From: Lachnospiraceae bacterium AC2031 | GTDB lineage: Bacteria > Bacillota > Clostridia > Lachnospirales > Lachnospiraceae | NCBI GenBank assembly: GCA_000687975.1 | Contig: JIAB01000001.1 | Coordinates: 3,076,001 to 3,140,000, forward strand | Direction: 5' to 3' | DNA length: 64,000 nt | Part shown: piece by piece, positions 1 to 64,000 of the stretch | Layout of the letters: every line of letters begins with the position of its first letter | Numbering within the stretch: the stretch's first letter is position 1 | Position numbers and translations under genes: made by a program | The notes under the pieces: model-generated | What the model saw: the letters and a program-made list of their open reading frames with translations, nothing else | Told to the model about the DNA's origin: nothing | The model's database searches: none

Positions 1-1146
1 AGGCAGATCCGTTTTGTTAATTACGCAGGTTCACCTGTATATATTGATAAGAGTTATATGGGAACTGGATATAATCAGGATGTGATAGTTAGTGAAGGTC
101 CTCTTGGAACTGATCTTACTTACACGGTAACAAGAACAGCTTCTAATGAATATATTCTTAGAATTTCAGGAAAAGGACAGATGCCTGGATTTAACAAGCT
201 TGATACACCACCTTGGTCTGATTACACAGATTATTTAACTAAGATCATTGTTGAAGATGGCGTAGAGAATATAAGTAGCTTTGTATTCTTTGGAAGTTTT
301 GGAGTAACAGACATAGAGCTACCTGATTCGATTACAATGATTGATAAATATTCTTTTGCAAACTGTGCAAGTATAAAGAAGATCAACATTCCTGCTTCTG
401 TTAAAACAATAGGAGAAAGAGCATTTTTAGGTGCTCAGCTTGTGAATGCTGATGGAACTCTTAAGAAGGAGACATCCAATTCAGGAACAGATTCAGGAGA
501 GGGAGTTGAGAAACCTGATGATTCAAATGTAAATCCTTCAAATGAAAATGACGCGAATAACGTGCCTAAGGACGTGAAGGAGAATAACAATAATGATTCT
601 AGCTCTTCTGGTAATGGAACATCAGGTGGAGCGGCCGGTAATGGTGGATCAGGTGATGCTTCTGGTAGTGGAGCGGCTGGTACTGGTGAGGCTGCTCAGG
701 CAGGAACCTCATATTCAAGTGAATGGGTAAATGGCTACTGGTACAACGCTGACGGAAGTCAGACTTATCCAGGTGTAATGGAATGGAAGAGTAATAGCAA
801 GGGCTGGTGGATAGAGGATACTACAGGCTGGTATCCAGTAAGTACATGGCAAAAGATCAACGGCTATTGGTACTATTTTGATTATAATGGATATATGGCA
901 TCTAGTGAGTGGGTAGATGGCTACTGGCTTGGCTCAGACGGTGCATGGGTTTATGCCGAGACAGGCTCCTGGAATTCTGATAAGACAGACTGGTGGTTCG
1001 GTGATACCTCTGGTTGGTATGCTGCAGGACGCTGGCAGAAGATCAACGGCTACTGGTACTATTTCAATTCATCAGGATACATGGTGACCAATAAATACAT
1101 TGATGGCTACTGGCTGAACGGTAATGGCCAGTATACAGGAAACTAA
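1..1146 (+). CDS. Secreted leucine-rich-repeat protein with C-terminal cell-wall-binding repeats (5' end missing)
   Basis: The reading frame is open from base 1, before the first ATG at 58, so the gene begins outside the window. The visible N-terminal part (to about base 460) has a BspA-type leucine-rich repeat look, with phrases such as ITMIDKYSFANCASIKKINI and VKTIGERAF. A Ser/Gly/Asn/Asp-rich linker (about 470-715) follows. The last 140 residues are aromatic repeats (GYWYNADGSQ, INGYWYYFDYNGYM, INGYWYYFNSSGYM) of the choline/cell-wall-binding type. The same C-terminal module occurs in the proteins at 18333-21530 and 23254-25668. The family is extracellular and surface-attached; the ligand is not known. 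Confident on architecture, not on role. Confidence 0.85.
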   Translation, partial: RQIRFVNYAGSPVYIDKSYMGTGYNQDVIVSEGPLGTDLTYTVTRTASNEYILRISGKGQMPGFNKLDTPPWSDYTDYLTKIIVEDGVENISSFVFFGSFGVTDIELPDSITMIDKYSFANCASIKKINIPASVKTIGERAFLGAQLVNADGTLKKETSNSGTDSGEGVEKPDDSNVNPSNENDANNVPKDVKENNNNDSSSSGNGTSGGAAGNGGSGDASGSGAAGTGEAAQAGTSYSSEWVNGYWYNADGSQTYPGVMEWKSNSKGWWIEDTTGWYPVSTWQKINGYWYYFDYNGYMASSEWVDGYWLGSDGAWVYAETGSWNSDKTDWWFGDTSGWYAAGRWQKINGYWYYFNSSGYMVTNKYIDGYWLNGNGQYTGN

Positions 1147-1221
1147 ACTTTTTATTTTTAATCCAAATTTTAATTGTCCTTAAGGACTTCTTAATGTAAT
1201 TCTTTCTATAATTACAAAAAA

Positions 1222-1273
1222 AGTGCAATTGGGGACAGACCTTGGTGCAGTGGGGACAGTCCCCACTGCACCA
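1222..1273. repeat. Family A palindromic repeat
   Basis: A half copy (AGTGCAATTGGGGACAGACC) is followed by a perfect 14+1+14 palindrome at 1244-1272 with arms GGTGCAGTGGGGAC / GTCCCCACTGCACC. It lies just upstream of the ribosome-binding site of the next gene. Related copies occur at 4274, 16154 and 28861. Confidence 0.85.
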
Positions 1274-1291
1274 TTTCTATTTGGAGGAAGA

Positions 1292-2239
1292 ATGATGAAG
1301 TCTAAGGGAAGAAAGGTTCTGGTTGTTATAAGTGTGGTGCTGGTGCTGCTTATTGTGGCGGACTGGGCGCTTTCAGTATTTATATATGATCAGAATTTCG
1401 ATGTGAGATTTACTACAGGAGATTCATACTTATTAAAGGTGGAGGAGTTTGAAGGACTCAGTCGTGAGAAGTATGAATTCACTTCGGATAAGGGCCAGAA
1501 GCTTACTGGATATATGTATTCTTCAGGTGATGATGAGAAGAAGGGAATCATAGTACTGGCTCATGGCTTTGGTGGCGGTGGTCACTGTAGTTACATCAGC
1601 TGTATCGATCAGTTCGCGAAGCATGGATATCTGGTTTTTGCTTACGATGCTACGGCATGTGATGAGAGTGAGGGCGAAAAGGTTGGCGGACTTCCTCAGG
1701 GAGTTATCGATCTGGATAACGCTATATCATTTGTAGAAGGAAATGAGGCATTCCCTAAACTTCCTATAATGCTTTTCGGACACAGCTGGGGCGGCTATAG
1801 CGTATGTACAGTGCTGAAGTACCATCCTGAGGTTAAGGCTGTGGTTGCATGTAGTGGCTTTGATTCATCTACAGATTTAATTCAGTCTGAAGGAAGTGAG
1901 ATGATCGGACCTGGAATCTATGCCATGATGCCATTTTTGAAGCTGCATGAGAGAATGCGATTTGGTGAGAGAGCAAATGATACGGCTATGGAAGGTTTTG
2001 CAGCATCAGATGCAGCCGTTATGATCCTACATAGCGAAGATGACACGGTTGTTCCGATACAGTACGGATACGACAAGTATTATGAGCAGTACGGCTCAGA
2101 TAACCGATTCACATTTGTAAGATACGAGGATAGAGGTCATACTGTATTTGCAGATCAGACTACTGAATATAGCAATAGAAATGTGGACACCGAGCTTTTT
2201 AATAGTATAGCTGAATTTTACGATAGTCATCTTAATTAA
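1292..2239 (+). CDS. Membrane-anchored alpha/beta hydrolase
   Basis: A 315-residue protein with an N-terminal membrane anchor (VLVVISVVLVLLIVADWAL) and an alpha/beta-hydrolase fold outside the membrane. Visible features are the oxyanion strand LAHGFGGGGH, the nucleophile elbow GHSWGG, an acid in MILHSEDDTVVP and a late histidine in YEDRGHTVF, which together make a complete Ser-Asp-His triad. The family includes serine peptidase/esterase-like enzymes; the substrate cannot be told. The start at 1292 (or 1295) was chosen because TTGGAGGAAGA precedes it; the longer frame from 1223 would translate the palindromic repeat. It is a single gene ending at a hairpin. Confidence 0.85.
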   Translation: MMKSKGRKVLVVISVVLVLLIVADWALSVFIYDQNFDVRFTTGDSYLLKVEEFEGLSREKYEFTSDKGQKLTGYMYSSGDDEKKGIIVLAHGFGGGGHCSYISCIDQFAKHGYLVFAYDATACDESEGEKVGGLPQGVIDLDNAISFVEGNEAFPKLPIMLFGHSWGGYSVCTVLKYHPEVKAVVACSGFDSSTDLIQSEGSEMIGPGIYAMMPFLKLHERMRFGERANDTAMEGFAASDAAVMILHSEDDTVVPIQYGYDKYYEQYGSDNRFTFVRYEDRGHTVFADQTTEYSNRNVDTELFNSIAEFYDSHLN

Positions 2240-2244
2240 CATGC

Positions 2245-2273
2245 TTTAATGAATTTATAATATAGTGTATAAT
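2245..2273 (+). promoter_or_regulatory. Putative promoter for the 2329 gene
   Basis: TTTAAT (2245-2250) and TATAAT (2268-2273) are separated by 17 bases. The -35 box is weak. Transcription would start at about 2280, inside the following hairpin. Confidence 0.45.
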
Positions 2274-2301
2274 GAACTCCGTTGTTTCAACGGAGTTTAT
2301 T
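2274..2301 (+). terminator. Hairpin with T-rich tail after the hydrolase gene
   Basis: Arms AACTCCGTTG and CAACGGAGTT are followed by TATTTATTTTT. It would end transcription of the hydrolase gene. It overlaps the predicted start point of the next transcript, so it could also mark that 5' end. Confidence 0.6.
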
Positions 2302-2328
2302 TATTTTTGGGAGTTTAAAGGATTTATC

Positions 2329-3714
2329 ATGAGGTACAAGAATAAAGAAATCAGAAGTATGTATAGTGTTTCTTTTGTGGCATATATTGTGGGAATGGTT
2401 CTTACAATATTGGCACTTATACTTTTGGGCTGTGGATTTTTCTTTGGTGCTCGAAAGCTTAATGACCAAATGCACTTAGATGAGGCTATGGAGCGTCCGG
2501 GAAATTCTGCTTCAAGGGTTGTATATTTTGATATTGTGGAAGAACCTATTAAGGTAGGAAAAGATAGCCACGATACATATTATATGGTTACAGATGGCAC
2601 CGAATACCGTCTGGTTGTTCTGAAAGATGACGATTTAAGCAAAATCAAGAAGGAACTAGAGAAATCGGTACCATTTAGAGCCTATGGAATGACTCGATAT
2701 ATAGTCGATAATGATACAAATGAAGAAATAGCTAAAAAGGCGTCTGATGTTCTGGGACAGCAGGTCACAGTTTATAACATGGATAAATATTTTGGAGAAG
2801 TTTGCTTTACTTATTTTAAACTATCCTATAGAGGCGTACTTTTCCATGGATATTTAGTTAATTTCATATTTGGAATCATGTTTCTGATAATAGGTGGCTT
2901 CATGTTTCTAGGAATGCGTTCGGAACTAAAGTCTACTAGAACAGTTAAATCCTTATCAGGAATTACTGCAGATGATATTGATAACGAAGCAAGTAAGCCT
3001 GATTCCAAATTTATGGGGCTAAATGTAATCTTATCTCCAGATATGCTGATCGGACTCACCTATGATTCAAGCCAATATGATTGTAATCAGCAGGTTGCCT
3101 TAAGACATAATGAGATAGTACGTGTATATGCATATCATAAGAATGTCATACCAGTTGCTAGTGGAACTCCAAAGGATCGCTATATCATCGAGGCAGAGGC
3201 TATAGATGGAAACAAGTATGTTATTTCAAATACTGGAAACGAGTATATTAGTCAATATAATCGAATGGAATCTGCTGCTGAAATCTTTCAGTGTATTCGT
3301 GAGCAGAATCCTGGGGTGATCTTTGAACCTTCTGATGCTAAGTACCAGACTTATCGTTTTTCTTACGTAGTAGAACGTGAAGAGTATGAAGAGGAAGAAC
3401 ATGAAGAGGTAGAACATGAACTCTCGCCTGAGGCTTTAAGTGACGACGTAAGAGAAGCGCTTTGTGATACGTTCAGTCATGGTGAGATTATCAAAAACTT
3501 TGAAGATAAGGATGCTATATTCTCACTTAAGATGCAATTTGTAGATAATACTAATTTTGTTGACATTACTACCGGCTATTTTGGAGATAGAGAGAGCGAA
3601 GTTGCTCCTAAATTCTATGAATACCTTAAGAAGGAGATAAATATAAGTTGGGATAGTTATTACGACGGTGATGAGTATTCCCTTCGATTTAGTGCCGCTG
3701 ACGACACCATTTAG
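2329..3714 (+). CDS. Membrane protein of unknown function
   Basis: A 461-residue protein that I do not recognise. It has two hydrophobic segments: one near the N-terminus (VSFVAYIVGMVLTILALILL) and one around bases 2845-2915 (LVNFIFGIMFLIIGGFMFLG). A soluble region of about 140 residues lies between them, which suggests an extracytoplasmic loop. The cytoplasmic C-terminal half contains a run of Glu (about 3380-3420). The start at 2329 is preferred over 2272 because AAAGGA precedes it. It reads as a stand-alone transcription unit. No enzyme motif is visible. Confidence 0.7.
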   Translation: MRYKNKEIRSMYSVSFVAYIVGMVLTILALILLGCGFFFGARKLNDQMHLDEAMERPGNSASRVVYFDIVEEPIKVGKDSHDTYYMVTDGTEYRLVVLKDDDLSKIKKELEKSVPFRAYGMTRYIVDNDTNEEIAKKASDVLGQQVTVYNMDKYFGEVCFTYFKLSYRGVLFHGYLVNFIFGIMFLIIGGFMFLGMRSELKSTRTVKSLSGITADDIDNEASKPDSKFMGLNVILSPDMLIGLTYDSSQYDCNQQVALRHNEIVRVYAYHKNVIPVASGTPKDRYIIEAEAIDGNKYVISNTGNEYISQYNRMESAAEIFQCIREQNPGVIFEPSDAKYQTYRFSYVVEREEYEEEEHEEVEHELSPEALSDDVREALCDTFSHGEIIKNFEDKDAIFSLKMQFVDNTNFVDITTGYFGDRESEVAPKFYEYLKKEINISWDSYYDGDEYSLRFSAADDTI

Positions 3715-3832
3715 ACCGTTCACACCAGATAGGGAAATATTTAGAATCAAGTGTTGTATTATAAACTCATCGAAAACTGTGTGTTTCGAGTGACAACATG
3801 TAGTGCGAGTTATTTGATGAGGAGGTAGTAAT

Positions 3833-4210
3833 ATGACACTAAGCGACGCGCTTATTTATCTGGGTATTTGTTTTATGGTGCTGGGCATTATGATGATCGC
3901 TGCGGCACGTAAATCAAAAAAGAAGGCTTGCGGCAACAAAAAGCTTCTTGAGAGAATTGATTTCTTCAAGAAGAAATGGCAGTCCGAGCATATAGGTCTT
4001 CTGCTCACACCGATAGGTATAATCTTGGGGTTGATTGTACTTTGTCTGGTTACAAAACTAAGCGCATTTATGTATCTAGCTGGAGCAGTACTGATCCTGC
4101 TATATGTGTACATCTACAATAAGATGATGGCATATATCGAGGAGAATGCATTTGACGGTACTGGTCCTGACTTAGATGATAATGATACTAATTTAGATGG
4201 TGAAAATTAA
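3833..4210 (+). CDS. Small membrane protein of unknown function
   Basis: A 125-residue protein with an N-terminal membrane segment (ALIYLGICFMVLGIMMIAAA), a basic stretch (RKSKKKACGNKK), two further hydrophobic segments (LLLTPIGIILGLIVLCLV and AFMYLAGAVLILLYVYIY) and an acidic Asp/Asn-rich tail. A strong ribosome-binding site (GAGGAGGTAGTA) precedes the ATG. A terminator follows. Function unknown. Confidence 0.7.
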   Translation: MTLSDALIYLGICFMVLGIMMIAAARKSKKKACGNKKLLERIDFFKKKWQSEHIGLLLTPIGIILGLIVLCLVTKLSAFMYLAGAVLILLYVYIYNKMMAYIEENAFDGTGPDLDDNDTNLDGEN

Positions 4211-4215
4211 TATGT

Positions 4216-4256
4216 GGCCCTTAAGGTTCAGGTTGAATCTTGAGGGCTATTTTTGT
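4216..4256 (+). terminator. Intrinsic terminator
   Basis: An imperfect stem (GGCCCTTAAGGTTCA with TGAATCTTGAGGGCT) is followed by ATTTTTGTT just after the stop of the 3833 gene. Confidence 0.75.
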
Positions 4257-4273
4257 TATTATTGTAGATAGTT

Positions 4274-4324
4274 TGGTGCAGAAGGGGACAGACCTTGGTG
4301 CAACGGGGACGGACCCCACTGCAC
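4274..4324. repeat. Family A palindromic repeat
   Basis: It contains GGTGCAGAAGGGGACAGACC followed by GGTGCAACGGGGAC and a right arm CCCCACTGCAC. It sits between the terminator and the ribosome-binding site of the esterase, the same placement as the copy at 1222. Confidence 0.8.
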
Positions 4325-4351
4325 GAAAGTATTTATAAAGGGGAAAAGAAT

Positions 4352-5959
4352 ATGAGTATTATGGAAAGACCTGAGGTAAAGTTTTTACCTGAGGGTGGTA
4401 AGTGCTGGGAACATGCGTATGATGATTTTTATCTGAAGGCGTATATTCCTGCAACAGAGATTAATGGTGAGGTTTTTAACTACGCTTACAGAGCGCCACT
4501 GCTTCTCGTTTTCGAGGAGACCAGACAGAGCATGGAAGACGCAATCGACTTTGCTGAGAAAACTGGTCTTGCTAAGATAGCAGAGGATGCAGATGCAAGC
4601 GTACTTTTTGTGTATCCTACCTGCGAAGGTGGCTGGACAAATGCAGACCTTTCTGTATATCAGGGGGTTATCAAAGAAGTAAAGATGGATCCAGTATATA
4701 AGGATGGAATAGTAGAGTTTAATAACTTCTTTACACAGACCTTTGAGGGTTACTTCATCCGTGGTGCTAAGTTCAGGGCTGATGTCTACAGCTACGGTGC
4801 TTCAGCTGATTATGCAGCAAAGTTCCTTCTGGATACAGTTGAGGGCGAGTTCCTGTGGGGACCAGGTGAAATCACACCTGCTATGGTTTCTATGGAGCGC
4901 CTCAGCGTTAAGCCAGAAGTTAAGCGTAAGGATATCCCTATAATCAGTGTTGCAAATGATGATTCCATAAATAGTGCATTTAAGGGAGTAAGCGAAAATC
5001 TACTCATTAAGGATAGTGCTGATTATGTGAAGGATTTCTATGACTTTGTATGGAAGTTTAGAATGTGGTGTGGTCATATCGAGCTTGAACCCGACTTTAA
5101 AGAGATGGGCATGATCGAAGAGACTGGCACATTTACTGTAAAGACTTGTAACAGAAATATTGGTCGTTATAAAGAGACTGCTGAGCATCCAGCTGGATAC
5201 TTTGCTTACTACAATAAGGACCTTTTTGATAAAGGACCTGCAGCTCTTGTACTTGGGTTCCATGGTGGCGGTGATTCGTCTATGTATCACACATTTGGAA
5301 CCAAATGGTATGACATCGCACATCGTTATAATTTCCTATATGTCAGTGTTGAGAATCATCATGATCTGCCAGCACCAGAGGCTATTCAGATTCTTGATGT
5401 ACTGAAGGAAAGATACAATATAGATGAGAAACGTATATATGCTACAGGTTTCTCTATGGGAAGCGCTAAGACCTGGGATATGTATCACGAGTATCCAGAG
5501 GTGTTTGCGGGATTCATGCCTTGCAGTGCTTTATTCCCAGCGCGTGAGAACCCATTTGGTCTCTCGTGGGGTGATCCTAAGATAAATACAACAGTTTCAG
5601 TTCCGATGTTTTATTCGGGCGGCGAGGCGTCACCACTTCCAGAGCTTTCATGTCATGCAGATGGATCTTTGGAGAGGGTGAAGTATCTTGCTGAGACCAA
5701 TAAGCTTAAGGCGGATTTTGCCAGCGTAGATTTCATGCAGAAGGAGTCCTGGGAGGATCCAATGTTTGGACTTAAGGGCGACAAGGTGGAGACCTTTTAT
5801 GATGAGGAACGCGATAGCGTGCTGACTGCTCGTTACTATGACAGCGAGGATGGCGTGTGTAGAACAGTGCTGGCTTCTGTAAGTGGCCAGGGGCATGAAT
5901 GTCGTTTCCACAGCTGCGAGACAGCCTGGAAGTTTATATCACAGTTTTCACGAGACTAA
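4352..5959 (+). CDS. PHB-depolymerase/feruloyl-esterase-like alpha/beta hydrolase
   Basis: A 535-residue predicted hydrolase without a signal peptide. The catalytic half is C-terminal: oxyanion region GFHGGGDSS, nucleophile elbow GFSMGSAKTWD (Ser near residue 367) and a late histidine in SGQGHECRFHSC. This resembles the esterase/PHB-depolymerase group that acts on ester-linked side groups of plant polymers; the true substrate is unknown. The N-terminal half is unassigned. The start at 4352 follows AAAGGGGAAAAGAAT; the upstream frame reads through repeat A. It is a monocistronic gene, convergent with the lipoprotein gene at 6036. Confidence 0.8.
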   Translation: MSIMERPEVKFLPEGGKCWEHAYDDFYLKAYIPATEINGEVFNYAYRAPLLLVFEETRQSMEDAIDFAEKTGLAKIAEDADASVLFVYPTCEGGWTNADLSVYQGVIKEVKMDPVYKDGIVEFNNFFTQTFEGYFIRGAKFRADVYSYGASADYAAKFLLDTVEGEFLWGPGEITPAMVSMERLSVKPEVKRKDIPIISVANDDSINSAFKGVSENLLIKDSADYVKDFYDFVWKFRMWCGHIELEPDFKEMGMIEETGTFTVKTCNRNIGRYKETAEHPAGYFAYYNKDLFDKGPAALVLGFHGGGDSSMYHTFGTKWYDIAHRYNFLYVSVENHHDLPAPEAIQILDVLKERYNIDEKRIYATGFSMGSAKTWDMYHEYPEVFAGFMPCSALFPARENPFGLSWGDPKINTTVSVPMFYSGGEASPLPELSCHADGSLERVKYLAETNKLKADFASVDFMQKESWEDPMFGLKGDKVETFYDEERDSVLTARYYDSEDGVCRTVLASVSGQGHECRFHSCETAWKFISQFSRD

Positions 5960-5978
5960 TGATATGTCAATGATATGT

Positions 5979-6032
5979 CAATGGGGACGGTTCTCAGTGG
6001 CAGAAATCTGCCAGGGAGAACCGTCCCCATTG
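5979..6032. repeat. Inverted pair of family B repeats
   Basis: Two family B copies lie head to head: CAATGGGGACGGTTCTC...GGCAGA and the near-exact reverse complement TCTGCC...GAGAACCGTCCCCATTG. Together they form a stem of about 26 bp with a 2-base loop. It separates two convergent genes and would act as a bidirectional terminator. Confidence 0.85.
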
Positions 6033-6035
6033 TCC

Positions 6036-7700
6036 TTATTCGCCGTAGTCGTAGTACATGATGTCAACGACTGAGCCGTCCATAGCATTTATTGTTACGT
6101 GTGCTGTATAGTCTGTATCTGTTGTACTACCCAATACGAAATCCCAGGCTGGATAATATGTTATATTTGTTAATTCACCATTTGGGAAATACATGTCATA
6201 GTCAAGGCTTATGCTTCTAAGTTGAATATTTGTAGGATTGTTGAGTTTACTTAGTTCTAGCTGCTCTTTAATTGCGGTATCAAATGATTTTTTTATGTGT
6301 TCGAAATCCTGCAGCTTAACATTTTCTATTACATCAGTAATGTTTTGGGATATTGCTATATCGAAGCCATAAAGACCTTTACTTGTATACTTGATTATCC
6401 CCTTGTTTTGGTCATACATTGTGATTGCGTATGGATCTTCTTCGTAATCATTGAAACTATCAATGTAGAAGGCATAACCATCAGTAACATAAGTGGTTTC
6501 TTCGACCATTTCTTCTACGGCTTCAGAATTAATGAAAAATCCGAAGTTTTTTTCTGTTTGTTGAGTTTGATTATAATCCGAGAATAAATCCTTTTGTTCA
6601 GCTAAGTTAATACAATCGATTGGAACTCCAGGTACACCTGCTTTATAAGTGCTTATATAATCTGTGTTTGAAAACATCAGGACAGAAGAGAACTTTTCAT
6701 AGTCTGAAGGATTATCGGTAAGCATCTCTGGATTAGCTAACCATACATCATAATTCTCATTGTTCATATTGTAAGAATAAGCATTTTCAGTAACGGTGTA
6801 CTGTCCGTCAAACATTAATATATTATCAAGTAAATCTTGTGCATCAGATTTGAGTGTTTCAATATCATCCGTGCAGAGATTATCTATATCTAACGGTTCG
6901 CCAGCTAGATTAGTGTTTCCTGAAACCATGAGGGTTTTAAAATCATAATCTGGATAATAATCTTTTATGCTCTTTGGATCAAAAAAGATATAACTAGTAT
7001 CTATTAAACTGTCATATGCTAAAAGAAGGACATATCGAGTGTTTTTATAGTCGCCTTCATACATGTGGATAAAATATTCCTCTTCATCATCTTCAACATT
7101 TTTGTCGATCCATTTGTATTCTTCTGAAAATGAAGAATTAATGATAGTAGTATCATCTTCCAATGTAAAAATACGCTTTGAACCATTCATCATATCTTCT
7201 TGTATTTGATGCTTATTCTGAATGAAATGGCATTTATAGAGGAGAGTAATATAATCATACTCGTTAGTATACGATATAGATTCTATCTTTTCAGCGGTGT
7301 CACCGAAAAGAGCTTTAACAATATCAGCTTCTTTTGATTCCAAGTTATTATGAACTTCAGCATTATAGATATTAAGGCCATCCTGGTCAGGGATATTTAC
7401 CTGAAAACTTCCACTAAAATTTGCTTCACCGATTTTGAATTCATTTTTATATGAGACACTTGATCCTAAAACTTCCTGAAGCGTACCTGTAGCACCAGTC
7501 GCAATGTATAGGCCATCGGAGGCGGTTGCAGTTGGTGTAGATGAATCGTTTGAATCATTTATTGCGTTATCGTTGGTCGTGGTGGTTGATTCTTCGTCCA
7601 TTCCGTAGTCATCTACAGTAGTTGTTTTGTCGCCACATGCTGCCATAGAAAGGCAGAGAGTAGTGGCAAGTGTTGCTGATAAAATCTTCTTTAATTTCAT
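6036..7700 (-). CDS. Lipoprotein, third member of a tandem paralogous family
   Basis: A 554-residue protein with a lipoprotein signal (LATTLCLSMAACGDK, lipobox MAAC), a Thr/Ser/Asn-rich spacer and a long extracellular region. It is clearly paralogous to the two genes upstream (7715-9394 and 9434-11113): shared phrases include VDDYG, GTLQEVLG, FFDPKSIKDYYPDYDFKTL and DITDVIENVKLQDF-like stretches. No known domain or catalytic motif was recognised. The ribosome-binding site CAGGGGA precedes the ATG. The spacing of 14 bases to the upstream paralogue suggests one operon. Function unknown. Confidence 0.85.
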   Translation of the reverse strand: MKLKKILSATLATTLCLSMAACGDKTTTVDDYGMDEESTTTTNDNAINDSNDSSTPTATASDGLYIATGATGTLQEVLGSSVSYKNEFKIGEANFSGSFQVNIPDQDGLNIYNAEVHNNLESKEADIVKALFGDTAEKIESISYTNEYDYITLLYKCHFIQNKHQIQEDMMNGSKRIFTLEDDTTIINSSFSEEYKWIDKNVEDDEEEYFIHMYEGDYKNTRYVLLLAYDSLIDTSYIFFDPKSIKDYYPDYDFKTLMVSGNTNLAGEPLDIDNLCTDDIETLKSDAQDLLDNILMFDGQYTVTENAYSYNMNNENYDVWLANPEMLTDNPSDYEKFSSVLMFSNTDYISTYKAGVPGVPIDCINLAEQKDLFSDYNQTQQTEKNFGFFINSEAVEEMVEETTYVTDGYAFYIDSFNDYEEDPYAITMYDQNKGIIKYTSKGLYGFDIAISQNITDVIENVKLQDFEHIKKSFDTAIKEQLELSKLNNPTNIQLRSISLDYDMYFPNGELTNITYYPAWDFVLGSTTDTDYTAHVTINAMDGSVVDIMYYDYGE

Positions 7701-7714
7701 GTTAAATCCCCTGT

Positions 7715-9394
7715 TTAGTATAAATCGTTGTAGTCAAGGTATTCGATGTCGGTGATTGAACCGTCCATAGCGTTTATTACTACAACCGCAGAAAGGTTTG
7801 ATTCGGTTGTGTTATTTATCTCAAAACTCCAGGCTGGAAAATATGTATATGTTTCAACATTATCTTCATCTGGGTAATATGTAGCATAGTGAAGCCTCAT
7901 GCCTGCTAGTTTTAAATTGGTAGGGTAGTTAAGCTTGCTAAGATCCAGCATTTCTTTTATCTGAGAATTAAATGATTTAGTGATGTGATCGAAATCCTGG
8001 AGCTTAACATTTTCTATTACATCAGTAATGTTTTGGCTGATTGCTATATCTACGCCATAAAGTCCTTGGCTGGTGTACTTAATGATTCCTGTATTTTGGT
8101 CGTACATGGTGATGGCCTCCGGATCTTCCTCGTAATCGTTGTAACTATCAATATAGAAGGCGTAACCATCAGTTACATAAGTAGTTTCTTCAACATATTT
8201 GTCTGCCTCGCCGGTAGATATAAAATCCAATAAGTCTAGTTCCAGTTCCGAACCTCGATCGAGATTACATTCTGTAAGTAGATCTTTTTGGTCAGTTAAG
8301 TTAAAGTAGTTGATTGGGAGTCCTGGGACTCCAGCATTTATTGAACTTATATAATCGGTATTAGAAAACATAAGAACAGTAGAGGTGTTATCACAGTCAG
8401 CAGGTTTATCTGCATAGAATTCAGTATTTGCATATAATAATATACCGTAATTACCATTGTATATTTTGTAGTTAAATGCATTTTCGGTTATGGAATACTG
8501 ACCGTCAAACATAAGTGTGTTATCAAGAAAATCCTGAGCATCTGATTTTAGTGTTTCGACGTCATCAGTGCAGAGATTTTCTATCTCTAATTGTTCTCCA
8601 GCCTGATCTTTATCTCCTGAGATCATTAATGTTTTGAAATCATAATCTGGATAATAATCCTTTATACTCTTTGGATCAAAGAAGATATAACTGGTATCAA
8701 AATAACTGTCATATGCTAAAAGAAGGACATAAGGACAGTTGTTGTAGTCGCCTTCATACATGTGAATATAATACACATCTTCGTCGTCATCTTCATTTTT
8801 ATCGATCCATTTGTATTCTTCTGGAAACGATGAGTTAATTACGACGGATTCGTTTTCTAGGGTGAAATACTGAGTTCCGTTATCTATCATTTCTTTAATG
8901 GACTTATGCTTGCTATGGATGAAATGATATTTATAGAGAAGAGTGATGTAATCATACTCGTTAGTGTATTTTATTGATTCTATCTTTTCAGCGGAGTCAC
9001 CGAGGAGGGCTTTAACGATAGCATCTTCCTTTTCTTCCAAATTATTATCGATTTCTAGATTATAAACATTAAGCCCATCCTGGTTAGGGATTTCATACTG
9101 AAGACTTCCACTAAATTTTGCGTCACCAATCTGGAATTCATCTTTATATCCAACACTTGTTCCCAATACTTCCTGAAGGGTACCTGTGGCACCAGTTGAG
9201 ATGTATAGAGCATCAGAAACGGTAGCGATAGGTGCTGCAGAACTTGATGAATCATTCGATGCTTCATCGGAAGAAGTAGTTGTTTCTTCTTCAAGTCCAT
9301 AGTCATCCACAGTAGTTGTCTTGTCGCCACAGGCTGCCATAGAAAGGCAGAAAGTTGTGGCAAGAGTTGCTGATAATATCTTCTTAAATTTCAT
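7715..9394 (-). CDS. Lipoprotein, second member of a tandem paralogous family
   Basis: A 559-residue protein with signal LATTFCLSMAACGDK and the same layout as its neighbours: lipobox, Ser/Thr spacer, then about 500 residues ending with AMDGSITDIEYLDY. It is closest to the 6036 gene, whose N-terminal 30 residues are nearly identical, so the 6036/7715 duplication is more recent than the split from the 9434 gene. The ribosome-binding site is CAGGGGG. It is probably co-transcribed with both paralogues. Function unknown. Confidence 0.85.
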   Translation of the reverse strand: MKFKKILSATLATTFCLSMAACGDKTTTVDDYGLEEETTTSSDEASNDSSSSAAPIATVSDALYISTGATGTLQEVLGTSVGYKDEFQIGDAKFSGSLQYEIPNQDGLNVYNLEIDNNLEEKEDAIVKALLGDSAEKIESIKYTNEYDYITLLYKYHFIHSKHKSIKEMIDNGTQYFTLENESVVINSSFPEEYKWIDKNEDDDEDVYYIHMYEGDYNNCPYVLLLAYDSYFDTSYIFFDPKSIKDYYPDYDFKTLMISGDKDQAGEQLEIENLCTDDVETLKSDAQDFLDNTLMFDGQYSITENAFNYKIYNGNYGILLYANTEFYADKPADCDNTSTVLMFSNTDYISSINAGVPGLPINYFNLTDQKDLLTECNLDRGSELELDLLDFISTGEADKYVEETTYVTDGYAFYIDSYNDYEEDPEAITMYDQNTGIIKYTSQGLYGVDIAISQNITDVIENVKLQDFDHITKSFNSQIKEMLDLSKLNYPTNLKLAGMRLHYATYYPDEDNVETYTYFPAWSFEINNTTESNLSAVVVINAMDGSITDIEYLDYNDLY

Positions 9395-9433
9395 AAAAAA
9401 TCCCCCTGATATATATCTCGGCCAATGGCATAT

Positions 9434-11113
9434 TTAATCAACTTCGGATACATCGTAATATTCGATGTTGATGAGCGTGCCGTCGATTGCATTTACGGTT
9501 GCGTATGCAAAGAGGTTTCCTTCTGTTGTACTTACAAGCTCTATCATCCAGGTTGGAACTGACTGATAAGATTTGTTGTAGTTTTCGCTGTCACTTGCAG
9601 AAGCCATTTTTATAGTTTCTTCTTTTGATAAATTAGAGTAATAGCATAGCTGTATATCTGAAATATTAAGAGTAGAAGGGTTTCCAAGTTTATCTAGATC
9701 CAGCTGTCCTTCAAGCTGAGCAGGGAGGTTTTCTGCTATCTGGTCAAATGGCATAAGAGATACATTTTCCCTGACGTCAACTACCTTGTCTGAAAGTCGT
9801 AGATCGATACTATAAAGGCCACGACTTGTATACTTTATTATTCCTGTATTTGAATCATTAAAAGTTATTGCTGTATCGTCCTCTTCATCATCTGCTTTTA
9901 GGCCATCGATATAAAAAGCGTATCCATCAACGGTAAATGTGGTTTCGTCCACATATTTATTCGAGTTGTCAGAAAATAGGAATTCAAAGAAATCCTTTTC
10001 TTTTCCTGTCTCGGATTCATATTCTTTCTTTATATCTCGTTGTTCGGCTATATTAAAGTAATTAATAGGGACGCCCTTGATACCTTCATGTACTGTGCTT
10101 TGATAATCGGTATTGGAAAACATCAAGACTGAAGATGCAGATTCGTAGTATGAAGGTGAAAAGACGTAAGAGTCTGTGGTGGCAACCTCAACTACAGGAT
10201 CAGAATGCATCATCTTGTATAAAAAAGCATTTTCAGTTACGTTGAACTGTCCCTTAAAGTTTAGTTCATTATCCAGAAGACTCTGTGCATCTTCTTTTAA
10301 GGTTTCTTTATCATCATTGCAGAAATTTTCGAGCTCTACGTCAGCTCCTGATGCGGTTTTATCACCAGCAACCAGAACAGTCTTGAAGTCGTAATCAGGG
10401 AAATAGTCCTTTATGCTTTTTGGCTCGAAGAAGATATATCTCATGTTTGTGGTGTAATCATAAGCGAGCAGCAGTACGAAACGTGTGTTTTTATAATCGC
10501 CTTCGTACATATGGATATACATTTTATCGCCGTCTGTCCATTTGTATTCTTCGTCAAATGTGGCATCTATTATTGTTCTATCGAAAAGCTGAATATCCAT
10601 GGTTTCAGAACCGTTGATACTTGCTTTAAAGTAGTCATGTGTGTGAATGATATTTTTATATTTATAAAGAAGACTAATGTAGTCATACTGGTTAGTATAT
10701 TTAATTGATTCAAGTTTTTCTGCTGAATCACCCAGGAGAGCCTTTACGATTGCATCTTCATCTTTTTTACCGTCGTCGGTTGACTCCATGTTGTATATAT
10801 TCAGTCCTTGTTGATTTGGAATAGCGAAAGATGCATTTCCCTTTATAGTTACACCATCTACAGTAAATTCCTTGTCAAATGAGACTTTCTCGCCTAGCAT
10901 TTCCTGAAGCGAACCGGCAGCTGGGCCTGACACTGTGTTTGTATCTGAAGATGCAGCGGATGGAGTAGCATCGCTGCTTTCTGTTGTCTGTTCCTGTACG
11001 CCATAGTCATCAACCACAGTTTCATTATTACTTCCGCATGCTGTGGCTCCAAGGCAAAGTGTTGAAGCGAGTAAAAGACTAGTTATCTGTTTTGCAAGTT
11101 TTGTTTTTCTCAT
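9434..11113 (-). CDS. Lipoprotein, first member of a tandem paralogous family
   Basis: A 559-residue protein with lipoprotein signal LLASTLCLGATACGSN, a VDDYGVQEQ start to the mature part, a short Ser/Thr linker and conserved core phrases shared with its two downstream paralogues (IVKALLGDSAEKLESIKYTNQYDY; HMYEGDYKNTRFVLLLAYDY). It is the most divergent of the three and the promoter-proximal one, with its upstream region bearing a family B repeat. No catalytic motif was seen. Confidence 0.85.
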   Translation of the reverse strand: MRKTKLAKQITSLLLASTLCLGATACGSNNETVVDDYGVQEQTTESSDATPSAASSDTNTVSGPAAGSLQEMLGEKVSFDKEFTVDGVTIKGNASFAIPNQQGLNIYNMESTDDGKKDEDAIVKALLGDSAEKLESIKYTNQYDYISLLYKYKNIIHTHDYFKASINGSETMDIQLFDRTIIDATFDEEYKWTDGDKMYIHMYEGDYKNTRFVLLLAYDYTTNMRYIFFEPKSIKDYFPDYDFKTVLVAGDKTASGADVELENFCNDDKETLKEDAQSLLDNELNFKGQFNVTENAFLYKMMHSDPVVEVATTDSYVFSPSYYESASSVLMFSNTDYQSTVHEGIKGVPINYFNIAEQRDIKKEYESETGKEKDFFEFLFSDNSNKYVDETTFTVDGYAFYIDGLKADDEEDDTAITFNDSNTGIIKYTSRGLYSIDLRLSDKVVDVRENVSLMPFDQIAENLPAQLEGQLDLDKLGNPSTLNISDIQLCYYSNLSKEETIKMASASDSENYNKSYQSVPTWMIELVSTTEGNLFAYATVNAIDGTLINIEYYDVSEVD

Positions 11114-11141
11114 GTTATCCCTCTGTGTATTATTTTTATCT

Positions 11142-11166
11142 GCCAGGGAGAACCGTCCCCACTGGC
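11142..11166. repeat. Family B palindromic repeat
   Basis: GCCAGGGAGAACCGTCCCC with right end ACTGGC. It lies upstream of the lipoprotein operon in the 318-bp divergent intergenic region 11114-11431. The rest of that region holds AT-rich promoter-like sequence, with no gene, and a family C repeat at its right end. Confidence 0.75.
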
Positions 11167-11375
11167 AAGTTTAAACATAATATAAAATATAGATGTTTCA
11201 AAGATGTTTCAATCTTTACCTTATCCCCGTGGTAATGATAATGTTGTGATGAATCAAAAATGAATCAATATTGTGTCCAAACGGTGGAGTTCCGTGACAT
11301 TTGTCATATACATATATTACTTCGCTCACTATTAAAATACTAAGGTGTTAAGTATATTAATAATGTAAGTAGATG

Positions 11376-11412
11376 AATGAGTCACTTTGGCTCAAAGCTG
11401 AATCGACTCATT
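11376..11412. repeat. Family C palindromic repeat in the 5' leader of the flavodoxin-like gene
   Basis: Outer arms AATGAGTC and GACTCATT enclose an inner stem CTTTGG...CAAAG/GGCTCAAAGCT. It ends 19 bases before the ATG at 11432, just before the ribosome-binding site AAAAGGAG. Confidence 0.8.
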
Positions 11413-11431
11413 TTAAAAGGAGAAAAATAAT

Positions 11432-12598
11432 ATGAACTTAGTTATTCATGATTTGAGTGAGCAGGAGTGGCAGAAGGTTGCCGACAAATATAATGGCTGG
11501 GAAGTGATCAGTGATGATGGTAGCATCAAGCCTTGTGTTGGATGCTTTGGCTGTTGGGTAAAGACTCCTGGCGAGTGTGTAATAAAGGATAAGTACAATC
11601 GTATGGGAGCGCTTATCCATCATGCGGATGAAGTGGTTGTCATCACTCGCTATAGCTATGGATGTTTTAGCAGCTTCGTGAAGAATGTGTTCGATAGAAG
11701 TATTGGCTGGGTTCTGCCTTTTTTTGAGAAAGTAAATGGTGAAATGCATCACAAGACGAGATATCCAGAGGAAAAACCAATCACTTTTATCTTTAGAGCT
11801 GAAAGCTTCACTGAAGAGGATAAAGAGAAGGCAAAGGTCTATGTTGAGGCGGTGTGTCGAAACTTCCGTGGTATCATCAAAGACCTCCGCTTCGAAAATG
11901 AGTCAGTAGGGGTTAAAGCCGAACCGACTCATAATGAGTCAAAAGGGGGAGAAATTGAACCGACTCATTCGGGGAAGACGGTGCTATTAAATGGTAGTAT
12001 GAGAGGAGATAAGGCGAATTCACTCAAGTTCTTGAATTACTTGAATGCAAGACTGGATGGAAAGGCTGAGGTGATCAATCTTTCTAAATATATGTCAAAA
12101 CAGGATGAACTTATAAAGATTCTTCTTTCTGCAGAGACAATCGTTTTTGGTATGCCTCTTTATGTAGATGGAGTTCCGGGACATGTTCTTAGAATCATGG
12201 AGATGATGGAGCGAGAGGAGAGTGTTCCGAAGAGGATATATGTTGTATCCAACATGGGATTCTATGAGAGCGTACAGCTTAAGAATCTTATGAGTCAGGT
12301 AAAGACCTGGAGCGAAGCTTGTGGTTATGAATATGGTGGAGGAGTTGCCATAGGAGCAGGTGAGATGCTCAATATGTTTGTTGATTCAAAGTCCAGTGGT
12401 AAGGGCCCTGGAAAGAATGTGACCAATGGATTGGATGAATTGGCTAGCAGAATTATGTCAACCAAAGGGGCTGGAGATATCTACGCCGATTGTAACGGTT
12501 TCCCTCGTTCCCTTTATATGATGGCAGCTAATTCAGGCTGGCCTAGAGATGCTAAAAAGAATGGTCTGAAGAAGAAAGATTTACTTAGACAACTGTAA
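11432..12598 (+). CDS. Two-domain flavodoxin-like NAD(P)H/FMN reductase family protein
   Basis: A 388-residue protein made of two flavodoxin-like halves. The N-terminal domain (about 1-155) carries CVGCFGCWVKTPGEC and ITRYSYGCFSSFVKNVFDR, typical of NADPH-dependent FMN reductase/iron-sulfur flavoprotein relatives; the classic N-terminal nucleotide-binding strand appears degenerate. The C-terminal domain (about 182-388) restarts with TVLLNGSMRGDKANSLKFL and has VFGMPLYVDGVPGHVLRIME. The domains are joined by a linker (about residues 156-180) encoded by two family C repeats. It is likely a cytoplasmic redox enzyme; the substrate is unknown. The ribosome-binding site is AAAAGGAG. It is convergent with the 12657 gene. 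Confidence 0.8.
   Translation: MNLVIHDLSEQEWQKVADKYNGWEVISDDGSIKPCVGCFGCWVKTPGECVIKDKYNRMGALIHHADEVVVITRYSYGCFSSFVKNVFDRSIGWVLPFFEKVNGEMHHKTRYPEEKPITFIFRAESFTEEDKEKAKVYVEAVCRNFRGIIKDLRFENESVGVKAEPTHNESKGGEIEPTHSGKTVLLNGSMRGDKANSLKFLNYLNARLDGKAEVINLSKYMSKQDELIKILLSAETIVFGMPLYVDGVPGHVLRIMEMMEREESVPKRIYVVSNMGFYESVQLKNLMSQVKTWSEACGYEYGGGVAIGAGEMLNMFVDSKSSGKGPGKNVTNGLDELASRIMSTKGAGDIYADCNGFPRSLYMMAANSGWPRDAKKNGLKKKDLLRQL
11897..11968. repeat. Two tandem family C repeats inside a coding sequence
   Basis: Copies at 11897-11932 and 11933-11968, each with AATGAGTC and CGACTCAT ends, lie head to tail in frame within the flavodoxin-like gene. They encode two similar peptides, NESVGVKAEPTH and NESKGGEIEPTH, that form the interdomain linker. 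Both lengths (36 bases) are multiples of three, so the frame is kept. Confidence 0.85.
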
Positions 12599-12625
12599 TA
12601 AGTCGAAAAAGCAAAAGAAAAGTAA

Positions 12626-12655
12626 AGAACCGCCGGCAAGGGCGGTTCTTTTTTG
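12626..12655. terminator. Bidirectional intrinsic terminator
   Basis: The stem AGAACCGCC / GGCGGTTCT has T-rich sequence on the right (TTTTTTGC) and A-rich sequence on the left. It lies between two convergent genes. Confidence 0.85.
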
Positions 12656-12656
12656 C

Positions 12657-13964
12657 TTATTTCAGGTCGATAGTGACTGGGTCACTGATAAGTTCAACTG
12701 TTGTTGTTACTTCTCTGCCTTTGTTTTTGTCTTCAACTTCGATTACTTTCTCGATAGCGAAGGTGATAGTTGAGATTCCGTCAGCCCACTGACTACAGTA
12801 GTTAACACCGGCTGCCTCACTTAAACGAGGTAGTGCTGATGCATTATCGTAGAGTGGTGCAGAGAATCTGTCAGGCATAAAACAAGCAAACTCATCATCA
12901 CATTCATCAATCTGTTTCTGAAGTTCTTCGCTTGTATCACCACACTGGTACATAACGTATGTATTACCAAGGTCGTCCCAGCATCTGATTCTAAGGAAGG
13001 TGCAGTACTCGATTCCTTCCTCTTCATCTACTCTGTGAATTTCATCCCAATCATCCTCACAAGAAGAAGTTCCGTACAGCACGAGACCATTAGCTCCGAT
13101 AGAATAGCTGTCTATTGTCATTGATTCATGAGTGCCGTAGAAATCAAGTTCGCCGCTTCCTCCGTCGATAGCAATACGCTCATTTTCTGTATCTTCATAT
13201 TCACCATCTAACTTAGTAGTAAATGTATACTTACCACCATAATGCTTTCCAAGATCGATATCAAATGTAATCTGGCTGTTCAGCGGATCTGGAAGAGTAG
13301 CCATATATTCCTGCCATTCATTTGCCCAGTCCTCAACCTCTTCCTCAGAAGAGTTAGCTGTGATTGGGGTTTCACGCTTTGGTGCATTTGGATCGTTGCC
13401 TTCCATAAATGCCTGAGTTGTGTCGGTTGCCATGAAGAAATCTAGGTAAAGTGTTTGATCATCTATGCTGTATTCATTTCCCCAAGACATCATTTCTGTG
13501 TCATCAAGCTTTGTTACAAGTGAGATACCGGAACAGTCTATAGCGCTCCAACAACCAGATTCTGTAACTGCTGTTTCGATATCATGTTTCAATGCTTCAA
13601 GATCTACAGATTCATCAAATGTGAACTTAACGCCTATCTTTATGGTGTCGTAGTCTTTAGAAATGCTGGAAATCTCAGCATTTGCAATTCCTGACTTGCT
13701 CATATTCTCAATAAGCTGTTCAGCATTATTTTCAGAGATTATAGTCTCTGTATTAGCCTCTGTATCAGCCTCTTTGGTCTCATCTATTATGTCATAAGTT
13801 GCTGCGGCTGCTTCGATATTCTTAAGGTTTGCGTCATTTCTGTTGGTATTTACTGCTGCATAGACTCCACCACCAGCAGCGAGACAGCAGGCTGATATGA
13901 TACCAGCACGGCAGAACCAACGAAGGCCCTTGTTTGATTTTCTTATATCATTTGTTTTACTCAT
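12657..13964 (-). CDS. Single-pass membrane protein, paralogue of the adjacent anti-sigma protein (DUF4179-like)
   Basis: A 435-residue protein with one membrane segment near residues 20-45 (GIISACCLAAGGGVYAAV) and a large extracytoplasmic part. It aligns by eye with the upstream gene over the outer region (for example ISFDLNFGKxxGGxYTF-like and SYSVGANG/SYSIGANG stretches, and the SDPVTIDLK / TDPVTIDVK end). It lacks the roughly 45-residue cytoplasmic N-terminal segment expected to bind sigma. The start at 13964 was chosen because AAGGAG lies 6 bases before this ATG; the longer frame uses a GTG that overlaps that site. It follows the anti-sigma gene after 18 bases, so one operon. Confidence 0.75.
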   Translation of the reverse strand: MSKTNDIRKSNKGLRWFCRAGIISACCLAAGGGVYAAVNTNRNDANLKNIEAAAATYDIIDETKEADTEANTETIISENNAEQLIENMSKSGIANAEISSISKDYDTIKIGVKFTFDESVDLEALKHDIETAVTESGCWSAIDCSGISLVTKLDDTEMMSWGNEYSIDDQTLYLDFFMATDTTQAFMEGNDPNAPKRETPITANSSEEEVEDWANEWQEYMATLPDPLNSQITFDIDLGKHYGGKYTFTTKLDGEYEDTENERIAIDGGSGELDFYGTHESMTIDSYSIGANGLVLYGTSSCEDDWDEIHRVDEEEGIEYCTFLRIRCWDDLGNTYVMYQCGDTSEELQKQIDECDDEFACFMPDRFSAPLYDNASALPRLSEAAGVNYCSQWADGISTITFAIEKVIEVEDKNKGREVTTTVELISDPVTIDLK

Positions 13965-13982
13965 ACGTTTCTCCTTCACTAA

Positions 13983-15479
13983 TTATTTCACGTCGATAGT
14001 AACTGGGTCAGTCATGTATTCAAAGGTTGCTTCTAATTCATGATTAAAATCATATGTTTCGTTGAATTTTGCAATCTGGAATGTAACACTGGATACTCCA
14101 CTTGCCCAATTTGTTTTGAAATTGAGTCCTGATGCTTTGGAATAATCAGGGAGCCTTCCGTCATCGCATATACTTGCGGTAAAAATATTTGGTGTGAAAG
14201 GATCTGTTTCGTCATCTTCATCTAAAGCCTCATCGCTAAAATCTCGTGCTGGGTAAAGAAGGTAGCTATTTCCTAAATCATCAGTTGCGATAATGTAAAG
14301 CTCTTCAAAATAGGAAAGCATTCCGTCCTGTTCACATTTTGCATACAACTCATTTATATCACCTTCTTCGGAACAAGTACCCTGGAACTCGATTCCATTT
14401 GCACCCACAGAATAGCTGGTTATATTAATTGAAGTATGCATGTTATAGTAACTTGCTTCAGCGCTTACTTCGTCTATAGAAATACGGTCGTTTTCAACGT
14501 CCTCGTAAGAACCGCCTAGTCTAGTTATAAAAGTATAGGTTCCACCGAGATCCTTCCCAAAGTTAAGGTCAAATGAAATCGTACAGCTCAGTGGATCTGG
14601 AAGAGCATCTTCATATTTCTTGAGAGCCTCGTCATATTTTGTAGTTGCTTCAATTGACTCTTCCTCAGATAATTCTGAAAATGGACTGATACCATAATCA
14701 TCTGCCATTGGCCAGTTAGGATCTGTGCCTTCACTCACTGCCTTGGTTTCATATGTATCGATATCAACTTCTATAGACAGCTTGTTACCGTCTAATGAGT
14801 AGTTATTTACCCATGTTCTCATCTCAGTATCGTCAAGTCTTGATGTAAGAGAGAAGTTATCAAAGGTTTCATTATTCATAGCCACAGCGATACCCTGATC
14901 AGCAAAATGGTCAAATGTATCTCTAAGTGGTTCAAACTTGCTAGCGTCATCTAGTTCCATATTTACGATAACCTTGATTGTATTATCTTGCTTGCTGATG
15001 CTTTCAATCTCAGCGTCTGCAATTCCATCCTTTTTGATCTGTTCGATAAGATCTGGACCTGCATTCTGAGCAAGTATAGAAGTATCATCTGCAGAGGCTG
15101 CATCTGTGCTTGTACCTTCTGTGATAACGTCGTAGGTCAGCTCACCGCCAGTCTCTTCGTCGTAGATCTTCTTTGTAACCTTGTTGCCGTCTACATCAAC
15201 AACCTCTGACTGAGATGACTTGATACGAAGGTTATTTGCTGTATTCTTTCTAAGAGTAGTTGCTGCGTAAACTCCACCGCCAACAGCGAGACAGCAGAAG
15301 GTTAGTATCGCAGCGCGACTAACCCATGTGAGGGTACGGTTTGCTTTTCTTTTTCTAAGATTAAGCTTCCTATTTATACGTGAGTTGATACGAGAAACTT
15401 CCTCAGGAGAGAGGGCCTCATCTTCGTACTCACTGAAATCTGTTTCGATTTCATTTAGATATTTATATAAATCATCCAT
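13983..15479 (-). CDS. Probable anti-sigma factor, transmembrane (DUF4179-like)
   Basis: A 498-residue protein with a cytoplasmic N-terminal part of about 48 residues (MDDLYKYLNEIETDFSEYED...), a basic stretch (RKRKANR), one membrane segment (AILTFCCLAVGGGVYAAT) and a long outer domain. Its start ATG overlaps the stop of the sigma gene (ATGGATGA) and GGAGCG lies just upstream, so translation is likely coupled. In such pairs the membrane protein holds its sigma factor until an external signal releases it; that role is inferred from position and topology. The outer domain resembles DUF4179-type proteins. Confidence 0.8.
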   Translation of the reverse strand: MDDLYKYLNEIETDFSEYEDEALSPEEVSRINSRINRKLNLRKRKANRTLTWVSRAAILTFCCLAVGGGVYAATTLRKNTANNLRIKSSQSEVVDVDGNKVTKKIYDEETGGELTYDVITEGTSTDAASADDTSILAQNAGPDLIEQIKKDGIADAEIESISKQDNTIKVIVNMELDDASKFEPLRDTFDHFADQGIAVAMNNETFDNFSLTSRLDDTEMRTWVNNYSLDGNKLSIEVDIDTYETKAVSEGTDPNWPMADDYGISPFSELSEEESIEATTKYDEALKKYEDALPDPLSCTISFDLNFGKDLGGTYTFITRLGGSYEDVENDRISIDEVSAEASYYNMHTSINITSYSVGANGIEFQGTCSEEGDINELYAKCEQDGMLSYFEELYIIATDDLGNSYLLYPARDFSDEALDEDDETDPFTPNIFTASICDDGRLPDYSKASGLNFKTNWASGVSSVTFQIAKFNETYDFNHELEATFEYMTDPVTIDVK

Positions 15480-16053
15480 ATTTGCGCTCCTTGCTAATAA
15501 GATAGTTCTTTCTGATTTTCTTCTTTCCACGGGATGTGTGATTGTAAAGCTGGTCTTTCGGGATGTTCAAGTCCTTGCTTATCTCGTCCATGCTTTCGCC
15601 CTTCTGATAGATCCGACGGAAGATTTCTCGGTCTTCCGGGGAGAGACAGGAGACGAGCTGTTCGAACTCGCTGTCGATGGATTCCTCTAGTCTAGTAAAT
15701 CGTTCGTCATCGAATCCAGGCTCATTTGCCATATCCTCTAAGGATTCACCCATCTGACTGAATTCTTCTCGTTTCGCCTTTCTGAGATAATCTATGGCCT
15801 GGTATCTGGCTATTGCCGCAAGCCATCCTTTGAAATCACATTTGTCTTCGTTGTAGTCGTCTGCGTGATCCCACGCTTTCATCAGTACGTCGTCGAAGCA
15901 CTCATCCACCATGTCAGGAATCAGACTTAGCTTCTTTCGGATTATCGAATATAGTAGGCCACCATATTTTTCTATAATAAACTCGAGGGCTCGCTCGTCC
16001 TTGGCGCGTAGTCGCTCGACAAAATTGTTATCTGTAATTTTTGGCTTATACAC
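15472..16053 (-). CDS. ECF-type RNA polymerase sigma factor
   Basis: A 193-residue sigma-70 family protein. Region 2 spans LEFIIEKYGGLLYSIIRKKL to GWLAAIARYQAIDYLRKAKR, with the conserved D-x-L-M-K-A-W segment (DDVLMKAWDHADDY). Region 4 is LSPEDREIFRRIYQKGESMDEISKDL with the helix-turn-helix at IPKDQLYNHTSRGKKKI. A GTG start at 16053 is preferred because AAAGGAG lies 7 bases upstream; the ATG at 16074 has no ribosome-binding site. It is the first gene of an operon with the anti-sigma protein and its paralogue. It probably directs its own operon among other targets; no promoter was assigned. Confidence 0.9.
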   Translation of the reverse strand: MYKPKITDNNFVERLRAKDERALEFIIEKYGGLLYSIIRKKLSLIPDMVDECFDDVLMKAWDHADDYNEDKCDFKGWLAAIARYQAIDYLRKAKREEFSQMGESLEDMANEPGFDDERFTRLEESIDSEFEQLVSCLSPEDREIFRRIYQKGESMDEISKDLNIPKDQLYNHTSRGKKKIRKNYLISKERKYG

Positions 16054-16153
16054 GATGTTTCTCCTTTGTTTCATTAGCAGCTGCTATTAATATATACGTC
16101 AAATGTATCTAACTTCTATCCAAATTCGAAAAAAAATTATTTTTTTTTTAAAA

Positions 16154-16182
16154 AGTGCAACGGGGTCTGTCCCCACTGCACT
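16154..16182. repeat. Family A palindromic repeat
   Basis: AGTGCAACGGGG...CCCCACTGCACT with central TCTGT, in the region between divergent sigma and GGDEF genes. Confidence 0.8.
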
Positions 16183-16239
16183 TTTTGTGGTAAAATGTTG
16201 ATTGGGGTATTATTGTTTCAATTTAATGGGGTAGTGCTT

Positions 16240-17649
16240 ATGGATTTACAAGAGTATGTAAATGGCTTTGGGGCCATGACGTGTGTAGTTTCAGTAGAGA
16301 ATCTTGGAGGAGGAAAGCGCGGTAAGTTCCGTATTGTCTGCGGAAATCCAGCGTATGTTGGATCTATTGAACATCCAGCTCCTGGAGCAGAGCTTCTTAC
16401 ACAGAAGTTCACGCCAAATGCTGAATACACAAATTATTTTACGAGAGATCTTAACTTTGAGGACTTCTGTTACATGGCAGCAGTTGAGAAGAAATGTCTT
16501 AACTCATATGCAAGTGCTGACAGGATCCACGGAGTCTATTTTAATATGACATTTCTCCCTGTAGCCTATGAGGAGGGCAATCTCTGTTATTGTACCTACA
16601 CTATGGAGATTAACTTCGAGGCAAATCTTGAGAGAATGTCCACTCTTTCTGCTGAGGCAACTCAAAATGTTATCAGAATCTGTCTCGGTCTAAAAACTTC
16701 CGGTGATTTTAAATCAGTAATGACCCGTGTTATTTCAGACATCAGAGAGATGTTCAATGCGGGCCACAGTTGTTTATTCCTGGTAGACAATTACGAGCGT
16801 TCATGTAGTGTTCTTTGTGAAGCTTTGGCTGAGGATACCATTTTGACCACAATGAATGATTATGTGGATGATAAGTTCTACGATATTGCGGCCTCCTGGG
16901 AGGGAATGATCGCGGGCAGCAACTGTATCGTGGTTAAGGACGAGCAGGACATGGAGGTTGTGAAGGAGCGTAATCCAATCTGGTACAAATCATTTACAGA
17001 CGCACATGGTGAGACTATCGTTCTGTTCCCACTGAGGTTCCGTGGAATGCTTCTGGGGTATGTGTGGATCATCAATTTTGACATTGAGAAGGCTACAATA
17101 GCTAAGGAAACCTTTGAGACCACTGCTGCAGTCATCGCATCTGATATCAACAACTTCCTGCTGATGGACAGACTGAAGGTGCTGAGTTCCAAGGATATGC
17201 TGACAGGCGTTATGAACCGTAACGAGATGAACAACTTCGTGGATAAGATGAGCGAAGAGGATAATCCTGGAAATGTTAGCGTTGGAGTTGCATTTACCGA
17301 CCTAAATGGCCTCAAGCGTGTGAACGATGAACAGGGTCACAGTGCAGGTGATGCACTTCTGAAGGATGCGGCCAAGGCTCTTGAGGAGGTCTTCAAAACT
17401 GAGGAAATCTTCAGAGCGGGTGGTGATGAGTTCACTATTATCTGTCTTGGAGTTACAGAGGAAGAGCTTAAGGCAAAGGTTGAGGCTGCCAAGAAGGCTT
17501 CTGAGAAGTATCCAGAGGTAAGCTTCGCCATAGGTTTGTGTCACGAAGCGGACAAGCGAAATGTTCGCCAGGCACTGAGAGTTGCGGATGAGCGCATGTA
17601 CGAGGACAAGCGCCTCTACTACGAGCGCCACCCGGAGAAAAAACGTTAG
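16240..17649 (+). CDS. GGDEF-domain diguanylate cyclase
   Basis: A 469-residue cytoplasmic protein. The N-terminal half is a PAS/GAF-like sensor region (RGKFRIVCGNPAYVGSIE; later GHSCLFLVDNYERSCSVL). The C-terminal GGDEF domain has the start SSKDMLTGVMNRNEMN, the metal-binding FTDLNGLKRVNDEQGHSAGD and an intact RAGGDEFTI signature, so it should make cyclic di-GMP from two GTP. No RxxD inhibitory site is evident before the signature. The start at 16240 (MDLQEYV) is preferred; the frame opens at 16195 but that stretch is upstream-like. The LURP-one gene follows after 14 bases. Confidence 0.88.
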   Translation: MDLQEYVNGFGAMTCVVSVENLGGGKRGKFRIVCGNPAYVGSIEHPAPGAELLTQKFTPNAEYTNYFTRDLNFEDFCYMAAVEKKCLNSYASADRIHGVYFNMTFLPVAYEEGNLCYCTYTMEINFEANLERMSTLSAEATQNVIRICLGLKTSGDFKSVMTRVISDIREMFNAGHSCLFLVDNYERSCSVLCEALAEDTILTTMNDYVDDKFYDIAASWEGMIAGSNCIVVKDEQDMEVVKERNPIWYKSFTDAHGETIVLFPLRFRGMLLGYVWIINFDIEKATIAKETFETTAAVIASDINNFLLMDRLKVLSSKDMLTGVMNRNEMNNFVDKMSEEDNPGNVSVGVAFTDLNGLKRVNDEQGHSAGDALLKDAAKALEEVFKTEEIFRAGGDEFTIICLGVTEEELKAKVEAAKKASEKYPEVSFAIGLCHEADKRNVRQALRVADERMYEDKRLYYERHPEKKR

Positions 17650-17663
17650 TTAGTTGATATATT

Positions 17664-18161
17664 ATGAGCAGATTAATGATTAAACAGAAGGTGTTTTCTT
17701 GGACGGATACGTATGATGTGTACGATGAGGCCGGAAACCCAAAATATTTTGTTAAGGCGGATTTCTTTTCGATTGGTCACAGGATTCGTGTGTACGATAA
17801 GGCAAGTGGCCAGGAGATAGGAATGATCCAGGAGAAGCTCTTTCATATAATGAAGGAGTTTGAGATAAGCATAAATGGTTACTCACAGGGAATCATTAAG
17901 AAGCAGATCTCTTTCTTCACCCCAAAGTACAATATCGATTACAAGGGCTGGAGGCTTGAAGGCGATTTCCTGCAGTGGAACTATGATATCTTTGAGCAGC
18001 AGAGGCTTGTGGTACATATCTCAAGACAGCTGTTTACCTGGGGCGATACCTACGTGCTGGATATTCAGAACTATGAGGATGAGCTGCCTGCACTGATGGT
18101 GGCAATCGCTATGGACGCGGCAAGATGCTCCGAAAATAACAATGCCAATACGTATATGTAA
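17664..18161 (+). CDS. LURP-one-related (YxjI-type) protein
   Basis: A 165-residue protein of the LURP-one/tubby-like beta-barrel family. Characteristic phrases are MIKQKVFSWTDTYDVYDEAGNPKYFVKADFFSIGHRI (in parts), VYDKASGQEIGMIQEKL and the second half WNYDIFEQQRLVVHISRQLFTWGDTYVLDI. The family has no settled biochemical role in bacteria; membrane or lipid association has been suggested. It lies 14 bases after the GGDEF gene and is probably co-transcribed. The stop codon abuts a family C repeat. Confidence 0.82.
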   Translation: MSRLMIKQKVFSWTDTYDVYDEAGNPKYFVKADFFSIGHRIRVYDKASGQEIGMIQEKLFHIMKEFEISINGYSQGIIKKQISFFTPKYNIDYKGWRLEGDFLQWNYDIFEQQRLVVHISRQLFTWGDTYVLDIQNYEDELPALMVAIAMDAARCSENNNANTYM

Positions 18162-18196
18162 TGAGTCAAAAGGGCTTTGAGCCAAATCGACTCATT
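18160..18196. repeat. Family C palindromic repeat
   Basis: AATGAGTC, inner stem GGGCTTTGAGCC, then CGACTCATT. It begins inside the TAA stop of the LURP-one gene. Its partner copies at 21526 bracket the next gene. Confidence 0.85.
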
Positions 18197-18240
18197 TTAG
18201 TCAGATATTTATAAAAAACATCATATTTGAAAAATACGGA

Positions 18241-18330
18241 CAACTCTCCGGTATGGTATTAAATAGGTACACTATTTAAAACACTATTAAACTAGGGAAA
18301 CAATATCTATCAAAGTTTCAAGGAGAGTTG
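18241..18330 (+). promoter_or_regulatory. Possible anti-Shine-Dalgarno pairing in the leader of the 18333 gene
   Basis: CAACTCTCC at 18241-18249 is the exact complement of GGAGAGTTG at 18322-18330, which contains the ribosome-binding site of the 18333 gene. If the transcript starts upstream of 18241, the site could be hidden in a stem. The start point is not established. Confidence 0.3.
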
Positions 18331-18332
18331 TA

Positions 18333-21300
18333 ATGAGAAATCTATCAAAGAAGTCGAGAGTGCATGCACTTTTTTTAGTGCTATTTTTTGCATTCTCTTT
18401 TTTTGCGTCTGGAGTTGGAAATCTTCAGGCGTCTGAAGTGAATGCAGCTGGACTGAAAGATGTTGAAGGGGTGCAGCCGGAGGGGCTGATTTATCTGAAG
18501 TTCGACTTTGGCGGCATGGGGGCGGCGGATGGTTACATTGGCGTTTCGGGTTCTGAGGGCTACGATGCGGCGAAGGGCTATGGCTTCAACCAGCCAGCGA
18601 ACTCCCACGATGTTGAAGCCGGTGGCGAGGGCGCGTGCAGTGATGCAGTAGCATTTGACTTCGGGAATGCCCATTTTAAGGTGGATCTGCCAGTAGGCGT
18701 TTATAAGATCACAGTTACAACGGGAAATGACATCTCCGACACTATTGAGGCCGAGGATGTGATGCAGCTTCTCTTTATGGAGGGAAGAAATGCGGTGGAT
18801 TCCTTCACGATTCCTGTTACTGATGGTCAGCTGAATATTTACGCTTCATATGGCGTGGGGGCTCAGCATTCTATAAGTACTCTGGAAATCGAGCAGGTTT
18901 CTACTGGAACAGAGACCAAGCCAACTATCTGGCTATGTGGAGATTCTACTGTCTGCAATTATTACAACGTAACTGACTCAGATCCCCGTGGCTGGGGCGA
19001 GTATCTGAAGAACTATATAGATACGGATACATATGATATAAGAAACGATTCTGTTAGCGGCATGCGTACTGCTAACATGGTTGAGAATTACTTTAAGGTT
19101 GTTGAGAAGTACGGCAAAGAGGGGGATATTCTCGTTCTTTCCCTGGGTATCAACGACTATGTGGACGAGCTGGATGCTTACAATAAGACTGGTAATCCGA
19201 TAGAGTCGGCCAACTACGTAGCAAATATGACGACTCTTGTTCAAAAGGGCAAGGAGCGCGGCATGACTGTTTATCTTGTAAAGCAGCACGGCGATATTAA
19301 TGAGTGCAAGTACCCTGTGCCTGAAAAGGAATACTTCAGCGATGAGCTGGATTCAATCGCAGCCTCTGAGGGCGTTGGCATCATCAATATGTTTAAGCCT
19401 TGGCTCCAGTTCTGTCTTGAAAAGTCCAAGGCGGTAGCTGAAACCTACTATGCCAGCGGCGTACATCCAAATGCTAAAGGAGCCGACAAGCTTGCTGAGA
19501 TTGCAGCTTCCCAGCTGTTTCCTATTGGAGAAAGTAGTGGGCCCGTAGTTGTGGATCCTTACACGGATTTTGACTCGGCGGCACAAGTTGCCTTCGAAAC
19601 CGTGGAGTCGGGGGAGGCCATTTCGAACCCACATAAGGGCTATGTTATGACGGTTTATAATCCAAACATGCTGTACGAGGGTAAGCATGAATACGGCATT
19701 GGGGGGATAAATGGAAATGAGGCTTGGAATCTGACGACGATCTGCAGCGACGTGCTGTTCTGGAAGGACCTGAATCCCCAGGAGGACGTTTATAATTTTG
19801 AGAAGATCGACAAGATGCTGGAAGCTTGCGAGCATGCGGGAATGACTTACGGTATGCGAATTATTCCGTACACGACTTGCAAGGGTACGGACGATAATTA
19901 CGGTGCGGACCACGATTTTGTGCCTCAGTGGGTTTACGACAAGGGTGCGAAGAAGGATACAGTGACTTATACACATAAGAAGCCTTCGCCTACCATTAAG
20001 GTGCCGAATTGGTCGGACCCTATATACATTTCCAGCTATAAGAAGTTCATTGCGGCGCTGGCTGAGAAGTACAACGGGGATCCTCGCGTGGAGTACATGG
20101 AGATCCGTGCTTTCGGAAACATGGGTGAGTGGCATACGGGCGAGTTCGTGGGAAATGACCTCCCAACACTTGATATTCAGAAGGACATGCTGTCTTACAT
20201 TGCGTCTCAGTTTACGGAGACTACCTGCAGCGTATTCGTAGATGCTCGTGAGCTTTATGACTACGCTAATGATCTGGGATTTGTGAAGCGTAATAATGGG
20301 CTCATAATGGCGAAGAATACTGAGTGGGAACTGGTGCCTTCATATCGTGCGGGGGTTATGACTATGGCGGACAGCCACAGCTCTTATGAGGAAATGCTGA
20401 AGGCGGATGAAAAGGAATATCTTAGGTGGACTCCTGAAAGATACCGGGAGTCTATCGAGATTGCTCATCTTTCTATATTTGCATTTGACCAGGAGAGCAC
20501 GGGAAGCTACAAGTTCTATAAGGAGAACAAGGAGCTTTGCGATGAGATGTGCAACCGTCTGGGTTATAACTTTACGGTATCTTACGCGAAGAGGGCTGGA
20601 AACAAGCTGAAGGTTACTATAAAGAACACAGGACTTGCGCCTGCATTTTTCGACATCGACCTTTGTGCGGAGATTACAGATGAGTCGGGTAACAAGATAG
20701 AGAATTTCGGAGAGCCTATAAGAATCGCTAAGGGCAGCTTCGGAGATGGTGACGAGAGGTCGTACATGTTCGAGTATGATGGTACTTTGGAGTCAAATGC
20801 TACTATCTGCCTTGCAATGTATGAGAGCAAGAAGTTTGCCAGCGTGAGTGATCTGGTAAACGGTAAGGAGAATCCGACAGTTAGGTTTGACAATAAGAAT
20901 AACATGGAGACTAAGCGACTGAAGCTGGTGGAGACCTGGAGAGCGACGGATGAAACTGGTAATGGTGCTAGCAATGTTGTAGATAACGGTACAGATAATG
21001 GAACTGGTAATGGTAATGGTGCTGGTAACGTTTCTGCTAATAATGCAAATGATTCAGATAAAAGCACTAAGAATAATAATGCTCAGAAGGATAATTCTAT
21101 AGACGAAAACTGTCAGGACGGTGAAGGAGATTCATATACACCAACAAATTTATCCAATGAATGGTATAATGGCAAATGGTACAACGCAGATGGCACCCAG
21201 ACCTACGAAGGCATTATGTCATGGAAGTGTAATTCGAAAGGCTGGTGGGTGGAAGATACATTTGGCTGGTACCCTGTGTCATGCTGGCAGAAGATAGATG

Positions 21301-21530
21301 GACTTTGGTACTATTTTGATTCGGAGGGCTACATGGCGGAGAATGAGTGGCGGGACGGCTACTGGCTGAGTGGCAGTGGCGCCTGGACCTATGAGCCGAT
21401 GGGTTCCTGGGGACACAACTCCAAGGGCTGGTGGTACGGCGATACTTCTGGTTGGTACGCATATGGCCAGTGGCAAAAGATTAACGGCACCTGGTACTAC
21501 TTTAATAACTCGGGTTATTGGGTAAAATGA
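18333..21530 (+). CDS. Secreted SGNH acetylesterase (CE12-like) fused to a glycosidase-like domain and cell-wall-binding repeats
   Basis: A 1065-residue secreted protein. Order: signal peptide (to about residue 37), a beta-sandwich carbohydrate-binding-like domain (LIYLKFDFG...), an SGNH hydrolase of the rhamnogalacturonan acetylesterase type (GDSTVCNYY near 204, SLGINDY, and SGVHPNAKGADKLAE near 377, giving Ser, Gly, Asn, Asp/His), then a TIM-barrel-like region (about 425-860; NPHKGYVMTVYNP, DLNPQEDVYNFEKIDKML, MEIRAFGNMGEWHTGE) resembling DUF4832/beta-galactosidase-like proteins. An Asn/Gly-rich linker (about 880-935) leads to aromatic wall-binding repeats. It likely removes acetyl groups from pectin-type glycans at the cell surface; the second domain's activity is unknown. 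The ribosome-binding site is AAGGAGAG. Confidence 0.85.
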   Translation: MRNLSKKSRVHALFLVLFFAFSFFASGVGNLQASEVNAAGLKDVEGVQPEGLIYLKFDFGGMGAADGYIGVSGSEGYDAAKGYGFNQPANSHDVEAGGEGACSDAVAFDFGNAHFKVDLPVGVYKITVTTGNDISDTIEAEDVMQLLFMEGRNAVDSFTIPVTDGQLNIYASYGVGAQHSISTLEIEQVSTGTETKPTIWLCGDSTVCNYYNVTDSDPRGWGEYLKNYIDTDTYDIRNDSVSGMRTANMVENYFKVVEKYGKEGDILVLSLGINDYVDELDAYNKTGNPIESANYVANMTTLVQKGKERGMTVYLVKQHGDINECKYPVPEKEYFSDELDSIAASEGVGIINMFKPWLQFCLEKSKAVAETYYASGVHPNAKGADKLAEIAASQLFPIGESSGPVVVDPYTDFDSAAQVAFETVESGEAISNPHKGYVMTVYNPNMLYEGKHEYGIGGINGNEAWNLTTICSDVLFWKDLNPQEDVYNFEKIDKMLEACEHAGMTYGMRIIPYTTCKGTDDNYGADHDFVPQWVYDKGAKKDTVTYTHKKPSPTIKVPNWSDPIYISSYKKFIAALAEKYNGDPRVEYMEIRAFGNMGEWHTGEFVGNDLPTLDIQKDMLSYIASQFTETTCSVFVDARELYDYANDLGFVKRNNGLIMAKNTEWELVPSYRAGVMTMADSHSSYEEMLKADEKEYLRWTPERYRESIEIAHLSIFAFDQESTGSYKFYKENKELCDEMCNRLGYNFTVSYAKRAGNKLKVTIKNTGLAPAFFDIDLCAEITDESGNKIENFGEPIRIAKGSFGDGDERSYMFEYDGTLESNATICLAMYESKKFASVSDLVNGKENPTVRFDNKNNMETKRLKLVETWRATDETGNGASNVVDNGTDNGTGNGNGAGNVSANNANDSDKSTKNNNAQKDNSIDENCQDGEGDSYTPTNLSNEWYNGKWYNADGTQTYEGIMSWKCNSKGWWVEDTFGWYPVSCWQKIDGLWYYFDSEGYMAENEWRDGYWLSGSGAWTYEPMGSWGHNSKGWWYGDTSGWYAYGQWQKINGTWYYFNNSGYWVK

Positions 21531-21600
21531 GTCAAAATGCTCAAAGCCAAAGTGACTCAAAAATGAGTCGATTCGGCTTTGAGCCGTTTTGACTCATTTT
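21526..21600. repeat. Two family C repeats
   Basis: Two copies, AATGAGTC...GTGACTCA and AATGAGTCGATT...GACTCATT with inner CGGCTTTGAGCCG. The TGA stop of the 18333 gene is the TGA of the first AATGAGTC. The second copy lies directly before the TATAAT-like box (21605) of the ABC-F gene. Confidence 0.85.
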
Positions 21601-21639
21601 GTGTTATAATGGGGAGACTACGGATTTAAGGAGAATGTT

Positions 21640-23199
21640 GTGAGTATTTTAAATGTTGATAATTTGACACATGGCTTTGGCGACAGGGCCATCTTTGAGG
21701 ATGTTTCGTTCAGACTGCTGGCGGGAGAGCACATCGGGCTCATCGGCGCCAACGGCGAGGGAAAGTCCACATTCATGAATATAATTACGGGCCAGCTCCA
21801 GCCTGACGAGGGCAAGATCGAGTGGGCTAAGAACGTGAAGGTCGGTTACCTGGATCAGCATGCGGTGCTGAAGGAGGGAATGACCATCCGTGACGTGCTG
21901 GCAAGCGCCTTTGATTCTTTATATGAAATGGAATCGCGCATGAACGAGCTTTACGAGAAGATGGGCGACGCCACTGAGGAAGAGATGAATGCATACATGG
22001 AAGAGACAGGTACTATTCAGGACCTGCTGACGAACCATGATTTCTATATGATCGATGCAAAGGTAGAAGAAGTTGCAAGGGCTCTTGGACTCTTAGACCT
22101 GGGACTTGATAGAGATGTAACAGAACTTTCTGGTGGACAGAGAACAAAGATCCTTCTGGGCAAGTTGCTTCTTGAAAAGCCAGACATTCTGCTCCTTGAC
22201 GAGCCAACAAACTATCTGGATGCAGAGCATATCGCGTGGCTGAAAAGGTACCTGCAGGAGTACGAAAACGCTTTTATACTGATTTCGCACGATATTCCAT
22301 TTCTCAATAGTGTTATAAATATCATCTACCACATGGACGGCCAGTACCACAGTCTGGACCGCTACGTGGGCGATTACGACAAGTTCACTGAGGTGTACGA
22401 GATGAAGAAGGCTCAGCGTGAGGCGGCGTACAACCGTCAGCAGCAGGAGATTGCTGAGCTGAAGGACTTTGTGGCTCGTAACAAGGCCCGTGTGGCAACA
22501 CGAAACATGGCCATGTCCCGTCAGAAGAAGCTGGACAACATGGACATCATCGAGAAGATTTATGACAAGCCGAAGCCGGAATTTAACTTTAAGGTGGCGA
22601 AAACTCCGAGCAAGATCCTGTTCGAGACGTCGGACCTTATCATCGGATACGACGAGCCGCTGTCATCACCACTTAACGTGTCTATGGAGCGTGGCTCCCG
22701 AATCGTGCTGACAGGTTCAAATGGTATTGGAAAAACTACTTTACTTAAGAGTATCCTTGGTCTCATCCCTGCTTTAAGCGGTAGCGTTGAGCTGGGCGAG
22801 AACTTAGAGGTTGGCTACTTTGAGCAGGAGATGCGTGCTGATATCGAGACTACATGTCTGCAGGAAATCTGGGAGGAGTTCCCAGGCTTCACACAGTACG
22901 AGGTACGTTCTGCCCTTGCCAAGTGTGGTCTTACTACAAAGCACATCGAAAGTAAATGTAAGGTCCTCTCTGGAGGTGAGCAGGCGAAGGTGCGTCTCTG
23001 CAAGCTGATCAACCGTGAGTCAAACCTTCTTGTGCTGGACGAGCCTACTAATCATCTGGATGCGGACGCGAAAGAAGAACTGGCCAGAGCGCTGAAAGAG
23101 TACAAAGGAAGTATCCTGATGGTGTGCCACGAGCCAGAGTTTTATGAGGACATAGCCACAGAGGTGTGGGACTGCACAAAGTGGACCACAAAACTATAA
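21640..23199 (+). CDS. ABC-F family ATPase (YkpA/YbiT-like)
   Basis: A 519-residue soluble protein with two ATP-binding cassettes and no membrane segment. Cassette 1 has Walker A GANGEGKST, signature LSGGQRTK and Walker B ILLLDEPTNYLD; cassette 2 has GSNGIGKTT, LSGGEQAKV and LLVLDEPTNHLD. The linker with IAELKDFVARNKARVATRNMAMSRQKKL is typical of the family, whose members act on ribosomes in translation or antibiotic protection. This one looks like the housekeeping YkpA/YbiT type and not a resistance protein. The start is GTG with AAGGAG 8 bases upstream. Confidence 0.92.
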   Translation: MSILNVDNLTHGFGDRAIFEDVSFRLLAGEHIGLIGANGEGKSTFMNIITGQLQPDEGKIEWAKNVKVGYLDQHAVLKEGMTIRDVLASAFDSLYEMESRMNELYEKMGDATEEEMNAYMEETGTIQDLLTNHDFYMIDAKVEEVARALGLLDLGLDRDVTELSGGQRTKILLGKLLLEKPDILLLDEPTNYLDAEHIAWLKRYLQEYENAFILISHDIPFLNSVINIIYHMDGQYHSLDRYVGDYDKFTEVYEMKKAQREAAYNRQQQEIAELKDFVARNKARVATRNMAMSRQKKLDNMDIIEKIYDKPKPEFNFKVAKTPSKILFETSDLIIGYDEPLSSPLNVSMERGSRIVLTGSNGIGKTTLLKSILGLIPALSGSVELGENLEVGYFEQEMRADIETTCLQEIWEEFPGFTQYEVRSALAKCGLTTKHIESKCKVLSGGEQAKVRLCKLINRESNLLVLDEPTNHLDADAKEELARALKEYKGSILMVCHEPEFYEDIATEVWDCTKWTTKL

Positions 23200-23253
23200 A
23201 TTTGTAGTATAATGAGACCATGGGGGAAAACTAAAAAAAGGAGAGGGGTTGCT

Positions 23254-25668
23254 ATGGGTAAATGGGGTAACAAATCTAAATGGATTGCCATAGTGATGGC
23301 ATGTTTTATGCTGCTTACAGTGTTCGCTCCGGGACTTGATTCCAGAGCGGCCAGCGGTTGGCGTCATGATTCCAACGGCTGGTATTACATGGTGGGCAGC
23401 AATTATTATGCAGGTCAGTGGGCCAAGATCGATGGCGGCTGGTATTACTTTGATTCCAGCGGTTACATGGAGTCCAGCTGCTACCGCGATGGCTACTGGC
23501 TGGGCGGAAATGGAGCCTGGGTTGATGGCTACAGCGGCGGAACCTGGAAGACCAACGGCATAGGCTGGTGGTTCGAGGATAATGGCTGGTTCCCATCAGG
23601 ACAGTGGCTGAAGATCAACGGCGACTACTACTATTTTAATTCTAGCGGTTATATGGAGTATAGCTGCTACCGCGATGGTTGCTGGCTCACAGGCAGTGGT
23701 GCTTGGGATTCCAACTATTACGGCGGAACCTGGAAGACCAACGGTGTAGGCTGGTGGTACGAGGACAACGGCTGGTTCCCAGCTAATATGGGCCTCTGGA
23801 TTGACGGTGATTATTACTGGTTCAATGCAGACGGGTACTGGGACGTGGACGAGTCCAATAGAAGAAAATCTGACGGCTCATCAGGCTCCAACACCGGTAT
23901 GGGCGACACATCGGGCAATGGTTCCGGTAATGGCTCAGGTAGCGGCTCTGGCGGAAGTGGTAACGGTTCAGGTGGTTCCGGCGGTAACTCTGGAGGTACA
24001 GCACCTACAAAGATGAACAGTGATGGCAGGTCTTATGATGGTGTTACCACAGACGCTACTCAGTATTCTTATGAAGTAATACCGATGATGGCTCCATTTA
24101 ACACCTTCTTTTATGTTAAGACTGATAATCCGGATCCGGATTCCTTCAGATTCTATGATCATTCCACAAAGTATCCAAACGATGAGTATGGTTCAGAACC
24201 ATACATTTCTTACTATGCGAAGTCATTTGCCGACGTAAAGTACGAAAATGCCACGACTTACAGAGTAAATGGCGGTTATATCTGCTATGGCTACGCGGGT
24301 CTTACTGACGGCGGCGAGCTGACACTTCAGCAGGAAGTGCTGGAAGAGGATGGATGGGGATATTACTATTCAAAATATCAGGACACCGACATCAAGGTTC
24401 AGACCGCGGATCTTGTGGACACCGTGGATTACCTGATCCAGACCTACAGCGATTCCAGCAAGGGGTACTTCGAAAATCTTTCGGCAATTCAGAGTGGGCT
24501 TGATAGCATTTGCCTTTATGATGGCGTGTCAATTCTCGGCGAAGTGGTAAAGATGACTTCTAGAAAGACAGTGAATGGCGAGTCTGTAACGGGCGAGTGC
24601 TACTACGGAATTCTTAGTGCGGGTCACGCTGATCAAGTGTTCTACATGGGTTCGCCTTACACGAGACTTAACTACAAGCCTATGCTCACAAGCTACCTGT
24701 ATCCTTACATTCTGGATTCGCTGGGCTTCCCATCTATGATGGCGACTGTTGCGGTTCGTATGGATCCGAACGCGACCTATGAGAGGGACAGCTACACTCA
24801 TTACCTCGTTCACATTACGCATAATGGCGAGACACGGTCCTATGGCGGCGCTGGAAATGGTGGCGGCCAGGGTATCAATACCAGCGACATCGTGCATTAC
24901 TACAAGTTCGACGGTTCTGCTGACGATGCTTATAACAGGATAAGTCTGCAGACCATCGGCGATGACATATGTTATTACGGCACACTGGATATCGACAGCG
25001 ACATCGATAAAAACGGACTCAAATGGAGCTCTATCCGAAAGACAGTCGGCACTGGTGGTAGCTACGTTCGAATCAACGCTTCCAACTGGATGTCCTATTC
25101 AGGAACTAAGGCAGAAAAGTCTGTATCTGAATGCTTTACATATATCTATGACGATGGATCCACAAATGAAGACCTTACCTTCGGTGGCATTGGATGCTTC
25201 TCAAACTGCTGGTTCGATGGAAGATACTACAACGATTATGAGCAGATTTATAAAGGCGTGACATTTGACGAAAGTGTTGAAAAGGTACAGCCATCCCTTG
25301 CATTTAAAGACTATAAATATGTGGCTAACATCCCATCAAAATATAAATACAACTATAGTGAAGATATTACGAGTTCGATGTATGATTCAGTCACCGGTAC
25401 CTGGAAGGGCTTCTCAAGGTTCTACTATGACTCAACTAGCGAAACATGGAAGAGTACTCTGATAGATCAAATTTATTACTATGACAAAGATAAACGTAGC
25501 ACAGTATACCTTAAAGATGATCCAACTCTGGGTGCTGCCTTCGTAGATGCCTGCACCATAACAAAGGATGAGGCAAAGGCGATGAACATCGACCGCAACA
25601 CCAACACAGATCCAACCGAGTACTACATCTACGACATGACCGTAGAACCAGGTACATATCATAAATAA
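23254..25668 (+). CDS. Secreted protein with N-terminal wall-binding repeats and an unknown C-terminal domain
   Basis: An 804-residue secreted protein. The signal peptide (WIAIVMACFMLLTVFAPGLDSRAAS) is followed by aromatic repeats of about 40-50 residues (GWYYMVGSNYYAGQWAKIDG; YYFNSSGYMEYSCYRDG), then a Gly/Ser-rich linker (about 23880-24000) and a large C-terminal region without a domain I recognise. Unlike the other two repeat proteins here, the wall-binding module is at the N-terminus. The start at 23254 has AAAGGAGAGGGG upstream; the longer frame from 23212 would precede this site. Confidence 0.8.
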   Translation: MGKWGNKSKWIAIVMACFMLLTVFAPGLDSRAASGWRHDSNGWYYMVGSNYYAGQWAKIDGGWYYFDSSGYMESSCYRDGYWLGGNGAWVDGYSGGTWKTNGIGWWFEDNGWFPSGQWLKINGDYYYFNSSGYMEYSCYRDGCWLTGSGAWDSNYYGGTWKTNGVGWWYEDNGWFPANMGLWIDGDYYWFNADGYWDVDESNRRKSDGSSGSNTGMGDTSGNGSGNGSGSGSGGSGNGSGGSGGNSGGTAPTKMNSDGRSYDGVTTDATQYSYEVIPMMAPFNTFFYVKTDNPDPDSFRFYDHSTKYPNDEYGSEPYISYYAKSFADVKYENATTYRVNGGYICYGYAGLTDGGELTLQQEVLEEDGWGYYYSKYQDTDIKVQTADLVDTVDYLIQTYSDSSKGYFENLSAIQSGLDSICLYDGVSILGEVVKMTSRKTVNGESVTGECYYGILSAGHADQVFYMGSPYTRLNYKPMLTSYLYPYILDSLGFPSMMATVAVRMDPNATYERDSYTHYLVHITHNGETRSYGGAGNGGGQGINTSDIVHYYKFDGSADDAYNRISLQTIGDDICYYGTLDIDSDIDKNGLKWSSIRKTVGTGGSYVRINASNWMSYSGTKAEKSVSECFTYIYDDGSTNEDLTFGGIGCFSNCWFDGRYYNDYEQIYKGVTFDESVEKVQPSLAFKDYKYVANIPSKYKYNYSEDITSSMYDSVTGTWKGFSRFYYDSTSETWKSTLIDQIYYYDKDKRSTVYLKDDPTLGAAFVDACTITKDEAKAMNIDRNTNTDPTEYYIYDMTVEPGTYHK

Positions 25669-25672
25669 TCAG

Positions 25673-25701
25673 AGGGCGGCCAGTGGGGCCGCCCTTTCTT
25701 T
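25673..25701 (+). terminator. Intrinsic terminator
   Basis: GGGCGGCC / GGCCGCCC stem followed by TTTCTTTC after the 23254 gene. Confidence 0.88.
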
Positions 25702-25813
25702 CAGAAGTGAAAGATTGTTGAAATAATGTGGTAAGAATGGTGTGTTACTCTAGTTTATGTAAAAAGCAAGAGCATTAAAGGAAATGCAATAAACATAAAG
25801 GTAGGGTGATACA

Positions 25814-27793
25814 GTGTCGTACAATAATACAACATCAAACAAAACTACAAGAAACACAACAAATAAGAAAAAGAAGAAGTATGTAAGAGATAAGACAGTA
25901 AGGAAGAGAGCAGTCAAGAGACTTGCCACAAGTTCGCTCAGTGCGAATATAGGCAAGTACGCAGTGATGGTATTCTCCATCGTCCTTACAACGGTTCTGT
26001 TCTCGTCCCTCTTCACGATTGTGGGAAGCATCATCAGCGAGCTCACACAGTCATCAATGGGAGAGTACAATTACCTGGACCCAGTAGCAATGATGGTTTG
26101 CGCTATCGCAACACTGATCTTCATGATCTCGGGTTACCTGATCATCTACAACATATTTGATCTTAACATTATCTCCGACATGAAGGAATTCGGCCTTCTC
26201 AAGACCATCGGTACATCTGAAAAGCAGATCAGAACTATGATCAAAATGAGATCTCGCCGACTTAGTCTTATCGCAATTCCAATCGGTCTTGCAATCGGCT
26301 GTGGTATAGCAGGATGGTTCCTTCCTACAATCGGAAACTTCATCAATACAACAGGCGTGGACAAGGGCAAGGTTCATATGAATATCTGGATCATCATCGT
26401 CACAGTTATCTTCGCCTATATGACAGTAGCAATAAGTGCACGTAAGCCATGCCGCAAGGCGTCCAAGATGTCACCAGTGGAGGCATCAAGGTTCACTGGT
26501 TTCCTTCGAAAGAATGGAAAGCCAAGGAAGAAGACATTTGTCGTTGTCATGTCACTGACACTTTCTTTCGTGCTTCTCAACAGCGCATATACAATAATGG
26601 ACAGCTTCAACCTTGAAGAGTCAGCAGAGAATTTCGTAGTAAGCGACTTCTGTGTACAGGATTCACTTCTTGATAACGCAGGTGCTTCGGACAAAAATCT
26701 TAGCGCAGTCGGCGAGGATTTCTTCGCTGAACTTGAAAAGCAGGACGGCGTTGAGGCTGTTGGCAACATGTATGTAACATATGAAAATCACAAGTTTTCC
26801 CCAGAGGTATGGGACGAGATTGAGGATTACTTCTTCTCAGATGAAGTAGTCAAGATGACGATCGAGTCATTCTATACCGACGAGGGCTACTCAATAAATA
26901 ACTATCTATCTGACATGCGCAGCAGTCGTTCTATCGAGGGTAACACTTATGGTATGGGCCAGCTAGCGGTAGAAAAGATGGAGGACGTTCAGACTATGGA
27001 CGGCGGCGACAGCATCGACTGGAACAAGTTCAACTCTGGCAAATATGTAATCGCAGAAAGATGGCAGTACGCCAGCGACGGTTTCCTGAGCATCGTTTGC
27101 CCAGGCGACAAGGTAGAGATTGGCGGCCGTGAATATACAGTATACGCTTCAGTAGATATTCCTATGGAGGTTGAGTATCCAGTATATAAGGCAATTGAAT
27201 GCAACTTCATCCTTCCAGAAGACGAGTACCTTAAAATCTACGGCAAATGTGATCCTATGAGAACTCTTATCGATGTAGAGGATGACAAGGAGACAGCATT
27301 TGAATCCTGGATCAGCAGCTACCTTAAAGGTTCAAACCTTAACTACACATCAAAGCAGAGCGTGATAGAGGACAATAAGGCATTTGGTAACCTCTTTGCA
27401 CTTGGTGGAATCTTCGTAGCAGTAATACTTGGTATCATCGGAGTTATGAACTTCGCCAACACTATGATCGCATCTATCATCGCCAGGAACCGTGAGCTTG
27501 CAATGCTTGAGGCAGTTGGTATGACACCAAAGCAGCAGAAGCATAGCCTCATGAAAGAAGGCTTCAGATACTTCACAATCACATCTGTACTCACAGTTAT
27601 CTTATCAACTATCGCTAGTGTAACTGGAGTTCACACATTTATTGAAAATCTTCCAATGTTCAGCTGGAACTTTTCACTTACGGCACTTGCAGTTGTCCTG
27701 CCAGTAGTAGGACTCATGGTAATGATCGTACCTGCACTTGCCTACAACAAAATCAGCAAGAAGACAGTCGTAGAAAGACTTCGTGTTGAGTAA
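25814..27793 (+). CDS. FtsX-like ABC transporter permease
   Basis: A 659-residue membrane protein with an N-terminal basic, Lys-rich cytoplasmic tail, FtsX-type membrane segments (VMVFSIVLTTVLFSSLFTI; MMVCAIATLIFMISGYLII), an outer domain of about 250 residues in the middle and a C-terminal FtsX core (GGIFVAVILGIIGVMNFAN; TALAVVLPVVGLMVMIVPAL). The motif RNRELAMLEAVGMTPKQ is typical. Such permeases work with an ATPase (MacB/Bce type), which is absent on either side here. The start is GTG (25814). It is followed by a family B palindrome that could end transcription. Confidence 0.85.
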   Translation: MSYNNTTSNKTTRNTTNKKKKKYVRDKTVRKRAVKRLATSSLSANIGKYAVMVFSIVLTTVLFSSLFTIVGSIISELTQSSMGEYNYLDPVAMMVCAIATLIFMISGYLIIYNIFDLNIISDMKEFGLLKTIGTSEKQIRTMIKMRSRRLSLIAIPIGLAIGCGIAGWFLPTIGNFINTTGVDKGKVHMNIWIIIVTVIFAYMTVAISARKPCRKASKMSPVEASRFTGFLRKNGKPRKKTFVVVMSLTLSFVLLNSAYTIMDSFNLEESAENFVVSDFCVQDSLLDNAGASDKNLSAVGEDFFAELEKQDGVEAVGNMYVTYENHKFSPEVWDEIEDYFFSDEVVKMTIESFYTDEGYSINNYLSDMRSSRSIEGNTYGMGQLAVEKMEDVQTMDGGDSIDWNKFNSGKYVIAERWQYASDGFLSIVCPGDKVEIGGREYTVYASVDIPMEVEYPVYKAIECNFILPEDEYLKIYGKCDPMRTLIDVEDDKETAFESWISSYLKGSNLNYTSKQSVIEDNKAFGNLFALGGIFVAVILGIIGVMNFANTMIASIIARNRELAMLEAVGMTPKQQKHSLMKEGFRYFTITSVLTVILSTIASVTGVHTFIENLPMFSWNFSLTALAVVLPVVGLMVMIVPALAYNKISKKTVVERLRVE

Positions 27794-27799
27794 AATACA

Positions 27800-27830
27800 C
27801 CTGCCACTGGGGATGGTTCTCAGTGGCAGG
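27800..27830. repeat. Family B palindromic repeat
   Basis: CCTGCCACTGGGGATGG and TTCTCAGTGGCAGG form a stem followed by TTTTAGG. It lies directly after the permease gene and may serve as its terminator. Confidence 0.8.
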
Positions 27831-27875
27831 TTTTAGGTTGTTGTGGTAGAATTACTACATAGGGGGTGTTCTGAT

Positions 27876-28856
27876 ATGAGGGGTGAAAATCAGAAGCTTA
27901 AGCTACTGTATCTGGCAAAGATTATGCAGGAGCAGACGGATGACACACATGCGCTAACTATGCCACAGATCATTGATGAGCTGGCAAAGTACGGGGTTGA
28001 CGCGCAGCGAAAGAGTGTGTACGACGATCTGGATGCTCTGGATTTCTTTGGAATCGAAATAATTAAGTATAAAGAAGGGTTCAGGACCTATTATCACTGT
28101 GGTAACAGGGATTTTGAGATCGCTGAGCTGAAGATACTTGTGGACGCTATTCAGTCATCTAAGTTCATATCGGCCAAGAAGACCGAGGAGCTTATAAAGA
28201 AACTGGAGAAGTCTCTGAGTATTTACGACGCTAAGCTGCTCAGTCGCGAGGTTAAGGTGGCTGGCCGCGTTAAGAACATGGACGAGAGCATATATTACAC
28301 CATCGACGCCATACAGACGGCGCTCAGTACCGACATGTCCATAAGTTTTCGTTACTTTAACTGGAATGTAAAGGGTGAGAAAGAGTACCGAAGAGACGGG
28401 GCCTTCTATGACGTAAGTCCGTGGGCTCTGCACTTTGATGATGAGCGCTATTATCTCATTGGATATGATAATGAGAAGCAACAAATGCGCCATTTCCGCG
28501 TTGATAAGATGAGAGAAGTGGATGTCACGTCCAAGAAGAGACAAGGTAAGGCTGAGTACGGCAAGAAGGACAAGGCTAAGTACAATGAGCAGTTCTTCAG
28601 AATGTACGATGGCAAAATCGAGACAGTTACTTTACGTTGCAAGAATAAGATGGCCAATGTCATCATTGATCAATTTGGAACAGAGGTGAAACTGATCCCA
28701 GCGGACGACGAGCACTTCACCGTAAAGGTAGAAGTGGCGGTAAGTAGTCAGTTCCTGTCCTGGGTGATTGCCCTGGAAGGCAATGCCAAGATCATCGCTC
28801 CCGAATCCGTGAAAGAGGATATGCAATCCCTCCTCTCCAAAACCTACATTGAATAA
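27876..28856 (+). CDS. WYL-domain transcriptional regulator (YafY family)
   Basis: A 326-residue protein. The N-terminal winged helix (LKLLYLAKIMQEQTDDTHALTM...SVYDDLDALDFFGIEI) is of the DeoR/HTH_11 type; the central WYL domain shows DVSPWALHFDDERYYLIGYDN and FRVDKMREVDV; the C-terminal WCX extension follows. WYL proteins sense ligands and often control stress or defence genes. The start at 27876 has GGGGGTG upstream; the longer frame would read the palindrome-side sequence. No target could be assigned. Confidence 0.88.
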   Translation: MRGENQKLKLLYLAKIMQEQTDDTHALTMPQIIDELAKYGVDAQRKSVYDDLDALDFFGIEIIKYKEGFRTYYHCGNRDFEIAELKILVDAIQSSKFISAKKTEELIKKLEKSLSIYDAKLLSREVKVAGRVKNMDESIYYTIDAIQTALSTDMSISFRYFNWNVKGEKEYRRDGAFYDVSPWALHFDDERYYLIGYDNEKQQMRHFRVDKMREVDVTSKKRQGKAEYGKKDKAKYNEQFFRMYDGKIETVTLRCKNKMANVIIDQFGTEVKLIPADDEHFTVKVEVAVSSQFLSWVIALEGNAKIIAPESVKEDMQSLLSKTYIE

Positions 28857-28860
28857 AAAT

Positions 28861-28910
28861 GGTGCAGTGGGGTCCGTCCCCACTGCACCAAGGTCTGTCC
28901 CTACCTGCAC
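28861..28910. repeat. Family A palindromic repeat
   Basis: GGTGCAGTGGGGTCCG and CCCCACTGCACC followed by a half copy AAGGTCTGTCCCTACCTGCAC. It lies between convergent genes; the stop of the minus-strand gene falls in its right half. Confidence 0.82.
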
Positions 28911-29263
28911 ATATAAATCGACTGATTAAATTCAGGAGTAGTAGTGAAATGTATATTGGATGACTTTAAGCTAATAAATATATTTCGCGTTTGACTTGCA
29001 TTTAATGCTTTAAGTTCCTTTCCGGATATTAGTATTTCCTTTGCTTCAATAAAAGAACAATTGAATATCTTAGCGATACATTTAATGTTTACCGCACTAG
29101 GGGTGTTTTCTGGTAATATATATATTGAATAGACGGATTCATCCATGTATATTTCATCATCATTTGTAGTAACGATGGTGTTACCACAGGATTTACATTC
29201 CCACCCACAAGTTTTGCCATCTTCAAAGTATTCCATCTCTATATTACATGTTTTGCATTTCAT
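28901..29263 (-). CDS. Small zinc-ribbon protein of unknown function
   Basis: A 120-residue protein with an N-terminal zinc ribbon (MKCKTCNIEM...CGWECKSCGN; four cysteines in two CxxC pairs) and a C-terminal part that resembles a ribosomal L7/L12-like or helical segment (FNCSFIEAKEILISG). I do not recognise the family. The last codons lie in the family A repeat, so the C-terminus (IYMCR) may have been reshaped by it. Confidence 0.6.
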   Translation of the reverse strand: MKCKTCNIEMEYFEDGKTCGWECKSCGNTIVTTNDDEIYMDESVYSIYILPENTPSAVNIKCIAKIFNCSFIEAKEILISGKELKALNASQTRNIFISLKSSNIHFTTTPEFNQSIYMCR

Positions 29264-29583
29264 ATGATTCTAACTCCATTATTTCTATTTAAATAGTTAT
29301 AAAAATATTCTTGCTTTTGAGATGATTAGAAAGAATATATATTTTGATATTATCATGTTTTTATAATAAATGCATTGAACTTGTAATTCAAAACGATTTG
29401 TCGAAAGGGCGGTTATCATCACTGTTTCTTAAAGTATAAAATATTATCTATAAACCTTTAAAAATATACCTAAAGTACAAAATATTGACCTTTAAAATGT
29501 TCGTTGCTATAATTTGATTTATCATAATAATAATTATGATTATTGAAGTAATAATAGGTGATTAAAGATAGGGAGTTGATATT
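29264..29583. promoter_or_regulatory. AT-rich intergenic region with a strong promoter and operator for the XRE gene
   Basis: There is no gene in this stretch. TTGACC (29485-29490) and TATAAT (29508-29513) are separated by 17 bases, with an extended TG before the -10. A dyad ATCATAAT-4-ATTATGAT (29521-29540) overlaps the expected start point and is a likely repressor site. The word TAAAGTAyAAAATATT occurs twice upstream (near 29432 and 29470). Confidence 0.7.
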
Positions 29584-29928
29584 ATGGCAAGCATTAAGAA
29601 TATGCAGGAAAAGGCTATATATAAAGAGCTTTCAAAAAGAATCAAACATCATCGTATCTTATATCCTATGAAGCAAAGTGAACTGGCCGATAAAGCTATG
29701 GTTTCTATCGGAACCATAAAGAGGTTTGAAAAAGGAGAGGATATAAGTTTTCTAAATGTTATTAAGGTTCTGAAGGCTTTAGATCTTGATGGTGGTCTTG
29801 AAATTCTTGTTTCAGATCCTGAAGAAAGACCGTCGGTAAAGGCTGGATCCAGAAAGATTTTAAAACGTGTTAGAAATTCTTCAACTGAAAATACAAATGA
29901 AACATGGAAATGGGGAGATGAAAAATGA
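29584..29928 (+). CDS. XRE-family regulator (HipB-like)
   Basis: A 114-residue protein with a helix-turn-helix (QSELADKAMVSIGTIKRFEKGEDISFLNVIKVLKALDL) and a basic tail (SRKILKRVRN), the layout of HipB-type antitoxins. It likely represses its own promoter through the dyad at 29521. The next gene overlaps its stop by 4 bases (ATGA) but is not a HipA kinase, so a toxin-antitoxin role is unproven. The ribosome-binding site is AGGGAG. Confidence 0.8.
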   Translation: MASIKNMQEKAIYKELSKRIKHHRILYPMKQSELADKAMVSIGTIKRFEKGEDISFLNVIKVLKALDLDGGLEILVSDPEERPSVKAGSRKILKRVRNSSTENTNETWKWGDEK

Positions 29929-30485
29929 TACCAACCATAGAAACCTACAAAAACCAACTAAACGCAGCAAAGGACAGTAACGGAGACTGGAGAACTCCAT
30001 ATGAGAATCTCATGAGAGAGTTATACAACCTCCCAGTTCTTTTCTTTGCTTTATCAAAAGATAATTACGACGCGGTAACAAAGACCAGCGTACCACTTAT
30101 CAGTACAAAGGATTTCAATGGGGCTCCAACGTTATATGTATTCAGTGATGTGGATCTTGCTTCAGGCTGGATGTCACATTATCACCATGCTACTGATGAC
30201 CTAAAGTATGGCTTCATTGGAGCAATAGAAAAAGCACAGTACGACTTCAATTCTGTATTTCAGATAGCAAAGGCTTTAGGCGTTCAGATGATAATGCTGG
30301 ATGAGGGCGGAAGTCTCGTAGGCATAGATATTAACTACTTCATGGAAGTTAATTCCTTATCCACCAACAGCATAAATGTACCACTCACAAAAGAGCAGTA
30401 TGATGAAGTTGTTGCAGCTGGCAAACTTCCAGACATACGATTCACCCCAGTATCTCTTATTCCTCTCACTAGTTCCCATTCGTAA
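29925..30485 (+). CDS. Unknown protein, partner of the XRE gene
   Basis: A 186-residue soluble protein with no signal peptide and no domain I can name with confidence. The segment LPVLFFALSKDNYD...GAPTLYVFSDVDLASGW is loosely similar to SseB N-terminal domain proteins. Its ATG overlaps the stop of the XRE gene, so translation is coupled. It could be the effector half of a regulator/effector pair. Confidence 0.55.
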   Translation: MIPTIETYKNQLNAAKDSNGDWRTPYENLMRELYNLPVLFFALSKDNYDAVTKTSVPLISTKDFNGAPTLYVFSDVDLASGWMSHYHHATDDLKYGFIGAIEKAQYDFNSVFQIAKALGVQMIMLDEGGSLVGIDINYFMEVNSLSTNSINVPLTKEQYDEVVAAGKLPDIRFTPVSLIPLTSSHS

Positions 30486-30567
30486 CCACCACTATTGAAT
30501 TCTCCGTCCCCAACGACGTATAATCAGGTTAATCAGAGTCGACGCTGATAGAAACCGGAGGATACTT

Positions 30568-31050
30568 ATGGTTATTGACGATACAAATAAGGAAATACTC
30601 AGGCTGCTTAGACAAGACGGTCGCATTAGCTTCACCGATATAGGTAAAGAGCTAGGTCTCTCCCGAGTTGCGGTAAAGAAGCGCGTGGCCAAGCTTGAAG
30701 AGCTGGGAATAATCCGCGGTTACAAAGCCGTTATATACCGGGAGGAGAACGTGAAGATGCTCATGGAGATCACCACAGTGGATGACGACTACGAGGATCT
30801 CCTGGATTACCTGAACCGCACCGGCTATGTAACAGAGCTGTATGTAATGACAGGAACCAACCGCATACACGCTACAGCAGTAGCTCCTGAAGTATCTGAA
30901 CTAAAGTATCTTGCCAGAATGGTAAGCAAGAAGTTTGAAGACAAGATCAAAACTATCGGCTGCCATGGAGTCAAAGAGATAGTAAAAGATACGTATGGAG
31001 GCGTCGACTATGATAGAACTGAACGAGAACGTAACAAGGGAAATGAATAA
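30568..31050 (+). CDS. Lrp/AsnC-family transcriptional regulator
   Basis: A 160-residue protein. The N-terminal helix-turn-helix (DDTNKEILRLLRQDGRISFTDIGKELGLSRVAVKKRVAKLEELGIIRGY) is classic Lrp/AsnC; the C-terminal ligand-binding RAM domain follows (VKMLMEITTVDDDYEDLLDYLN). It would bind an amino acid or related effector. The 3' end overlaps the next gene by 41 bases. The ribosome-binding site is CCGGAGG. Confidence 0.88.
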   Translation: MVIDDTNKEILRLLRQDGRISFTDIGKELGLSRVAVKKRVAKLEELGIIRGYKAVIYREENVKMLMEITTVDDDYEDLLDYLNRTGYVTELYVMTGTNRIHATAVAPEVSELKYLARMVSKKFEDKIKTIGCHGVKEIVKDTYGGVDYDRTERERNKGNE

Positions 31051-31414
31051 ATACCTGGAAGGGATAACGATAGAAGAAATCTTCCTGATACTCATGCACC
31101 ACAAGAAACCATTCCATTACCAGGTAATGTTAACAAACGAACAGCAGAAACAGGAGATAGAAGTCCTGGATCTTTCGGTTAGAGCCTATAACTGCCTTAG
31201 GCGTGCAGGCTACTACAACCTAGAATCACTGATAAATGGTATCTACACTAAGGAAGGTGAGACGAGTAAGAAACAGCTCCGGAAGCTTCGCAACCTGGGC
31301 GCTAACTCCGCAGATGAAATACTTATCAAGCTCTTTAATTATCAATTCATGATTCTGCCAGAAACTCGAAAAAAAGCATACATGGATACAATTTTAAAAA
31401 TCAATTATGTATAA
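31010..31414 (+). CDS. RNA polymerase alpha-CTD-like protein
   Basis: A 134-residue protein whose C-terminal half (IEVLDLSVRAYNCLRRAGYYNLESLI...LRKLRNLGANSADEILIKLF) matches the RpoA C-terminal domain, which contacts promoter UP elements and activators. The N-terminal 65 residues are unassigned, and there is no alpha N-terminal domain. The start at 31010 was chosen because GGAGGCG precedes it; it overlaps the Lrp gene by 41 bases. It may act as a transcription co-factor together with Lrp, but this is inferred from position only. Confidence 0.7.
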   Translation: MIELNENVTREMNKYLEGITIEEIFLILMHHKKPFHYQVMLTNEQQKQEIEVLDLSVRAYNCLRRAGYYNLESLINGIYTKEGETSKKQLRKLRNLGANSADEILIKLFNYQFMILPETRKKAYMDTILKINYV

Positions 31415-31538
31415 TATATTAGTAAATAATAATGAGACATAGTGTGTCCCATTCACTAAAATAGGGCATTTGCTCGTTTTGTGTCCTGTTTTTCTATAAA
31501 CTAATCTGTTAGTTTCTCTGATGGAAGGAGGAGTAATC

Positions 31539-32054
31539 TTGGATCTTCAAAAAATCGGATTGTTTCTTAAAGAACTCCGAAAGGAACAAAAACTTACACA
31601 GGAACAATTGGCAGAAAAATTCAATGTATCCAGAAGAACAGTATCAAGATGGGAAAATGGAAATAATCTTCCAGATCTTGATATATTGATTGATATGTCT
31701 GATTTCTACCAGGTCGATCTCAGAGAGATTTTAGATGGAGAAAGGAAAAACGAGCAAATGAATAAAGAAACAGAAGCAGTTGTATTAAAAGCAGTTGATT
31801 ATACAAATACAAAAACAGAAGGATTATCAAAACGAGTGCGAATCATACTCTTTATAGGAGTTATTTTACTATGTATTGCACAAACGATTAAGCACACACC
31901 ACTCTGTGAACAAAACACACTTAATCATATATCTGATTTTGCAGAAGGTGCAGCATCAGGACTAATAATACTAGGTATTTTTCTTCTAAGTAGTTTCGGT
32001 AAGAGAGTTGCTGATTTCAAACAGCGTATTCTAGGAAGAGATAATAACGAATGA
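31539..32054 (+). CDS. XRE-family regulator with C-terminal membrane segments
   Basis: A 171-residue protein: N-terminal helix-turn-helix (FLKELRKEQKLTQEQLAEKFNVSRRTVSRWENGNNLPDLDIL, cut here) and two hydrophobic segments (IILFIGVILLCIAQTI; GAASGLIILGIFLLSSF). This membrane-attached XRE type is common in Firmicutes. TTG at 31539 is the likely start: AAGGAGGAG ends 5 bases before it, whereas the ATG at 31521 lies upstream of the ribosome-binding site. A terminator follows. Confidence 0.82.
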   Translation: MDLQKIGLFLKELRKEQKLTQEQLAEKFNVSRRTVSRWENGNNLPDLDILIDMSDFYQVDLREILDGERKNEQMNKETEAVVLKAVDYTNTKTEGLSKRVRIILFIGVILLCIAQTIKHTPLCEQNTLNHISDFAEGAASGLIILGIFLLSSFGKRVADFKQRILGRDNNE

Positions 32055-32086
32055 ATATAGAATAATCGAGAGACTATGGCCCAATT

Positions 32087-32117
32087 AATGGCGAGGATTT
32101 GTTCCTCGCCATTTTTA
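32087..32117 (+). terminator. Intrinsic terminator
   Basis: AATGGCGAGGA / TCCTCGCCATT stem followed by TTTATTG. Confidence 0.88.
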
Positions 32118-32124
32118 TTGCTCG

Positions 32125-32200
32125 ATATAGTCACGAAAGAGACTATAAAATGTCTGGCATAATAATGAAACACACAATATGAGAAAATTGGTATAATTAA
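32125..32200 (+). promoter_or_regulatory. Repeated promoter-like element, copy 1
   Basis: A short dyad (ATAGTCACGAAAGAGACTAT), then GTCTGGCATAATAATG, then ATATGAGAAAATTGGTATAAT with an extended -10 (TGGTATAAT at 32189-32197). TGGCAT lies exactly 31 bases before the -10, as in copies 2 and 3. It precedes the 32255 gene. Confidence 0.65.
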
Positions 32201-32254
32201 AAAAGGAACGCTGTGAAATATGATTTATGATTTACGGTGAGAAGGGAGGAAAAT

Positions 32255-32860
32255 ATGCTTATAAATTTATATGATGAATTATGTAAAGATAATACTATAT
32301 CAATTGAGTTTTCTTTGTGGCATGAAACTTCAGAAAAGACTACTGTATTCATCGAGAAAGTAGAAGATGGTGCAAAGGTACATAGTGAAAATGAAATTAT
32401 ATATGATGATTACGAAACTTCGGATGCTTTTATCTCTGAAAAAGAATGGAAAAGTATACTCGTAGAATTATTTGATTATTTAAAAATACGTTGGTGGGAT
32501 GATGATTCGTATATTAAAGATAATCCATATGGTTTTCAATGGGATTTAATCATTCATATGAGAGATAATTCTGACCTGGTATATCAAACTAAAGAAAAGC
32601 TCCCTGAATGGTGGACAGAATTGATTGAGATATTCTATAAATATGCAAGATTTATGGAGTTTAGTTTTTATAAGAACGATGAAACTGATCAGATATGGCA
32701 TGTTGAACAAACAAACTGCAAAGGTCCTAATTTATTTTCTTTTGATAGAAAGAAATTACTAAACTTATGGACCGATTATCCTCAAAAATTTACTAAAGAA
32801 GAGAAGGAATTATTTGATAAAGAAAATCCATTTTGGGCTGAATTCTTTAGCAATAGATAA
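32255..32860 (+). CDS. Unknown soluble protein
   Basis: A 201-residue protein with no signal peptide and no family I recognise. It is rich in Trp and acidic residues (SLWHETSEKT; IRWWDDDSY; QWDLIIHMRD), the style of small immunity-like proteins, but that is only an impression. The start at 32255 has GGGAGGAAAAT upstream. It is a single gene between a promoter-like element and a terminator. Confidence 0.6.
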   Translation: MLINLYDELCKDNTISIEFSLWHETSEKTTVFIEKVEDGAKVHSENEIIYDDYETSDAFISEKEWKSILVELFDYLKIRWWDDDSYIKDNPYGFQWDLIIHMRDNSDLVYQTKEKLPEWWTELIEIFYKYARFMEFSFYKNDETDQIWHVEQTNCKGPNLFSFDRKKLLNLWTDYPQKFTKEEKELFDKENPFWAEFFSNR

Positions 32861-32887
32861 TCAAATAACTGCCAGTTGTATTGTTAT

Positions 32888-32932
32888 ATATCATCAGATT
32901 AGGTTGCAAAGCCTAATCTGGTGATATTTTTA
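32888..32932 (+). terminator. Intrinsic terminator
   Basis: ATATCATCAGATTAGG / CCTAATCTGGTGATAT stem with an 8-base loop, followed by TTTTAG. Confidence 0.85.
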
Positions 32933-32943
32933 GTTTTCGGTGG

Positions 32944-33027
32944 TTGACCCGATAAATGACCCGATAAACTTCGAAAGGTCTGGCATAATTATGGACCACA
33001 CCCTATGAGATAATTGGTATAACTAAA
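32944..33027 (+). promoter_or_regulatory. Repeated promoter-like element, copy 2
   Basis: Contains a direct repeat TGACCCGATAAA (twice), GTCTGGCATAATTATGG and ATGAGATAATTGGTATAACT. TGGCAT to the -10 is again 31 bases. It precedes the small membrane protein genes at 33068 and 33298. Confidence 0.62.
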
Positions 33028-33067
33028 ACCAGAACACATATTAAAGTCAGGAAAGGAGCTGAGTACT

Positions 33068-33208
33068 ATGTTAAAACTTTTTATGTATATATTCTTATTA
33101 CCATTTTATATGATGATTTGGTTTTTCAAGGCAATATTCTGGATTCCACTGATCCTGCTCGGACTCATTTTCGACGATGGTGGTCCAGGACCAGGGCCAA
33201 GAAGATAG
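33068..33208 (+). CDS. Small membrane protein (46 aa)
   Basis: A 46-residue peptide, too short for the usual length cut-off. It is very hydrophobic (LFMYIFLLPFYMMIWFFKAI, then FWIPLILLGLIF) and ends in a Gly/Pro/Arg tail (DDGGPGPGPRR). It has a good ribosome-binding site (AGGAAAGGAG, 9 bases upstream) and lies just after promoter-like element copy 2. Function unknown. Confidence 0.65.
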   Translation: MLKLFMYIFLLPFYMMIWFFKAIFWIPLILLGLIFDDGGPGPGPRR

Positions 33209-33297
33209 AAGTTACGAAACGTAACCTCATCTATTGAAACTAGAATCGCTGAAAAGTATAATTAAATTAACAAATATAAATGAAGGGAGGAACGACT

Positions 33298-33618
33298 ATG
33301 TATGACTTAAATCATGATGGAAATGAAGATTATTGGGATGATGTATTTTATTTAGAAGAAGTTGAGCGGGAAAGTCATTCTTTGGACAATCCTGACAGCT
33401 ACGACTTAGACGGTGAAGTCACAGGTCGTTCTTCTTCGACAAGCACACGCAAAACAAATTACAGATCAACAACACCTATTCGTCAGTCTACAGGAGTACC
33501 GTTCGTAGTAAGAATGATCATAGCATGTGTGGTTATATCTGTAGTCGGTGCATTTAGCGAACTCTTAGGATTTATAGGAATAGCTATCTGGATAATGATA
33601 GAGATTAATACCAAATAG
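33298..33618 (+). CDS. Small membrane protein with acidic N-terminus
   Basis: A 106-residue protein: an acidic N-terminal part (DLNHDGNEDYWDDVFYLEEV), a Ser/Thr-rich middle and a C-terminal membrane stretch (PFVVRMIIACVVISVVGAF...LLGFIGIAIWIMI). GAAGGGAGG precedes ATG 33298. It follows the 46-residue gene by about 90 bases and is probably in the same transcript. Function unknown. Confidence 0.62.
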   Translation: MYDLNHDGNEDYWDDVFYLEEVERESHSLDNPDSYDLDGEVTGRSSSTSTRKTNYRSTTPIRQSTGVPFVVRMIIACVVISVVGAFSELLGFIGIAIWIMIEINTK

Positions 33619-33645
33619 TATTGGTATGTATATAGAGGTATTTAA

Positions 33646-34266
33646 ATGAATAAGTCGATAGAAATCATCAAACAAGAAATCAAAAACTATATACAACAAC
33701 ATTATATTCCTGAAGATAATATACTCCTCGGCGCTCCATCGACAATAGATGAGAGCATCGACGATGAAGATAACTTTGATTTGGAATGTAAACTTGAAAG
33801 GTACAAACCTAAGCGTAAGGCATTTCTTGCAAATGTAGCCATGGCACCGAAGGAGTCAATGCAATTAGAGGAATCGGCAGCTCCATCTAGACCACGCAAG
33901 CGCCGTATAGACGACCTGATAGATGAACTTGACGAAACCTTCTCCCAGCGTCTTCTACGCCTCATAGAAGAGAGGGGACTCACGGACTCTGAGGTATATA
34001 ATAAGGCATTTGTAGATCGGAGGCATTTCTCTAAGATTCGAAATGATGAAGATTATACACCCAAAAAGAAGACAGTGCTTGCCTTTGCTATAGCACTTGG
34101 GCTTTCTCTTGATGAAACAAAGGATCTGTTGGACACAGCAGGATTCTCATTATCCAGAAGCTCTAAGAGAGATGTCATAGTTAGATATTTCCTTGAACAA
34201 GCGAACTATGACATGTTTGAAATCAACGAAGTACTGTATGATTACGGTGAGCAAATATTTGAATAG
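33646..34266 (+). CDS. Helical DNA-binding-like protein, neighbour of the VWA gene
   Basis: A 206-residue protein. The N-terminal 90 residues are low in recognisable structure and contain a basic patch (RPRKRRIDD). The C-terminal half (FSQRLLRLIEERGLTDSEVYNKAFVDRRHFSKIRN...KKKTVLAFAIALGLSLDETKDLLDTAGF) is XRE-like. It lies upstream of a VWA-domain gene; a similar pairing is common in Clostridia to my knowledge, with unclear role. Likely a regulator or an adaptor. Confidence 0.65.
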   Translation: MNKSIEIIKQEIKNYIQQHYIPEDNILLGAPSTIDESIDDEDNFDLECKLERYKPKRKAFLANVAMAPKESMQLEESAAPSRPRKRRIDDLIDELDETFSQRLLRLIEERGLTDSEVYNKAFVDRRHFSKIRNDEDYTPKKKTVLAFAIALGLSLDETKDLLDTAGFSLSRSSKRDVIVRYFLEQANYDMFEINEVLYDYGEQIFE

Positions 34267-34358
34267 CTATTCGGGCCAAATGTCGCCCGCCAAGCGACCA
34301 GCTTGTTAATTCTTTTTTCTATAATGTGATTACAAACAAACCTAAGGAGGTAAATCAT

Positions 34359-35030
34359 ATGAATAAGGAATTAACAGAGCTGGTTTTCATTTTAGACAGA
34401 AGCGGATCTATGGCAGGTCTTGAAGAAGATACGATAGGCGGATTCAATGGAATGATCAAGAAACAGAAGAAAGAAGGAGAGCAGGTAAATGTTACAACTG
34501 TTCTTTTCGATGATAAGATTGACGTGATTCATGACAGATTCGCGATTGATATCATCGAGCCCCTTACAAGCGATGATTACTACGTTAGAGGATGTACAGC
34601 CCTTCTTGATGCAGTAGGAACATCAATCAAAAAGGTTGAGAATATCCAGAATCATCTTCCAGAAACACATAAGGCTGCGCGAGTTATCTTCGTTATAACT
34701 ACAGATGGACTTGAAAACTCTAGTAAAGAGTACAATTATCCTAAGATCAAACGCATGATAGACACTAAGAAAGAGCTTGGATGGGACTTCATATTCCTGG
34801 GTGCCAATATAGATTCAGTTGCTGAAGCATCTAAAATGGGGATCTCCAGGGATAGTGTAGCAAATTTCGAAAATGATAGCGCTGGAATTGCTACTAATTA
34901 TGCGATGCTTGGTGATGTTATCTGTGAAGCTGCTAGAAGCAGAGAATCTAAAGGATTCCGTGTACGTAGTGTTAAAGCAATGCGAGAAACAGCGGAGAAG
35001 AGAGTTAAAGGAGGAAATACTTGTGGTTAA
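34359..35030 (+). CDS. VWA-domain protein (TerY-like)
   Basis: A 223-residue cytoplasmic VWA protein. The metal-ion-dependent adhesion site is intact: DRSGSM at the N-terminus, a Thr in GCTALLDAVG and an Asp in TTDGLENSS. Proteins of this kind appear in tellurite-resistance-type and other stress gene clusters as binding partners. The start at 34359 has AAGGAGG upstream. It follows the XRE-like gene and overlaps the GNAT gene by 8 bases. Confidence 0.85.
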   Translation: MNKELTELVFILDRSGSMAGLEEDTIGGFNGMIKKQKKEGEQVNVTTVLFDDKIDVIHDRFAIDIIEPLTSDDYYVRGCTALLDAVGTSIKKVENIQNHLPETHKAARVIFVITTDGLENSSKEYNYPKIKRMIDTKKELGWDFIFLGANIDSVAEASKMGISRDSVANFENDSAGIATNYAMLGDVICEAARSRESKGFRVRSVKAMRETAEKRVKGGNTCG

Positions 35031-35595
35031 AGATTTATTACTACCAAATGAAATCATAGTTGATGAAAGTACAAGATTACAGCAGTTTCAAAGGTCTCAT
35101 ATGGATGATTACTTAGGTATACAGGAATCATTGTTGGGAATAAAGAGAATACCTGAACTTCGAGAGTTAAGTGATCAACTATATGAAAAGTTAAAAGATG
35201 ATTTTACTTATATGATTGAGCAAGAAAATAAAATTGTTGGAATGCTTTTATTAAAAGACTTTAATGAATCGATAGAGATAGGATGCGATATTCATGTTGA
35301 TTACCAGAATAAAGGTATATGTCAGAAGGTTTTAAGATTTATTCTGGATTATTTTACAAATCATTATCCTACAATGGATATATATTTTAAGGCACTAAGT
35401 GATAATTATATATGTATTCATATATTTGAAAAACTTGGAACGACATATTGTGGTAAAGAAACTTGGATGAGTGATAAAACGGTTGAGAAGTTAATTATGC
35501 TTTATAATAGTAATTCTATGGATGTGCCTGATTCATTATACGAAGTAAAAAATCAAATCGTTTTGATATATAAATATAAGAAAACAAATGTATGA
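35023..35595 (+). CDS. GNAT-family N-acetyltransferase
   Basis: A 190-residue protein. The GNAT core is visible: VGMLLLKDFN strand, then IGCDIHVDYQNKGICQKVLRFIL, where QNKGIC is the acetyl-CoA pyrophosphate-binding loop. The substrate is unknown. The true start is GTG 35023, which has AAGGAGG upstream and overlaps the VWA stop; longer readings from 34873 lie inside the VWA gene. Base composition turns more AT-rich here than in the VWA gene. Confidence 0.75.
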   Translation: MVKDLLLPNEIIVDESTRLQQFQRSHMDDYLGIQESLLGIKRIPELRELSDQLYEKLKDDFTYMIEQENKIVGMLLLKDFNESIEIGCDIHVDYQNKGICQKVLRFILDYFTNHYPTMDIYFKALSDNYICIHIFEKLGTTYCGKETWMSDKTVEKLIMLYNSNSMDVPDSLYEVKNQIVLIYKYKKTNV

Positions 35596-35601
35596 ACAAA
35601 T

Positions 35602-35636
35602 CGCAAAGGGGGATAATCCCCTTTTGCGTATTTTTA
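35602..35636 (+). terminator. Intrinsic terminator
   Basis: CGCAAAGGGG / CCCCTTTTGCG stem followed by TATTTTTAT. Confidence 0.88.
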
Positions 35637-35641
35637 TATTC

Positions 35642-35715
35642 AATATAGTCGCGAAATCGACTACAATTGTCTGGCATATTTATTGACCATACTATATGAG
35701 AAAATGGGATTATCA
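35642..35715 (+). promoter_or_regulatory. Repeated promoter-like element, copy 3
   Basis: ATATAGTCGCGAAATCGACTA dyad (written in part), GTCTGGCATATTTATTGACC and ATATGAGAAAATGGG. The -10 position has ATTATC, so this copy is weaker. It opens the 530-bp region before cas3. Confidence 0.55.
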
Positions 35716-35718
35716 GAA

Positions 35719-35795
35719 CCTAGGATGCGAATTTAAATGTGTATATTTTTTTCAAAAATTTTCAAATGACCCAACATTTAAATTCGCATTCTAGG
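35719..35795. repeat. Long inverted repeat upstream of cas3
   Basis: The left arm (35719-35740, beginning CCTAGGATGCGAATTT) and the right arm (35774-35795, ending AATTCGCATTCTAGG) are complementary over 22 bp with one mismatch, around a 33-base AT-rich centre. It does not have a typical terminator tail. It may be an operator, an RNA hairpin or a remnant of a miniature element. Confidence 0.7.
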
Positions 35796-35807
35796 TATAA
35801 TAAACAA

Positions 35808-35869
35808 GACGAATAATAGGATATATGTTCCTTTAATTTACCATAGTTATATGGTAAAATTAATTCGTC
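35808..35869. other. Nested hairpin in the cas3 upstream region
   Basis: The outer arms GACGAAT / ATTCGTC enclose an inner dyad TTACCAT-AGTTAT-ATGGTAA. It follows the long inverted repeat directly. The rest of the region to 36128 is AT-rich, with a TATAAT at 36082-36087. Confidence 0.5.
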
Positions 35870-35906
35870 GGTGATAGCTTAAAATATGGAGAAGGAGCTT
35901 CTATCG

Positions 35907-35978
35907 ATGTGGGGTAAATTAAATACTTTAAGTATTAACTTAAATATTGATAAGCAGACGGATGATACATGCACTTAA
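35907..35978 (+). CDS. Candidate 23-codon leader peptide upstream of cas3
   Basis: ATG at 35907 with a strong ribosome-binding site (GGAGAAGGAG, 8 bases upstream) opens a 23-codon frame ending at TAA 35976. The product starts MWGKLNTLSINL and ends DDTCT. It could be a regulatory leader peptide or a small secreted/toxic peptide; nothing else supports it. Confidence 0.35.
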   Translation: MWGKLNTLSINLNIDKQTDDTCT

Positions 35979-36128
35979 ACCTATTATATATTGTGTGTGT
36001 TTTTTGTGGCTGCTTTTTTTGCTAGAATTTCTGGAAAAATGGGAAGGATAGTTGGGATAATTAATTGTTTGATTTATAAATTATAATGTTTTTCAAATAA
36101 TAGTATATTGATTTAGTTAGGTGATTAT

Positions 36129-38525
36129 ATGTTTATAGCTCATATAAATAATAAGGGGGAACAACAGTCTTGCAAGGATCATTCGTTGGGAACAGCAAGA
36201 ATTGCAAAAGATAGATTATCTTGCATTAATCTAGGTGATGCAGCCTTTCTTGCAGGTGTTTTACACGATGCTGGTAAGTTCACTGATGAATTCAACGATT
36301 ATATAAAAAAAGCATACAACAAGGAAAAAGTAAATAAAGGATCAGTTATTCATACATTTACTGGGTGTTCATATATATTAAATAAATATCATAAAGGAGA
36401 TTTAGGATATGAGGATATCACATCAGAAATAATTGCATATTCTATTGGAGCTCATCATGCGTTGTTTGATTGTGTTAATGAAGATGGGGATAGTGGCTTT
36501 GATCATAGATTATTCAAACAACCAGAATATGATAATAGGGCTATTAATAATGTATTTAATGATTGTATATCTAGTGATGATATTGATGCATTATTTAAAT
36601 CTGCAATTTTAGAAATCAAAGACAAGATTGATTGTTTATTTGAAGCAGATTATGGAAAAAATGATAGTCTTGTAAAGATTTATTATATTGGTATGCTTAC
36701 TAGATTACTTCTATCATCGGTTATAGATGGAGATAGAATAGATACTTTCAATTTTATGATAGGTGAAACAAAGGATTTACATAATCTGTTACCTGATTGG
36801 GAAACGGGGATTAATAATTTAAATAAGTATCTTGATTCATTTGAAAAGAATAATGAAATTGAAATAGCAAGAAATGAATTATCTAATATTTGCGCAGATT
36901 TTTCAAATAACAAACCAGATATTTATGAATTGAAACTTCCGACCGGTGCAGGAAAAACTTTATCCAGCATGAAATATGCGATAAAACATTTAATCAAATA
37001 TAAAAAGAAAAGGATTTTCTATATTGCTCCACTGATTAGTATTTTGGAACAGAATTCAAGAGTAATAAAGGAAGCGCTTGGTAATTCAGTCACTGTATTG
37101 GAGCATCACTCAAGTGTTGTTATGGAAGATGATTCTAATGATGTGATTGAAGAAGAAATAAATAAGAATACTTATCAATTATTAACAGATAACTGGGATT
37201 CGCCAATTGTTATTACAACATTGGTTCAGTTTTTATTTACACTATTTGGTGGAAAAACTTCTCAAGTTCGTAGATTTTCAAGTTTAGTTGACTCAGTGAT
37301 TATTATTGATGAAGTTCAAACTGTTCCTAGAAAAATGCTGTCACTTTTTAATTTGGCAATAAACTTTTTGAAACTATCTTGTAATGCTACAGTAATTCTT
37401 TGTTCAGCGACACAACCATCTTTTGATAAGTTAGATATAAATATGCTTGTATCGCCATATAAGTTTTTAACTGATGAACAAGAGGATTATTTTTCGTCGG
37501 TATTTAAAAGGAGTGATATATCTTTTGGTGGAAGCTATAAACTTGAAGATATGCCGTCTTATATAGAAGAGGTATTAAACAACAGTGACAGTCTTTTAGT
37601 TGTTTGTAATAAAAAGAAACAAGCTGAATACATATATAATAAACTAAATGGTTGCGATGCTAGTATATATCATTTATCGGCTTCTATGTGTGCTACACAT
37701 AGAGAAGATATTCTAAAAAGAATTATTGATTCATTATACAACAAAGAAAAGGTGATATGTGTTTCAACACAAGTAATTGAAGCGGGCGTTGATATTTCAT
37801 TTAGTACTGTAATTAGATTTGAAGCAGGTCTTGATAGTATCATTCAATCAAATGGTAGATGCAATAGACATGGTGAATTAGAAGGTGTTGCTCATACTTA
37901 TGTAGTTAGATGCATGGATGAAGATTTAACAAGATTAGAAGATATCAGAATAGCAAAAAATGCAATGACAGAATTGTTAGAGGACTTTAATGAGAATTCA
38001 AGCATATATGATAATGATCTGACATCAAAGAAATCGATCAGTATTTTTTATGATTTGCTATACCGTTCGTATAATATCAAAAAAACATATTATTATGTGT
38101 CAAATATTGATAATAAACTTCTATATATTTTATCAGATAATAATAAGTGGGCATCCAAGAAGAAACATGCTAATAATTATTTTTTGAATCAAGCTTTCAA
38201 AACGGCAGGATTTTATTTTGACCCTTTGGATAATGATATGGTTACGTTATTAGTTCCATATAATGAAGGGGAAGAAATAATAGTTGATTTATGTTCAGAA
38301 AGGGCTAAATACGATATTTTGTATGCTAAGCGATTAATTGGAAAAGCAAAAAAATACAGTGTTTCCCTAATGCGATATCAAGTAAAAGAATTAAAAAATA
38401 AAGGTGCTATATACAATATATTTAGTGATTCAATTATGGTATTGAAAAAGGAATACTATGATAACAATACAGGCGTGATAGACGGAAAGGAGGGAGTTAA
38501 AGAATGCAACATCCTAATATTGTAG
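36129..38525 (+). CDS. cas3: Cas3 helicase-nuclease, type I-C
   Basis: A 798-residue protein. The N-terminal HD nuclease domain has KDHSLGTA and LHDAGK; the helicase has Walker A LPTGAGKT, a DEVQ-type motif II (IIIDEVQTV), SATQP (motif III) and QSNGRCNRHGE (motif VI). Cas3 is recruited to a target-bound Cascade and degrades the DNA strand. Length and motif set are normal and intact. It is the first gene of the cas operon and overlaps cas5c by 22 bases. AT-rich compared with the flanks. Confidence 0.95.
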   Translation: MFIAHINNKGEQQSCKDHSLGTARIAKDRLSCINLGDAAFLAGVLHDAGKFTDEFNDYIKKAYNKEKVNKGSVIHTFTGCSYILNKYHKGDLGYEDITSEIIAYSIGAHHALFDCVNEDGDSGFDHRLFKQPEYDNRAINNVFNDCISSDDIDALFKSAILEIKDKIDCLFEADYGKNDSLVKIYYIGMLTRLLLSSVIDGDRIDTFNFMIGETKDLHNLLPDWETGINNLNKYLDSFEKNNEIEIARNELSNICADFSNNKPDIYELKLPTGAGKTLSSMKYAIKHLIKYKKKRIFYIAPLISILEQNSRVIKEALGNSVTVLEHHSSVVMEDDSNDVIEEEINKNTYQLLTDNWDSPIVITTLVQFLFTLFGGKTSQVRRFSSLVDSVIIIDEVQTVPRKMLSLFNLAINFLKLSCNATVILCSATQPSFDKLDINMLVSPYKFLTDEQEDYFSSVFKRSDISFGGSYKLEDMPSYIEEVLNNSDSLLVVCNKKKQAEYIYNKLNGCDASIYHLSASMCATHREDILKRIIDSLYNKEKVICVSTQVIEAGVDISFSTVIRFEAGLDSIIQSNGRCNRHGELEGVAHTYVVRCMDEDLTRLEDIRIAKNAMTELLEDFNENSSIYDNDLTSKKSISIFYDLLYRSYNIKKTYYYVSNIDNKLLYILSDNNKWASKKKHANNYFLNQAFKTAGFYFDPLDNDMVTLLVPYNEGEEIIVDLCSERAKYDILYAKRLIGKAKKYSVSLMRYQVKELKNKGAIYNIFSDSIMVLKKEYYDNNTGVIDGKEGVKECNILIL

Positions 38526-39226
38526 AGTTTAAAGTATATGGGGCTTATGCTCTTTTCTCAGATCCAATAACACGAGTTGGAGGAGAAAAGTGTTCTTATC
38601 AAATTCCAACATATGAAGCTTTAAAGGGGATAGTATCTTCGATTTATTGGAAGCCAACTATTATTTGGTATATTGATAAGGTTAGGGTAATGAATCGTAT
38701 TCAGACAGAAGTCAAAGGTATACGGCCATTAAAGTATAATGGAGGTAATGATTTGGCCTATTACACTTATTTAAAGGATTGCTGTTATCAAGTACAAGCT
38801 CATTTTGAATGGAATATGAATCGACCTGAACTTGCAAAAGATCGTAATGAGAATAAACACCATGAAATAACTAAAAGAATGATTAATAGAGGTGGAAGAA
38901 GAGATATTTTCCTCGGTACCAGAGAATGTCAAGGGTATGTTGAACCGTGTGTATTTGGAGATGGGAAAGGGGCCTATGATGATATTAATCATCTTCAGTT
39001 TGGACTTATGTATCATGGGATAACTTATGCTGATGAAGCATATTCAGAAGAAACAAAAGATATGATGACAGTTAACTTATGGTATCCAGAAATGAAAAAA
39101 GGTGTAATTGATTTTGTAAAACCTAAAGATTGTCCACTTCATAAACCGATTCATAAAATGGAGATTAAAAAGTTTGGAGTGGATGAAAACTTTTCTGGTT
39201 TAAAAGAATTTGAGGAGGTGAATTAA
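38504..39226 (+). CDS. cas5c: Cas5c (Cas5d), crRNA-processing Cascade subunit
   Basis: A 240-residue protein. It shows the Cas5 N-terminal fold (FKVYGAYALFSDPITRVGGEKCSYQIPTYEALKGIV in part) and the I-C-type continuation IYWKPTIIWYIDKVRVMN. In type I-C, which has no Cas6, Cas5c cuts the repeat RNA and stays on the 5' handle. Full length. It overlaps cas3 and abuts cas8c by 1 base. Confidence 0.93.
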   Translation: MQHPNIVEFKVYGAYALFSDPITRVGGEKCSYQIPTYEALKGIVSSIYWKPTIIWYIDKVRVMNRIQTEVKGIRPLKYNGGNDLAYYTYLKDCCYQVQAHFEWNMNRPELAKDRNENKHHEITKRMINRGGRRDIFLGTRECQGYVEPCVFGDGKGAYDDINHLQFGLMYHGITYADEAYSEETKDMMTVNLWYPEMKKGVIDFVKPKDCPLHKPIHKMEIKKFGVDENFSGLKEFEEVN

Positions 39227-41013
39227 TGGGGTTATTACAACAGGCGGTAAAAACATATGATTCATTTTCATCAATGGGTTTAGTTGGAAAATATGAAGAA
39301 GGAAAAGAAGAACCATTAGCACCGATTTGTCATTTATTAACTACAGCTCATATTATAATTACAATAAATAAGAATGGAGAGTTTGTATCTGCAGAGAGAT
39401 TAGAAAAAAAAATAATTATACCAGTAACTGAAGAATCGGCAGGAAGGACAAGTTCTGCGAGTCCGCATCCTTTAAATGACAATATCAGTTATATTTCAGG
39501 AGAAGATGAAGAAAAAATAAATAAATATTTAGAATGTATATCAAAATGGGCTGATTCAGATTATTCAGATATACAATTAATCCCTATTATTAAGTATGTA
39601 AAAAGAAAAACCTTAATCAATGATTTAAAAAAATCAGGTCTTCTTAAACTTGATGAAAAGGGTGAGATTAAGAACAATAAAGACTTGGTTACCTGGAAAA
39701 TTATAGGATTAGAAAACAAGTATGTTCCAGTATATGAAGATGTTGATTTAATGAAAAAATATAGTGAATATTACTTAACTATAAAAAATGATAATGAATC
39801 AAATGATTCTATTTGTTATGTTACAGGAAAAAAGGAAGTTCCGGCAATTCAACATTTAAAAGGAGTTTTTTCTCTTAATGGAAATGCAAAGATTATTTCT
39901 TCAAATGATTCTGCAAATTATACATATAGAGGGAGATTTATTAGTCCTGATGAGGCACTTTCAATAGGATATATTTCTTCGCAAAAGGCTCATAATGCTC
40001 TTAAATGGCTTGTTTCGAATCAAAAGCAATACTATGGAAATAGAGTTTTTATATGTTGGAATCCAAATGGGAAAGAGGTTCATTCTATACAAAGTCCACT
40101 TTTAAATAGAAGTTCAGAAAGACAGTTATTTCCGTCGGATTATAAAAAAGAGTTAGCACAGTTATTGGAAGGATATAAAAAGGATATATCTGATGTTGAT
40201 GATGTTATTATATGTTCTTTTGACGCGGCTACAACGGGGCGCTTATCAATTTCATATTATAATGAACTGAAAGAGTCTGATTTTCTTGACAGATTATACG
40301 ATTGGGATACTACTTGTTGTTGGATTAGTTATAAGTATGGTGTTTATTCTCCGAGTTTATATGATATTGTGAAATATACGTTTGGTTATCAAAGAGGAAA
40401 TGATGATAATGCTAAAATAGAAGTTGATGACTTAATAAAAGCTCAGTATATACAAAGACTGATTTCGTGTAGAGTAGATCGATTTAATATTCCTCAAGAT
40501 ATACTAAATAGAATAGTTAATAATGTTAGTAATTTGCAGATATATAATAAGGTTAATAGAAATAAATTGTTGTTTATAGCTTGTGCGGTTATACGAAAAT
40601 ATCATTGCGATTATTTAAAGGAGGATTGGGTGATGGCTTTGGAAAAAGATAAGAATGATAGGAGTTATCAATTTGGTAGACTTCTTGCAGTTTTAGAAAA
40701 GATAGAAAAGGATACATATGATAACGGAGAAAGCCGGGAAACAAATGCGATTAGGATGCAATCAGTTTATGTAAAAAGACCATTATATGCTTTCAGAATA
40801 ATTATTGAACAATTGAAGAATAGTTATTTTCCTAAACTTAATCCAGGACGAAGGGTATACTATGACAAATTAATAAGTCAAATAATGGATAAGATATCAG
40901 AGTTTAAAGACGAAGAGATAAATAATACATTGAGTGATACATATTTACTTGGTTATTATTTACAACAAGCGGATTTATATACAAAAAAAGATGACAATGA
41001 TAAGGAGGATTAA
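39226..41013 (+). CDS. cas8c: Cas8c (Csd1), large Cascade subunit
   Basis: A 595-residue protein of the Csd1 family: N-terminal LLQQAVKTYDSF, central CYVTGKKEVPAIQHLKGVFSLNGNAKIISSN-like zinc/PAM-recognition region (NDSANYTYRGRFI follows), and C-terminal helical portion with FGRLLAVLEKIEKDTY. It recognises the PAM and recruits Cas3. In family length range and open throughout. One-base overlap with cas5c; ribosome-binding site GAGGAGGTG. Confidence 0.93.
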   Translation: MGLLQQAVKTYDSFSSMGLVGKYEEGKEEPLAPICHLLTTAHIIITINKNGEFVSAERLEKKIIIPVTEESAGRTSSASPHPLNDNISYISGEDEEKINKYLECISKWADSDYSDIQLIPIIKYVKRKTLINDLKKSGLLKLDEKGEIKNNKDLVTWKIIGLENKYVPVYEDVDLMKKYSEYYLTIKNDNESNDSICYVTGKKEVPAIQHLKGVFSLNGNAKIISSNDSANYTYRGRFISPDEALSIGYISSQKAHNALKWLVSNQKQYYGNRVFICWNPNGKEVHSIQSPLLNRSSERQLFPSDYKKELAQLLEGYKKDISDVDDVIICSFDAATTGRLSISYYNELKESDFLDRLYDWDTTCCWISYKYGVYSPSLYDIVKYTFGYQRGNDDNAKIEVDDLIKAQYIQRLISCRVDRFNIPQDILNRIVNNVSNLQIYNKVNRNKLLFIACAVIRKYHCDYLKEDWVMALEKDKNDRSYQFGRLLAVLEKIEKDTYDNGESRETNAIRMQSVYVKRPLYAFRIIIEQLKNSYFPKLNPGRRVYYDKLISQIMDKISEFKDEEINNTLSDTYLLGYYLQQADLYTKKDDNDKED

Positions 41014-41017
41014 AACA

Positions 41018-41860
41018 ATGAGTGTATTAAAAAACAAAGTGGATTTTATGGTACTAGTATCTGTAACAAATGCAAATTCTAATGGGGATCCATTAAATGG
41101 AAATAGACCACGTACTGATTATAATGGATTTGGCGAAATATCAGATGTCTGTATTAAAAGGAAAATTAGAAACAGAATGCAAGATATGGGACATTCGGTT
41201 TTCGTTCAATCAGATGATAGATCAGATGATGGTTCAAAGTGTTTAAAGGACAGAGCGAAGATATTAGAAAAGGAAAAAGATCAAGATGTGTTTGCTCGTA
41301 AAGCCAGTGAAACATGGATAGATGTAAGAACTTTTGGACAGGTTTTTGCTTTTAATGGATTTAATTGTAAGTCGGTTGGTGTGCGTGGCCCAGTATCTAT
41401 TCATCAAGCAGTAAGTATTGATCCTATTGAAGTAAATTCCATGCAGATAACTAAGAGCGTTAGTGGAGACAAGAAAGAAGGACAAGATAAAGGCTCGGAT
41501 ACAATGGGAATGAAGCATTTTGTTCGATTTGGTCTTTATAAAATAAAAGGTTCTATTAATGTACAATTGGCTGAAAAAACTGGTTTTTCAGAAGAGGATG
41601 CAGATACTATAAAGGAATGTCTTAGAACACTTTTTGTTAATGATGTTTCTTCTGCAAGACCTGATGGTTCTATGGAAGTTATTAAAGTTTATTGGTGGAA
41701 GCATAATTGCAAAGATGGACAATATTCATCTGCAAAAATCCACAAGCTAGTTAATGTTTCGCTAAAAGAAGGTGTGATGATTCCTCATTCGGTAGATGAT
41801 TATAATATATGTGTAGATAGTTTAGATGGACTTTCATTAGAAGAAATTGATGGTATTTGA
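41018..41860 (+). CDS. cas7c: Cas7c (Csd2), Cascade backbone subunit
   Basis: A 280-residue RAMP-fold protein of the Csd2 family: VDFMVLVSVTNANSNGDPLNGNRPRTDYNG (cut), SIHQAVSIDPIEVNSMQITKSV and the C-terminal VKVYWWKHNCKDGQYSSAKIHKL-like region. Several copies line the crRNA in Cascade. Full length. The start at 41018 has AAGGAGG upstream; the earlier frame overlaps cas8c. Confidence 0.94.
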   Translation: MSVLKNKVDFMVLVSVTNANSNGDPLNGNRPRTDYNGFGEISDVCIKRKIRNRMQDMGHSVFVQSDDRSDDGSKCLKDRAKILEKEKDQDVFARKASETWIDVRTFGQVFAFNGFNCKSVGVRGPVSIHQAVSIDPIEVNSMQITKSVSGDKKEGQDKGSDTMGMKHFVRFGLYKIKGSINVQLAEKTGFSEEDADTIKECLRTLFVNDVSSARPDGSMEVIKVYWWKHNCKDGQYSSAKIHKLVNVSLKEGVMIPHSVDDYNICVDSLDGLSLEEIDGI

Positions 41861-41870
41861 TAGGTTGCTT

Positions 41871-42266
41871 ATGAACAATGAAGATGATTATTTAATGATG
41901 TCAGGAATTCAACATTTTGATTTTTGTCGTAGACAATGGGCGCTTATTCATATAGAGCAGCAGTGGAAAGAAAATGTACTAACGACGGAAGGCAAAGTAG
42001 ATCATGAAAAATGTCATAATGAAACACTTATCGAAAAGAGAAACGATATTATAATTATGCGTGGGATGAGAGTGGTTTCTCATCAGCTTAAATTGAGTGG
42101 AAATTGTGATGTTGTAGAGTTTCATAGGATTAATGATGGAATATCTTTATCTAAATACTCAGATAAATGGTTACCGGTTCCAATCGAATATAAGCATGGA
42201 GAATCCAAATGGATAGATGCAGATAGACTTCAACTATGTGCACAAGCTATTGCACTTAGGTACTGA
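41871..42266 (+). pseudogene. cas4: Truncated cas4
   Basis: The frame gives 131 residues against about 210-220 for Cas4 of type I-C. The start is typical (NNEDDYLMMSGIQHFDFCRRQWALIHIEQQW, cut here). The RecB-nuclease motifs GNCDVVEF, IEYKHGE and QLCAQAIAL are present, with the first of four Fe-S cysteines in DFCRRQW. The frame then breaks after AIALRY, so the C-terminal three-cysteine cluster is missing. An active prespacer-processing Cas4 is unlikely. The start at 41871 is preferred over 41847; the start overlaps nothing essential of cas7c. The sequence after the break looks like the end of cas2. Confidence 0.85.
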
Positions 42267-42297
42267 TTATTCTCAAGATGATATCTTAATTCTTTAG
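42259..42297 (+). pseudogene. cas2: Probable remnant of the cas2 3' end
   Basis: In the frame shifted from cas4, the bases read GTDYSQDDILIL and a stop at 42295. Type I-C Cas2 proteins commonly end in a short acidic/hydrophobic tail of this kind (for example ...DPLIF or ...GTLIL), and the gene is normally followed directly by the leader, as here. cas1 and the rest of cas2 are absent. The match is short, so this is an inference. Confidence 0.5.
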
Positions 42298-42453
42298 CGC
42301 GAAGTTATAACAAACATATAATGCTGGATATCTTCGCACTTTAGATTGTGTGTGTTATGTGATAATTTATTATTTTTTTCAAAAAACATATCTAGATTAT
42401 ATATAATTACTTAAAATTATATAATTAAATCTAGATTTTTGGTGTTTTTTGCT
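42298..42453 (+). promoter_or_regulatory. CRISPR leader
   Basis: A 156-base AT-rich leader lies between the cas2 remnant and the first repeat. It has an imperfect inverted repeat at 42390-42436 (ATCTAGATT...AAATCTAGAT) that ends 17 bases before the array. It should carry the array promoter; no clear -35/-10 pair was assigned. Confidence 0.75.
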
Positions 42454-43480
42454 GTCTCTCTCCGTGTGGAGAGAGTGGATTGAAATATTGCGGGTTCGCC
42501 ATCATTCCCAATCTTTGAAGTCTCTCTCCGTGTGGAGAGAGTGGATTGAAATTATTGCAACCGCAGCATCATCTGCACTATTAGTGTCTCTCTCCGAGTG
42601 GAGAGAGTGGATTGAAATTGTGAAATACCCTTTACTGTTGAATACCCCATATGTCTCTCTCCGAGTGGAGAGAGTGGATTGAAATATCCATGGATAAAGC
42701 ATAGCTCCATCCGCTGCAAGTCTCTCTCCGAGTGGAGAGAGTGGATTGAAATCCTGTCGCTATGGAGTCAACCTATGATGCACCAGTCTCTCTCCGTGTG
42801 GAGAGAGTGGATTGAAATTTTAGAATTACTGCATTTGGTAAACAGGGTGAGATGTCTCTCTCCGTGTGGAGAGAGTGGATTGAAATGACGGTATAACCGA
42901 GCGAGAGGCAGAAATGCTGTCTCTCTCCGTGTGGAGAGAGTGGATTGAAATAGCATAAAAGCGAGTTGATGATGAATGAGTAAGGTCTCTCTCCGTGTGG
43001 AGAGAGTGGATTGAAATATCACCGCGCCGTATAGGTCATACAGCCCTAGTCGTCTCTCTCCGTGTGGAGAGAGTGGATTGAAATCGTTAAATAGATTTAT
43101 ACCCGCCGTTATAATCGTCTCTCTCCGTGTGGAGAGAGTGGATTGAAATATAAGCATACTCCTATTGTGTAAATTGCGGGCGTCTCTCTCCGTGTGGAGA
43201 GAGTGGATTGAAATTGCCTGATGGGACGAATACGTCTCAACAACCGATTGTCTCTCTCCGTGTGGAGAGAGTGAATTGAAATGTCTCCGTCTGTCGTTTG
43301 CTCATTTCGATTAACGTCTCTCTCCGTGTGGAGAGAGTGGATTGAAATTTGGATTACGCGTTTTTTTTCGTCACTCTTAGAGGTCTCTCTCCGTGTGGAG
43401 AGAGTGGATTGAAATTTGCAAACAGAACATATGCTGCTAGAGGAATCCTGTCTCTCCGTGAGGAGAGAGTGGATTGTATA
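42454..43480 (+). CRISPR. Type I-C CRISPR array, 16 repeats and 15 spacers
   Basis: The 33-base repeat begins GTCTCTCTCCGTGTGGAGAG and ends with GTGGATTGAAAT, the typical I-C hairpin repeat and handle. Starts: 42454, 42520, 42586, 42653, 42720, 42786, 42854, 42919, 42985, 43052, 43117, 43182, 43250, 43316, 43383 and a degenerate last one at 43450. Spacers are 32-35 bases. Repeats 3-5 have GAG in place of GTG in the loop. Repeat 13 has GTGAATTG. The last repeat lacks two bases and the handle (GGATTGTATA), marking the far end. The array is on the plus strand, with the leader on the left. Confidence 0.97.
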
Positions 43481-43533
43481 GTGCTTTTACAAGCATTACT
43501 AATATTTTCAATTTGGTATTATTTAGGAAATAA

Positions 43534-45126
43534 ATGATTATGTTTGAGATTATTGATTATGATTTTAAAAAGGATACATATGGCGATGAAGATTATTTAG
43601 ATAATTGGCCAATGATTTATATTCTGGAAAATGGTAAAAAAGCATATATTGGTGAATCGAATCATGTTAAAACTCGAATGACTCAACATGCTACGAATGA
43701 AGAAAAGAAGATTTTTAATAAGGTTCATTTTATTTATTCCAAAATGTTTAATCAATCGGTTACATTTGATTACGAATCGAAATTGATTCAATATATAGTT
43801 GCTGATGAATTATTTGAAGTAACAAACAAAAATTCTGGTATTGCTGATAAACAATACTACAACAAAGATGTATATGATGAGAAATTTGAACAGTTATGGA
43901 GAAAGTTGCAAAAGGCTAAACTAGTTAAACATTCTCTTGAAGAAATAGAAAATTCAGATTTGTTTAAATATTCTCCGTATAAAGAATTAAATGATGATCA
44001 AAGAAAATCAGTTGATGATATTCTTACAAAATTAGAAGAAGGAAATACAAAGTGCATAGTTGTTAATGGAATGCCTGGTAGTGGTAAGACCATAGTTGCA
44101 GTCTATTTGATAAAGTATTTATTAGATAGTGAAGAATTTCATGATAAAAAGATTGGTTTTGTGGTTCCTCAGACATCCTTAAGAAAAACCATGAAAGGAA
44201 TATTTAAAAGTATATATGGATTATCTCCATCGCAAGTTTTATCTCCGTCTGATGTTACAAAAAATAAATATGATATATTGTTGGTTGATGAGGTTCATAG
44301 ATTACATCGATATAAAAATATATCGTATATGGGAACATTCAAAAAAAACTGTGATAAATTGGGATTAACAACTGAGGCGGATGAATTGGATTGGATATTA
44401 AAACAGTCTGATTTCACTATACTGTTTTATGATGGGCTTCAAGTGGTTGGTCCTTCTGGTTTGGATGCTAATCGAATAAAAGATAAAATGTATTCGATTA
44501 TAAAAAATCAATATGTTGCATATTATAGTTTGAAAACCCAGATGCGTGTGCTTGGGGGTAATGATTACATTTCATTTGTTAGAAGTCTATTTGATGGGAC
44601 ATGTGATAGAAGATATGTTTCAGATAATTATGAGTTGAAGTTATATACAGATTTTTCGAGATTTGAGAAGGATATGTATGATAAAGAAACTAAGAATTCT
44701 TTATGTCGTATGGTTGCAGGATATTCTTGGAAATGGATTAGTAAAACAGATGACTCATTATATGATATAAAAATACAAAATATATCTAGAAAATGGAATC
44801 ATTGTACTGAAGGATGGGTTTTGACACCAGAAGCAATAGATGAAGTTGGATGTATTCATTCTATTCAAGGCTATGATCTTAATTATGCATATGTCATTCT
44901 TGGTTATGATATTGGATTTGATAAGAATACGAATCAAATAGTAGTTTATCCTGAGAACTATTATGATAGTAATGGAAAGAGAACTGCTTCATATGATGAA
45001 TTATTAGAGTATATAAAGAATATATATTATGTATTATTAACCCGAGGCATTAAGGGAACATATTTGTATGTTTGTGATGATGATTTAAGAGATTATTTAA
45101 GTAAGTACATAGAGGTAAAAAGATAA
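43534..45126 (+). CDS. GIY-YIG nuclease fused to DUF2075 (Schlafen-like) ATPase
   Basis: A 530-residue protein. N-terminal GIY-YIG domain: MIYILENGKKAYIGESN, then Arg in VKTRMTQH and Glu in DYESKLIQYI. From about residue 150 a P-loop ATPase of DUF2075 type follows: Walker A NGMPGSGKT, Walker B ILLVDEVHRLHR, LKTQMRV and a C-terminal UvrD-like motif (YVLLTRGIKGTYLYV). It may sense and cut foreign DNA with ATP power. It starts 54 bases after the last CRISPR repeat. It is followed by MazG after 4 bases, so an operon. I do not know a named defence system of this exact set. Confidence 0.82.
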   Translation: MIMFEIIDYDFKKDTYGDEDYLDNWPMIYILENGKKAYIGESNHVKTRMTQHATNEEKKIFNKVHFIYSKMFNQSVTFDYESKLIQYIVADELFEVTNKNSGIADKQYYNKDVYDEKFEQLWRKLQKAKLVKHSLEEIENSDLFKYSPYKELNDDQRKSVDDILTKLEEGNTKCIVVNGMPGSGKTIVAVYLIKYLLDSEEFHDKKIGFVVPQTSLRKTMKGIFKSIYGLSPSQVLSPSDVTKNKYDILLVDEVHRLHRYKNISYMGTFKKNCDKLGLTTEADELDWILKQSDFTILFYDGLQVVGPSGLDANRIKDKMYSIIKNQYVAYYSLKTQMRVLGGNDYISFVRSLFDGTCDRRYVSDNYELKLYTDFSRFEKDMYDKETKNSLCRMVAGYSWKWISKTDDSLYDIKIQNISRKWNHCTEGWVLTPEAIDEVGCIHSIQGYDLNYAYVILGYDIGFDKNTNQIVVYPENYYDSNGKRTASYDELLEYIKNIYYVLLTRGIKGTYLYVCDDDLRDYLSKYIEVKR

Positions 45127-45130
45127 AACT

Positions 45131-45451
45131 ATGAATAAAGAAACAATTGAAAGAATAAGGAAATTTACTGACGATAGGGATTGGAATCAATTTCATTCTC
45201 CTGCAAATTTAGCAAAATCAATATCTATTGAATCAAATGAGCTTTTAGAATGCTTTCAATGGGATGAAGATAATTTCGATATTGATTGTGTTAAAGAAGA
45301 ACTGGCAGATGTTTTAGTGTATTGCAGAAACATGCTTGATGTATTGGAACTTGATGAAGATGAAATCGTAAATGATAAGATGACGAAAAATGAGAAGAAA
45401 TATCCTGTTGAGAAGGCTAAGGGAAGTTCAAAGAAGTATAACGAATTATAA
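45131..45451 (+). CDS. MazG-like nucleotide pyrophosphohydrolase
   Basis: A 106-residue MazG-type protein. The conserved EExxE...ExxD metal-binding pattern is visible in SIESNELLECFQW and KEELADVLVYCRNML. Such enzymes cleave NTPs or dNTPs to NMP and pyrophosphate and can deplete nucleotides during infection or clean up damaged ones. Only 4 bases separate it from the upstream GIY-YIG/DUF2075 gene, a pairing I believe recurs. Confidence 0.85.
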   Translation: MNKETIERIRKFTDDRDWNQFHSPANLAKSISIESNELLECFQWDEDNFDIDCVKEELADVLVYCRNMLDVLELDEDEIVNDKMTKNEKKYPVEKAKGSSKKYNEL

Positions 45452-45492
45452 TATATTTTTAATAGAAAACTTATTGGGAGTATTTTTATTAT

Positions 45493-46647
45493 ATGCAGAA
45501 TGATATTACTGATGTTATAAATTCTGAATATTATAATAAGCTTGATATAGAAGGGTTCTCAAATATGATGAAGAACCCTTCTTATTGTTACAAATTCTAC
45601 TGGCTTGAAGCTATTGTTAATCTTATTTCTGAGGATATTCGATATACTACATTTAATGATATTATCGATGAGATGATAGCAAATGCTTGGTATTCTGTTG
45701 TTGAGTTTCATATCCATTTGAGTGGTATTGTTGAGGGTGAAGTTAGAGATGGCCTTGAAAGGGCTGTTATTAAGCTGGCTGAGTTGAGTCATCTAAGTAG
45801 CAATGCATCCAAAGTTGAGATTAAGAATGCCATCAAAGAATATGATAATGATCTGAAACAGGAAAAGAAACAGCTTACCAACATGGTACCTTATAGGGCT
45901 TTAGCTGGCTTCTTTGTTAAGTCTGATCAAGGAGTTAACTGGGAGAATTTAACTAAGCTGGTTTCGTATATTGAATACTTTGATAAGTCTATATCAATAC
46001 TCCCATACATATTGGGTACAAGTCCTGGACTTAAGAAAGAGGTTATATTCAGCAGAGATTGGATGAATATGATTCAGGATAATACAGTAGAAATTCTTGG
46101 TTGGATCCAATTTGAGAAAATAAAATGGCTGCAGAATAACAATCCAGATGTTCCTGGTCTTGTCTATAAGCTTGAACCATTGAACGAAAAAATGAGGAAG
46201 CTTGGTAATGTTAGGAAACTTTGGGATGCCATTTTAGATACAAATAGTATTAATGATGTTTTTACTGGCGATATCATCGATAAGAATTCTTTTGATGTAG
46301 ACCATTTCGTTCCATGGTCATTTGTGATGAATGATGAGCTTTGGAATCTTATGCCTATGGATAGCAGCCTGAATTCAAGTAAGAGTAATAAACTACCTAA
46401 GTGGGATCCGTTCTTTGAGAGGTTTGCATCTAATCAGTTCCTGATGTATCAGAAGAAGAATGAATATGAATCTATACATAAACTCTTCGAGAAATGCTAT
46501 AGGGACAATCTTCATTCTATATGGGCTAATCAGGAGCTATATCGACCTGGGAATACACAGGTTGAGTTTTATAATATATTAGAGAAGAATATGAGACCCG
46601 TCTATGATTCGGCTAGAAGACAGGGATATCAGTTGTGGGATATTTGA
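45493..46647 (+). CDS. HNH endonuclease-domain protein
   Basis: A 384-residue protein. The N-terminal 250 residues are helical and unassigned. A C-terminal HNH nuclease is clear: FDVDHFVPWSFVMNDELWNLMP, with a downstream NSSKSNKLPKW, giving His-Asn-Asn/Lys metal and phosphate contacts. This type occurs in defence islands and as a stand-alone restriction-like nuclease. It starts 41 bases after mazG and is probably part of the same operon. Codon use remains AT-rich. Confidence 0.8.
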   Translation: MQNDITDVINSEYYNKLDIEGFSNMMKNPSYCYKFYWLEAIVNLISEDIRYTTFNDIIDEMIANAWYSVVEFHIHLSGIVEGEVRDGLERAVIKLAELSHLSSNASKVEIKNAIKEYDNDLKQEKKQLTNMVPYRALAGFFVKSDQGVNWENLTKLVSYIEYFDKSISILPYILGTSPGLKKEVIFSRDWMNMIQDNTVEILGWIQFEKIKWLQNNNPDVPGLVYKLEPLNEKMRKLGNVRKLWDAILDTNSINDVFTGDIIDKNSFDVDHFVPWSFVMNDELWNLMPMDSSLNSSKSNKLPKWDPFFERFASNQFLMYQKKNEYESIHKLFEKCYRDNLHSIWANQELYRPGNTQVEFYNILEKNMRPVYDSARRQGYQLWDI

Positions 46648-46662
46648 TTCTATTATGCATAA

Positions 46663-47313
46663 TTAGCCTAGTGAATCTGATTTTTCTTTTGAATATACTA
46701 TTTCGACAAAATCCTTAATAAATTCTTTATGTAGATTAGCTTTGGATATTAAAACTACGATATATAAAATTATAAACAATGAAGTCACGAAACAGTAACC
46801 GGCTATTTTATAATTGTCTATATAATCTGATTTAATTACAGCAGATAATACATTTTTTATATCGTCAGTATTATTAGTAATAAATATTGCATTTACAATC
46901 TTATCAATTTGATCTTCGTTCAGAAGACGAGATTTGTTTAATGCTGCTAAAGGTGTTATTAAAGCGATACAGCCGGGGAATGCAATTGCTTTGCACATAT
47001 CTAACGTTTCATTTTCATATCTGAATCTTTGGTTTAAAAACCTGTAAAAATCTTCTCCTTTTTGAGAATCTTTTTCTATTATAGTTTTATAGTTATTAGT
47101 TATATGTTCTCTCCATTCTGAATAGTTTTTAAAACTGGGATTTTTTTGGTTACCAATTTTTTTATATATTTCTATTTCTTTTGAAATAAGATAATCTTCT
47201 GAATAGCCCTTAAAATGAACGTCGTTTTTTCTTTTTTTGCGTTTAAACCCAAAAATACCAAGAGCTATTAAGCTGACAGGTATTAATACTAGTAATATAA
47301 TTAAACTGTAATT
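46663..47313 (-). CDS. Membrane protein of unknown function
   Basis: A 216-residue protein with an N-terminal membrane segment (YSLIILLVLIPVSLIALGIFG) followed by a basic patch, a cytoplasmic or loop region with Tyr/Lys, a middle hydrophobic stretch (AIAFPGCIALITPLAAL) and a C-terminal one (GYCFVTSLFIILYIVVLI). The start at 47313 follows AAGGATGG at an 11-base spacing; longer starts at 47328 and 47391 are possible. It is convergent with the HNH gene. Not recognised. Confidence 0.6.
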   Translation of the reverse strand, partial: NYSLIILLVLIPVSLIALGIFGFKRKKRKNDVHFKGYSEDYLISKEIEIYKKIGNQKNPSFKNYSEWREHITNNYKTIIEKDSQKGEDFYRFLNQRFRYENETLDMCKAIAFPGCIALITPLAALNKSRLLNEDQIDKIVNAIFITNNTDDIKNVLSAVIKSDYIDNYKIAGYCFVTSLFIILYIVVLISKANLHKEFIKDFVEIVYSKEKSDSLG

Positions 47314-47457
47314 CATTTTATTTCTTACCATCCTTAAATTGCTATACAATGTTGGCGAACATGATTCGCCTAGACGTATAAATTTTATCACTTATTAAAA
47401 AAAATGCAAAAACTTTGAATAGTTTGATATATAATATGAATTATAAAAAAGGTTAGT

Positions 47458-47568
47458 AACGCCTGTTCATGGCGAGTCTGGCTTTATGCTGGATAACCTG
47501 CGTGACTCTTTTTTCAATATGCGTAGGCGATGTGGAGCATTCACCAGGTTGCAGGCGTTTCTTTTTTT
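47458..47568 (+). ncRNA. Candidate structured RNA in front of the NERD gene
   Basis: AACGCCTG (47458) and CAGGCGTT (47552) close a 102-base region with inner pairings, including GAGTC with GACTC and CCTGCG with CGTAGG. A U-run (CTTTTTTT) follows, as in an intrinsic terminator. It is upstream of the NERD gene's ribosome-binding site. A TATAAT at 47430 could be its -10. It does not match SRP RNA, 6S or tmRNA by eye. It may be a regulatory leader or a small RNA. Confidence 0.5.
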
Positions 47569-47584
47569 GAGAAAGGAGATTAGA

Positions 47585-48418
47585 ATGTCTTCTTCAACTA
47601 TTGTTTTAATTGCATTGGTCGTATTAGCTATATGTAATTTTCTTCTTACTATATTAACCAAATCAAAGCGTTATAAAGGGGAATATGGTGAGGCTAAATC
47701 TGAGGAGATACTTGATAGATTTGAAAAGCATAAATACGACATATATGGAAAGACTTTGAGAAACGTTTATATTCCAAAGGCGGAAGGAGGAACATCTGAG
47801 ATAGATGTTCTGTATGTTACTGCTAGAGGGATATTTGTTGTAGAAAGTAAGAACTATTCTGGATGGATATTTGGTAAAGAATATGACCAATATTGGACGG
47901 CAACTCTTCCTGCTGGCGTTGGAAAAAGTGTAAAGAATAAATTCTATAATCCAATAAAACAGAATGAGGGTCATATTAAATATCTTAGAGAATATTTAAA
48001 GACTCTTTATCCAGATAAAACAATTAACTTTTATTCATTAATAGTTTTTTCTGATAGATGTGAGTTGAAAAATATTAAATTCAATAATGAACATGCATTA
48101 GTTATTCAGCGATTTGAACTATTTAGAACTGTAAAATCAATTTTAGAAAAAGAAGCTTTGTCAATTACAAATGTTCAAGTTGATCATATTTATGAAGAAT
48201 TAAATAAGTTTACTGATGTTGATGCTGAGGTTAAAAGAGAACATGTCGAATCTATTAAGGGAAAATCTGTTATTAGTGATTCTGATGATAGCGATAGATG
48301 TCCTCTATGTGGCAGTAAATTAGTTGTAAGGACTGCAAAAAAAGGTTCAAATGTAGGACAAAAATTTTATGGATGTAGCGCATTTCCTAAATGTCGATAT
48401 ACAAAAGAATATATGTGA
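47585..48418 (+). CDS. NERD-domain protein with C-terminal topoisomerase-type zinc finger
   Basis: A 277-residue protein with an N-terminal membrane anchor (IVLIALVVLAICNFLLTIL), a NERD (nuclease-related) domain (GEYGEAKSEEILDRF...GGTSEIDVLYVTARGIFVVESKNYSGWIFG in part; the EIDVL..VVESKN catalytic-type residues are present), and a four-Cys zinc finger (CPLCGSKLVVRT...FYGCSAFPKCRYTK). NERD proteins may process DNA; the biological role is uncertain. The start at 47585 has GAAAGGAGATTAG upstream. Confidence 0.82.
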   Translation: MSSSTIVLIALVVLAICNFLLTILTKSKRYKGEYGEAKSEEILDRFEKHKYDIYGKTLRNVYIPKAEGGTSEIDVLYVTARGIFVVESKNYSGWIFGKEYDQYWTATLPAGVGKSVKNKFYNPIKQNEGHIKYLREYLKTLYPDKTINFYSLIVFSDRCELKNIKFNNEHALVIQRFELFRTVKSILEKEALSITNVQVDHIYEELNKFTDVDAEVKREHVESIKGKSVISDSDDSDRCPLCGSKLVVRTAKKGSNVGQKFYGCSAFPKCRYTKEYM

Positions 48419-48440
48419 TATAAGTCGAGAAGTGTGATTT

Positions 48441-48962
48441 ATGGGAGATATTATTGTTTTAGTCAAAGGGGATATTACAAAAAATCATGGCGTTGAGGCT
48501 ATAGTGAACGCTGCTAATACATCTCTTCTTGGTGGAGGTGGTGTTGATGGTGCGATTCATCGTGCTGCTGGTAAGGAATTGCTTGCTGAATGTAGGATGT
48601 TGAATGGCTGTAAGACTGGCCAGGCAAAGATTACAGGAGCCTATAATATCCCTTGTAAATATATTATTCATACACCTGGTCCTGTATGGAATGGTGGAAG
48701 GTATCATGAGGCAGAACTGTTGGCGTCATGCTATAGGTCATGTCTTGAGATTGCCTTTGATAAAGGTATACGGAGCATTGCATTTCCTTCCATATCCACG
48801 GGGATTTACGGTTATCCTCTTAAGGAAGCGGCTGAGATAGCTATTGGTGTGGCTCGTGAGATTTTAGAGAAGAATCCTGGGAAGTTTGATGTGATCAAGT
48901 GGGTTCTCTTTGATGATTATACCTATAATGCTTATAAGTTGGCATTAGAAGGGCAGAGCTGA
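48441..48962 (+). CDS. Macrodomain protein (MacroD/YmdB type)
   Basis: A 173-residue macrodomain. Visible are VNAANTSLLGGGGVDGAIHRAAG (cut), ITGAYNIPCKYIIHTPGPVW and AFPSISTGIYGYPLKEAA, all conserved in ADP-ribose-binding de-ADP-ribosylating enzymes. The Asn and Asp needed in MacroD are present. It may remove ADP-ribose from proteins or O-acetyl-ADP-ribose. The stop overlaps the next ATG by 1 base. Confidence 0.9.
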   Translation: MGDIIVLVKGDITKNHGVEAIVNAANTSLLGGGGVDGAIHRAAGKELLAECRMLNGCKTGQAKITGAYNIPCKYIIHTPGPVWNGGRYHEAELLASCYRSCLEIAFDKGIRSIAFPSISTGIYGYPLKEAAEIAIGVAREILEKNPGKFDVIKWVLFDDYTYNAYKLALEGQS

Positions 48963-49669
48963 TGAAGAAAAAGATTCTTATAATAGCAGCAGTAGTTGCG
49001 TTTCTCGCATTACTGATGATTATATTTGTCCCTCGTGATGTGTATATTGTTACGAGCACGTCCAGTTTTATTAGTTCCGATGATCATTATTACATTACGA
49101 ATCCAATCTTTCGGTTTAAGATGCCGGTTCTTGTAAATAAACCTGATACAGATACATTTGACCAGGAGAGGGATGATAAGCTGGCTGAGGTTCGAAGTTT
49201 CGTGTTGGAACATGATTCGGAGGCGTTTGCTGGGGAGCATTCGGCTCTTAAGAACTGTTTCTTTGAACATAAGGGTTTTATGTATTATTACAGAACAGAG
49301 GATATATACCATTTTTATCGGATGTCTCAGGATGGTGAGATTAAGCAATATGAATTTGCAAAGCTGGATAATAATGATGAGGAACAGCACCTTTTAGGTG
49401 GTTCGAAAGAGGTGGATTCCAACTTTGTTTCTCAGCGTAGTATCCAGACTGAAGGGCTGATTGAGTTTTATAACGGACTTGAGACTAGTATCAACAGAGT
49501 TGATGGGGACTTTTACAGTCATAACGTATATATCAACAATGACAGGATCTTCTTTGTGAAGAAGGCGACTATATATGAGTATAAGCCGGGGGAGGGTATA
49601 TTTACAAAGGTTGCCTCGGTTAAAGGAAATGAGACTATAGATTATATCATTGATAGTAAGGGCGATTAG
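48962..49669 (+). CDS. Membrane-anchored protein of unknown function
   Basis: A 235-residue protein with an N-terminal membrane anchor (ILIIAAVVAFLALLMIIFV) and an outer domain that has no motif I recognise. It overlaps the macrodomain stop by one base and probably shares its transcript. GC returns toward the level of the chromosome here. Confidence 0.65.
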   Translation: MKKKILIIAAVVAFLALLMIIFVPRDVYIVTSTSSFISSDDHYYITNPIFRFKMPVLVNKPDTDTFDQERDDKLAEVRSFVLEHDSEAFAGEHSALKNCFFEHKGFMYYYRTEDIYHFYRMSQDGEIKQYEFAKLDNNDEEQHLLGGSKEVDSNFVSQRSIQTEGLIEFYNGLETSINRVDGDFYSHNVYINNDRIFFVKKATIYEYKPGEGIFTKVASVKGNETIDYIIDSKGD

Positions 49670-49710
49670 AATAGAGAAGGTTGTTGAGTAGATATGGTAG
49701 GGGAAATTTG

Positions 49711-50322
49711 ATGAGACATTATTTGGCGTTATGCTTTTTAGTTATATTATTGATGCTTACCGGATGTTCTTCGGGAGTAAAGGTTAGTGATAACACTGCT
49801 GGGGATAGCGGTGTTAAAGACAGTACAGAGGAAACGACCGAGGCTAATACAGCGGTTGAGATTCCTGAGTTTTCAACGGAGTATTTGGTTGGTTTTAATT
49901 TTGGTGGTGAAGGCTGGGGTACAATATTTGATGTACTCGATGCTGAAATAGTTATATGTACTAACCATGACGTTCTTGTATATATGCCGACTAAGGTAGA
50001 GGGAAAAGAGACTTCTGATGAGCAGGTCATTGCGACGTTTACACTTACAGATGATCAGTACTCTGCGATAGATAAAGAATTGGACAAAGAATTACTTTAT
50101 ACTTTAGATCCAGAGCCAGATGACGGTGTAGAGGATGGCAAGTGTCTTTATCTTATTCTTTATGATAAAGAGAATACCCCTATATACTGCGGAAGTTACG
50201 AGCCAACGAATGATGACTGGTGCAGGATGAGGAAGGCGGTAATCGATAACGTTCCGCTGGATGATATCATAGCTGCTAGGCAGAAGCAGGTTGATAAGTT
50301 AAATGATATGGCTGAAGATTGA
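49711..50322 (+). CDS. Small lipoprotein of unknown function
   Basis: A 203-residue lipoprotein. Signal LALCFLVILLMLTGCSSG, lipobox LTGC, then a Thr/Glu-rich spacer and a mature domain (EYLVGFNFGGEGWG...). Start 49711 has GGTAGGGGAAATTT upstream; earlier ATG 49681 has none. Likely in the transcript with 48962. Function unknown. Confidence 0.7.
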   Translation: MRHYLALCFLVILLMLTGCSSGVKVSDNTAGDSGVKDSTEETTEANTAVEIPEFSTEYLVGFNFGGEGWGTIFDVLDAEIVICTNHDVLVYMPTKVEGKETSDEQVIATFTLTDDQYSAIDKELDKELLYTLDPEPDDGVEDGKCLYLILYDKENTPIYCGSYEPTNDDWCRMRKAVIDNVPLDDIIAARQKQVDKLNDMAED

Positions 50323-50382
50323 AATAATAATTGTTGGCAGAAGAAAGAGGAAGTATACTAAATAGTGCATGGTAAAAACGGA

Positions 50383-50422
50383 CGCTGCAAGTTCCCACTG
50401 AACTTGTGGCGTCTTGTTTTAT
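50383..50422 (+). terminator. Intrinsic terminator
   Basis: GACGCTGCAAGTTC / GAACTTGTGGCGTC stem with TTGTTTTATTT tail. Confidence 0.85.
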
Positions 50423-50455
50423 TTGTTAAAATAAAGAAGGAGGGGAGTTGGTCAT

Positions 50456-51142
50456 ATGGGGATATTTAAAAAGAAATATGATCCGCCGGAGCAGTATATT
50501 CCTCAGATTGTAGAGAGTCTGGAACTTACAAAGAAGACTCTTAATCCGAGGACATTTTTCTATAGGTATCAGTTTGCGTCTGACAGGGCTGTTCATATTA
50601 TGGAGGTAAAGAAGGTCATATATGAGGGGAAGACTCCTGCTCAGATTTATAAATGGCTGAACAATAAGAATACAAAGAACATGCTGCAGCGTGAGTTTGT
50701 GGACAGGCTCTTTGAGGCTCACAGGGAGAACTCGATCATTTACCAGATGGAAGATGTACGCTACAGGATGACCAGAGAGACTAAGGATTATTACCTTGGA
50801 AGACTGGCTGGGCGGAAATTCCATTTTTGTAAGGTGAAGTTCGATGTGAACGATAAGAAAATGTATACGTACGTGACGAAGGACAAGAACCTTGCTATCG
50901 GAGATATGGTGACAGTGAATACTGGAAATAAGATGTATCCAGAGACGAAGTTAGTGCAGGTGCTTGAGGTCTTCGATGACTGTGTGGAGAATCTTCCATT
51001 TGAATTGGAGAAGCTGAGGTGCGTTGAAGGCAAGCTGAAGGGGATTGAGTGTCCTCATTGCGGCGCCAGCATTCAGGTGGATGTTGGACAAAAGACGGGG
51101 CAGTGCGAATACTGCGGCGCTGAGTTTTATCTGCTGAAATAG
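50456..51142 (+). CDS. Zinc-ribbon protein of unknown function
   Basis: A 228-residue soluble protein. The N-terminal part is rich in charged residues (FKKKYDPPEQYIPQIVESLELTKKT) and the C-terminus is a zinc ribbon (CPHCGASIQVDVG...CEYCGAEFYLLK, two CxxC). It lies just upstream of two small genes (10 and 7 bases) and is likely an operon with them. No known family. Confidence 0.65.
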   Translation: MGIFKKKYDPPEQYIPQIVESLELTKKTLNPRTFFYRYQFASDRAVHIMEVKKVIYEGKTPAQIYKWLNNKNTKNMLQREFVDRLFEAHRENSIIYQMEDVRYRMTRETKDYYLGRLAGRKFHFCKVKFDVNDKKMYTYVTKDKNLAIGDMVTVNTGNKMYPETKLVQVLEVFDDCVENLPFELEKLRCVEGKLKGIECPHCGASIQVDVGQKTGQCEYCGAEFYLLK

Positions 51143-51151
51143 GGGGTGCGT

Positions 51152-51541
51152 ATGATTAATTATGTTTCTCTGTATAAGGATGTGGAGACGACCGAGGTGA
51201 GGCTTACTTATTCACGCGAGGAGGTTAGGCGTGCTGCTGAGATGATTGAGCAGATGGTGGCTGATATCTCTGGGGATGAAGTGACTGTTGACGGCAGTGT
51301 TTGGGAGCAGATTTTTACAAAGGCTTTTTTGGATAAAGCTTCGTTCTTTGATGATGCTATCCTCGAGACTACTTATACTGCGACGATGGTGATTTTCTAC
51401 TTTGATTATCTTGGATATCCTCGGGATGAGGTCATCGAGTTTGCTGAGGAGATGGAGAGCATGATCATTGATATGATCGAAGATCCAAGAGAGATGAGAT
51501 GGTTCTTGGAGGATAATGTGGAAGAGATTGACTGGAGGTGA
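51152..51541 (+). CDS. Small acidic protein of unknown function
   Basis: A 129-residue acidic protein with no membrane segment. It starts at 51152, after AGGGGG, in tight order behind the zinc-ribbon gene, and 7 bases before the 51548 gene. It is mostly helical in appearance (REEVRRAAEMIEQMVADIS). Not recognised. Confidence 0.6.
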   Translation: MINYVSLYKDVETTEVRLTYSREEVRRAAEMIEQMVADISGDEVTVDGSVWEQIFTKAFLDKASFFDDAILETTYTATMVIFYFDYLGYPRDEVIEFAEEMESMIIDMIEDPREMRWFLEDNVEEIDWR

Positions 51542-51547
51542 TATAGA

Positions 51548-51775
51548 TTGAGCATATTAATTAAGGATACAACAAGAGAAGAGCGTGAACGTATAGTTGC
51601 TGAGTCGCTGGGGAATATCAGCGGGTCATGTGATGGATGTATGGCTGGTCTTGCGGAGATGTACCAGGACTATATTGAAGGAAAGAAAGAAATTCGTGAG
51701 ATTAACATGGAGTTCAGGGCTCACTATGAGTCCGGAGTGGATGGTCCGGAGAAGACAGAGTGTGGGTATAAATAA
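51548..51775 (+). CDS. Small conserved protein, TTG start
   Basis: A 75-residue protein starting at TTG 51548 with GGAGGTGATATAG upstream. It has a Cys-x-x-Cys (SCDGCMAG) and a length typical of short conserved Lachnospiraceae proteins seen as the third member in such clusters. I cannot name its family. Confidence 0.65.
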   Translation: MSILIKDTTREERERIVAESLGNISGSCDGCMAGLAEMYQDYIEGKKEIREINMEFRAHYESGVDGPEKTECGYK

Positions 51776-51833
51776 TTTATAGTTGAAGTTTATTGACTCA
51801 TAAAATAATAGAATGTATAATGTGCTTATGAAA

Positions 51834-51907
51834 GTTTTAGAGGATTATACAATATAAAATGCCTTATAATCCTCTAAAACCTATCTAAAAATATATGTTT
51901 TAGAGGA
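51834..51907. repeat. Perfect inverted repeat upstream of the DUF234 ATPase
   Basis: GTTTTAGAGGATTATA (51834-51849) and TATAATCCTCTAAAAC (51865-51880) are an exact 16-bp inverted pair. A third partial copy, GTTTTAGAGGA, lies at 51897-51907, 35 bases before the gene. This looks like an operator array or a hairpin in the leader. Confidence 0.75.
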
Positions 51908-51941
51908 ATATAGCCTATTTTGGCATAGTGAGGACTAATAA

Positions 51942-53354
51942 ATGATTGGTCGTATTAACGAAAAAGACATATTGAATCATTGTCTTGACTCTGGCAGACC
52001 TGAATTTGTTGTTGTGTATGGTAGACGAAGAGTTGGTAAAACTTTTTTGGTGAAAGAGTTTTTCGGTGAAAAGTTTTCTTTCTACGCTACGGGTATAAAT
52101 AATCAAAACACAAGGGGTCAGCTCAAGGCTTTTAATGTTTCATTAGTTGAATATGGATGTACAGAACGTTCAATCCCTAAGGATTGGTTTGAAGCATTTA
52201 TGAGACTTAAAAGTGTTTTAGAGAAAGATGATGTTAGAAGAGAGCCATCTAGTGGACGGAGAGTTGTTTTTCTGGATGAACTTCCATGGATGGATACTGC
52301 TAGGTCTGATTTTAAGAGTGCTCTTGATTATTTTTGGAATAGTTGGGGATCTTCACAGAAGGATCTTCTGTTAATCGTATGCGGATCTGCTACATCATGG
52401 ATTATTAATAATCTTCTTGCGGACAAAGGTGGTTTCTATAATAGGATTACCAGGCGAATCCATTTGGCTCCATTTACAATTAAAGAATGTAAGGATCTGC
52501 TGGAACAGAATAATATAGTTATGACCGATAAGCAGATTATCGATACATACATGATTTTTGGCGGGATTCCGTATTATTTAAATATGTTGAACGAAAGATT
52601 CAGTCTGGCTCAAAATGTGGATTCCCTTATTTTTGATGAATATGGTGATCTTCATTATGAGTTTAAGAATCTTTTTGATTCTTTGTTTAAAAATCCTGGA
52701 AAGCATAACTTGATAATTGATGCTTTATCAAATACTAAAGATGGTATGACAAGGGTTGAACTATCAAAGATCACTGCTATTGGTGATGGTGAGCCGTTAA
52801 CTAAGGCTCTTAGTGAACTTGTTGAGTGTGGATTTATTCGAAAATACCGTAGTTATACAACTCAGAAACACGGCTGTCTATTTCAGATAGTTGATCCATT
52901 TATCCTTTTTTGTTTAAAAATCTTGCGAGAGGGTGATATAAAATCATGGCAGAACTATATTGGTACTCCAGGTTTTTATGCATGGAGAGGAAATGCGTTT
53001 GAGATTCTTTGTCTAAATCATGTTAATGAGATTAAGAAAAGTCTTGGTATTAGCGGTGTTGAGTCAAATGAATATGCATGGAGAAGTAAAACTTCGAAGC
53101 CAGCAGCTCAAATTGATTTGCTTATTGACCGAAAAGATGGAATAATAAATATATGTGAGATGAAGTATTCGGATAAGGAATTTGTTATCGATGCAGATGT
53201 GGAGGCTGATTTGGTTCATAAGAGAGAGGTCTTCCGAGAAGAAGTTAATCCTGATAAAGCTTTGCACTTAACGCTGGTTTCTGTTTCTGGCGTTAAAGAT
53301 AACAAGTATAAAGGTGTGGTTTCAAGTGTTATAACCGCAGGTGATTTTTTCTAA
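51942..53354 (+). CDS. DUF234-type archaeal-like AAA ATPase
   Basis: A 470-residue ATPase. N-terminal Walker A (VVVYGRRRVGKTFLV), Walker B-like (RVVFLDELPWMDTA) and the sensor GSATSWI; the C-terminal DUF234 nuclease-like domain includes AQIDLLIDRKDGIINICEMKYSD, an E/D-x-K pattern. The family is abundant in Firmicutes; its function is unclear, and PD-(D/E)XK activity is suspected. The ribosome-binding site is weak (AGGACTAATA). Confidence 0.88.
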   Translation: MIGRINEKDILNHCLDSGRPEFVVVYGRRRVGKTFLVKEFFGEKFSFYATGINNQNTRGQLKAFNVSLVEYGCTERSIPKDWFEAFMRLKSVLEKDDVRREPSSGRRVVFLDELPWMDTARSDFKSALDYFWNSWGSSQKDLLLIVCGSATSWIINNLLADKGGFYNRITRRIHLAPFTIKECKDLLEQNNIVMTDKQIIDTYMIFGGIPYYLNMLNERFSLAQNVDSLIFDEYGDLHYEFKNLFDSLFKNPGKHNLIIDALSNTKDGMTRVELSKITAIGDGEPLTKALSELVECGFIRKYRSYTTQKHGCLFQIVDPFILFCLKILREGDIKSWQNYIGTPGFYAWRGNAFEILCLNHVNEIKKSLGISGVESNEYAWRSKTSKPAAQIDLLIDRKDGIINICEMKYSDKEFVIDADVEADLVHKREVFREEVNPDKALHLTLVSVSGVKDNKYKGVVSSVITAGDFF

Positions 53355-53388
53355 GTGATATGCGTTGTATGAAATAAAGGGGGACTTT

Positions 53389-54066
53389 ATGGCAATTCAA
53401 GAGAAGAAAACTAGGGTTAATTCTGAGGATATGCCCTATGATCCACGTTTCGTGAAGCCTGGGGATGGGCAGTATGCGAAACCTTCGGATAATAAATATG
53501 GGCTTTCTGGTGAGAAGAAGAAAAAGACTGGAGTAGATGAGGAGAATTACCGTATAGGTATGGCATCGGCTCATTCTACTGAAAGCAAGTACGGAATGTC
53601 CAATGAAGAGAAGATTTTCGGTGCTTCAAGCGAATTGAATGAGCAGCTTGATGAGTTTCTAAGTCGAGCTGAAGATGACTCGGATCGTAAATATGGTATG
53701 TCGGATGAAGAGTGGTATGTTGACCCTGACGATCCATTTAATAATACGCCTGCAGAGCATAGGAAGAATCCTACCCAGACGGTTAGTGCGCCTCAGTCAT
53801 CGTACTTCAAGCAGAAGACGCAGGTCACAACAACTGCAGGACTTGGTGTTGGGATCACTGCACTGCTTCTGGGACTTGTGGGTATTTTGCTGAACTTTTT
53901 GGCAATTATAGGTCTGCCACTTGCATTTGTCGGTTTCGTGCAGTCTAAGAAGAACATGACCAATGTGGCTCCTAGAGTGATAAATATTGTTGCTATGGCA
54001 ATTAATATAGTTGTTCTTATATTGTTCTTTATTTCTATAGGAAAACTTGTTTCGCAGTATATGTAG
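53389..54066 (+). CDS. Membrane protein with KYGxSxEE repeats and a DUF4190-like C-terminus
   Basis: A 225-residue protein. The N-terminal half is hydrophilic with three similar words (KYGLSGEKK, KYGMSNEEK, KYGMSDEEW). The C-terminal membrane segments (GVGITALLLGLVGILLNFLAI; GLPLAFVGFVQSKKN; INIVVLILFFISI) are DUF4190-like and similar to the next gene. The start at 53389 has AAAGGGGGAC upstream. Likely co-transcribed with 54121. Confidence 0.7.
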   Translation: MAIQEKKTRVNSEDMPYDPRFVKPGDGQYAKPSDNKYGLSGEKKKKTGVDEENYRIGMASAHSTESKYGMSNEEKIFGASSELNEQLDEFLSRAEDDSDRKYGMSDEEWYVDPDDPFNNTPAEHRKNPTQTVSAPQSSYFKQKTQVTTTAGLGVGITALLLGLVGILLNFLAIIGLPLAFVGFVQSKKNMTNVAPRVINIVAMAINIVVLILFFISIGKLVSQYM

Positions 54067-54120
54067 ATTTTTGGTGTTATTGAATCATTTGGAGAAGTTG
54101 TTTTTCTGTGAGGGTGTTTT

Positions 54121-54660
54121 ATGAATGATCTTTATGATTCTAATCAGTATTTTGGTGATTACCAGATGAATGCTGGTTCTCAGTATGGGAACCAGGTGCC
54201 TGCTATGCCTTACGGGAATCAGGAGCCTGCAATGCCATATGGTGAATCATCACAGATGCCGAGTCAGACATATGTGAGTACACCTCAGCAGAATCAGACG
54301 TATGGGGCTCCTCAGGGTCAATCATATGGAAATCAACAGTATAATTTCATGCAATCTAATAGTGCCCCGCCAACCCAGTATCAGCCTATTCCTACTTACA
54401 GTGGTAAGCCGATAGAGGAACATGGCCTTGTTTTGGGCATTGTCTCTTGTGCTTTTGGATTTGCTGGAATTATATTCTATTTTCTATCAGTGGGAGGCCT
54501 AGCACTCGGAATTATTGGTTTGGTGCAATCTAAGAAGAATCAGAACAATGTTGTTCCGAAGATAATTAATATTGTGGGAATTGTGATCAATTCACTTGTA
54601 TTCTTGTTATTCTTGTTTGTGATTATTGTATTTATTGCGGCGTTCCTTGCATCGTCGTAA
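54121..54660 (+). CDS. Membrane protein with Gln/Tyr-rich N-terminus, DUF4190-like
   Basis: A 179-residue protein. Residues 1-95 are rich in Gln, Tyr, Asn and Gly (YGNQVPAMPYGNQEPAMPYG); the C-terminus has two membrane segments like those of 53389 (FGFAGIIFYFLSVGGLALGIIG; LVQSKKNQNNVVPKIINIVG). Paralogous to the preceding gene at the C-terminus. Role unknown. Confidence 0.7.
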   Translation: MNDLYDSNQYFGDYQMNAGSQYGNQVPAMPYGNQEPAMPYGESSQMPSQTYVSTPQQNQTYGAPQGQSYGNQQYNFMQSNSAPPTQYQPIPTYSGKPIEEHGLVLGIVSCAFGFAGIIFYFLSVGGLALGIIGLVQSKKNQNNVVPKIINIVGIVINSLVFLLFLFVIIVFIAAFLASS

Positions 54661-54709
54661 ATAACTTAAGTTAATAGGTTAATGGGTTGGCAGGTTTTAA
54701 GGGGGAAAG

Positions 54710-55573
54710 ATGAAGAAGAATTTTATTGTAGTTAAGGTTTGGGGGCTGCTTGAGCTCGTTGTATTCTTTGTGATGGCATTTATCGTTGCTGTCGCCTGGA
54801 AAGTGGTGCAATTCGATAATTTCTGGAAGGTACTGCTTATCTGTTTTGGTATATCAATACCTATTTCTATTATTATATTCCTTGTTATGATGCATAAAGA
54901 GAATAAGAATCCTGCGTACAAACTGCAGGGTGATTTGAAGCGAGAACTCAAGAATAATGGTTACACTGACAGAATTCTCGAGATTGCTGATCAGGGTATA
55001 GAGGCATGTGGAGACGTACCTGGGAATAAAAATTATCTTAAGGATTTTGCGCTTTTTGCTGCGGAGTGTTGCATTATTAATCATTACACCGATCGTGCCT
55101 TGGAGTATCTAAACAAAATTGATGTTTTTGAGATTCAACGCCGTGATGTTGCATATTTGGACTATGGTATGACTGTAGCAAGCTTTTATGGGGTTCAAAT
55201 GGAACTCTGCATGGAGCTTCACGACCCGCTTCGTGCGAAGCGTGTCATCGAGGAAGGCTCCACATACCTCATTGATAATTACGGTAAGATGCCGCAAATT
55301 GATGTGATGATCGATGATATCTACGCAAACTATTTCTATCTGATTGATGATTTTGATCAGGCGAAAGAGCGCGTTCAGAGAATTCTGAATAGTCAAGTTT
55401 ATCAGAATTCTAAGATGATCAATGGTCATTTACTTATGGCATTAATTGCTCATAGAACAGGTGACATTGAGCTTAAGAAAATGATGCTGAACGGGGCCCA
55501 GCGAATCATGAATGAAACTAATCGTGTCATTAGCCGTCAGAACTACGACTACTGTATCGCTCAAATGCAGTAA
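54710..55573 (+). CDS. Membrane-anchored TPR-like protein, paralogue of 55611
   Basis: A 287-residue protein: two N-terminal membrane segments (LLELVVFFVMAFIVAVAWKVV; LLICFGISIPISIIIFLVMM) then helical repeat-like sequence (AIADQGIEACGDVPGNKNYL; DRALEYLNKIDVF). It is about 30-40% similar by eye to the next gene, so a tandem duplication. Likely cytoplasmic helical part. Function unknown. Confidence 0.7.
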   Translation: MKKNFIVVKVWGLLELVVFFVMAFIVAVAWKVVQFDNFWKVLLICFGISIPISIIIFLVMMHKENKNPAYKLQGDLKRELKNNGYTDRILEIADQGIEACGDVPGNKNYLKDFALFAAECCIINHYTDRALEYLNKIDVFEIQRRDVAYLDYGMTVASFYGVQMELCMELHDPLRAKRVIEEGSTYLIDNYGKMPQIDVMIDDIYANYFYLIDDFDQAKERVQRILNSQVYQNSKMINGHLLMALIAHRTGDIELKKMMLNGAQRIMNETNRVISRQNYDYCIAQMQ

Positions 55574-55603
55574 GGCCAGTGGGGACGGTTCTCCTTGGCA
55601 GGG
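55574..55603. repeat. Family B palindromic repeat
   Basis: GGCCAGTGGGGACGG / TTCTCCTTGGCAGGGA. The right end (CAGGGA) lies 6 bases before ATG 55611 and likely serves as its ribosome-binding site. Confidence 0.8.
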
Positions 55604-55610
55604 AATGATT

Positions 55611-56471
55611 ATGGATAAAAGTAAAGTTGTATTTAAGATTTTTGTTGTTTTTGATTTTATTATTTTTGCCATAATGGCAGCTGTTGTGCTGCTGATGTGG
55701 CTGGCTCTTGGGTTTAATGATCTTGGAACTCGTCTGGCTTTTTGTTTTGTTATATCTTTGATCATTACAACTCTTGTTATTGTTGTTGGTGTTGGCAGAG
55801 CGTTTAATAGCCAGCTGTACAAGCTTCAATGTGATATGGTGAAAGAATTTGAAGCAAATGGCTATTCTGATAAGTTTTTTGAGATTGCCGATCAGGGTGT
55901 TGGTCTTTGCTCAGATAAGCCTCGAGATCTTCCGTTTCTAAAGACATTTGTTTACAATGCTACAGAGTGCGCGATCTTTCATGATGACCCTGATCTGGCA
56001 CTTCAGTATATGATGCATATTGACAGGGATATGGTCGATAAAAAAGCAGCGTCATTTGTAGATGACGGTCAGAGTGCTGTGACATATTTTGGCGCGCAGA
56101 TGCTGATCTGTGTTGCAAAGGGAGATAAGGCTCGCGGGTCAAATGTTATCGAAGATGCGAAACCTTATTTCGAAAAGTACTATGGCAAGCGTCCGATCAT
56201 CGATCTTATTATCGATAAGGCATACGCTAACTACTATTATCTGATTGAGGATGACGAGAAGACGAAAGAGTATGCGATGAAAGTGTCTGGAAATAGCGTG
56301 TATAGGGCGAAAAATATGATTTCGTCGGAAATTCTTCTTGCAAAGATGGAACGTAGAAGGGGTAATACAGAAAGAGTGGATGCGATAATGAATGTCGCGG
56401 AATGGATTGCTAAGAGGCACCCGTCAGCCATATCGCAGCAATGCATCAATCGTTTTTATCAGAGTAGGTAA
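55611..56471 (+). CDS. Membrane-anchored TPR-like protein, paralogue of 54710
   Basis: A 286-residue protein with two N-terminal membrane segments (VVFDFIIFAIMAAVVLLMWLAL; LAFCFVISLIITTLVIVVG) and helical repeats (FEIADQGVGLCSDKPRDLPF; DLALQYMMHIDRD). It is similar to the upstream gene throughout. The start at 55611 was chosen because the frames before it read into the family B repeat. Function unknown. Confidence 0.7.
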   Translation: MDKSKVVFKIFVVFDFIIFAIMAAVVLLMWLALGFNDLGTRLAFCFVISLIITTLVIVVGVGRAFNSQLYKLQCDMVKEFEANGYSDKFFEIADQGVGLCSDKPRDLPFLKTFVYNATECAIFHDDPDLALQYMMHIDRDMVDKKAASFVDDGQSAVTYFGAQMLICVAKGDKARGSNVIEDAKPYFEKYYGKRPIIDLIIDKAYANYYYLIEDDEKTKEYAMKVSGNSVYRAKNMISSEILLAKMERRRGNTERVDAIMNVAEWIAKRHPSAISQQCINRFYQSR

Positions 56472-56500
56472 GGCCAATGGGGACGGTTCTCAGTGGCAGA
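56472..56500. repeat. Family B palindromic repeat
   Basis: GGCCAATGGGGACGG / TTCTCAGTGGCAG. It lies between the TPR-like gene and the ribosome-binding site (ATAGGGGG) of the DUF2804 gene. Confidence 0.8.
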
Positions 56501-56512
56501 TAGGGGGTATAT

Positions 56513-57535
56513 ATGGGGAGAAATCATGAGGTTACAAGGAGTCAGCTTCTTCTGAATGAGGATGGCGAGTTAAGGGAACCGGGCTGGAGTCGCAGTCAGG
56601 TTCAGAAGTATGATCGTCGAATGATCAAAGCTCCTAAGTTCCGTATAAAGGAATGGGATTATTATATGGTGCTCAGCGATAAGTTCGCTGGCGCTTTTAC
56701 TATATCTGATGATGGGTACATCGGCCTGCAGTCGGTGTCTCTTCTTACTTTTGATGGTGAGCCATGGGAGCATACTGAGACAGTGTTAAACGCCTTCCCT
56801 ATGGGACGTATCAATCTGCCAAGCGATTCTTCCAAAGGTCCAACTAAATATATGGACAAGCAACTTCGAATGAAGTTTGATGTGGGTCACGGGAAGAGAA
56901 GGATCAGGTGTAGGTTCGATAGATTTTGCGGTGAGAAGCCATTTGAATGTGATATTGTGCTGCAGCAGCCTGATATGGACACTATGGTTATCGCAACGCC
57001 TTGGGATAAGCGACATGCGTTTTACTACAATCAGAAGATTAACACCATGCGTGCCAGCGGATGGATGAAGTTTGACGGGAAGACTTACGAGTTCAATCCG
57101 AAGACCGATTTCGGAACCCTCGACTGGGGACGTGGAGTCTGGACTTACGACAACACATGGCTGTGGGGTTCGGGCAATGCGGACATCGATGGCAATAGTT
57201 TTGGTTTTAACATCGGCTATGGATTCGGCAACACTTCGGCGGCCACAGAAAATGTTATCTTTTATAACGGTCGTGCGCATAAGCTTGATGACGTGGAGTT
57301 CCACATTCCTGATAGGATCATGGATCAGTGGCAGTTCACCTCGTCAGATGGAAGATTTGAGATGACATTTGAACCCGTGTTGGACCGTGCGGCGTGTCTA
57401 GACTACAAGGTGATCGTGTCTGACCAGCATCAGGTGTTCGGTCGCATGAGCGGCACGGCGGTGCTTGATGACGGCACTGAAGTTAAGGTGCGGGACATGA
57501 TGTGTTTCGCCGAGAAAGTACACAATCGCTACTAA
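56513..57535 (+). CDS. DUF2804 family protein
   Basis: A 340-residue soluble protein whose sequence matches DUF2804: early QLLLNEDGELREPGWSRS, then KEWDYYMVLSDKFAGAFTISD and GTLDWGRGVWTYDNTWLWGS. The family is a lipocalin-like fold with no established activity. Length is normal. It stands alone, following repeat B. The start ATG has a ATAGGGGGTAT site. Confidence 0.85.
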   Translation: MGRNHEVTRSQLLLNEDGELREPGWSRSQVQKYDRRMIKAPKFRIKEWDYYMVLSDKFAGAFTISDDGYIGLQSVSLLTFDGEPWEHTETVLNAFPMGRINLPSDSSKGPTKYMDKQLRMKFDVGHGKRRIRCRFDRFCGEKPFECDIVLQQPDMDTMVIATPWDKRHAFYYNQKINTMRASGWMKFDGKTYEFNPKTDFGTLDWGRGVWTYDNTWLWGSGNADIDGNSFGFNIGYGFGNTSAATENVIFYNGRAHKLDDVEFHIPDRIMDQWQFTSSDGRFEMTFEPVLDRAACLDYKVIVSDQHQVFGRMSGTAVLDDGTEVKVRDMMCFAEKVHNRY

Positions 57536-57647
57536 AAATCCACTTGATATAGATATATGATTACTTTATAATTTTTTCATATGGTAGTGCACGTCGTGGC
57601 ATTTCCTTTTTTAGGCCTATGGGCTTAGTAAGGTGAGGGATAAACTT

Positions 57648-57812
57648 ATGACTCTTGAAGAATATGCAGATGCTAAAGCGAAACATGAGAGAAAGATTAT
57701 TAATGAATTATTTCAACGTTTGATTGAAGACGGTCGTTTAGATGAGATGCTTGCTGCTACAAAAGATGATGAACTCCAAAATAAATTACTTAAGGAGTAT
57801 AATTTAGAATAG
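57648..57812 (+). CDS. Small acidic protein (54 aa)
   Basis: A 54-residue protein, below the usual cut-off: TLEEYADAKAKHERKIINE...RLDEMLAATKDDELQNKLLKEYNLE. It is helical and charged, has AGGTGAGGG upstream of its ATG at 57648, and is closed by its own terminator. A small regulatory or chaperone-like protein is possible. Confidence 0.6.
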   Translation: MTLEEYADAKAKHERKIINELFQRLIEDGRLDEMLAATKDDELQNKLLKEYNLE

Positions 57813-57822
57813 TTTTATTCAT

Positions 57823-57854
57823 CGGTGCAACGGATTATCTGTTGCACCGTTTTT
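57823..57854 (+). terminator. Intrinsic terminator
   Basis: CGGTGCAAC / GTTGCACCG stem followed by TTTTT. Confidence 0.9.
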
Positions 57855-57880
57855 AAAACTATAAAAAAATTGGTATATAT

Positions 57881-58546
57881 ATGAAGTATGATAATATAAT
57901 TAAAGCGACGTTCCTTAAGCGTCCGAACCGTTTTATTGCGGAAGTTGAGATTGAGGGCGCTCGTGAGATTGTTCATGTTAAGAATACAGGTCGTTGCGCT
58001 GAGCTTCTGATTCCTGGTTGTGAGGTGTGGCTTACTGCACCTGGTACAGAGGGACGGAAGACTAAGTACGATCTGGTAGCTGTTCGGAAGAACACAGGTG
58101 TTCTTTTCAATATAGATAGTCAGGCGCCTAACAAAGTGGTGGCCGAGTGGCTATCTACTCAAGGCTATGACAAGGTCGTGCCAGAGTATACCTACGGAGA
58201 CTCACGAATTGACTTTTATATGGAGAAAATGACAAATGGCACTCTAACCCGTACACTTATGGAAGTGAAGGGGTGCACCCAGGAGTTTGATGGCATAGGT
58301 TACGTTCCAGATGCTCCAACTGAGCGTGGTGTGAAACATATTCGCGAGTTAATAAAAGCAAAGCAGGATTGGTTCGATGTAGCGCTTGCTTTCGTTATAC
58401 AGATGGATGGTGTGACTGAGGTTCGTCCAAACATTGAGATACACCCAGAGTTTGGTGTGTCGATGGATGAGGCAAAGGCTGCAGGGGTGGAAATCCTCAA
58501 CCTACAGTGCCATGTCGAACCTGATGAGTTGTTTATAAAGGAGTAG
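57881..58546 (+). CDS. sfsA: SfsA, sugar fermentation stimulation protein homologue
   Basis: A 221-residue protein matching SfsA throughout: FLKRPNRFIAEVEIEG, VHVKNTGRCAELL, LMEVKGCTQEFDGIGYVPDAPTERGVKHI and the FVIQMDG end of the domain. SfsA proteins bind DNA and may carry an endonuclease-like fold; their role in sugar metabolism is from E. coli. Length normal (family about 220-240). It overlaps nothing and lies 4 bases before the 58551 gene. Confidence 0.93.
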   Translation: MKYDNIIKATFLKRPNRFIAEVEIEGAREIVHVKNTGRCAELLIPGCEVWLTAPGTEGRKTKYDLVAVRKNTGVLFNIDSQAPNKVVAEWLSTQGYDKVVPEYTYGDSRIDFYMEKMTNGTLTRTLMEVKGCTQEFDGIGYVPDAPTERGVKHIRELIKAKQDWFDVALAFVIQMDGVTEVRPNIEIHPEFGVSMDEAKAAGVEILNLQCHVEPDELFIKE

Positions 58547-58550
58547 TTTT

Positions 58551-60293
58551 ATGCATTACAAGAATTTTAAGACGGCTGTTTATTTGCCGGCGTGGATTAT
58601 AGAGAGATTGGATTCTGATAAGCTCGCTTCGGACTATGAGTTCATGGAGAGATATATCGGTGTGGACAAGGTTTATATTGAGACGCACCGTGACACTAAG
58701 GATATACCTATTGAAAAGATTCGGATGGCTAAGAAATTTCTGGAGTCTAAGGGTGTTGAGGTTGCAGGCGGTATAACTCTTACTATATATGATATCGGTG
58801 ATCGTGATGAAAAGCTCGATCGTCGTCTTTTTGGAACGTTCTGCTACACAGATCCTGTGTTTAGGGATAAGGTGAAGGAGATAGTTGAGTTCACCGCAGG
58901 GATTTTTGATGAGATAATCCTTGATGATTATTTCTTTACTAATTGTTCCTGTGAGAAATGTATCAAGGCTAAGGGCGACCATGACTGGCCAACTTTCCGC
59001 CGCGAACTGATGAATGATGTATCGAAGAATCTTATAGTTGATACAGCTAAGAAGATAAATCCAAATGTTAAAATGATCGTTAAGTATCCGAATTGGCGCG
59101 AGTCATTCCACTATACGGGTTATCTTCCAGATGATCAACAGGATATCTTCGATGGTACATATATTGGAACAGAGACTCGTAGTCCAAAGTATACAGATCA
59201 GCACCTGCCTGAGTACCTTAGTTATTCGCTTGTGCGTTACACAGAGAATTCCTGGCCTGACAGAGTTGGTGGTGGCTGGTTTGATACCTTCCAGTGTTGG
59301 TCTACAGATAGATATATGGAACAGGCTTATCTTACTGCGTTTGCTAAGGCTAAGGAGCTTATGTTCTTCCAGTGGGGAGACTTGGTAGATAATCGTTTTG
59401 TTGGAAGCATGCAGATTCAGCTGAACAAGATCGATGATATATTATCTCAGGTTGGAAAGCCTGTGGGTATTCCTGTATATATTCCATATGCTTCAAGTGG
59501 TGAGAATCATGTGGAAATGCGACTGGGAATGCAGGGTATTCCGATCGAACCAACGCCTAACTTCCCTGATGTTAGTGCTAAAATGCTACTAACTGAGAGT
59601 TCTGCAGCGGATAAGGATGTTGTGACGAAGCTTGAACAGTTTGTTCGAGCAGGTGGCGATGCCTTTATTACTACAGGATTCCTTGCTAAGAAAGGCGAGG
59701 AATTAAGAGCTGCTGGACTTACTGAAGCGTCAGTTTCTGGTCGAAAGATAAATGTCACGAGATTCCACATGACTCATTATAATGAAGACTATATAGAAGA
59801 TAGAAAGCCAATCACTTTCTCAGAAATAGTTCATGGGAACAATGAATCCTGGTCACTTCTGAATGGAGGAGATGGGGAATACCATTTTTCATTGTTCCTA
59901 GTTAGTACATATGGAATGGGCCGCGTGTACATCGTTTCCATCCCAGACAATCCGGCCGATATCCGAAATATTCCATCGGAAGCTTTGGATGTTTTGAGAA
60001 GAGCGCTTAGAATGCCTGAGTTTGTGTCGGGACATGATTTTTCCGCTTTCACATACGACGATGACAGCATGCTTCTGTATCGCTACGTGAAAGATCCGGT
60101 TCGACCTGCAAAAGTAAAGGTGTTCACTACGGGTGAATATGACTATCTTATGGATATGGTGACCGGAGAGAAGATAGAGTCGAATTCGACTTGGATGTAT
60201 GAAGAATTTGAGCTGAAGCGTTATCAGGTGGCTGAGGTTACCTTGGAGCCTGGAGTGTTCCGCCTGTTTAGATGGAAGAAAGAACGGGATTAA
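58551..60293 (+). CDS. TIM-barrel glycosidase-like protein of unknown specificity
   Basis: A 580-residue cytoplasmic protein. It has a glycoside-hydrolase-like barrel: VYLPAWIIERLDSDKL, DEIILDDYFFTNCSCEKC, VKMIVKYPNWRESF and ELMFFQWGDL; the C-terminal half looks like a glutamine-amidotransferase-like/beta-galactosidase trimer domain with a small beta domain at the end. The active residues cannot be placed. No signal peptide. Start 58551 follows AAAGGAG; 4 bases after sfsA, so likely co-transcribed. Confidence 0.6.
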   Translation: MHYKNFKTAVYLPAWIIERLDSDKLASDYEFMERYIGVDKVYIETHRDTKDIPIEKIRMAKKFLESKGVEVAGGITLTIYDIGDRDEKLDRRLFGTFCYTDPVFRDKVKEIVEFTAGIFDEIILDDYFFTNCSCEKCIKAKGDHDWPTFRRELMNDVSKNLIVDTAKKINPNVKMIVKYPNWRESFHYTGYLPDDQQDIFDGTYIGTETRSPKYTDQHLPEYLSYSLVRYTENSWPDRVGGGWFDTFQCWSTDRYMEQAYLTAFAKAKELMFFQWGDLVDNRFVGSMQIQLNKIDDILSQVGKPVGIPVYIPYASSGENHVEMRLGMQGIPIEPTPNFPDVSAKMLLTESSAADKDVVTKLEQFVRAGGDAFITTGFLAKKGEELRAAGLTEASVSGRKINVTRFHMTHYNEDYIEDRKPITFSEIVHGNNESWSLLNGGDGEYHFSLFLVSTYGMGRVYIVSIPDNPADIRNIPSEALDVLRRALRMPEFVSGHDFSAFTYDDDSMLLYRYVKDPVRPAKVKVFTTGEYDYLMDMVTGEKIESNSTWMYEEFELKRYQVAEVTLEPGVFRLFRWKKERD

Positions 60294-60296
60294 TCT

Positions 60297-60404
60297 ATGA
60301 GACTGATATTTGTCCGACACGGCGAACCAGACTACATAAACGACACGCTAACGCCAAATGGAATTCAACAGGCCCAGAGTACTTCGAAGCATATTATGAT
60401 ATGA
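60297..60404 (+). pseudogene. Remnant of a histidine phosphatase
   Basis: A 35-codon frame starting MRLIFVRHGEPDY, which carries the RHG motif of the phosphoglycerate mutase-like histidine phosphatases, then TPNGIQQAQ. The frame stops after HIMI, where the family normally continues for about 170 more residues. There is no further homologous sequence downstream before 60442, so this is a decayed or truncated copy. Confidence 0.75.
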
Positions 60405-60441
60405 TAAGTCGTGAGTTTGATAAATAGGAGGGTAAGTATTT

Positions 60442-61458
60442 ATGAAGAAACTGAAAAAACTTGTTGCCATACTGCTGATGGCCTTTTGTCTTTCTACTCT
60501 GACGGGATGTATCCGTTTTTCCACAACCGTCGAAGTCAAATGGAATGGCAAGGCGGACGTCACTATGATCATGGCTTCCATGGATGCGTCAGGTGCAACA
60601 GGTTCAGATAATCTTAACCTTAGTGATGACAGTGATGAGGATACAGAAAAACTTAAGAAGCAGTACGAAGACGATGGCTGGGAGTACCACGAGTATAAGG
60701 AAGATGGTTACAAGGGCTATAAGCTTATTAAGAAAGATGTGGACCTTAAGGAACTCGCGGGCGAAATGGAAAGCAGCGACAGTTCTGAACTCGACATGGA
60801 TACTGACAAGTTAAAGGTTGAGAAGACAGGTCTTGGCAAATATAAGGTGACTTGGGATGTTTCTGACAGCGAGAGCGTTGAAGAAGGCGAGGACTACAGT
60901 GGCTACCTTAAGTCATCAGGCGGTTACGCTAAGTTTGTTCTCAAACTTCCTCAGAAAGCGATTAGCAGCAACGCTCATAAGGTTTCTGACGATGGTAAGA
61001 CACTTACATGGAACCTTTTCGATGTTACATCTGATGATCCAATCGAGGTTGAGTTCAGCCTCATCAACTGGAGACTTATCATTGGAATCATTGCTGGTAT
61101 AATTGTTGCTGCTGTAGTAGTTGTGTTCATCATAGTTTTAAAGAAATTGAAGTCAAATGCACCAGCAGGCGGTCCTGGACCTATGGGACCACAGGACGGC
61201 TACCCTGGCTACAATCAGGGCTATGATCAAGGTCAGGGAAGTCAAGGTGGCTATACATACGACCAACAGTATTCTCAGCAGGGTGGATACACTCAGCCTG
61301 GAACTGGATATTCTCCAGACCAGACACAGGGATATGGATATGATCAGCAGTACACCCAGCAGGGTTATACCCAGCAAGGCGGTGGCTATGATCAGCAGTA
61401 TACTCAACAGTATCCTCAGCAGGGTTACACCCAGCAGGGACCATATGATCAGCAATGA
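60442..61458 (+). CDS. LppM-like lipoprotein with a membrane segment and a Tyr/Gln-rich tail
   Basis: A 338-residue protein. The signal KKLVAILLMAFCLSTLTGCIRFS has a lipobox LTGC; the LppM-like outer domain has VEVKWNGKADVTMIMASMD. A membrane segment (LIIGIIAGIIVAAVVVVFIIV) and a C-terminal low-complexity tail with repeats such as YTQQGGGYDQQYTQQYPQQG follow. The ribosome-binding site is GGAGGG. The TGA stop belongs to a family C repeat. Confidence 0.78.
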   Translation: MKKLKKLVAILLMAFCLSTLTGCIRFSTTVEVKWNGKADVTMIMASMDASGATGSDNLNLSDDSDEDTEKLKKQYEDDGWEYHEYKEDGYKGYKLIKKDVDLKELAGEMESSDSSELDMDTDKLKVEKTGLGKYKVTWDVSDSESVEEGEDYSGYLKSSGGYAKFVLKLPQKAISSNAHKVSDDGKTLTWNLFDVTSDDPIEVEFSLINWRLIIGIIAGIIVAAVVVVFIIVLKKLKSNAPAGGPGPMGPQDGYPGYNQGYDQGQGSQGGYTYDQQYSQQGGYTQPGTGYSPDQTQGYGYDQQYTQQGYTQQGGGYDQQYTQQYPQQGYTQQGPYDQQ

Positions 61459-61490
61459 GTCAAAAGGCGAGAGAGCCAAATCGACTCATT
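61454..61490. repeat. Family C palindromic repeat
   Basis: AATGAGTC, AAAAGGCGAGAGAGCC, CGACTCATT. The TGA stop of the LppM-like gene is its TGA. Its inner stem is the reverse complement of the copy at 62509; the two flank the VanX-like gene. Confidence 0.85.
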
Positions 61491-61512
61491 AATAAAATAA
61501 AGAGATGGGAAA

Positions 61513-62508
61513 ATGGTGAAGATTAGAAGATTTATGAAGGCGACTGCGACAATGGCGGCGCTGTCTGTTATAATAAGTGGTTGTGGGCATGCGGAAAGCT
61601 TTTCGGTTTACGATGTTCCTACAGTTGCAACTACAGAGGCTACAACAGAAGAGGTTTCAACTACTGCAACAACTGAAGCAACCACAGAAAAATCCAAAAC
61701 AGAAGATAAAGACAAGGATAAAGATGAAGCAACTTCATCGGATGCTACTAATAAAGATGCATCTAATGATTCTTCAGATGATAAGACATCCGATGATACT
61801 TCTAAAGAAACTTCTGACGATCATACATACCAGTATGATCCAAGCGAAGTAAAGTTAGATCCTCAGGGAGAGCCTCTCAGTGATGCTCAGGATTTTGTTC
61901 TTTTAACTGATGAGATTCCAGATGCTGTACTGGAAATCAGATATTATACTGATTACAACTTCGTAGGTACAAGGGTAAATGGTTACGAAGAGCCTGTGGC
62001 ACTTATGACAAAAGAAGCAGCCAGCGCTCTTAAAGAAGTAAATGAGGATTTAAAGGCTCAGGGTTATCGAATCAAGATATACGATGCTTATAGACCGCAG
62101 ACCGCAGTGAACCATTTTGTTTCGTGGGCTAGTGATTCGGCAGATACAAAGATGAAGGAATATTTTTATCCAGATCTTGATAAGTCTGTGTTGATTCCTC
62201 AGGGTTATATAGGTCAACATTCAGGACATAGTCGAGGTAGTACTGTGGACTTGACTCTTGTGTTTGATGAAACTGGCGAAGAGGTGGATATGGGAGGAAC
62301 CTTCGATTTCTTTGGTACTGTGTCACATCCGGACTATACAGGAATTACAGAAGAGCAGTACGCAAATCGAATGATCCTGCGAAATGCCATGACAGCACAC
62401 GGATTTAAACCACTGTCCACCGAGTGGTGGCATTTCTCTTTGCAGAGCGAGCCATACCCAAACACATATTTCGACTTCCCGGTTAATTCAGACTCGGTCG
62501 GACGCTAA
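61513..62508 (+). CDS. VanX/DdpX-type D-Ala-D-Ala dipeptidase, lipoprotein
   Basis: A 331-residue protein. Lipoprotein-type signal (AALSVIISGCGHAE), a Thr/Ser/Asp/Lys-rich spacer (about 40-120), then an M15D peptidase domain: RIKIYDAYRPQTAV, GQHSGHSRGSTVDLTL (zinc His/Asp) and STEWWHFSL (zinc His). It would cleave D-Ala-D-Ala dipeptides outside the cell; known VanX is cytoplasmic, so this lipid-anchored form is likely a wall-recycling enzyme instead of a resistance factor. It is bracketed by inverted family C repeats. Confidence 0.88.
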   Translation: MVKIRRFMKATATMAALSVIISGCGHAESFSVYDVPTVATTEATTEEVSTTATTEATTEKSKTEDKDKDKDEATSSDATNKDASNDSSDDKTSDDTSKETSDDHTYQYDPSEVKLDPQGEPLSDAQDFVLLTDEIPDAVLEIRYYTDYNFVGTRVNGYEEPVALMTKEAASALKEVNEDLKAQGYRIKIYDAYRPQTAVNHFVSWASDSADTKMKEYFYPDLDKSVLIPQGYIGQHSGHSRGSTVDLTLVFDETGEEVDMGGTFDFFGTVSHPDYTGITEEQYANRMILRNAMTAHGFKPLSTEWWHFSLQSEPYPNTYFDFPVNSDSVGR

Positions 62509-62545
62509 AATGAGTCAAAGTGGCTCTCTCGCCAATCGACTCATT
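62509..62545. repeat. Family C palindromic repeat
   Basis: AATGAGTCAAAGTGGCTCTC and CGACTCATT, with inner GGCTCTCTCGCC. It starts next to the TAA stop of the VanX-like gene and ends just before the next gene's ribosome-binding site. Confidence 0.85.
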
Positions 62546-62557
62546 GTGGAGGAAATG

Positions 62558-62851
62558 ATGGATAGTGATTTTAAGAGAGAATGGACGCGTGAAAAGGACA
62601 GCTTGATGAGGGCTATAAAGTCTCTTGGTTTCCCAGAGGAGCTGGGTGAAGCGGTAGCCAAGAATCTTGGTAGTCCAAAGGCTATGAATAGAATGACTGT
62701 GTATCTTGAGAATGTGCAGCCTAAGACGCCAGAGCTTGTAGTAGATGAGATGCTGGCAATCCTCAGTGATATTGAGGCTTGGCGAACCAAGAAAGACAGC
62801 ATCGAAGCCAACGCACGCTACAACGAAGTATTAAATGAAGGTTTATTTTAG
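62558..62851 (+). CDS. Small protein of unknown function
   Basis: A 97-residue helical protein (MDSDFKREWTREKDSLMRAIKSLGF...). Start 62558 was chosen because GTGGAGG lies 6 bases before it; ATG 62510 lies inside a family C repeat. It is followed by 62863 after 11 bases. No family recognised. Confidence 0.65.
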   Translation: MDSDFKREWTREKDSLMRAIKSLGFPEELGEAVAKNLGSPKAMNRMTVYLENVQPKTPELVVDEMLAILSDIEAWRTKKDSIEANARYNEVLNEGLF

Positions 62852-62862
62852 GGGGATTTGTT

Positions 62863-63162
62863 ATGGATTGGTTAATTTATGTAATTGCATTTTTCGCAGC
62901 TATATGTGTGGGAATTACAGTTCTCGTAAAGAAGCTTGGTGTGAAGAAGTCGCCGTATTTGATATTTGGCATTGTTGATGTGGTGCTAGGTATTTTGATC
63001 CTGATCTTCGCACTGATCGATTTTAAGGTTTCGGTGGGCGAATTCGCTGGATTCTTTGGTCAGCTGGCTCTTATTTTTGGCGAGCCGATCGTCGGCGGGC
63101 TTCTTATAATCGACATCATCGTGTGGCTTGTGAACCGCAAAAAGCAAAATATTACACTATAA
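62863..63162 (+). CDS. Small membrane protein
   Basis: A 99-residue protein with membrane segments (LIYVIAFFAAICVGITVLV; YLIFGIVDVVLGILILIFAL; VGGLLIIDIIVWLV). TAGGGGG precedes the ATG. It forms an operon with its neighbours. Function unknown. Confidence 0.65.
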   Translation: MDWLIYVIAFFAAICVGITVLVKKLGVKKSPYLIFGIVDVVLGILILIFALIDFKVSVGEFAGFFGQLALIFGEPIVGGLLIIDIIVWLVNRKKQNITL

Positions 63163-63177
63163 ATAAAGGACACTAAA

Positions 63178-64000
63178 ATGACTAAGAAAGAAATTAACGA
63201 GATCAAATCTCTTTTTGACACTATTCAGGACTGCAACATCCTGAAGCTGGCCGGCTGCTATGTCAACGGCGAGAAGACGAAGGTGAAGACCTTCAGCGAT
63301 TCATTCTACAACCTGCCTGAGGAGGAGATGTACAAGTACCTGGAGATTTTCCGTCGTACGCTGTCGGGTACTCCTGGCAAGAATCTTGTAGACATGAGCT
63401 TCGTAGATCAGGAGGCGTCAAATGACATTTCCGGCAAAGGCCTTCTGCAGAAACTGCGCAAGTCTGAGTTAAATGACGAAGCTACTCTGAATGCTTTCTA
63501 CGATAAGGTTATCGAGAATTATAACTACGTTGGTAATTATCTGATTCTTCTGATCCATCAGGCTTATGATATTCCTGGTGTAACAACTGACGGAATCGAG
63601 ATGGACGATGCATCTGACGAGATCTATAGCTACATTCTTTGCAGCATCTGTCCTATGAAGCTGACCAAGCCTGGTCTTGGTTTCGATGACGACCTTGGCG
63701 AGATTCATACACTGCGTCAGATCTTCGCGGTCGAGCTTCCTGACACAGGTTTTCTGTACCCAGCCTTCAACGAGCGTAGTTCTGACGATAGCGCCATTCT
63801 TTATTCAACTCGAAAGACAGACATTCTTCAGGATGCATTTATCGAGAAGGTGCTTGATGTTTCCGCCACACTTCCTGCAAAGCAGCAGAAGGAGGGCTTC
63901 AACGAGCTTGTAACTACAGTTCTGGGCCGCGACTCAAGCTTCGAGACTGTGCTTTCAATTCAGGAGAATCTGAAGAACACTGTAAAAGAAAAGAAGAACG
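63178..64000 (+). CDS. DUF4317 protein (3' end missing)
   Basis: The open frame begins at 63178 (AAAGGACACTAAAATG) and runs past the right edge: 274 complete codons are visible. The start TKKEINEIKSLF and LKLAGCYVNGEKTKVKTFSD, and the later NYVGNYLILLIHQAYDIPGV, match DUF4317, a family typical of Lachnospiraceae and other Clostridia. Function unknown. Confidence 0.85.
   Translation, partial: MTKKEINEIKSLFDTIQDCNILKLAGCYVNGEKTKVKTFSDSFYNLPEEEMYKYLEIFRRTLSGTPGKNLVDMSFVDQEASNDISGKGLLQKLRKSELNDEATLNAFYDKVIENYNYVGNYLILLIHQAYDIPGVTTDGIEMDDASDEIYSYILCSICPMKLTKPGLGFDDDLGEIHTLRQIFAVELPDTGFLYPAFNERSSDDSAILYSTRKTDILQDAFIEKVLDVSATLPAKQQKEGFNELVTTVLGRDSSFETVLSIQENLKNTVKEKKN

What the first reader, a model, noticed from the sequence alone, without database searches (positions are those of the whole stretch)
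41871..42453. A type I-C locus that has lost its adaptation genes by a clean internal deletion
cas3, cas5c, cas8c and cas7c are full length and open, so interference may still work. cas4 stops after about 131 codons, before its C-terminal Fe-S cysteines. The bases right after the break read, in another frame, GTDYSQDDILIL-stop, which looks like the tail of cas2, and the leader begins just after it. cas1 and nearly all of cas2 are therefore missing. The simplest event is one deletion from inside cas4 to the last codons of cas2. The array would be frozen: it can be expressed but not extended.
Basis: partly seen in the sequence, partly recalled or inferred. Interest (0 to 1): 0.75.

Follow-up and report, generated by a model that had tools for sequence, protein, structure and literature searches.

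The report
CRISPR immune system that lost acquisition
A bacterial CRISPR immune system has lost, apparently in one internal deletion, the genes that record new infections while keeping the genes that use old records; this is a clear new example of a known kind of half-system, and similar losses are seen among its relatives.

Summary
Confirmed. The window carries a type I-C CRISPR locus with full-length cas3, cas5c, cas8c and cas7c, and a 15-spacer array. cas4 ends after 131 codons. The next bases encode, in another frame, the last 10-12 residues and stop of Cas2; that tail ranks first of 7,149 stop codons in the window against a profile of 65 relatives' Cas2 tails. In relatives L010 and L012, full cas4, cas1 and cas2 lie there: L012 has about 1.57 kb where the window has 7 bp. 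The genome (one 3.19-Mb contig) shows no Cas1, no Cas2 above cut-off, and no second array with this repeat. The leader is kept whole.

The cas4 remnant shows no excess of changes, so the loss looks recent (small counts). cas1 is deleted in 9 of 73 scorable related loci, at different endpoints, but all nine are metagenome assemblies. Genome-wide loss is rare: 95 of 96 sampled genomes with Cas8c have a Cas1 match somewhere; this one has none. A published Pseudomonas I-C group with a frameshifted cas1 still targets phage, so this is a new member of a known kind. Not shown: expression, interference, read support.

The parts
36129..38525 (+). cas3 (HD nuclease-helicase), 798 aa, open
   Evidence: Pfam PF22590 Cas3-like_C_2 2e-17, DEAD 6.5e-13, HD 0.0012 below its cut-off; match to L010 and L012 over 2-798 and 1-798 at 52-53%
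38504..39226 (+). cas5c, 240 aa, open
   Evidence: PF09704 7e-39; 84-85% identity to L010/L012 over the whole length
39226..41013 (+). cas8c (csd1), 595 aa, open
   Evidence: PF09709 3.3e-107; 58-61% to L012/L010
41018..41860 (+). cas7c (csd2), 280 aa, open
   Evidence: PF05107 1.9e-82; 80% to L010 over 1-280
41871..42266 (+). truncated cas4: 131 codons, about 129 of cas4 origin; lacks the C-terminal cysteine stretch (KCKSCSLNEICVPKLC in L012)
   Evidence: alignment with L012/L010/L033; PF01930 23.1 bits against cut-off 22.7, profile positions 3-92 of 160
42258..42264 (.). deletion junction: cas4 homology ends at GCA CTT (42252-42257), cas2 homology is clear from GAT (42265). L012 has about 1.57 kb between the homologous points
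42259..42297 (+). tail of cas2 and its TAG stop, out of frame with the cas4 fragment
   Evidence: rank 1 of 7,149 stops against 65 Cas2 tails; letters checked
42297..42339 (+). leader element: inverted repeat GCGCGAA-29-TTCGCAC
   Evidence: 13 of 14 arm bases; 54 of 54 aligned leaders score 12-14, shuffled at most 11
42298..42453 (+). leader, ending TTTTTTGCT before the first repeat
   Evidence: alignment of 54 leaders
42454..43478 (+). CRISPR array: 15 full 33-nt repeats, a decayed terminal repeat from about 43450, 15 spacers of 32-35 nt

Best explanation
This is a type I-C CRISPR-Cas locus whose adaptation module was removed, most simply, by one internal deletion of about 1.56 kb. The deletion ran from inside cas4 (after about codon 129) to the last 10-12 codons of cas2. 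cas1 and nearly all of cas2 are gone, and cas4 lacks its C-terminal cysteine stretch. The interference genes, the whole leader and the array remain. Shown from sequence: the gene content, the junction, no detectable Cas1 or Cas2 elsewhere in the genome, and the whole leader. Inferred: the array is still transcribed, Cas5c processes it, Cascade and Cas3 still cut matching DNA, and no new spacer can be added unless Cas1-Cas2(-Cas4) arrives from outside. The loss is probably recent relative to the split from L012.
For: cas7c-cas4-cas1-cas2-leader-array is the usual order in relatives. The Cas2 tail is the best in the window. No Cas1 and no Cas2 above cut-off in the single-contig genome; the Cas1 family search rings in 9 of 14 control genomes. 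The only array with this repeat is this one (15 copies at up to 3 mismatches). The cas4 remnant is open, 74% identical to L012, and has no clear excess of lineage-specific changes (11 v 7, outgroup L010; 7 v 9, outgroup L033). Interference proteins are full length. A locus with the same kind of cas4-to-cas2 deletion exists, L026.
Against: No reads, so an assembly error at the junction is not excluded. No intact allele of the same species was found, so the parental sequence and any microhomology are unknown, and more than one event is possible. No spacer target was found (5 of 15 spacers searched), so nothing shows that interference works. The tail scores well below the median of true tails. 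The relative-rate counts are small.
Confidence: 0.92

Rival explanations
1. Assembly error: the cas1-cas2 stretch was dropped by the assembler and the real genome has it.
For: No reads available. All nine related loci with cas1 deleted are metagenome assemblies (record titles), so some of those could be assembly faults.
Against: The window's genome is one contig, 99.8% complete. Relatives carry one cas1 in this place, so its loss by repeat collapse has no obvious cause (inference). L014, L020, L026, L032 and L037 have other endpoints, as real deletions would.
Confidence: 0.04
2. Adaptation is supplied in trans: a mobile element lends Cas1-Cas2, and the kept leader still accepts spacers.
For: The leader and its conserved element are whole. 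A published P. aeruginosa I-C group has diverse spacers despite a shared cas1 frameshift, 'through an unknown mechanism' (PMC7913775, section 24 read).
Against: No Cas1 and no Cas2 above cut-off in this genome. The donor would have to be transient and compatible with this repeat and leader.
Confidence: 0.1
3. The whole locus is a decaying relic with no remaining function; the deletion is one step of neutral loss.
For: No cas4 match in any of 36 same-genus genomes, many of them incomplete. Low G+C (30.8% against 39.4% for the window) suggests foreign origin.
Against: Four interference genes totalling about 1,900 codons have no stop or frameshift. 11 of 15 full repeats are identical and the other 4 differ by one base. 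A recent deletion would look the same, so this is not decisive.
Confidence: 0.25

Closest known systems
Type I-C CRISPR-Cas, complete form (L010 'Acetatifactor sp.' MAG; L012 Bacillota MAG)
   Same: Gene order cas3-cas5c-cas8c-cas7c-cas4, leader element, repeat ending GTGGATTGA
   Different: The window lacks cas1, nearly all of cas2 and about 40% of cas4
L026, Clostridia MAG RGIG1839 (goat caecum in its title)
   Same: cas4 start joined to cas2 end, with leader and array kept and interference genes full length
   Different: Endpoints are cas4 about codon 30 and cas2 about codon 48, so a different event; metagenome assembly
Pseudomonas aeruginosa type I-C on pKLC102-like islands, lineages 3-4 (PMC7913775; passages and section 24 read)
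   Same: Adaptation broken (shared cas1 frameshift) while interference works: PaLML1, of lineage 3, targets phage with I-C crRNAs
   Different: A frameshift, not a deletion; on a conjugative island; PaLML1 also has a type I-F system; spacers differ between the two lineages despite the frameshift
CRISPR-associated transposons, and adaptation-less type IV and some type III and VI systems (PMC8616872; passages read)
   Same: No adaptation module
   Different: There the absence is a feature of the class, and transposon-borne type I systems lack Cas3 activity. Here cas3 is open, and the remnants show a recent local loss

Membership tests
Type I-C CRISPR-Cas | Signature Cas8c (Csd1), with Cas5c and Cas7c | tested here: met
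   PF09709 3.3e-107, PF09704 7e-39, PF05107 1.9e-82
Type I-C CRISPR-Cas | Cas3 helicase-nuclease in the operon | tested here: met
   window 36129-38525
Type I-C CRISPR-Cas | Array of the relatives' repeat class with leader, downstream on the same strand | tested here: met
Type I-C CRISPR-Cas | No cas6; Cas5c processes the repeat | tested here: inconclusive
   No frame of cas6 size lies between the cas genes. Cas6 elsewhere in the genome was not searched; processing was not testable
Type I-C CRISPR-Cas | TTC PAM at targets | tested here: inconclusive
   No target found for the 5 of 15 spacers searched
Adaptation-proficient CRISPR-Cas | cas1 and cas2 present in the genome | tested here: not met
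Adaptation-proficient CRISPR-Cas | Cas4 with its C-terminal cysteines | tested here: not met
   cas4 stops before them
Interference-only CRISPR locus | crRNA made and matching DNA destroyed | not testable with these tools
   needs RNA and interference assays

The most novel reading that the evidence does not exclude
In gut and rumen Clostridia, type I-C loci repeatedly shed the adaptation module while interference, leader and array persist, because a fixed memory is kept by selection once acquisition becomes costly. The leader's 43-bp inverted repeat is then not an acquisition-only site but an array promoter/operator element that must survive the deletion.
Probability: 0.2. Interest if true: 0.55.

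Novelty: new member of a known kind. Interest (0 to 1): 0.33.

Why it matters
It gives a natural, probably interference-only type I-C system with a complete leader, in a single-contig genome with no detectable other Cas1 or Cas2. That allows two direct tests: does interference persist after adaptation is lost, and which parts of the leader serve transcription rather than acquisition? If the 9 of 73 related loci with deleted cas1 are real, separating memory use from memory writing is a common outcome in this group. The kind itself is already in print.

Tried and rejected
Naturally short cas4: rejected. Uninterrupted related cas4 ORFs are about 209-246 codons.

Chance similarity of the tail to Cas2: rejected, rank 1 of 7,149.

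Adaptation genes elsewhere in the genome: none found. The protein search had no positive control; the family searches did. The two sub-threshold PF09827 matches (E 0.18 and 0.56) were not followed. Arrays with other repeats, and other cas families, were not searched in the genome.

Spacer targets: three exact patterns (spacer 1 whole, parts of spacers 4 and 9) gave 0 matches in viral contigs. Spacers 1, 2, 5 and 9 searched singly in phages gave no match, except spacer 5: two records of one Lactococcus phage, 21 of 22 bases, E 0.3, taken as chance. Ten of 15 spacers were searched in no outside collection. All 15 were compared with the window and the loci then held; the best foreign match was spacer 4 to L056, 16 bases, E 0.004, taken as chance and not followed.

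RNA families: nothing in the window at gathering thresholds. Leader scan: 1 sigma-70-like site (1.8 expected) and 1 terminator-like site at 42335-42352 (0.1 expected); neither was pursued.

Microhomology at the junction: GCACTT of cas4 and the His-Phe codons of Cas2 could share 5-6 bases, but the parental sequence is unknown. Left open.

RNA stem in the leader element: the arm bases hardly vary and the flanking positions do not covary in the tally, so nothing favours an RNA stem over a DNA site. No formal covariation test was run.

Species name: not determined.

Full report
What is there. The window holds a type I-C operon on the + strand. cas3 (36129-38525), cas5c (38504-39226), cas8c (39226-41013) and cas7c (41018-41860) are open reading frames with strong Pfam matches. 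All four align over essentially their whole length with the best named relatives, L010 and L012. The array is at 42454-43478, with 15 full repeats, one decayed terminal repeat, and spacers of 32-35 nt.

The break. cas4 starts at 41871 and stops at 42266, 131 codons. Its protein aligns with L012, L010 and L033 Cas4 (74, 67 and 63% identity) up to ...LQLCAQAIAL, and then ends where the relatives continue EEMLVC... to the C-terminal cysteines. The next bases, in another frame, read GTDYSQDDILIL and stop at 42297. Against a profile of the last 12 residues of 65 relatives' Cas2 proteins this scores 16.5 bits. It is first of all 7,149 stop-anchored 12-mers in six frames; the second scores 7.9. It is weaker than the median true tail (31.4) and inside their range (7.3-37.8). 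In L012 the homologous points lie about 1.57 kb apart and hold the rest of cas4, all of cas1 and most of cas2; in the window they lie 7 bp apart. One deletion is the simplest explanation.

No replacement. The genome is one contig of 3,191,482 bases, 99.8% complete. PF01867 (Cas1) finds nothing, TIGR01573 (Cas2) nothing, PF09827 only two matches below cut-off, E 0.18 and 0.56, and L012 Cas1 as a query nothing. The three family searches ring in 9, 7 and 10 of 14 control genomes. The only matches to the repeat within 3 mismatches are the 15 in this array.

Age and origin. A neutral remnant should gather replacements. Relative-rate counts on the cas4 remnant are 11 window-specific against 7 L012-specific (outgroup L010) and 7 against 9 (outgroup L033). 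The interference proteins are similarly even, chi-square at most 2.0. The loss is therefore recent relative to the split from L012, or the counts are too small to show decay. The locus may be horizontally acquired: G+C is 30.8% for 36129-42300 against 39.4% for the window, and none of 36 same-genus genomes has a cas4 match at E 1e-8. That search tested cas4 only, and many of those genomes are incomplete.

Recurrence. Of 80 named related loci (the search kept 80 of 131), 7 cannot be scored: the contig ends before cas1 in L016, L027, L079 and L081, and inside it in L044, L048 and L087. Of the 73 left, 61 have a full-length cas1 match. In 9 it is absent or a remnant: L014, L020, L026, L032, L037, L039, L061, L065 and L067. 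In 3 it is broken: L024, L049 and L088. Endpoints differ: L026 cas4 about codon 30 to cas2 about codon 48; L014 the cas4 start (read by eye) to just before cas2; L020 inside a frameshifted cas4 to the leader element; L032 cas4 about codon 45 straight into a repeat; L037 cas4 about codon 19, a cas1 remnant, then a repeat; L061 cas7 to the leader. The interference genes still match over most of their length in 8 of the 9; the exception is L020, whose cas5 is split and whose cas3 is cut by the contig start. Against this: all nine are metagenome assemblies by title (L032, L039 and L065 also third-party). Of nine scorable loci whose titles I read as cultured strains (L015, L024, L030, L040, L049, L053, L057, L063, L064), none has cas1 deleted, though two have it broken. 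L065 and L067 show no array in the stretch held.

At genome level, loss is rare. In a sample of 398 genomes of the phylum, 96 have Cas8c, and 95 of these have a Cas1 match somewhere, of any type (79 of 80; 16 of 16). The window's genome is the one without. G320 has only weak Cas1 matches (best E 1.4e-8). I fetched nine of these loci where Cas1 was not in the expected place. In G284 and G120 (L121, L124) cas7 is followed by repeats with no match to my cas4, cas1 or cas2 queries in the 12-14 kb held.

The leader. In 54 of 54 leaders aligned (53 relatives plus the window) a GTGCGAA-N28/29-TTCGCAC element begins at or shortly after the cas2 stop. It scores 12-14 of 14 arm bases, against at most 11 in shuffled controls. 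Fifteen of 68 rows were left out because no array motif followed the cas2 stop within 230 bases or the contig ended: of the 12 long enough to test, 4 score 13-14, one scores 11 and seven score 8-10. The exact element occurs in 23 of 398 genomes of the phylum sample, against 3 for the reversed pattern. Set against, 17 of those 23 are among the 96 genomes with Cas8c and 6 are not, so most genomes with Cas8c lack an exact copy; the window's own copy has one arm change and is not counted. I fetched 18 stretches holding 19 elements that do not lie directly beside an I-C Cas1 match or come from genomes not searched for Cas1. Downstream of 13 there is a tandem repeat array starting 114-139 bases away. 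Three more have two or more repeat motifs at array spacing, two have a single motif at the expected distance, and one (L139) has none. Six of the 19 lie on contigs with no Cas8c or Cas1 match (G178 C21, C26 and C30; G159 C36; G240 C45; G340 C24), and all six have repeats downstream. The element therefore belongs to the array's leader rather than to cas2.

In the adaptation-less loci that still have a leader, the arms score 13 (window), 14 (L014), 14 (L020), 14 (L026) and 11 (L061) of 14. The L020 and L061 stretches were chosen by hand around GCGAA, and 11 is also reached by 2 of 54 shuffles. Retention fits a role in array transcription, or simply recent loss. I found no description of the element in three searches of the held library (no paper, listings only), which is weak evidence of novelty.

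What is known. A P. aeruginosa I-C group with a shared cas1 frameshift includes strain PaLML1, in which I-C crRNAs block phage (PMC7913775, passages and section 24). So interference without intact cas1 is documented for type I-C, and its authors note unexplained spacer diversity despite the frameshift. A review (PMC8616872, passages) notes adaptation-less systems in type IV and in some type III and VI, and says that some incomplete systems function. The present case is a new member of that known kind, by a clean deletion. Other papers were seen as search listings only, except PMC10333696 (passages), which did not bear on it.

Mechanism, shown and inferred. Shown: gene content, junction, no detectable Cas1 or Cas2, whole leader and array. 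Inferred: array transcription, Cas5c processing, Cascade-Cas3 interference, and no spacer gain. Not testable here: expression, interference, reads.

Noticed in passing
window 42297-42339; 54 aligned leaders; L129-L146: A conserved 42-43 bp inverted-repeat element (GTGCGAA-28/29-TTCGCAC) opens 54 of 54 aligned type I-C leaders and also lies upstream of arrays on contigs without a Cas8c or Cas1 match. Fixed spacing and near-invariant arms suggest a protein-bound DNA site. Only 17 of 96 Cas8c genomes have an exact copy.
   Followed up: partly
L014, L020, L026, L032, L037, L039, L061, L065, L067: Nine of 73 scorable related I-C loci have cas1 deleted or reduced to a remnant, with different endpoints. 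In L032 and L037 the leader is gone too and cas remnants run straight into the array. All nine are metagenome assemblies.
   Followed up: partly
L074:8520-8780: Part of cas2 matches on the opposite strand between cas1 and the leader, with a cas2-like tail still in place: cas2 seems broken by a small inversion.
   Followed up: no
window 42586-42752: Repeats 3, 4 and 5 share a T-to-A change (CCGTG to CCGAG), whereas repeats 1-2 and 6-15 have CCGTG. Simple copying of the leader-proximal repeat does not give this order without a back change or recombination.
   Followed up: no
window 43534-46647: Just after the array lie a GIY-YIG plus Schlafen-group-3 helicase protein, a MazG-like protein and an HNH endonuclease, which may be a further defence gene cluster.
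   Followed up: no
L121 (G284) and L124 (G120), same genus: cas7 is followed by repeats with no match to the cas4, cas1 or cas2 queries in the stretch held; each genome has a Cas1 match elsewhere.
   Followed up: no
L127 (G372): I-C cas1 matches in two pieces with a stop between, while cas4 and cas2 are present.
   Followed up: no
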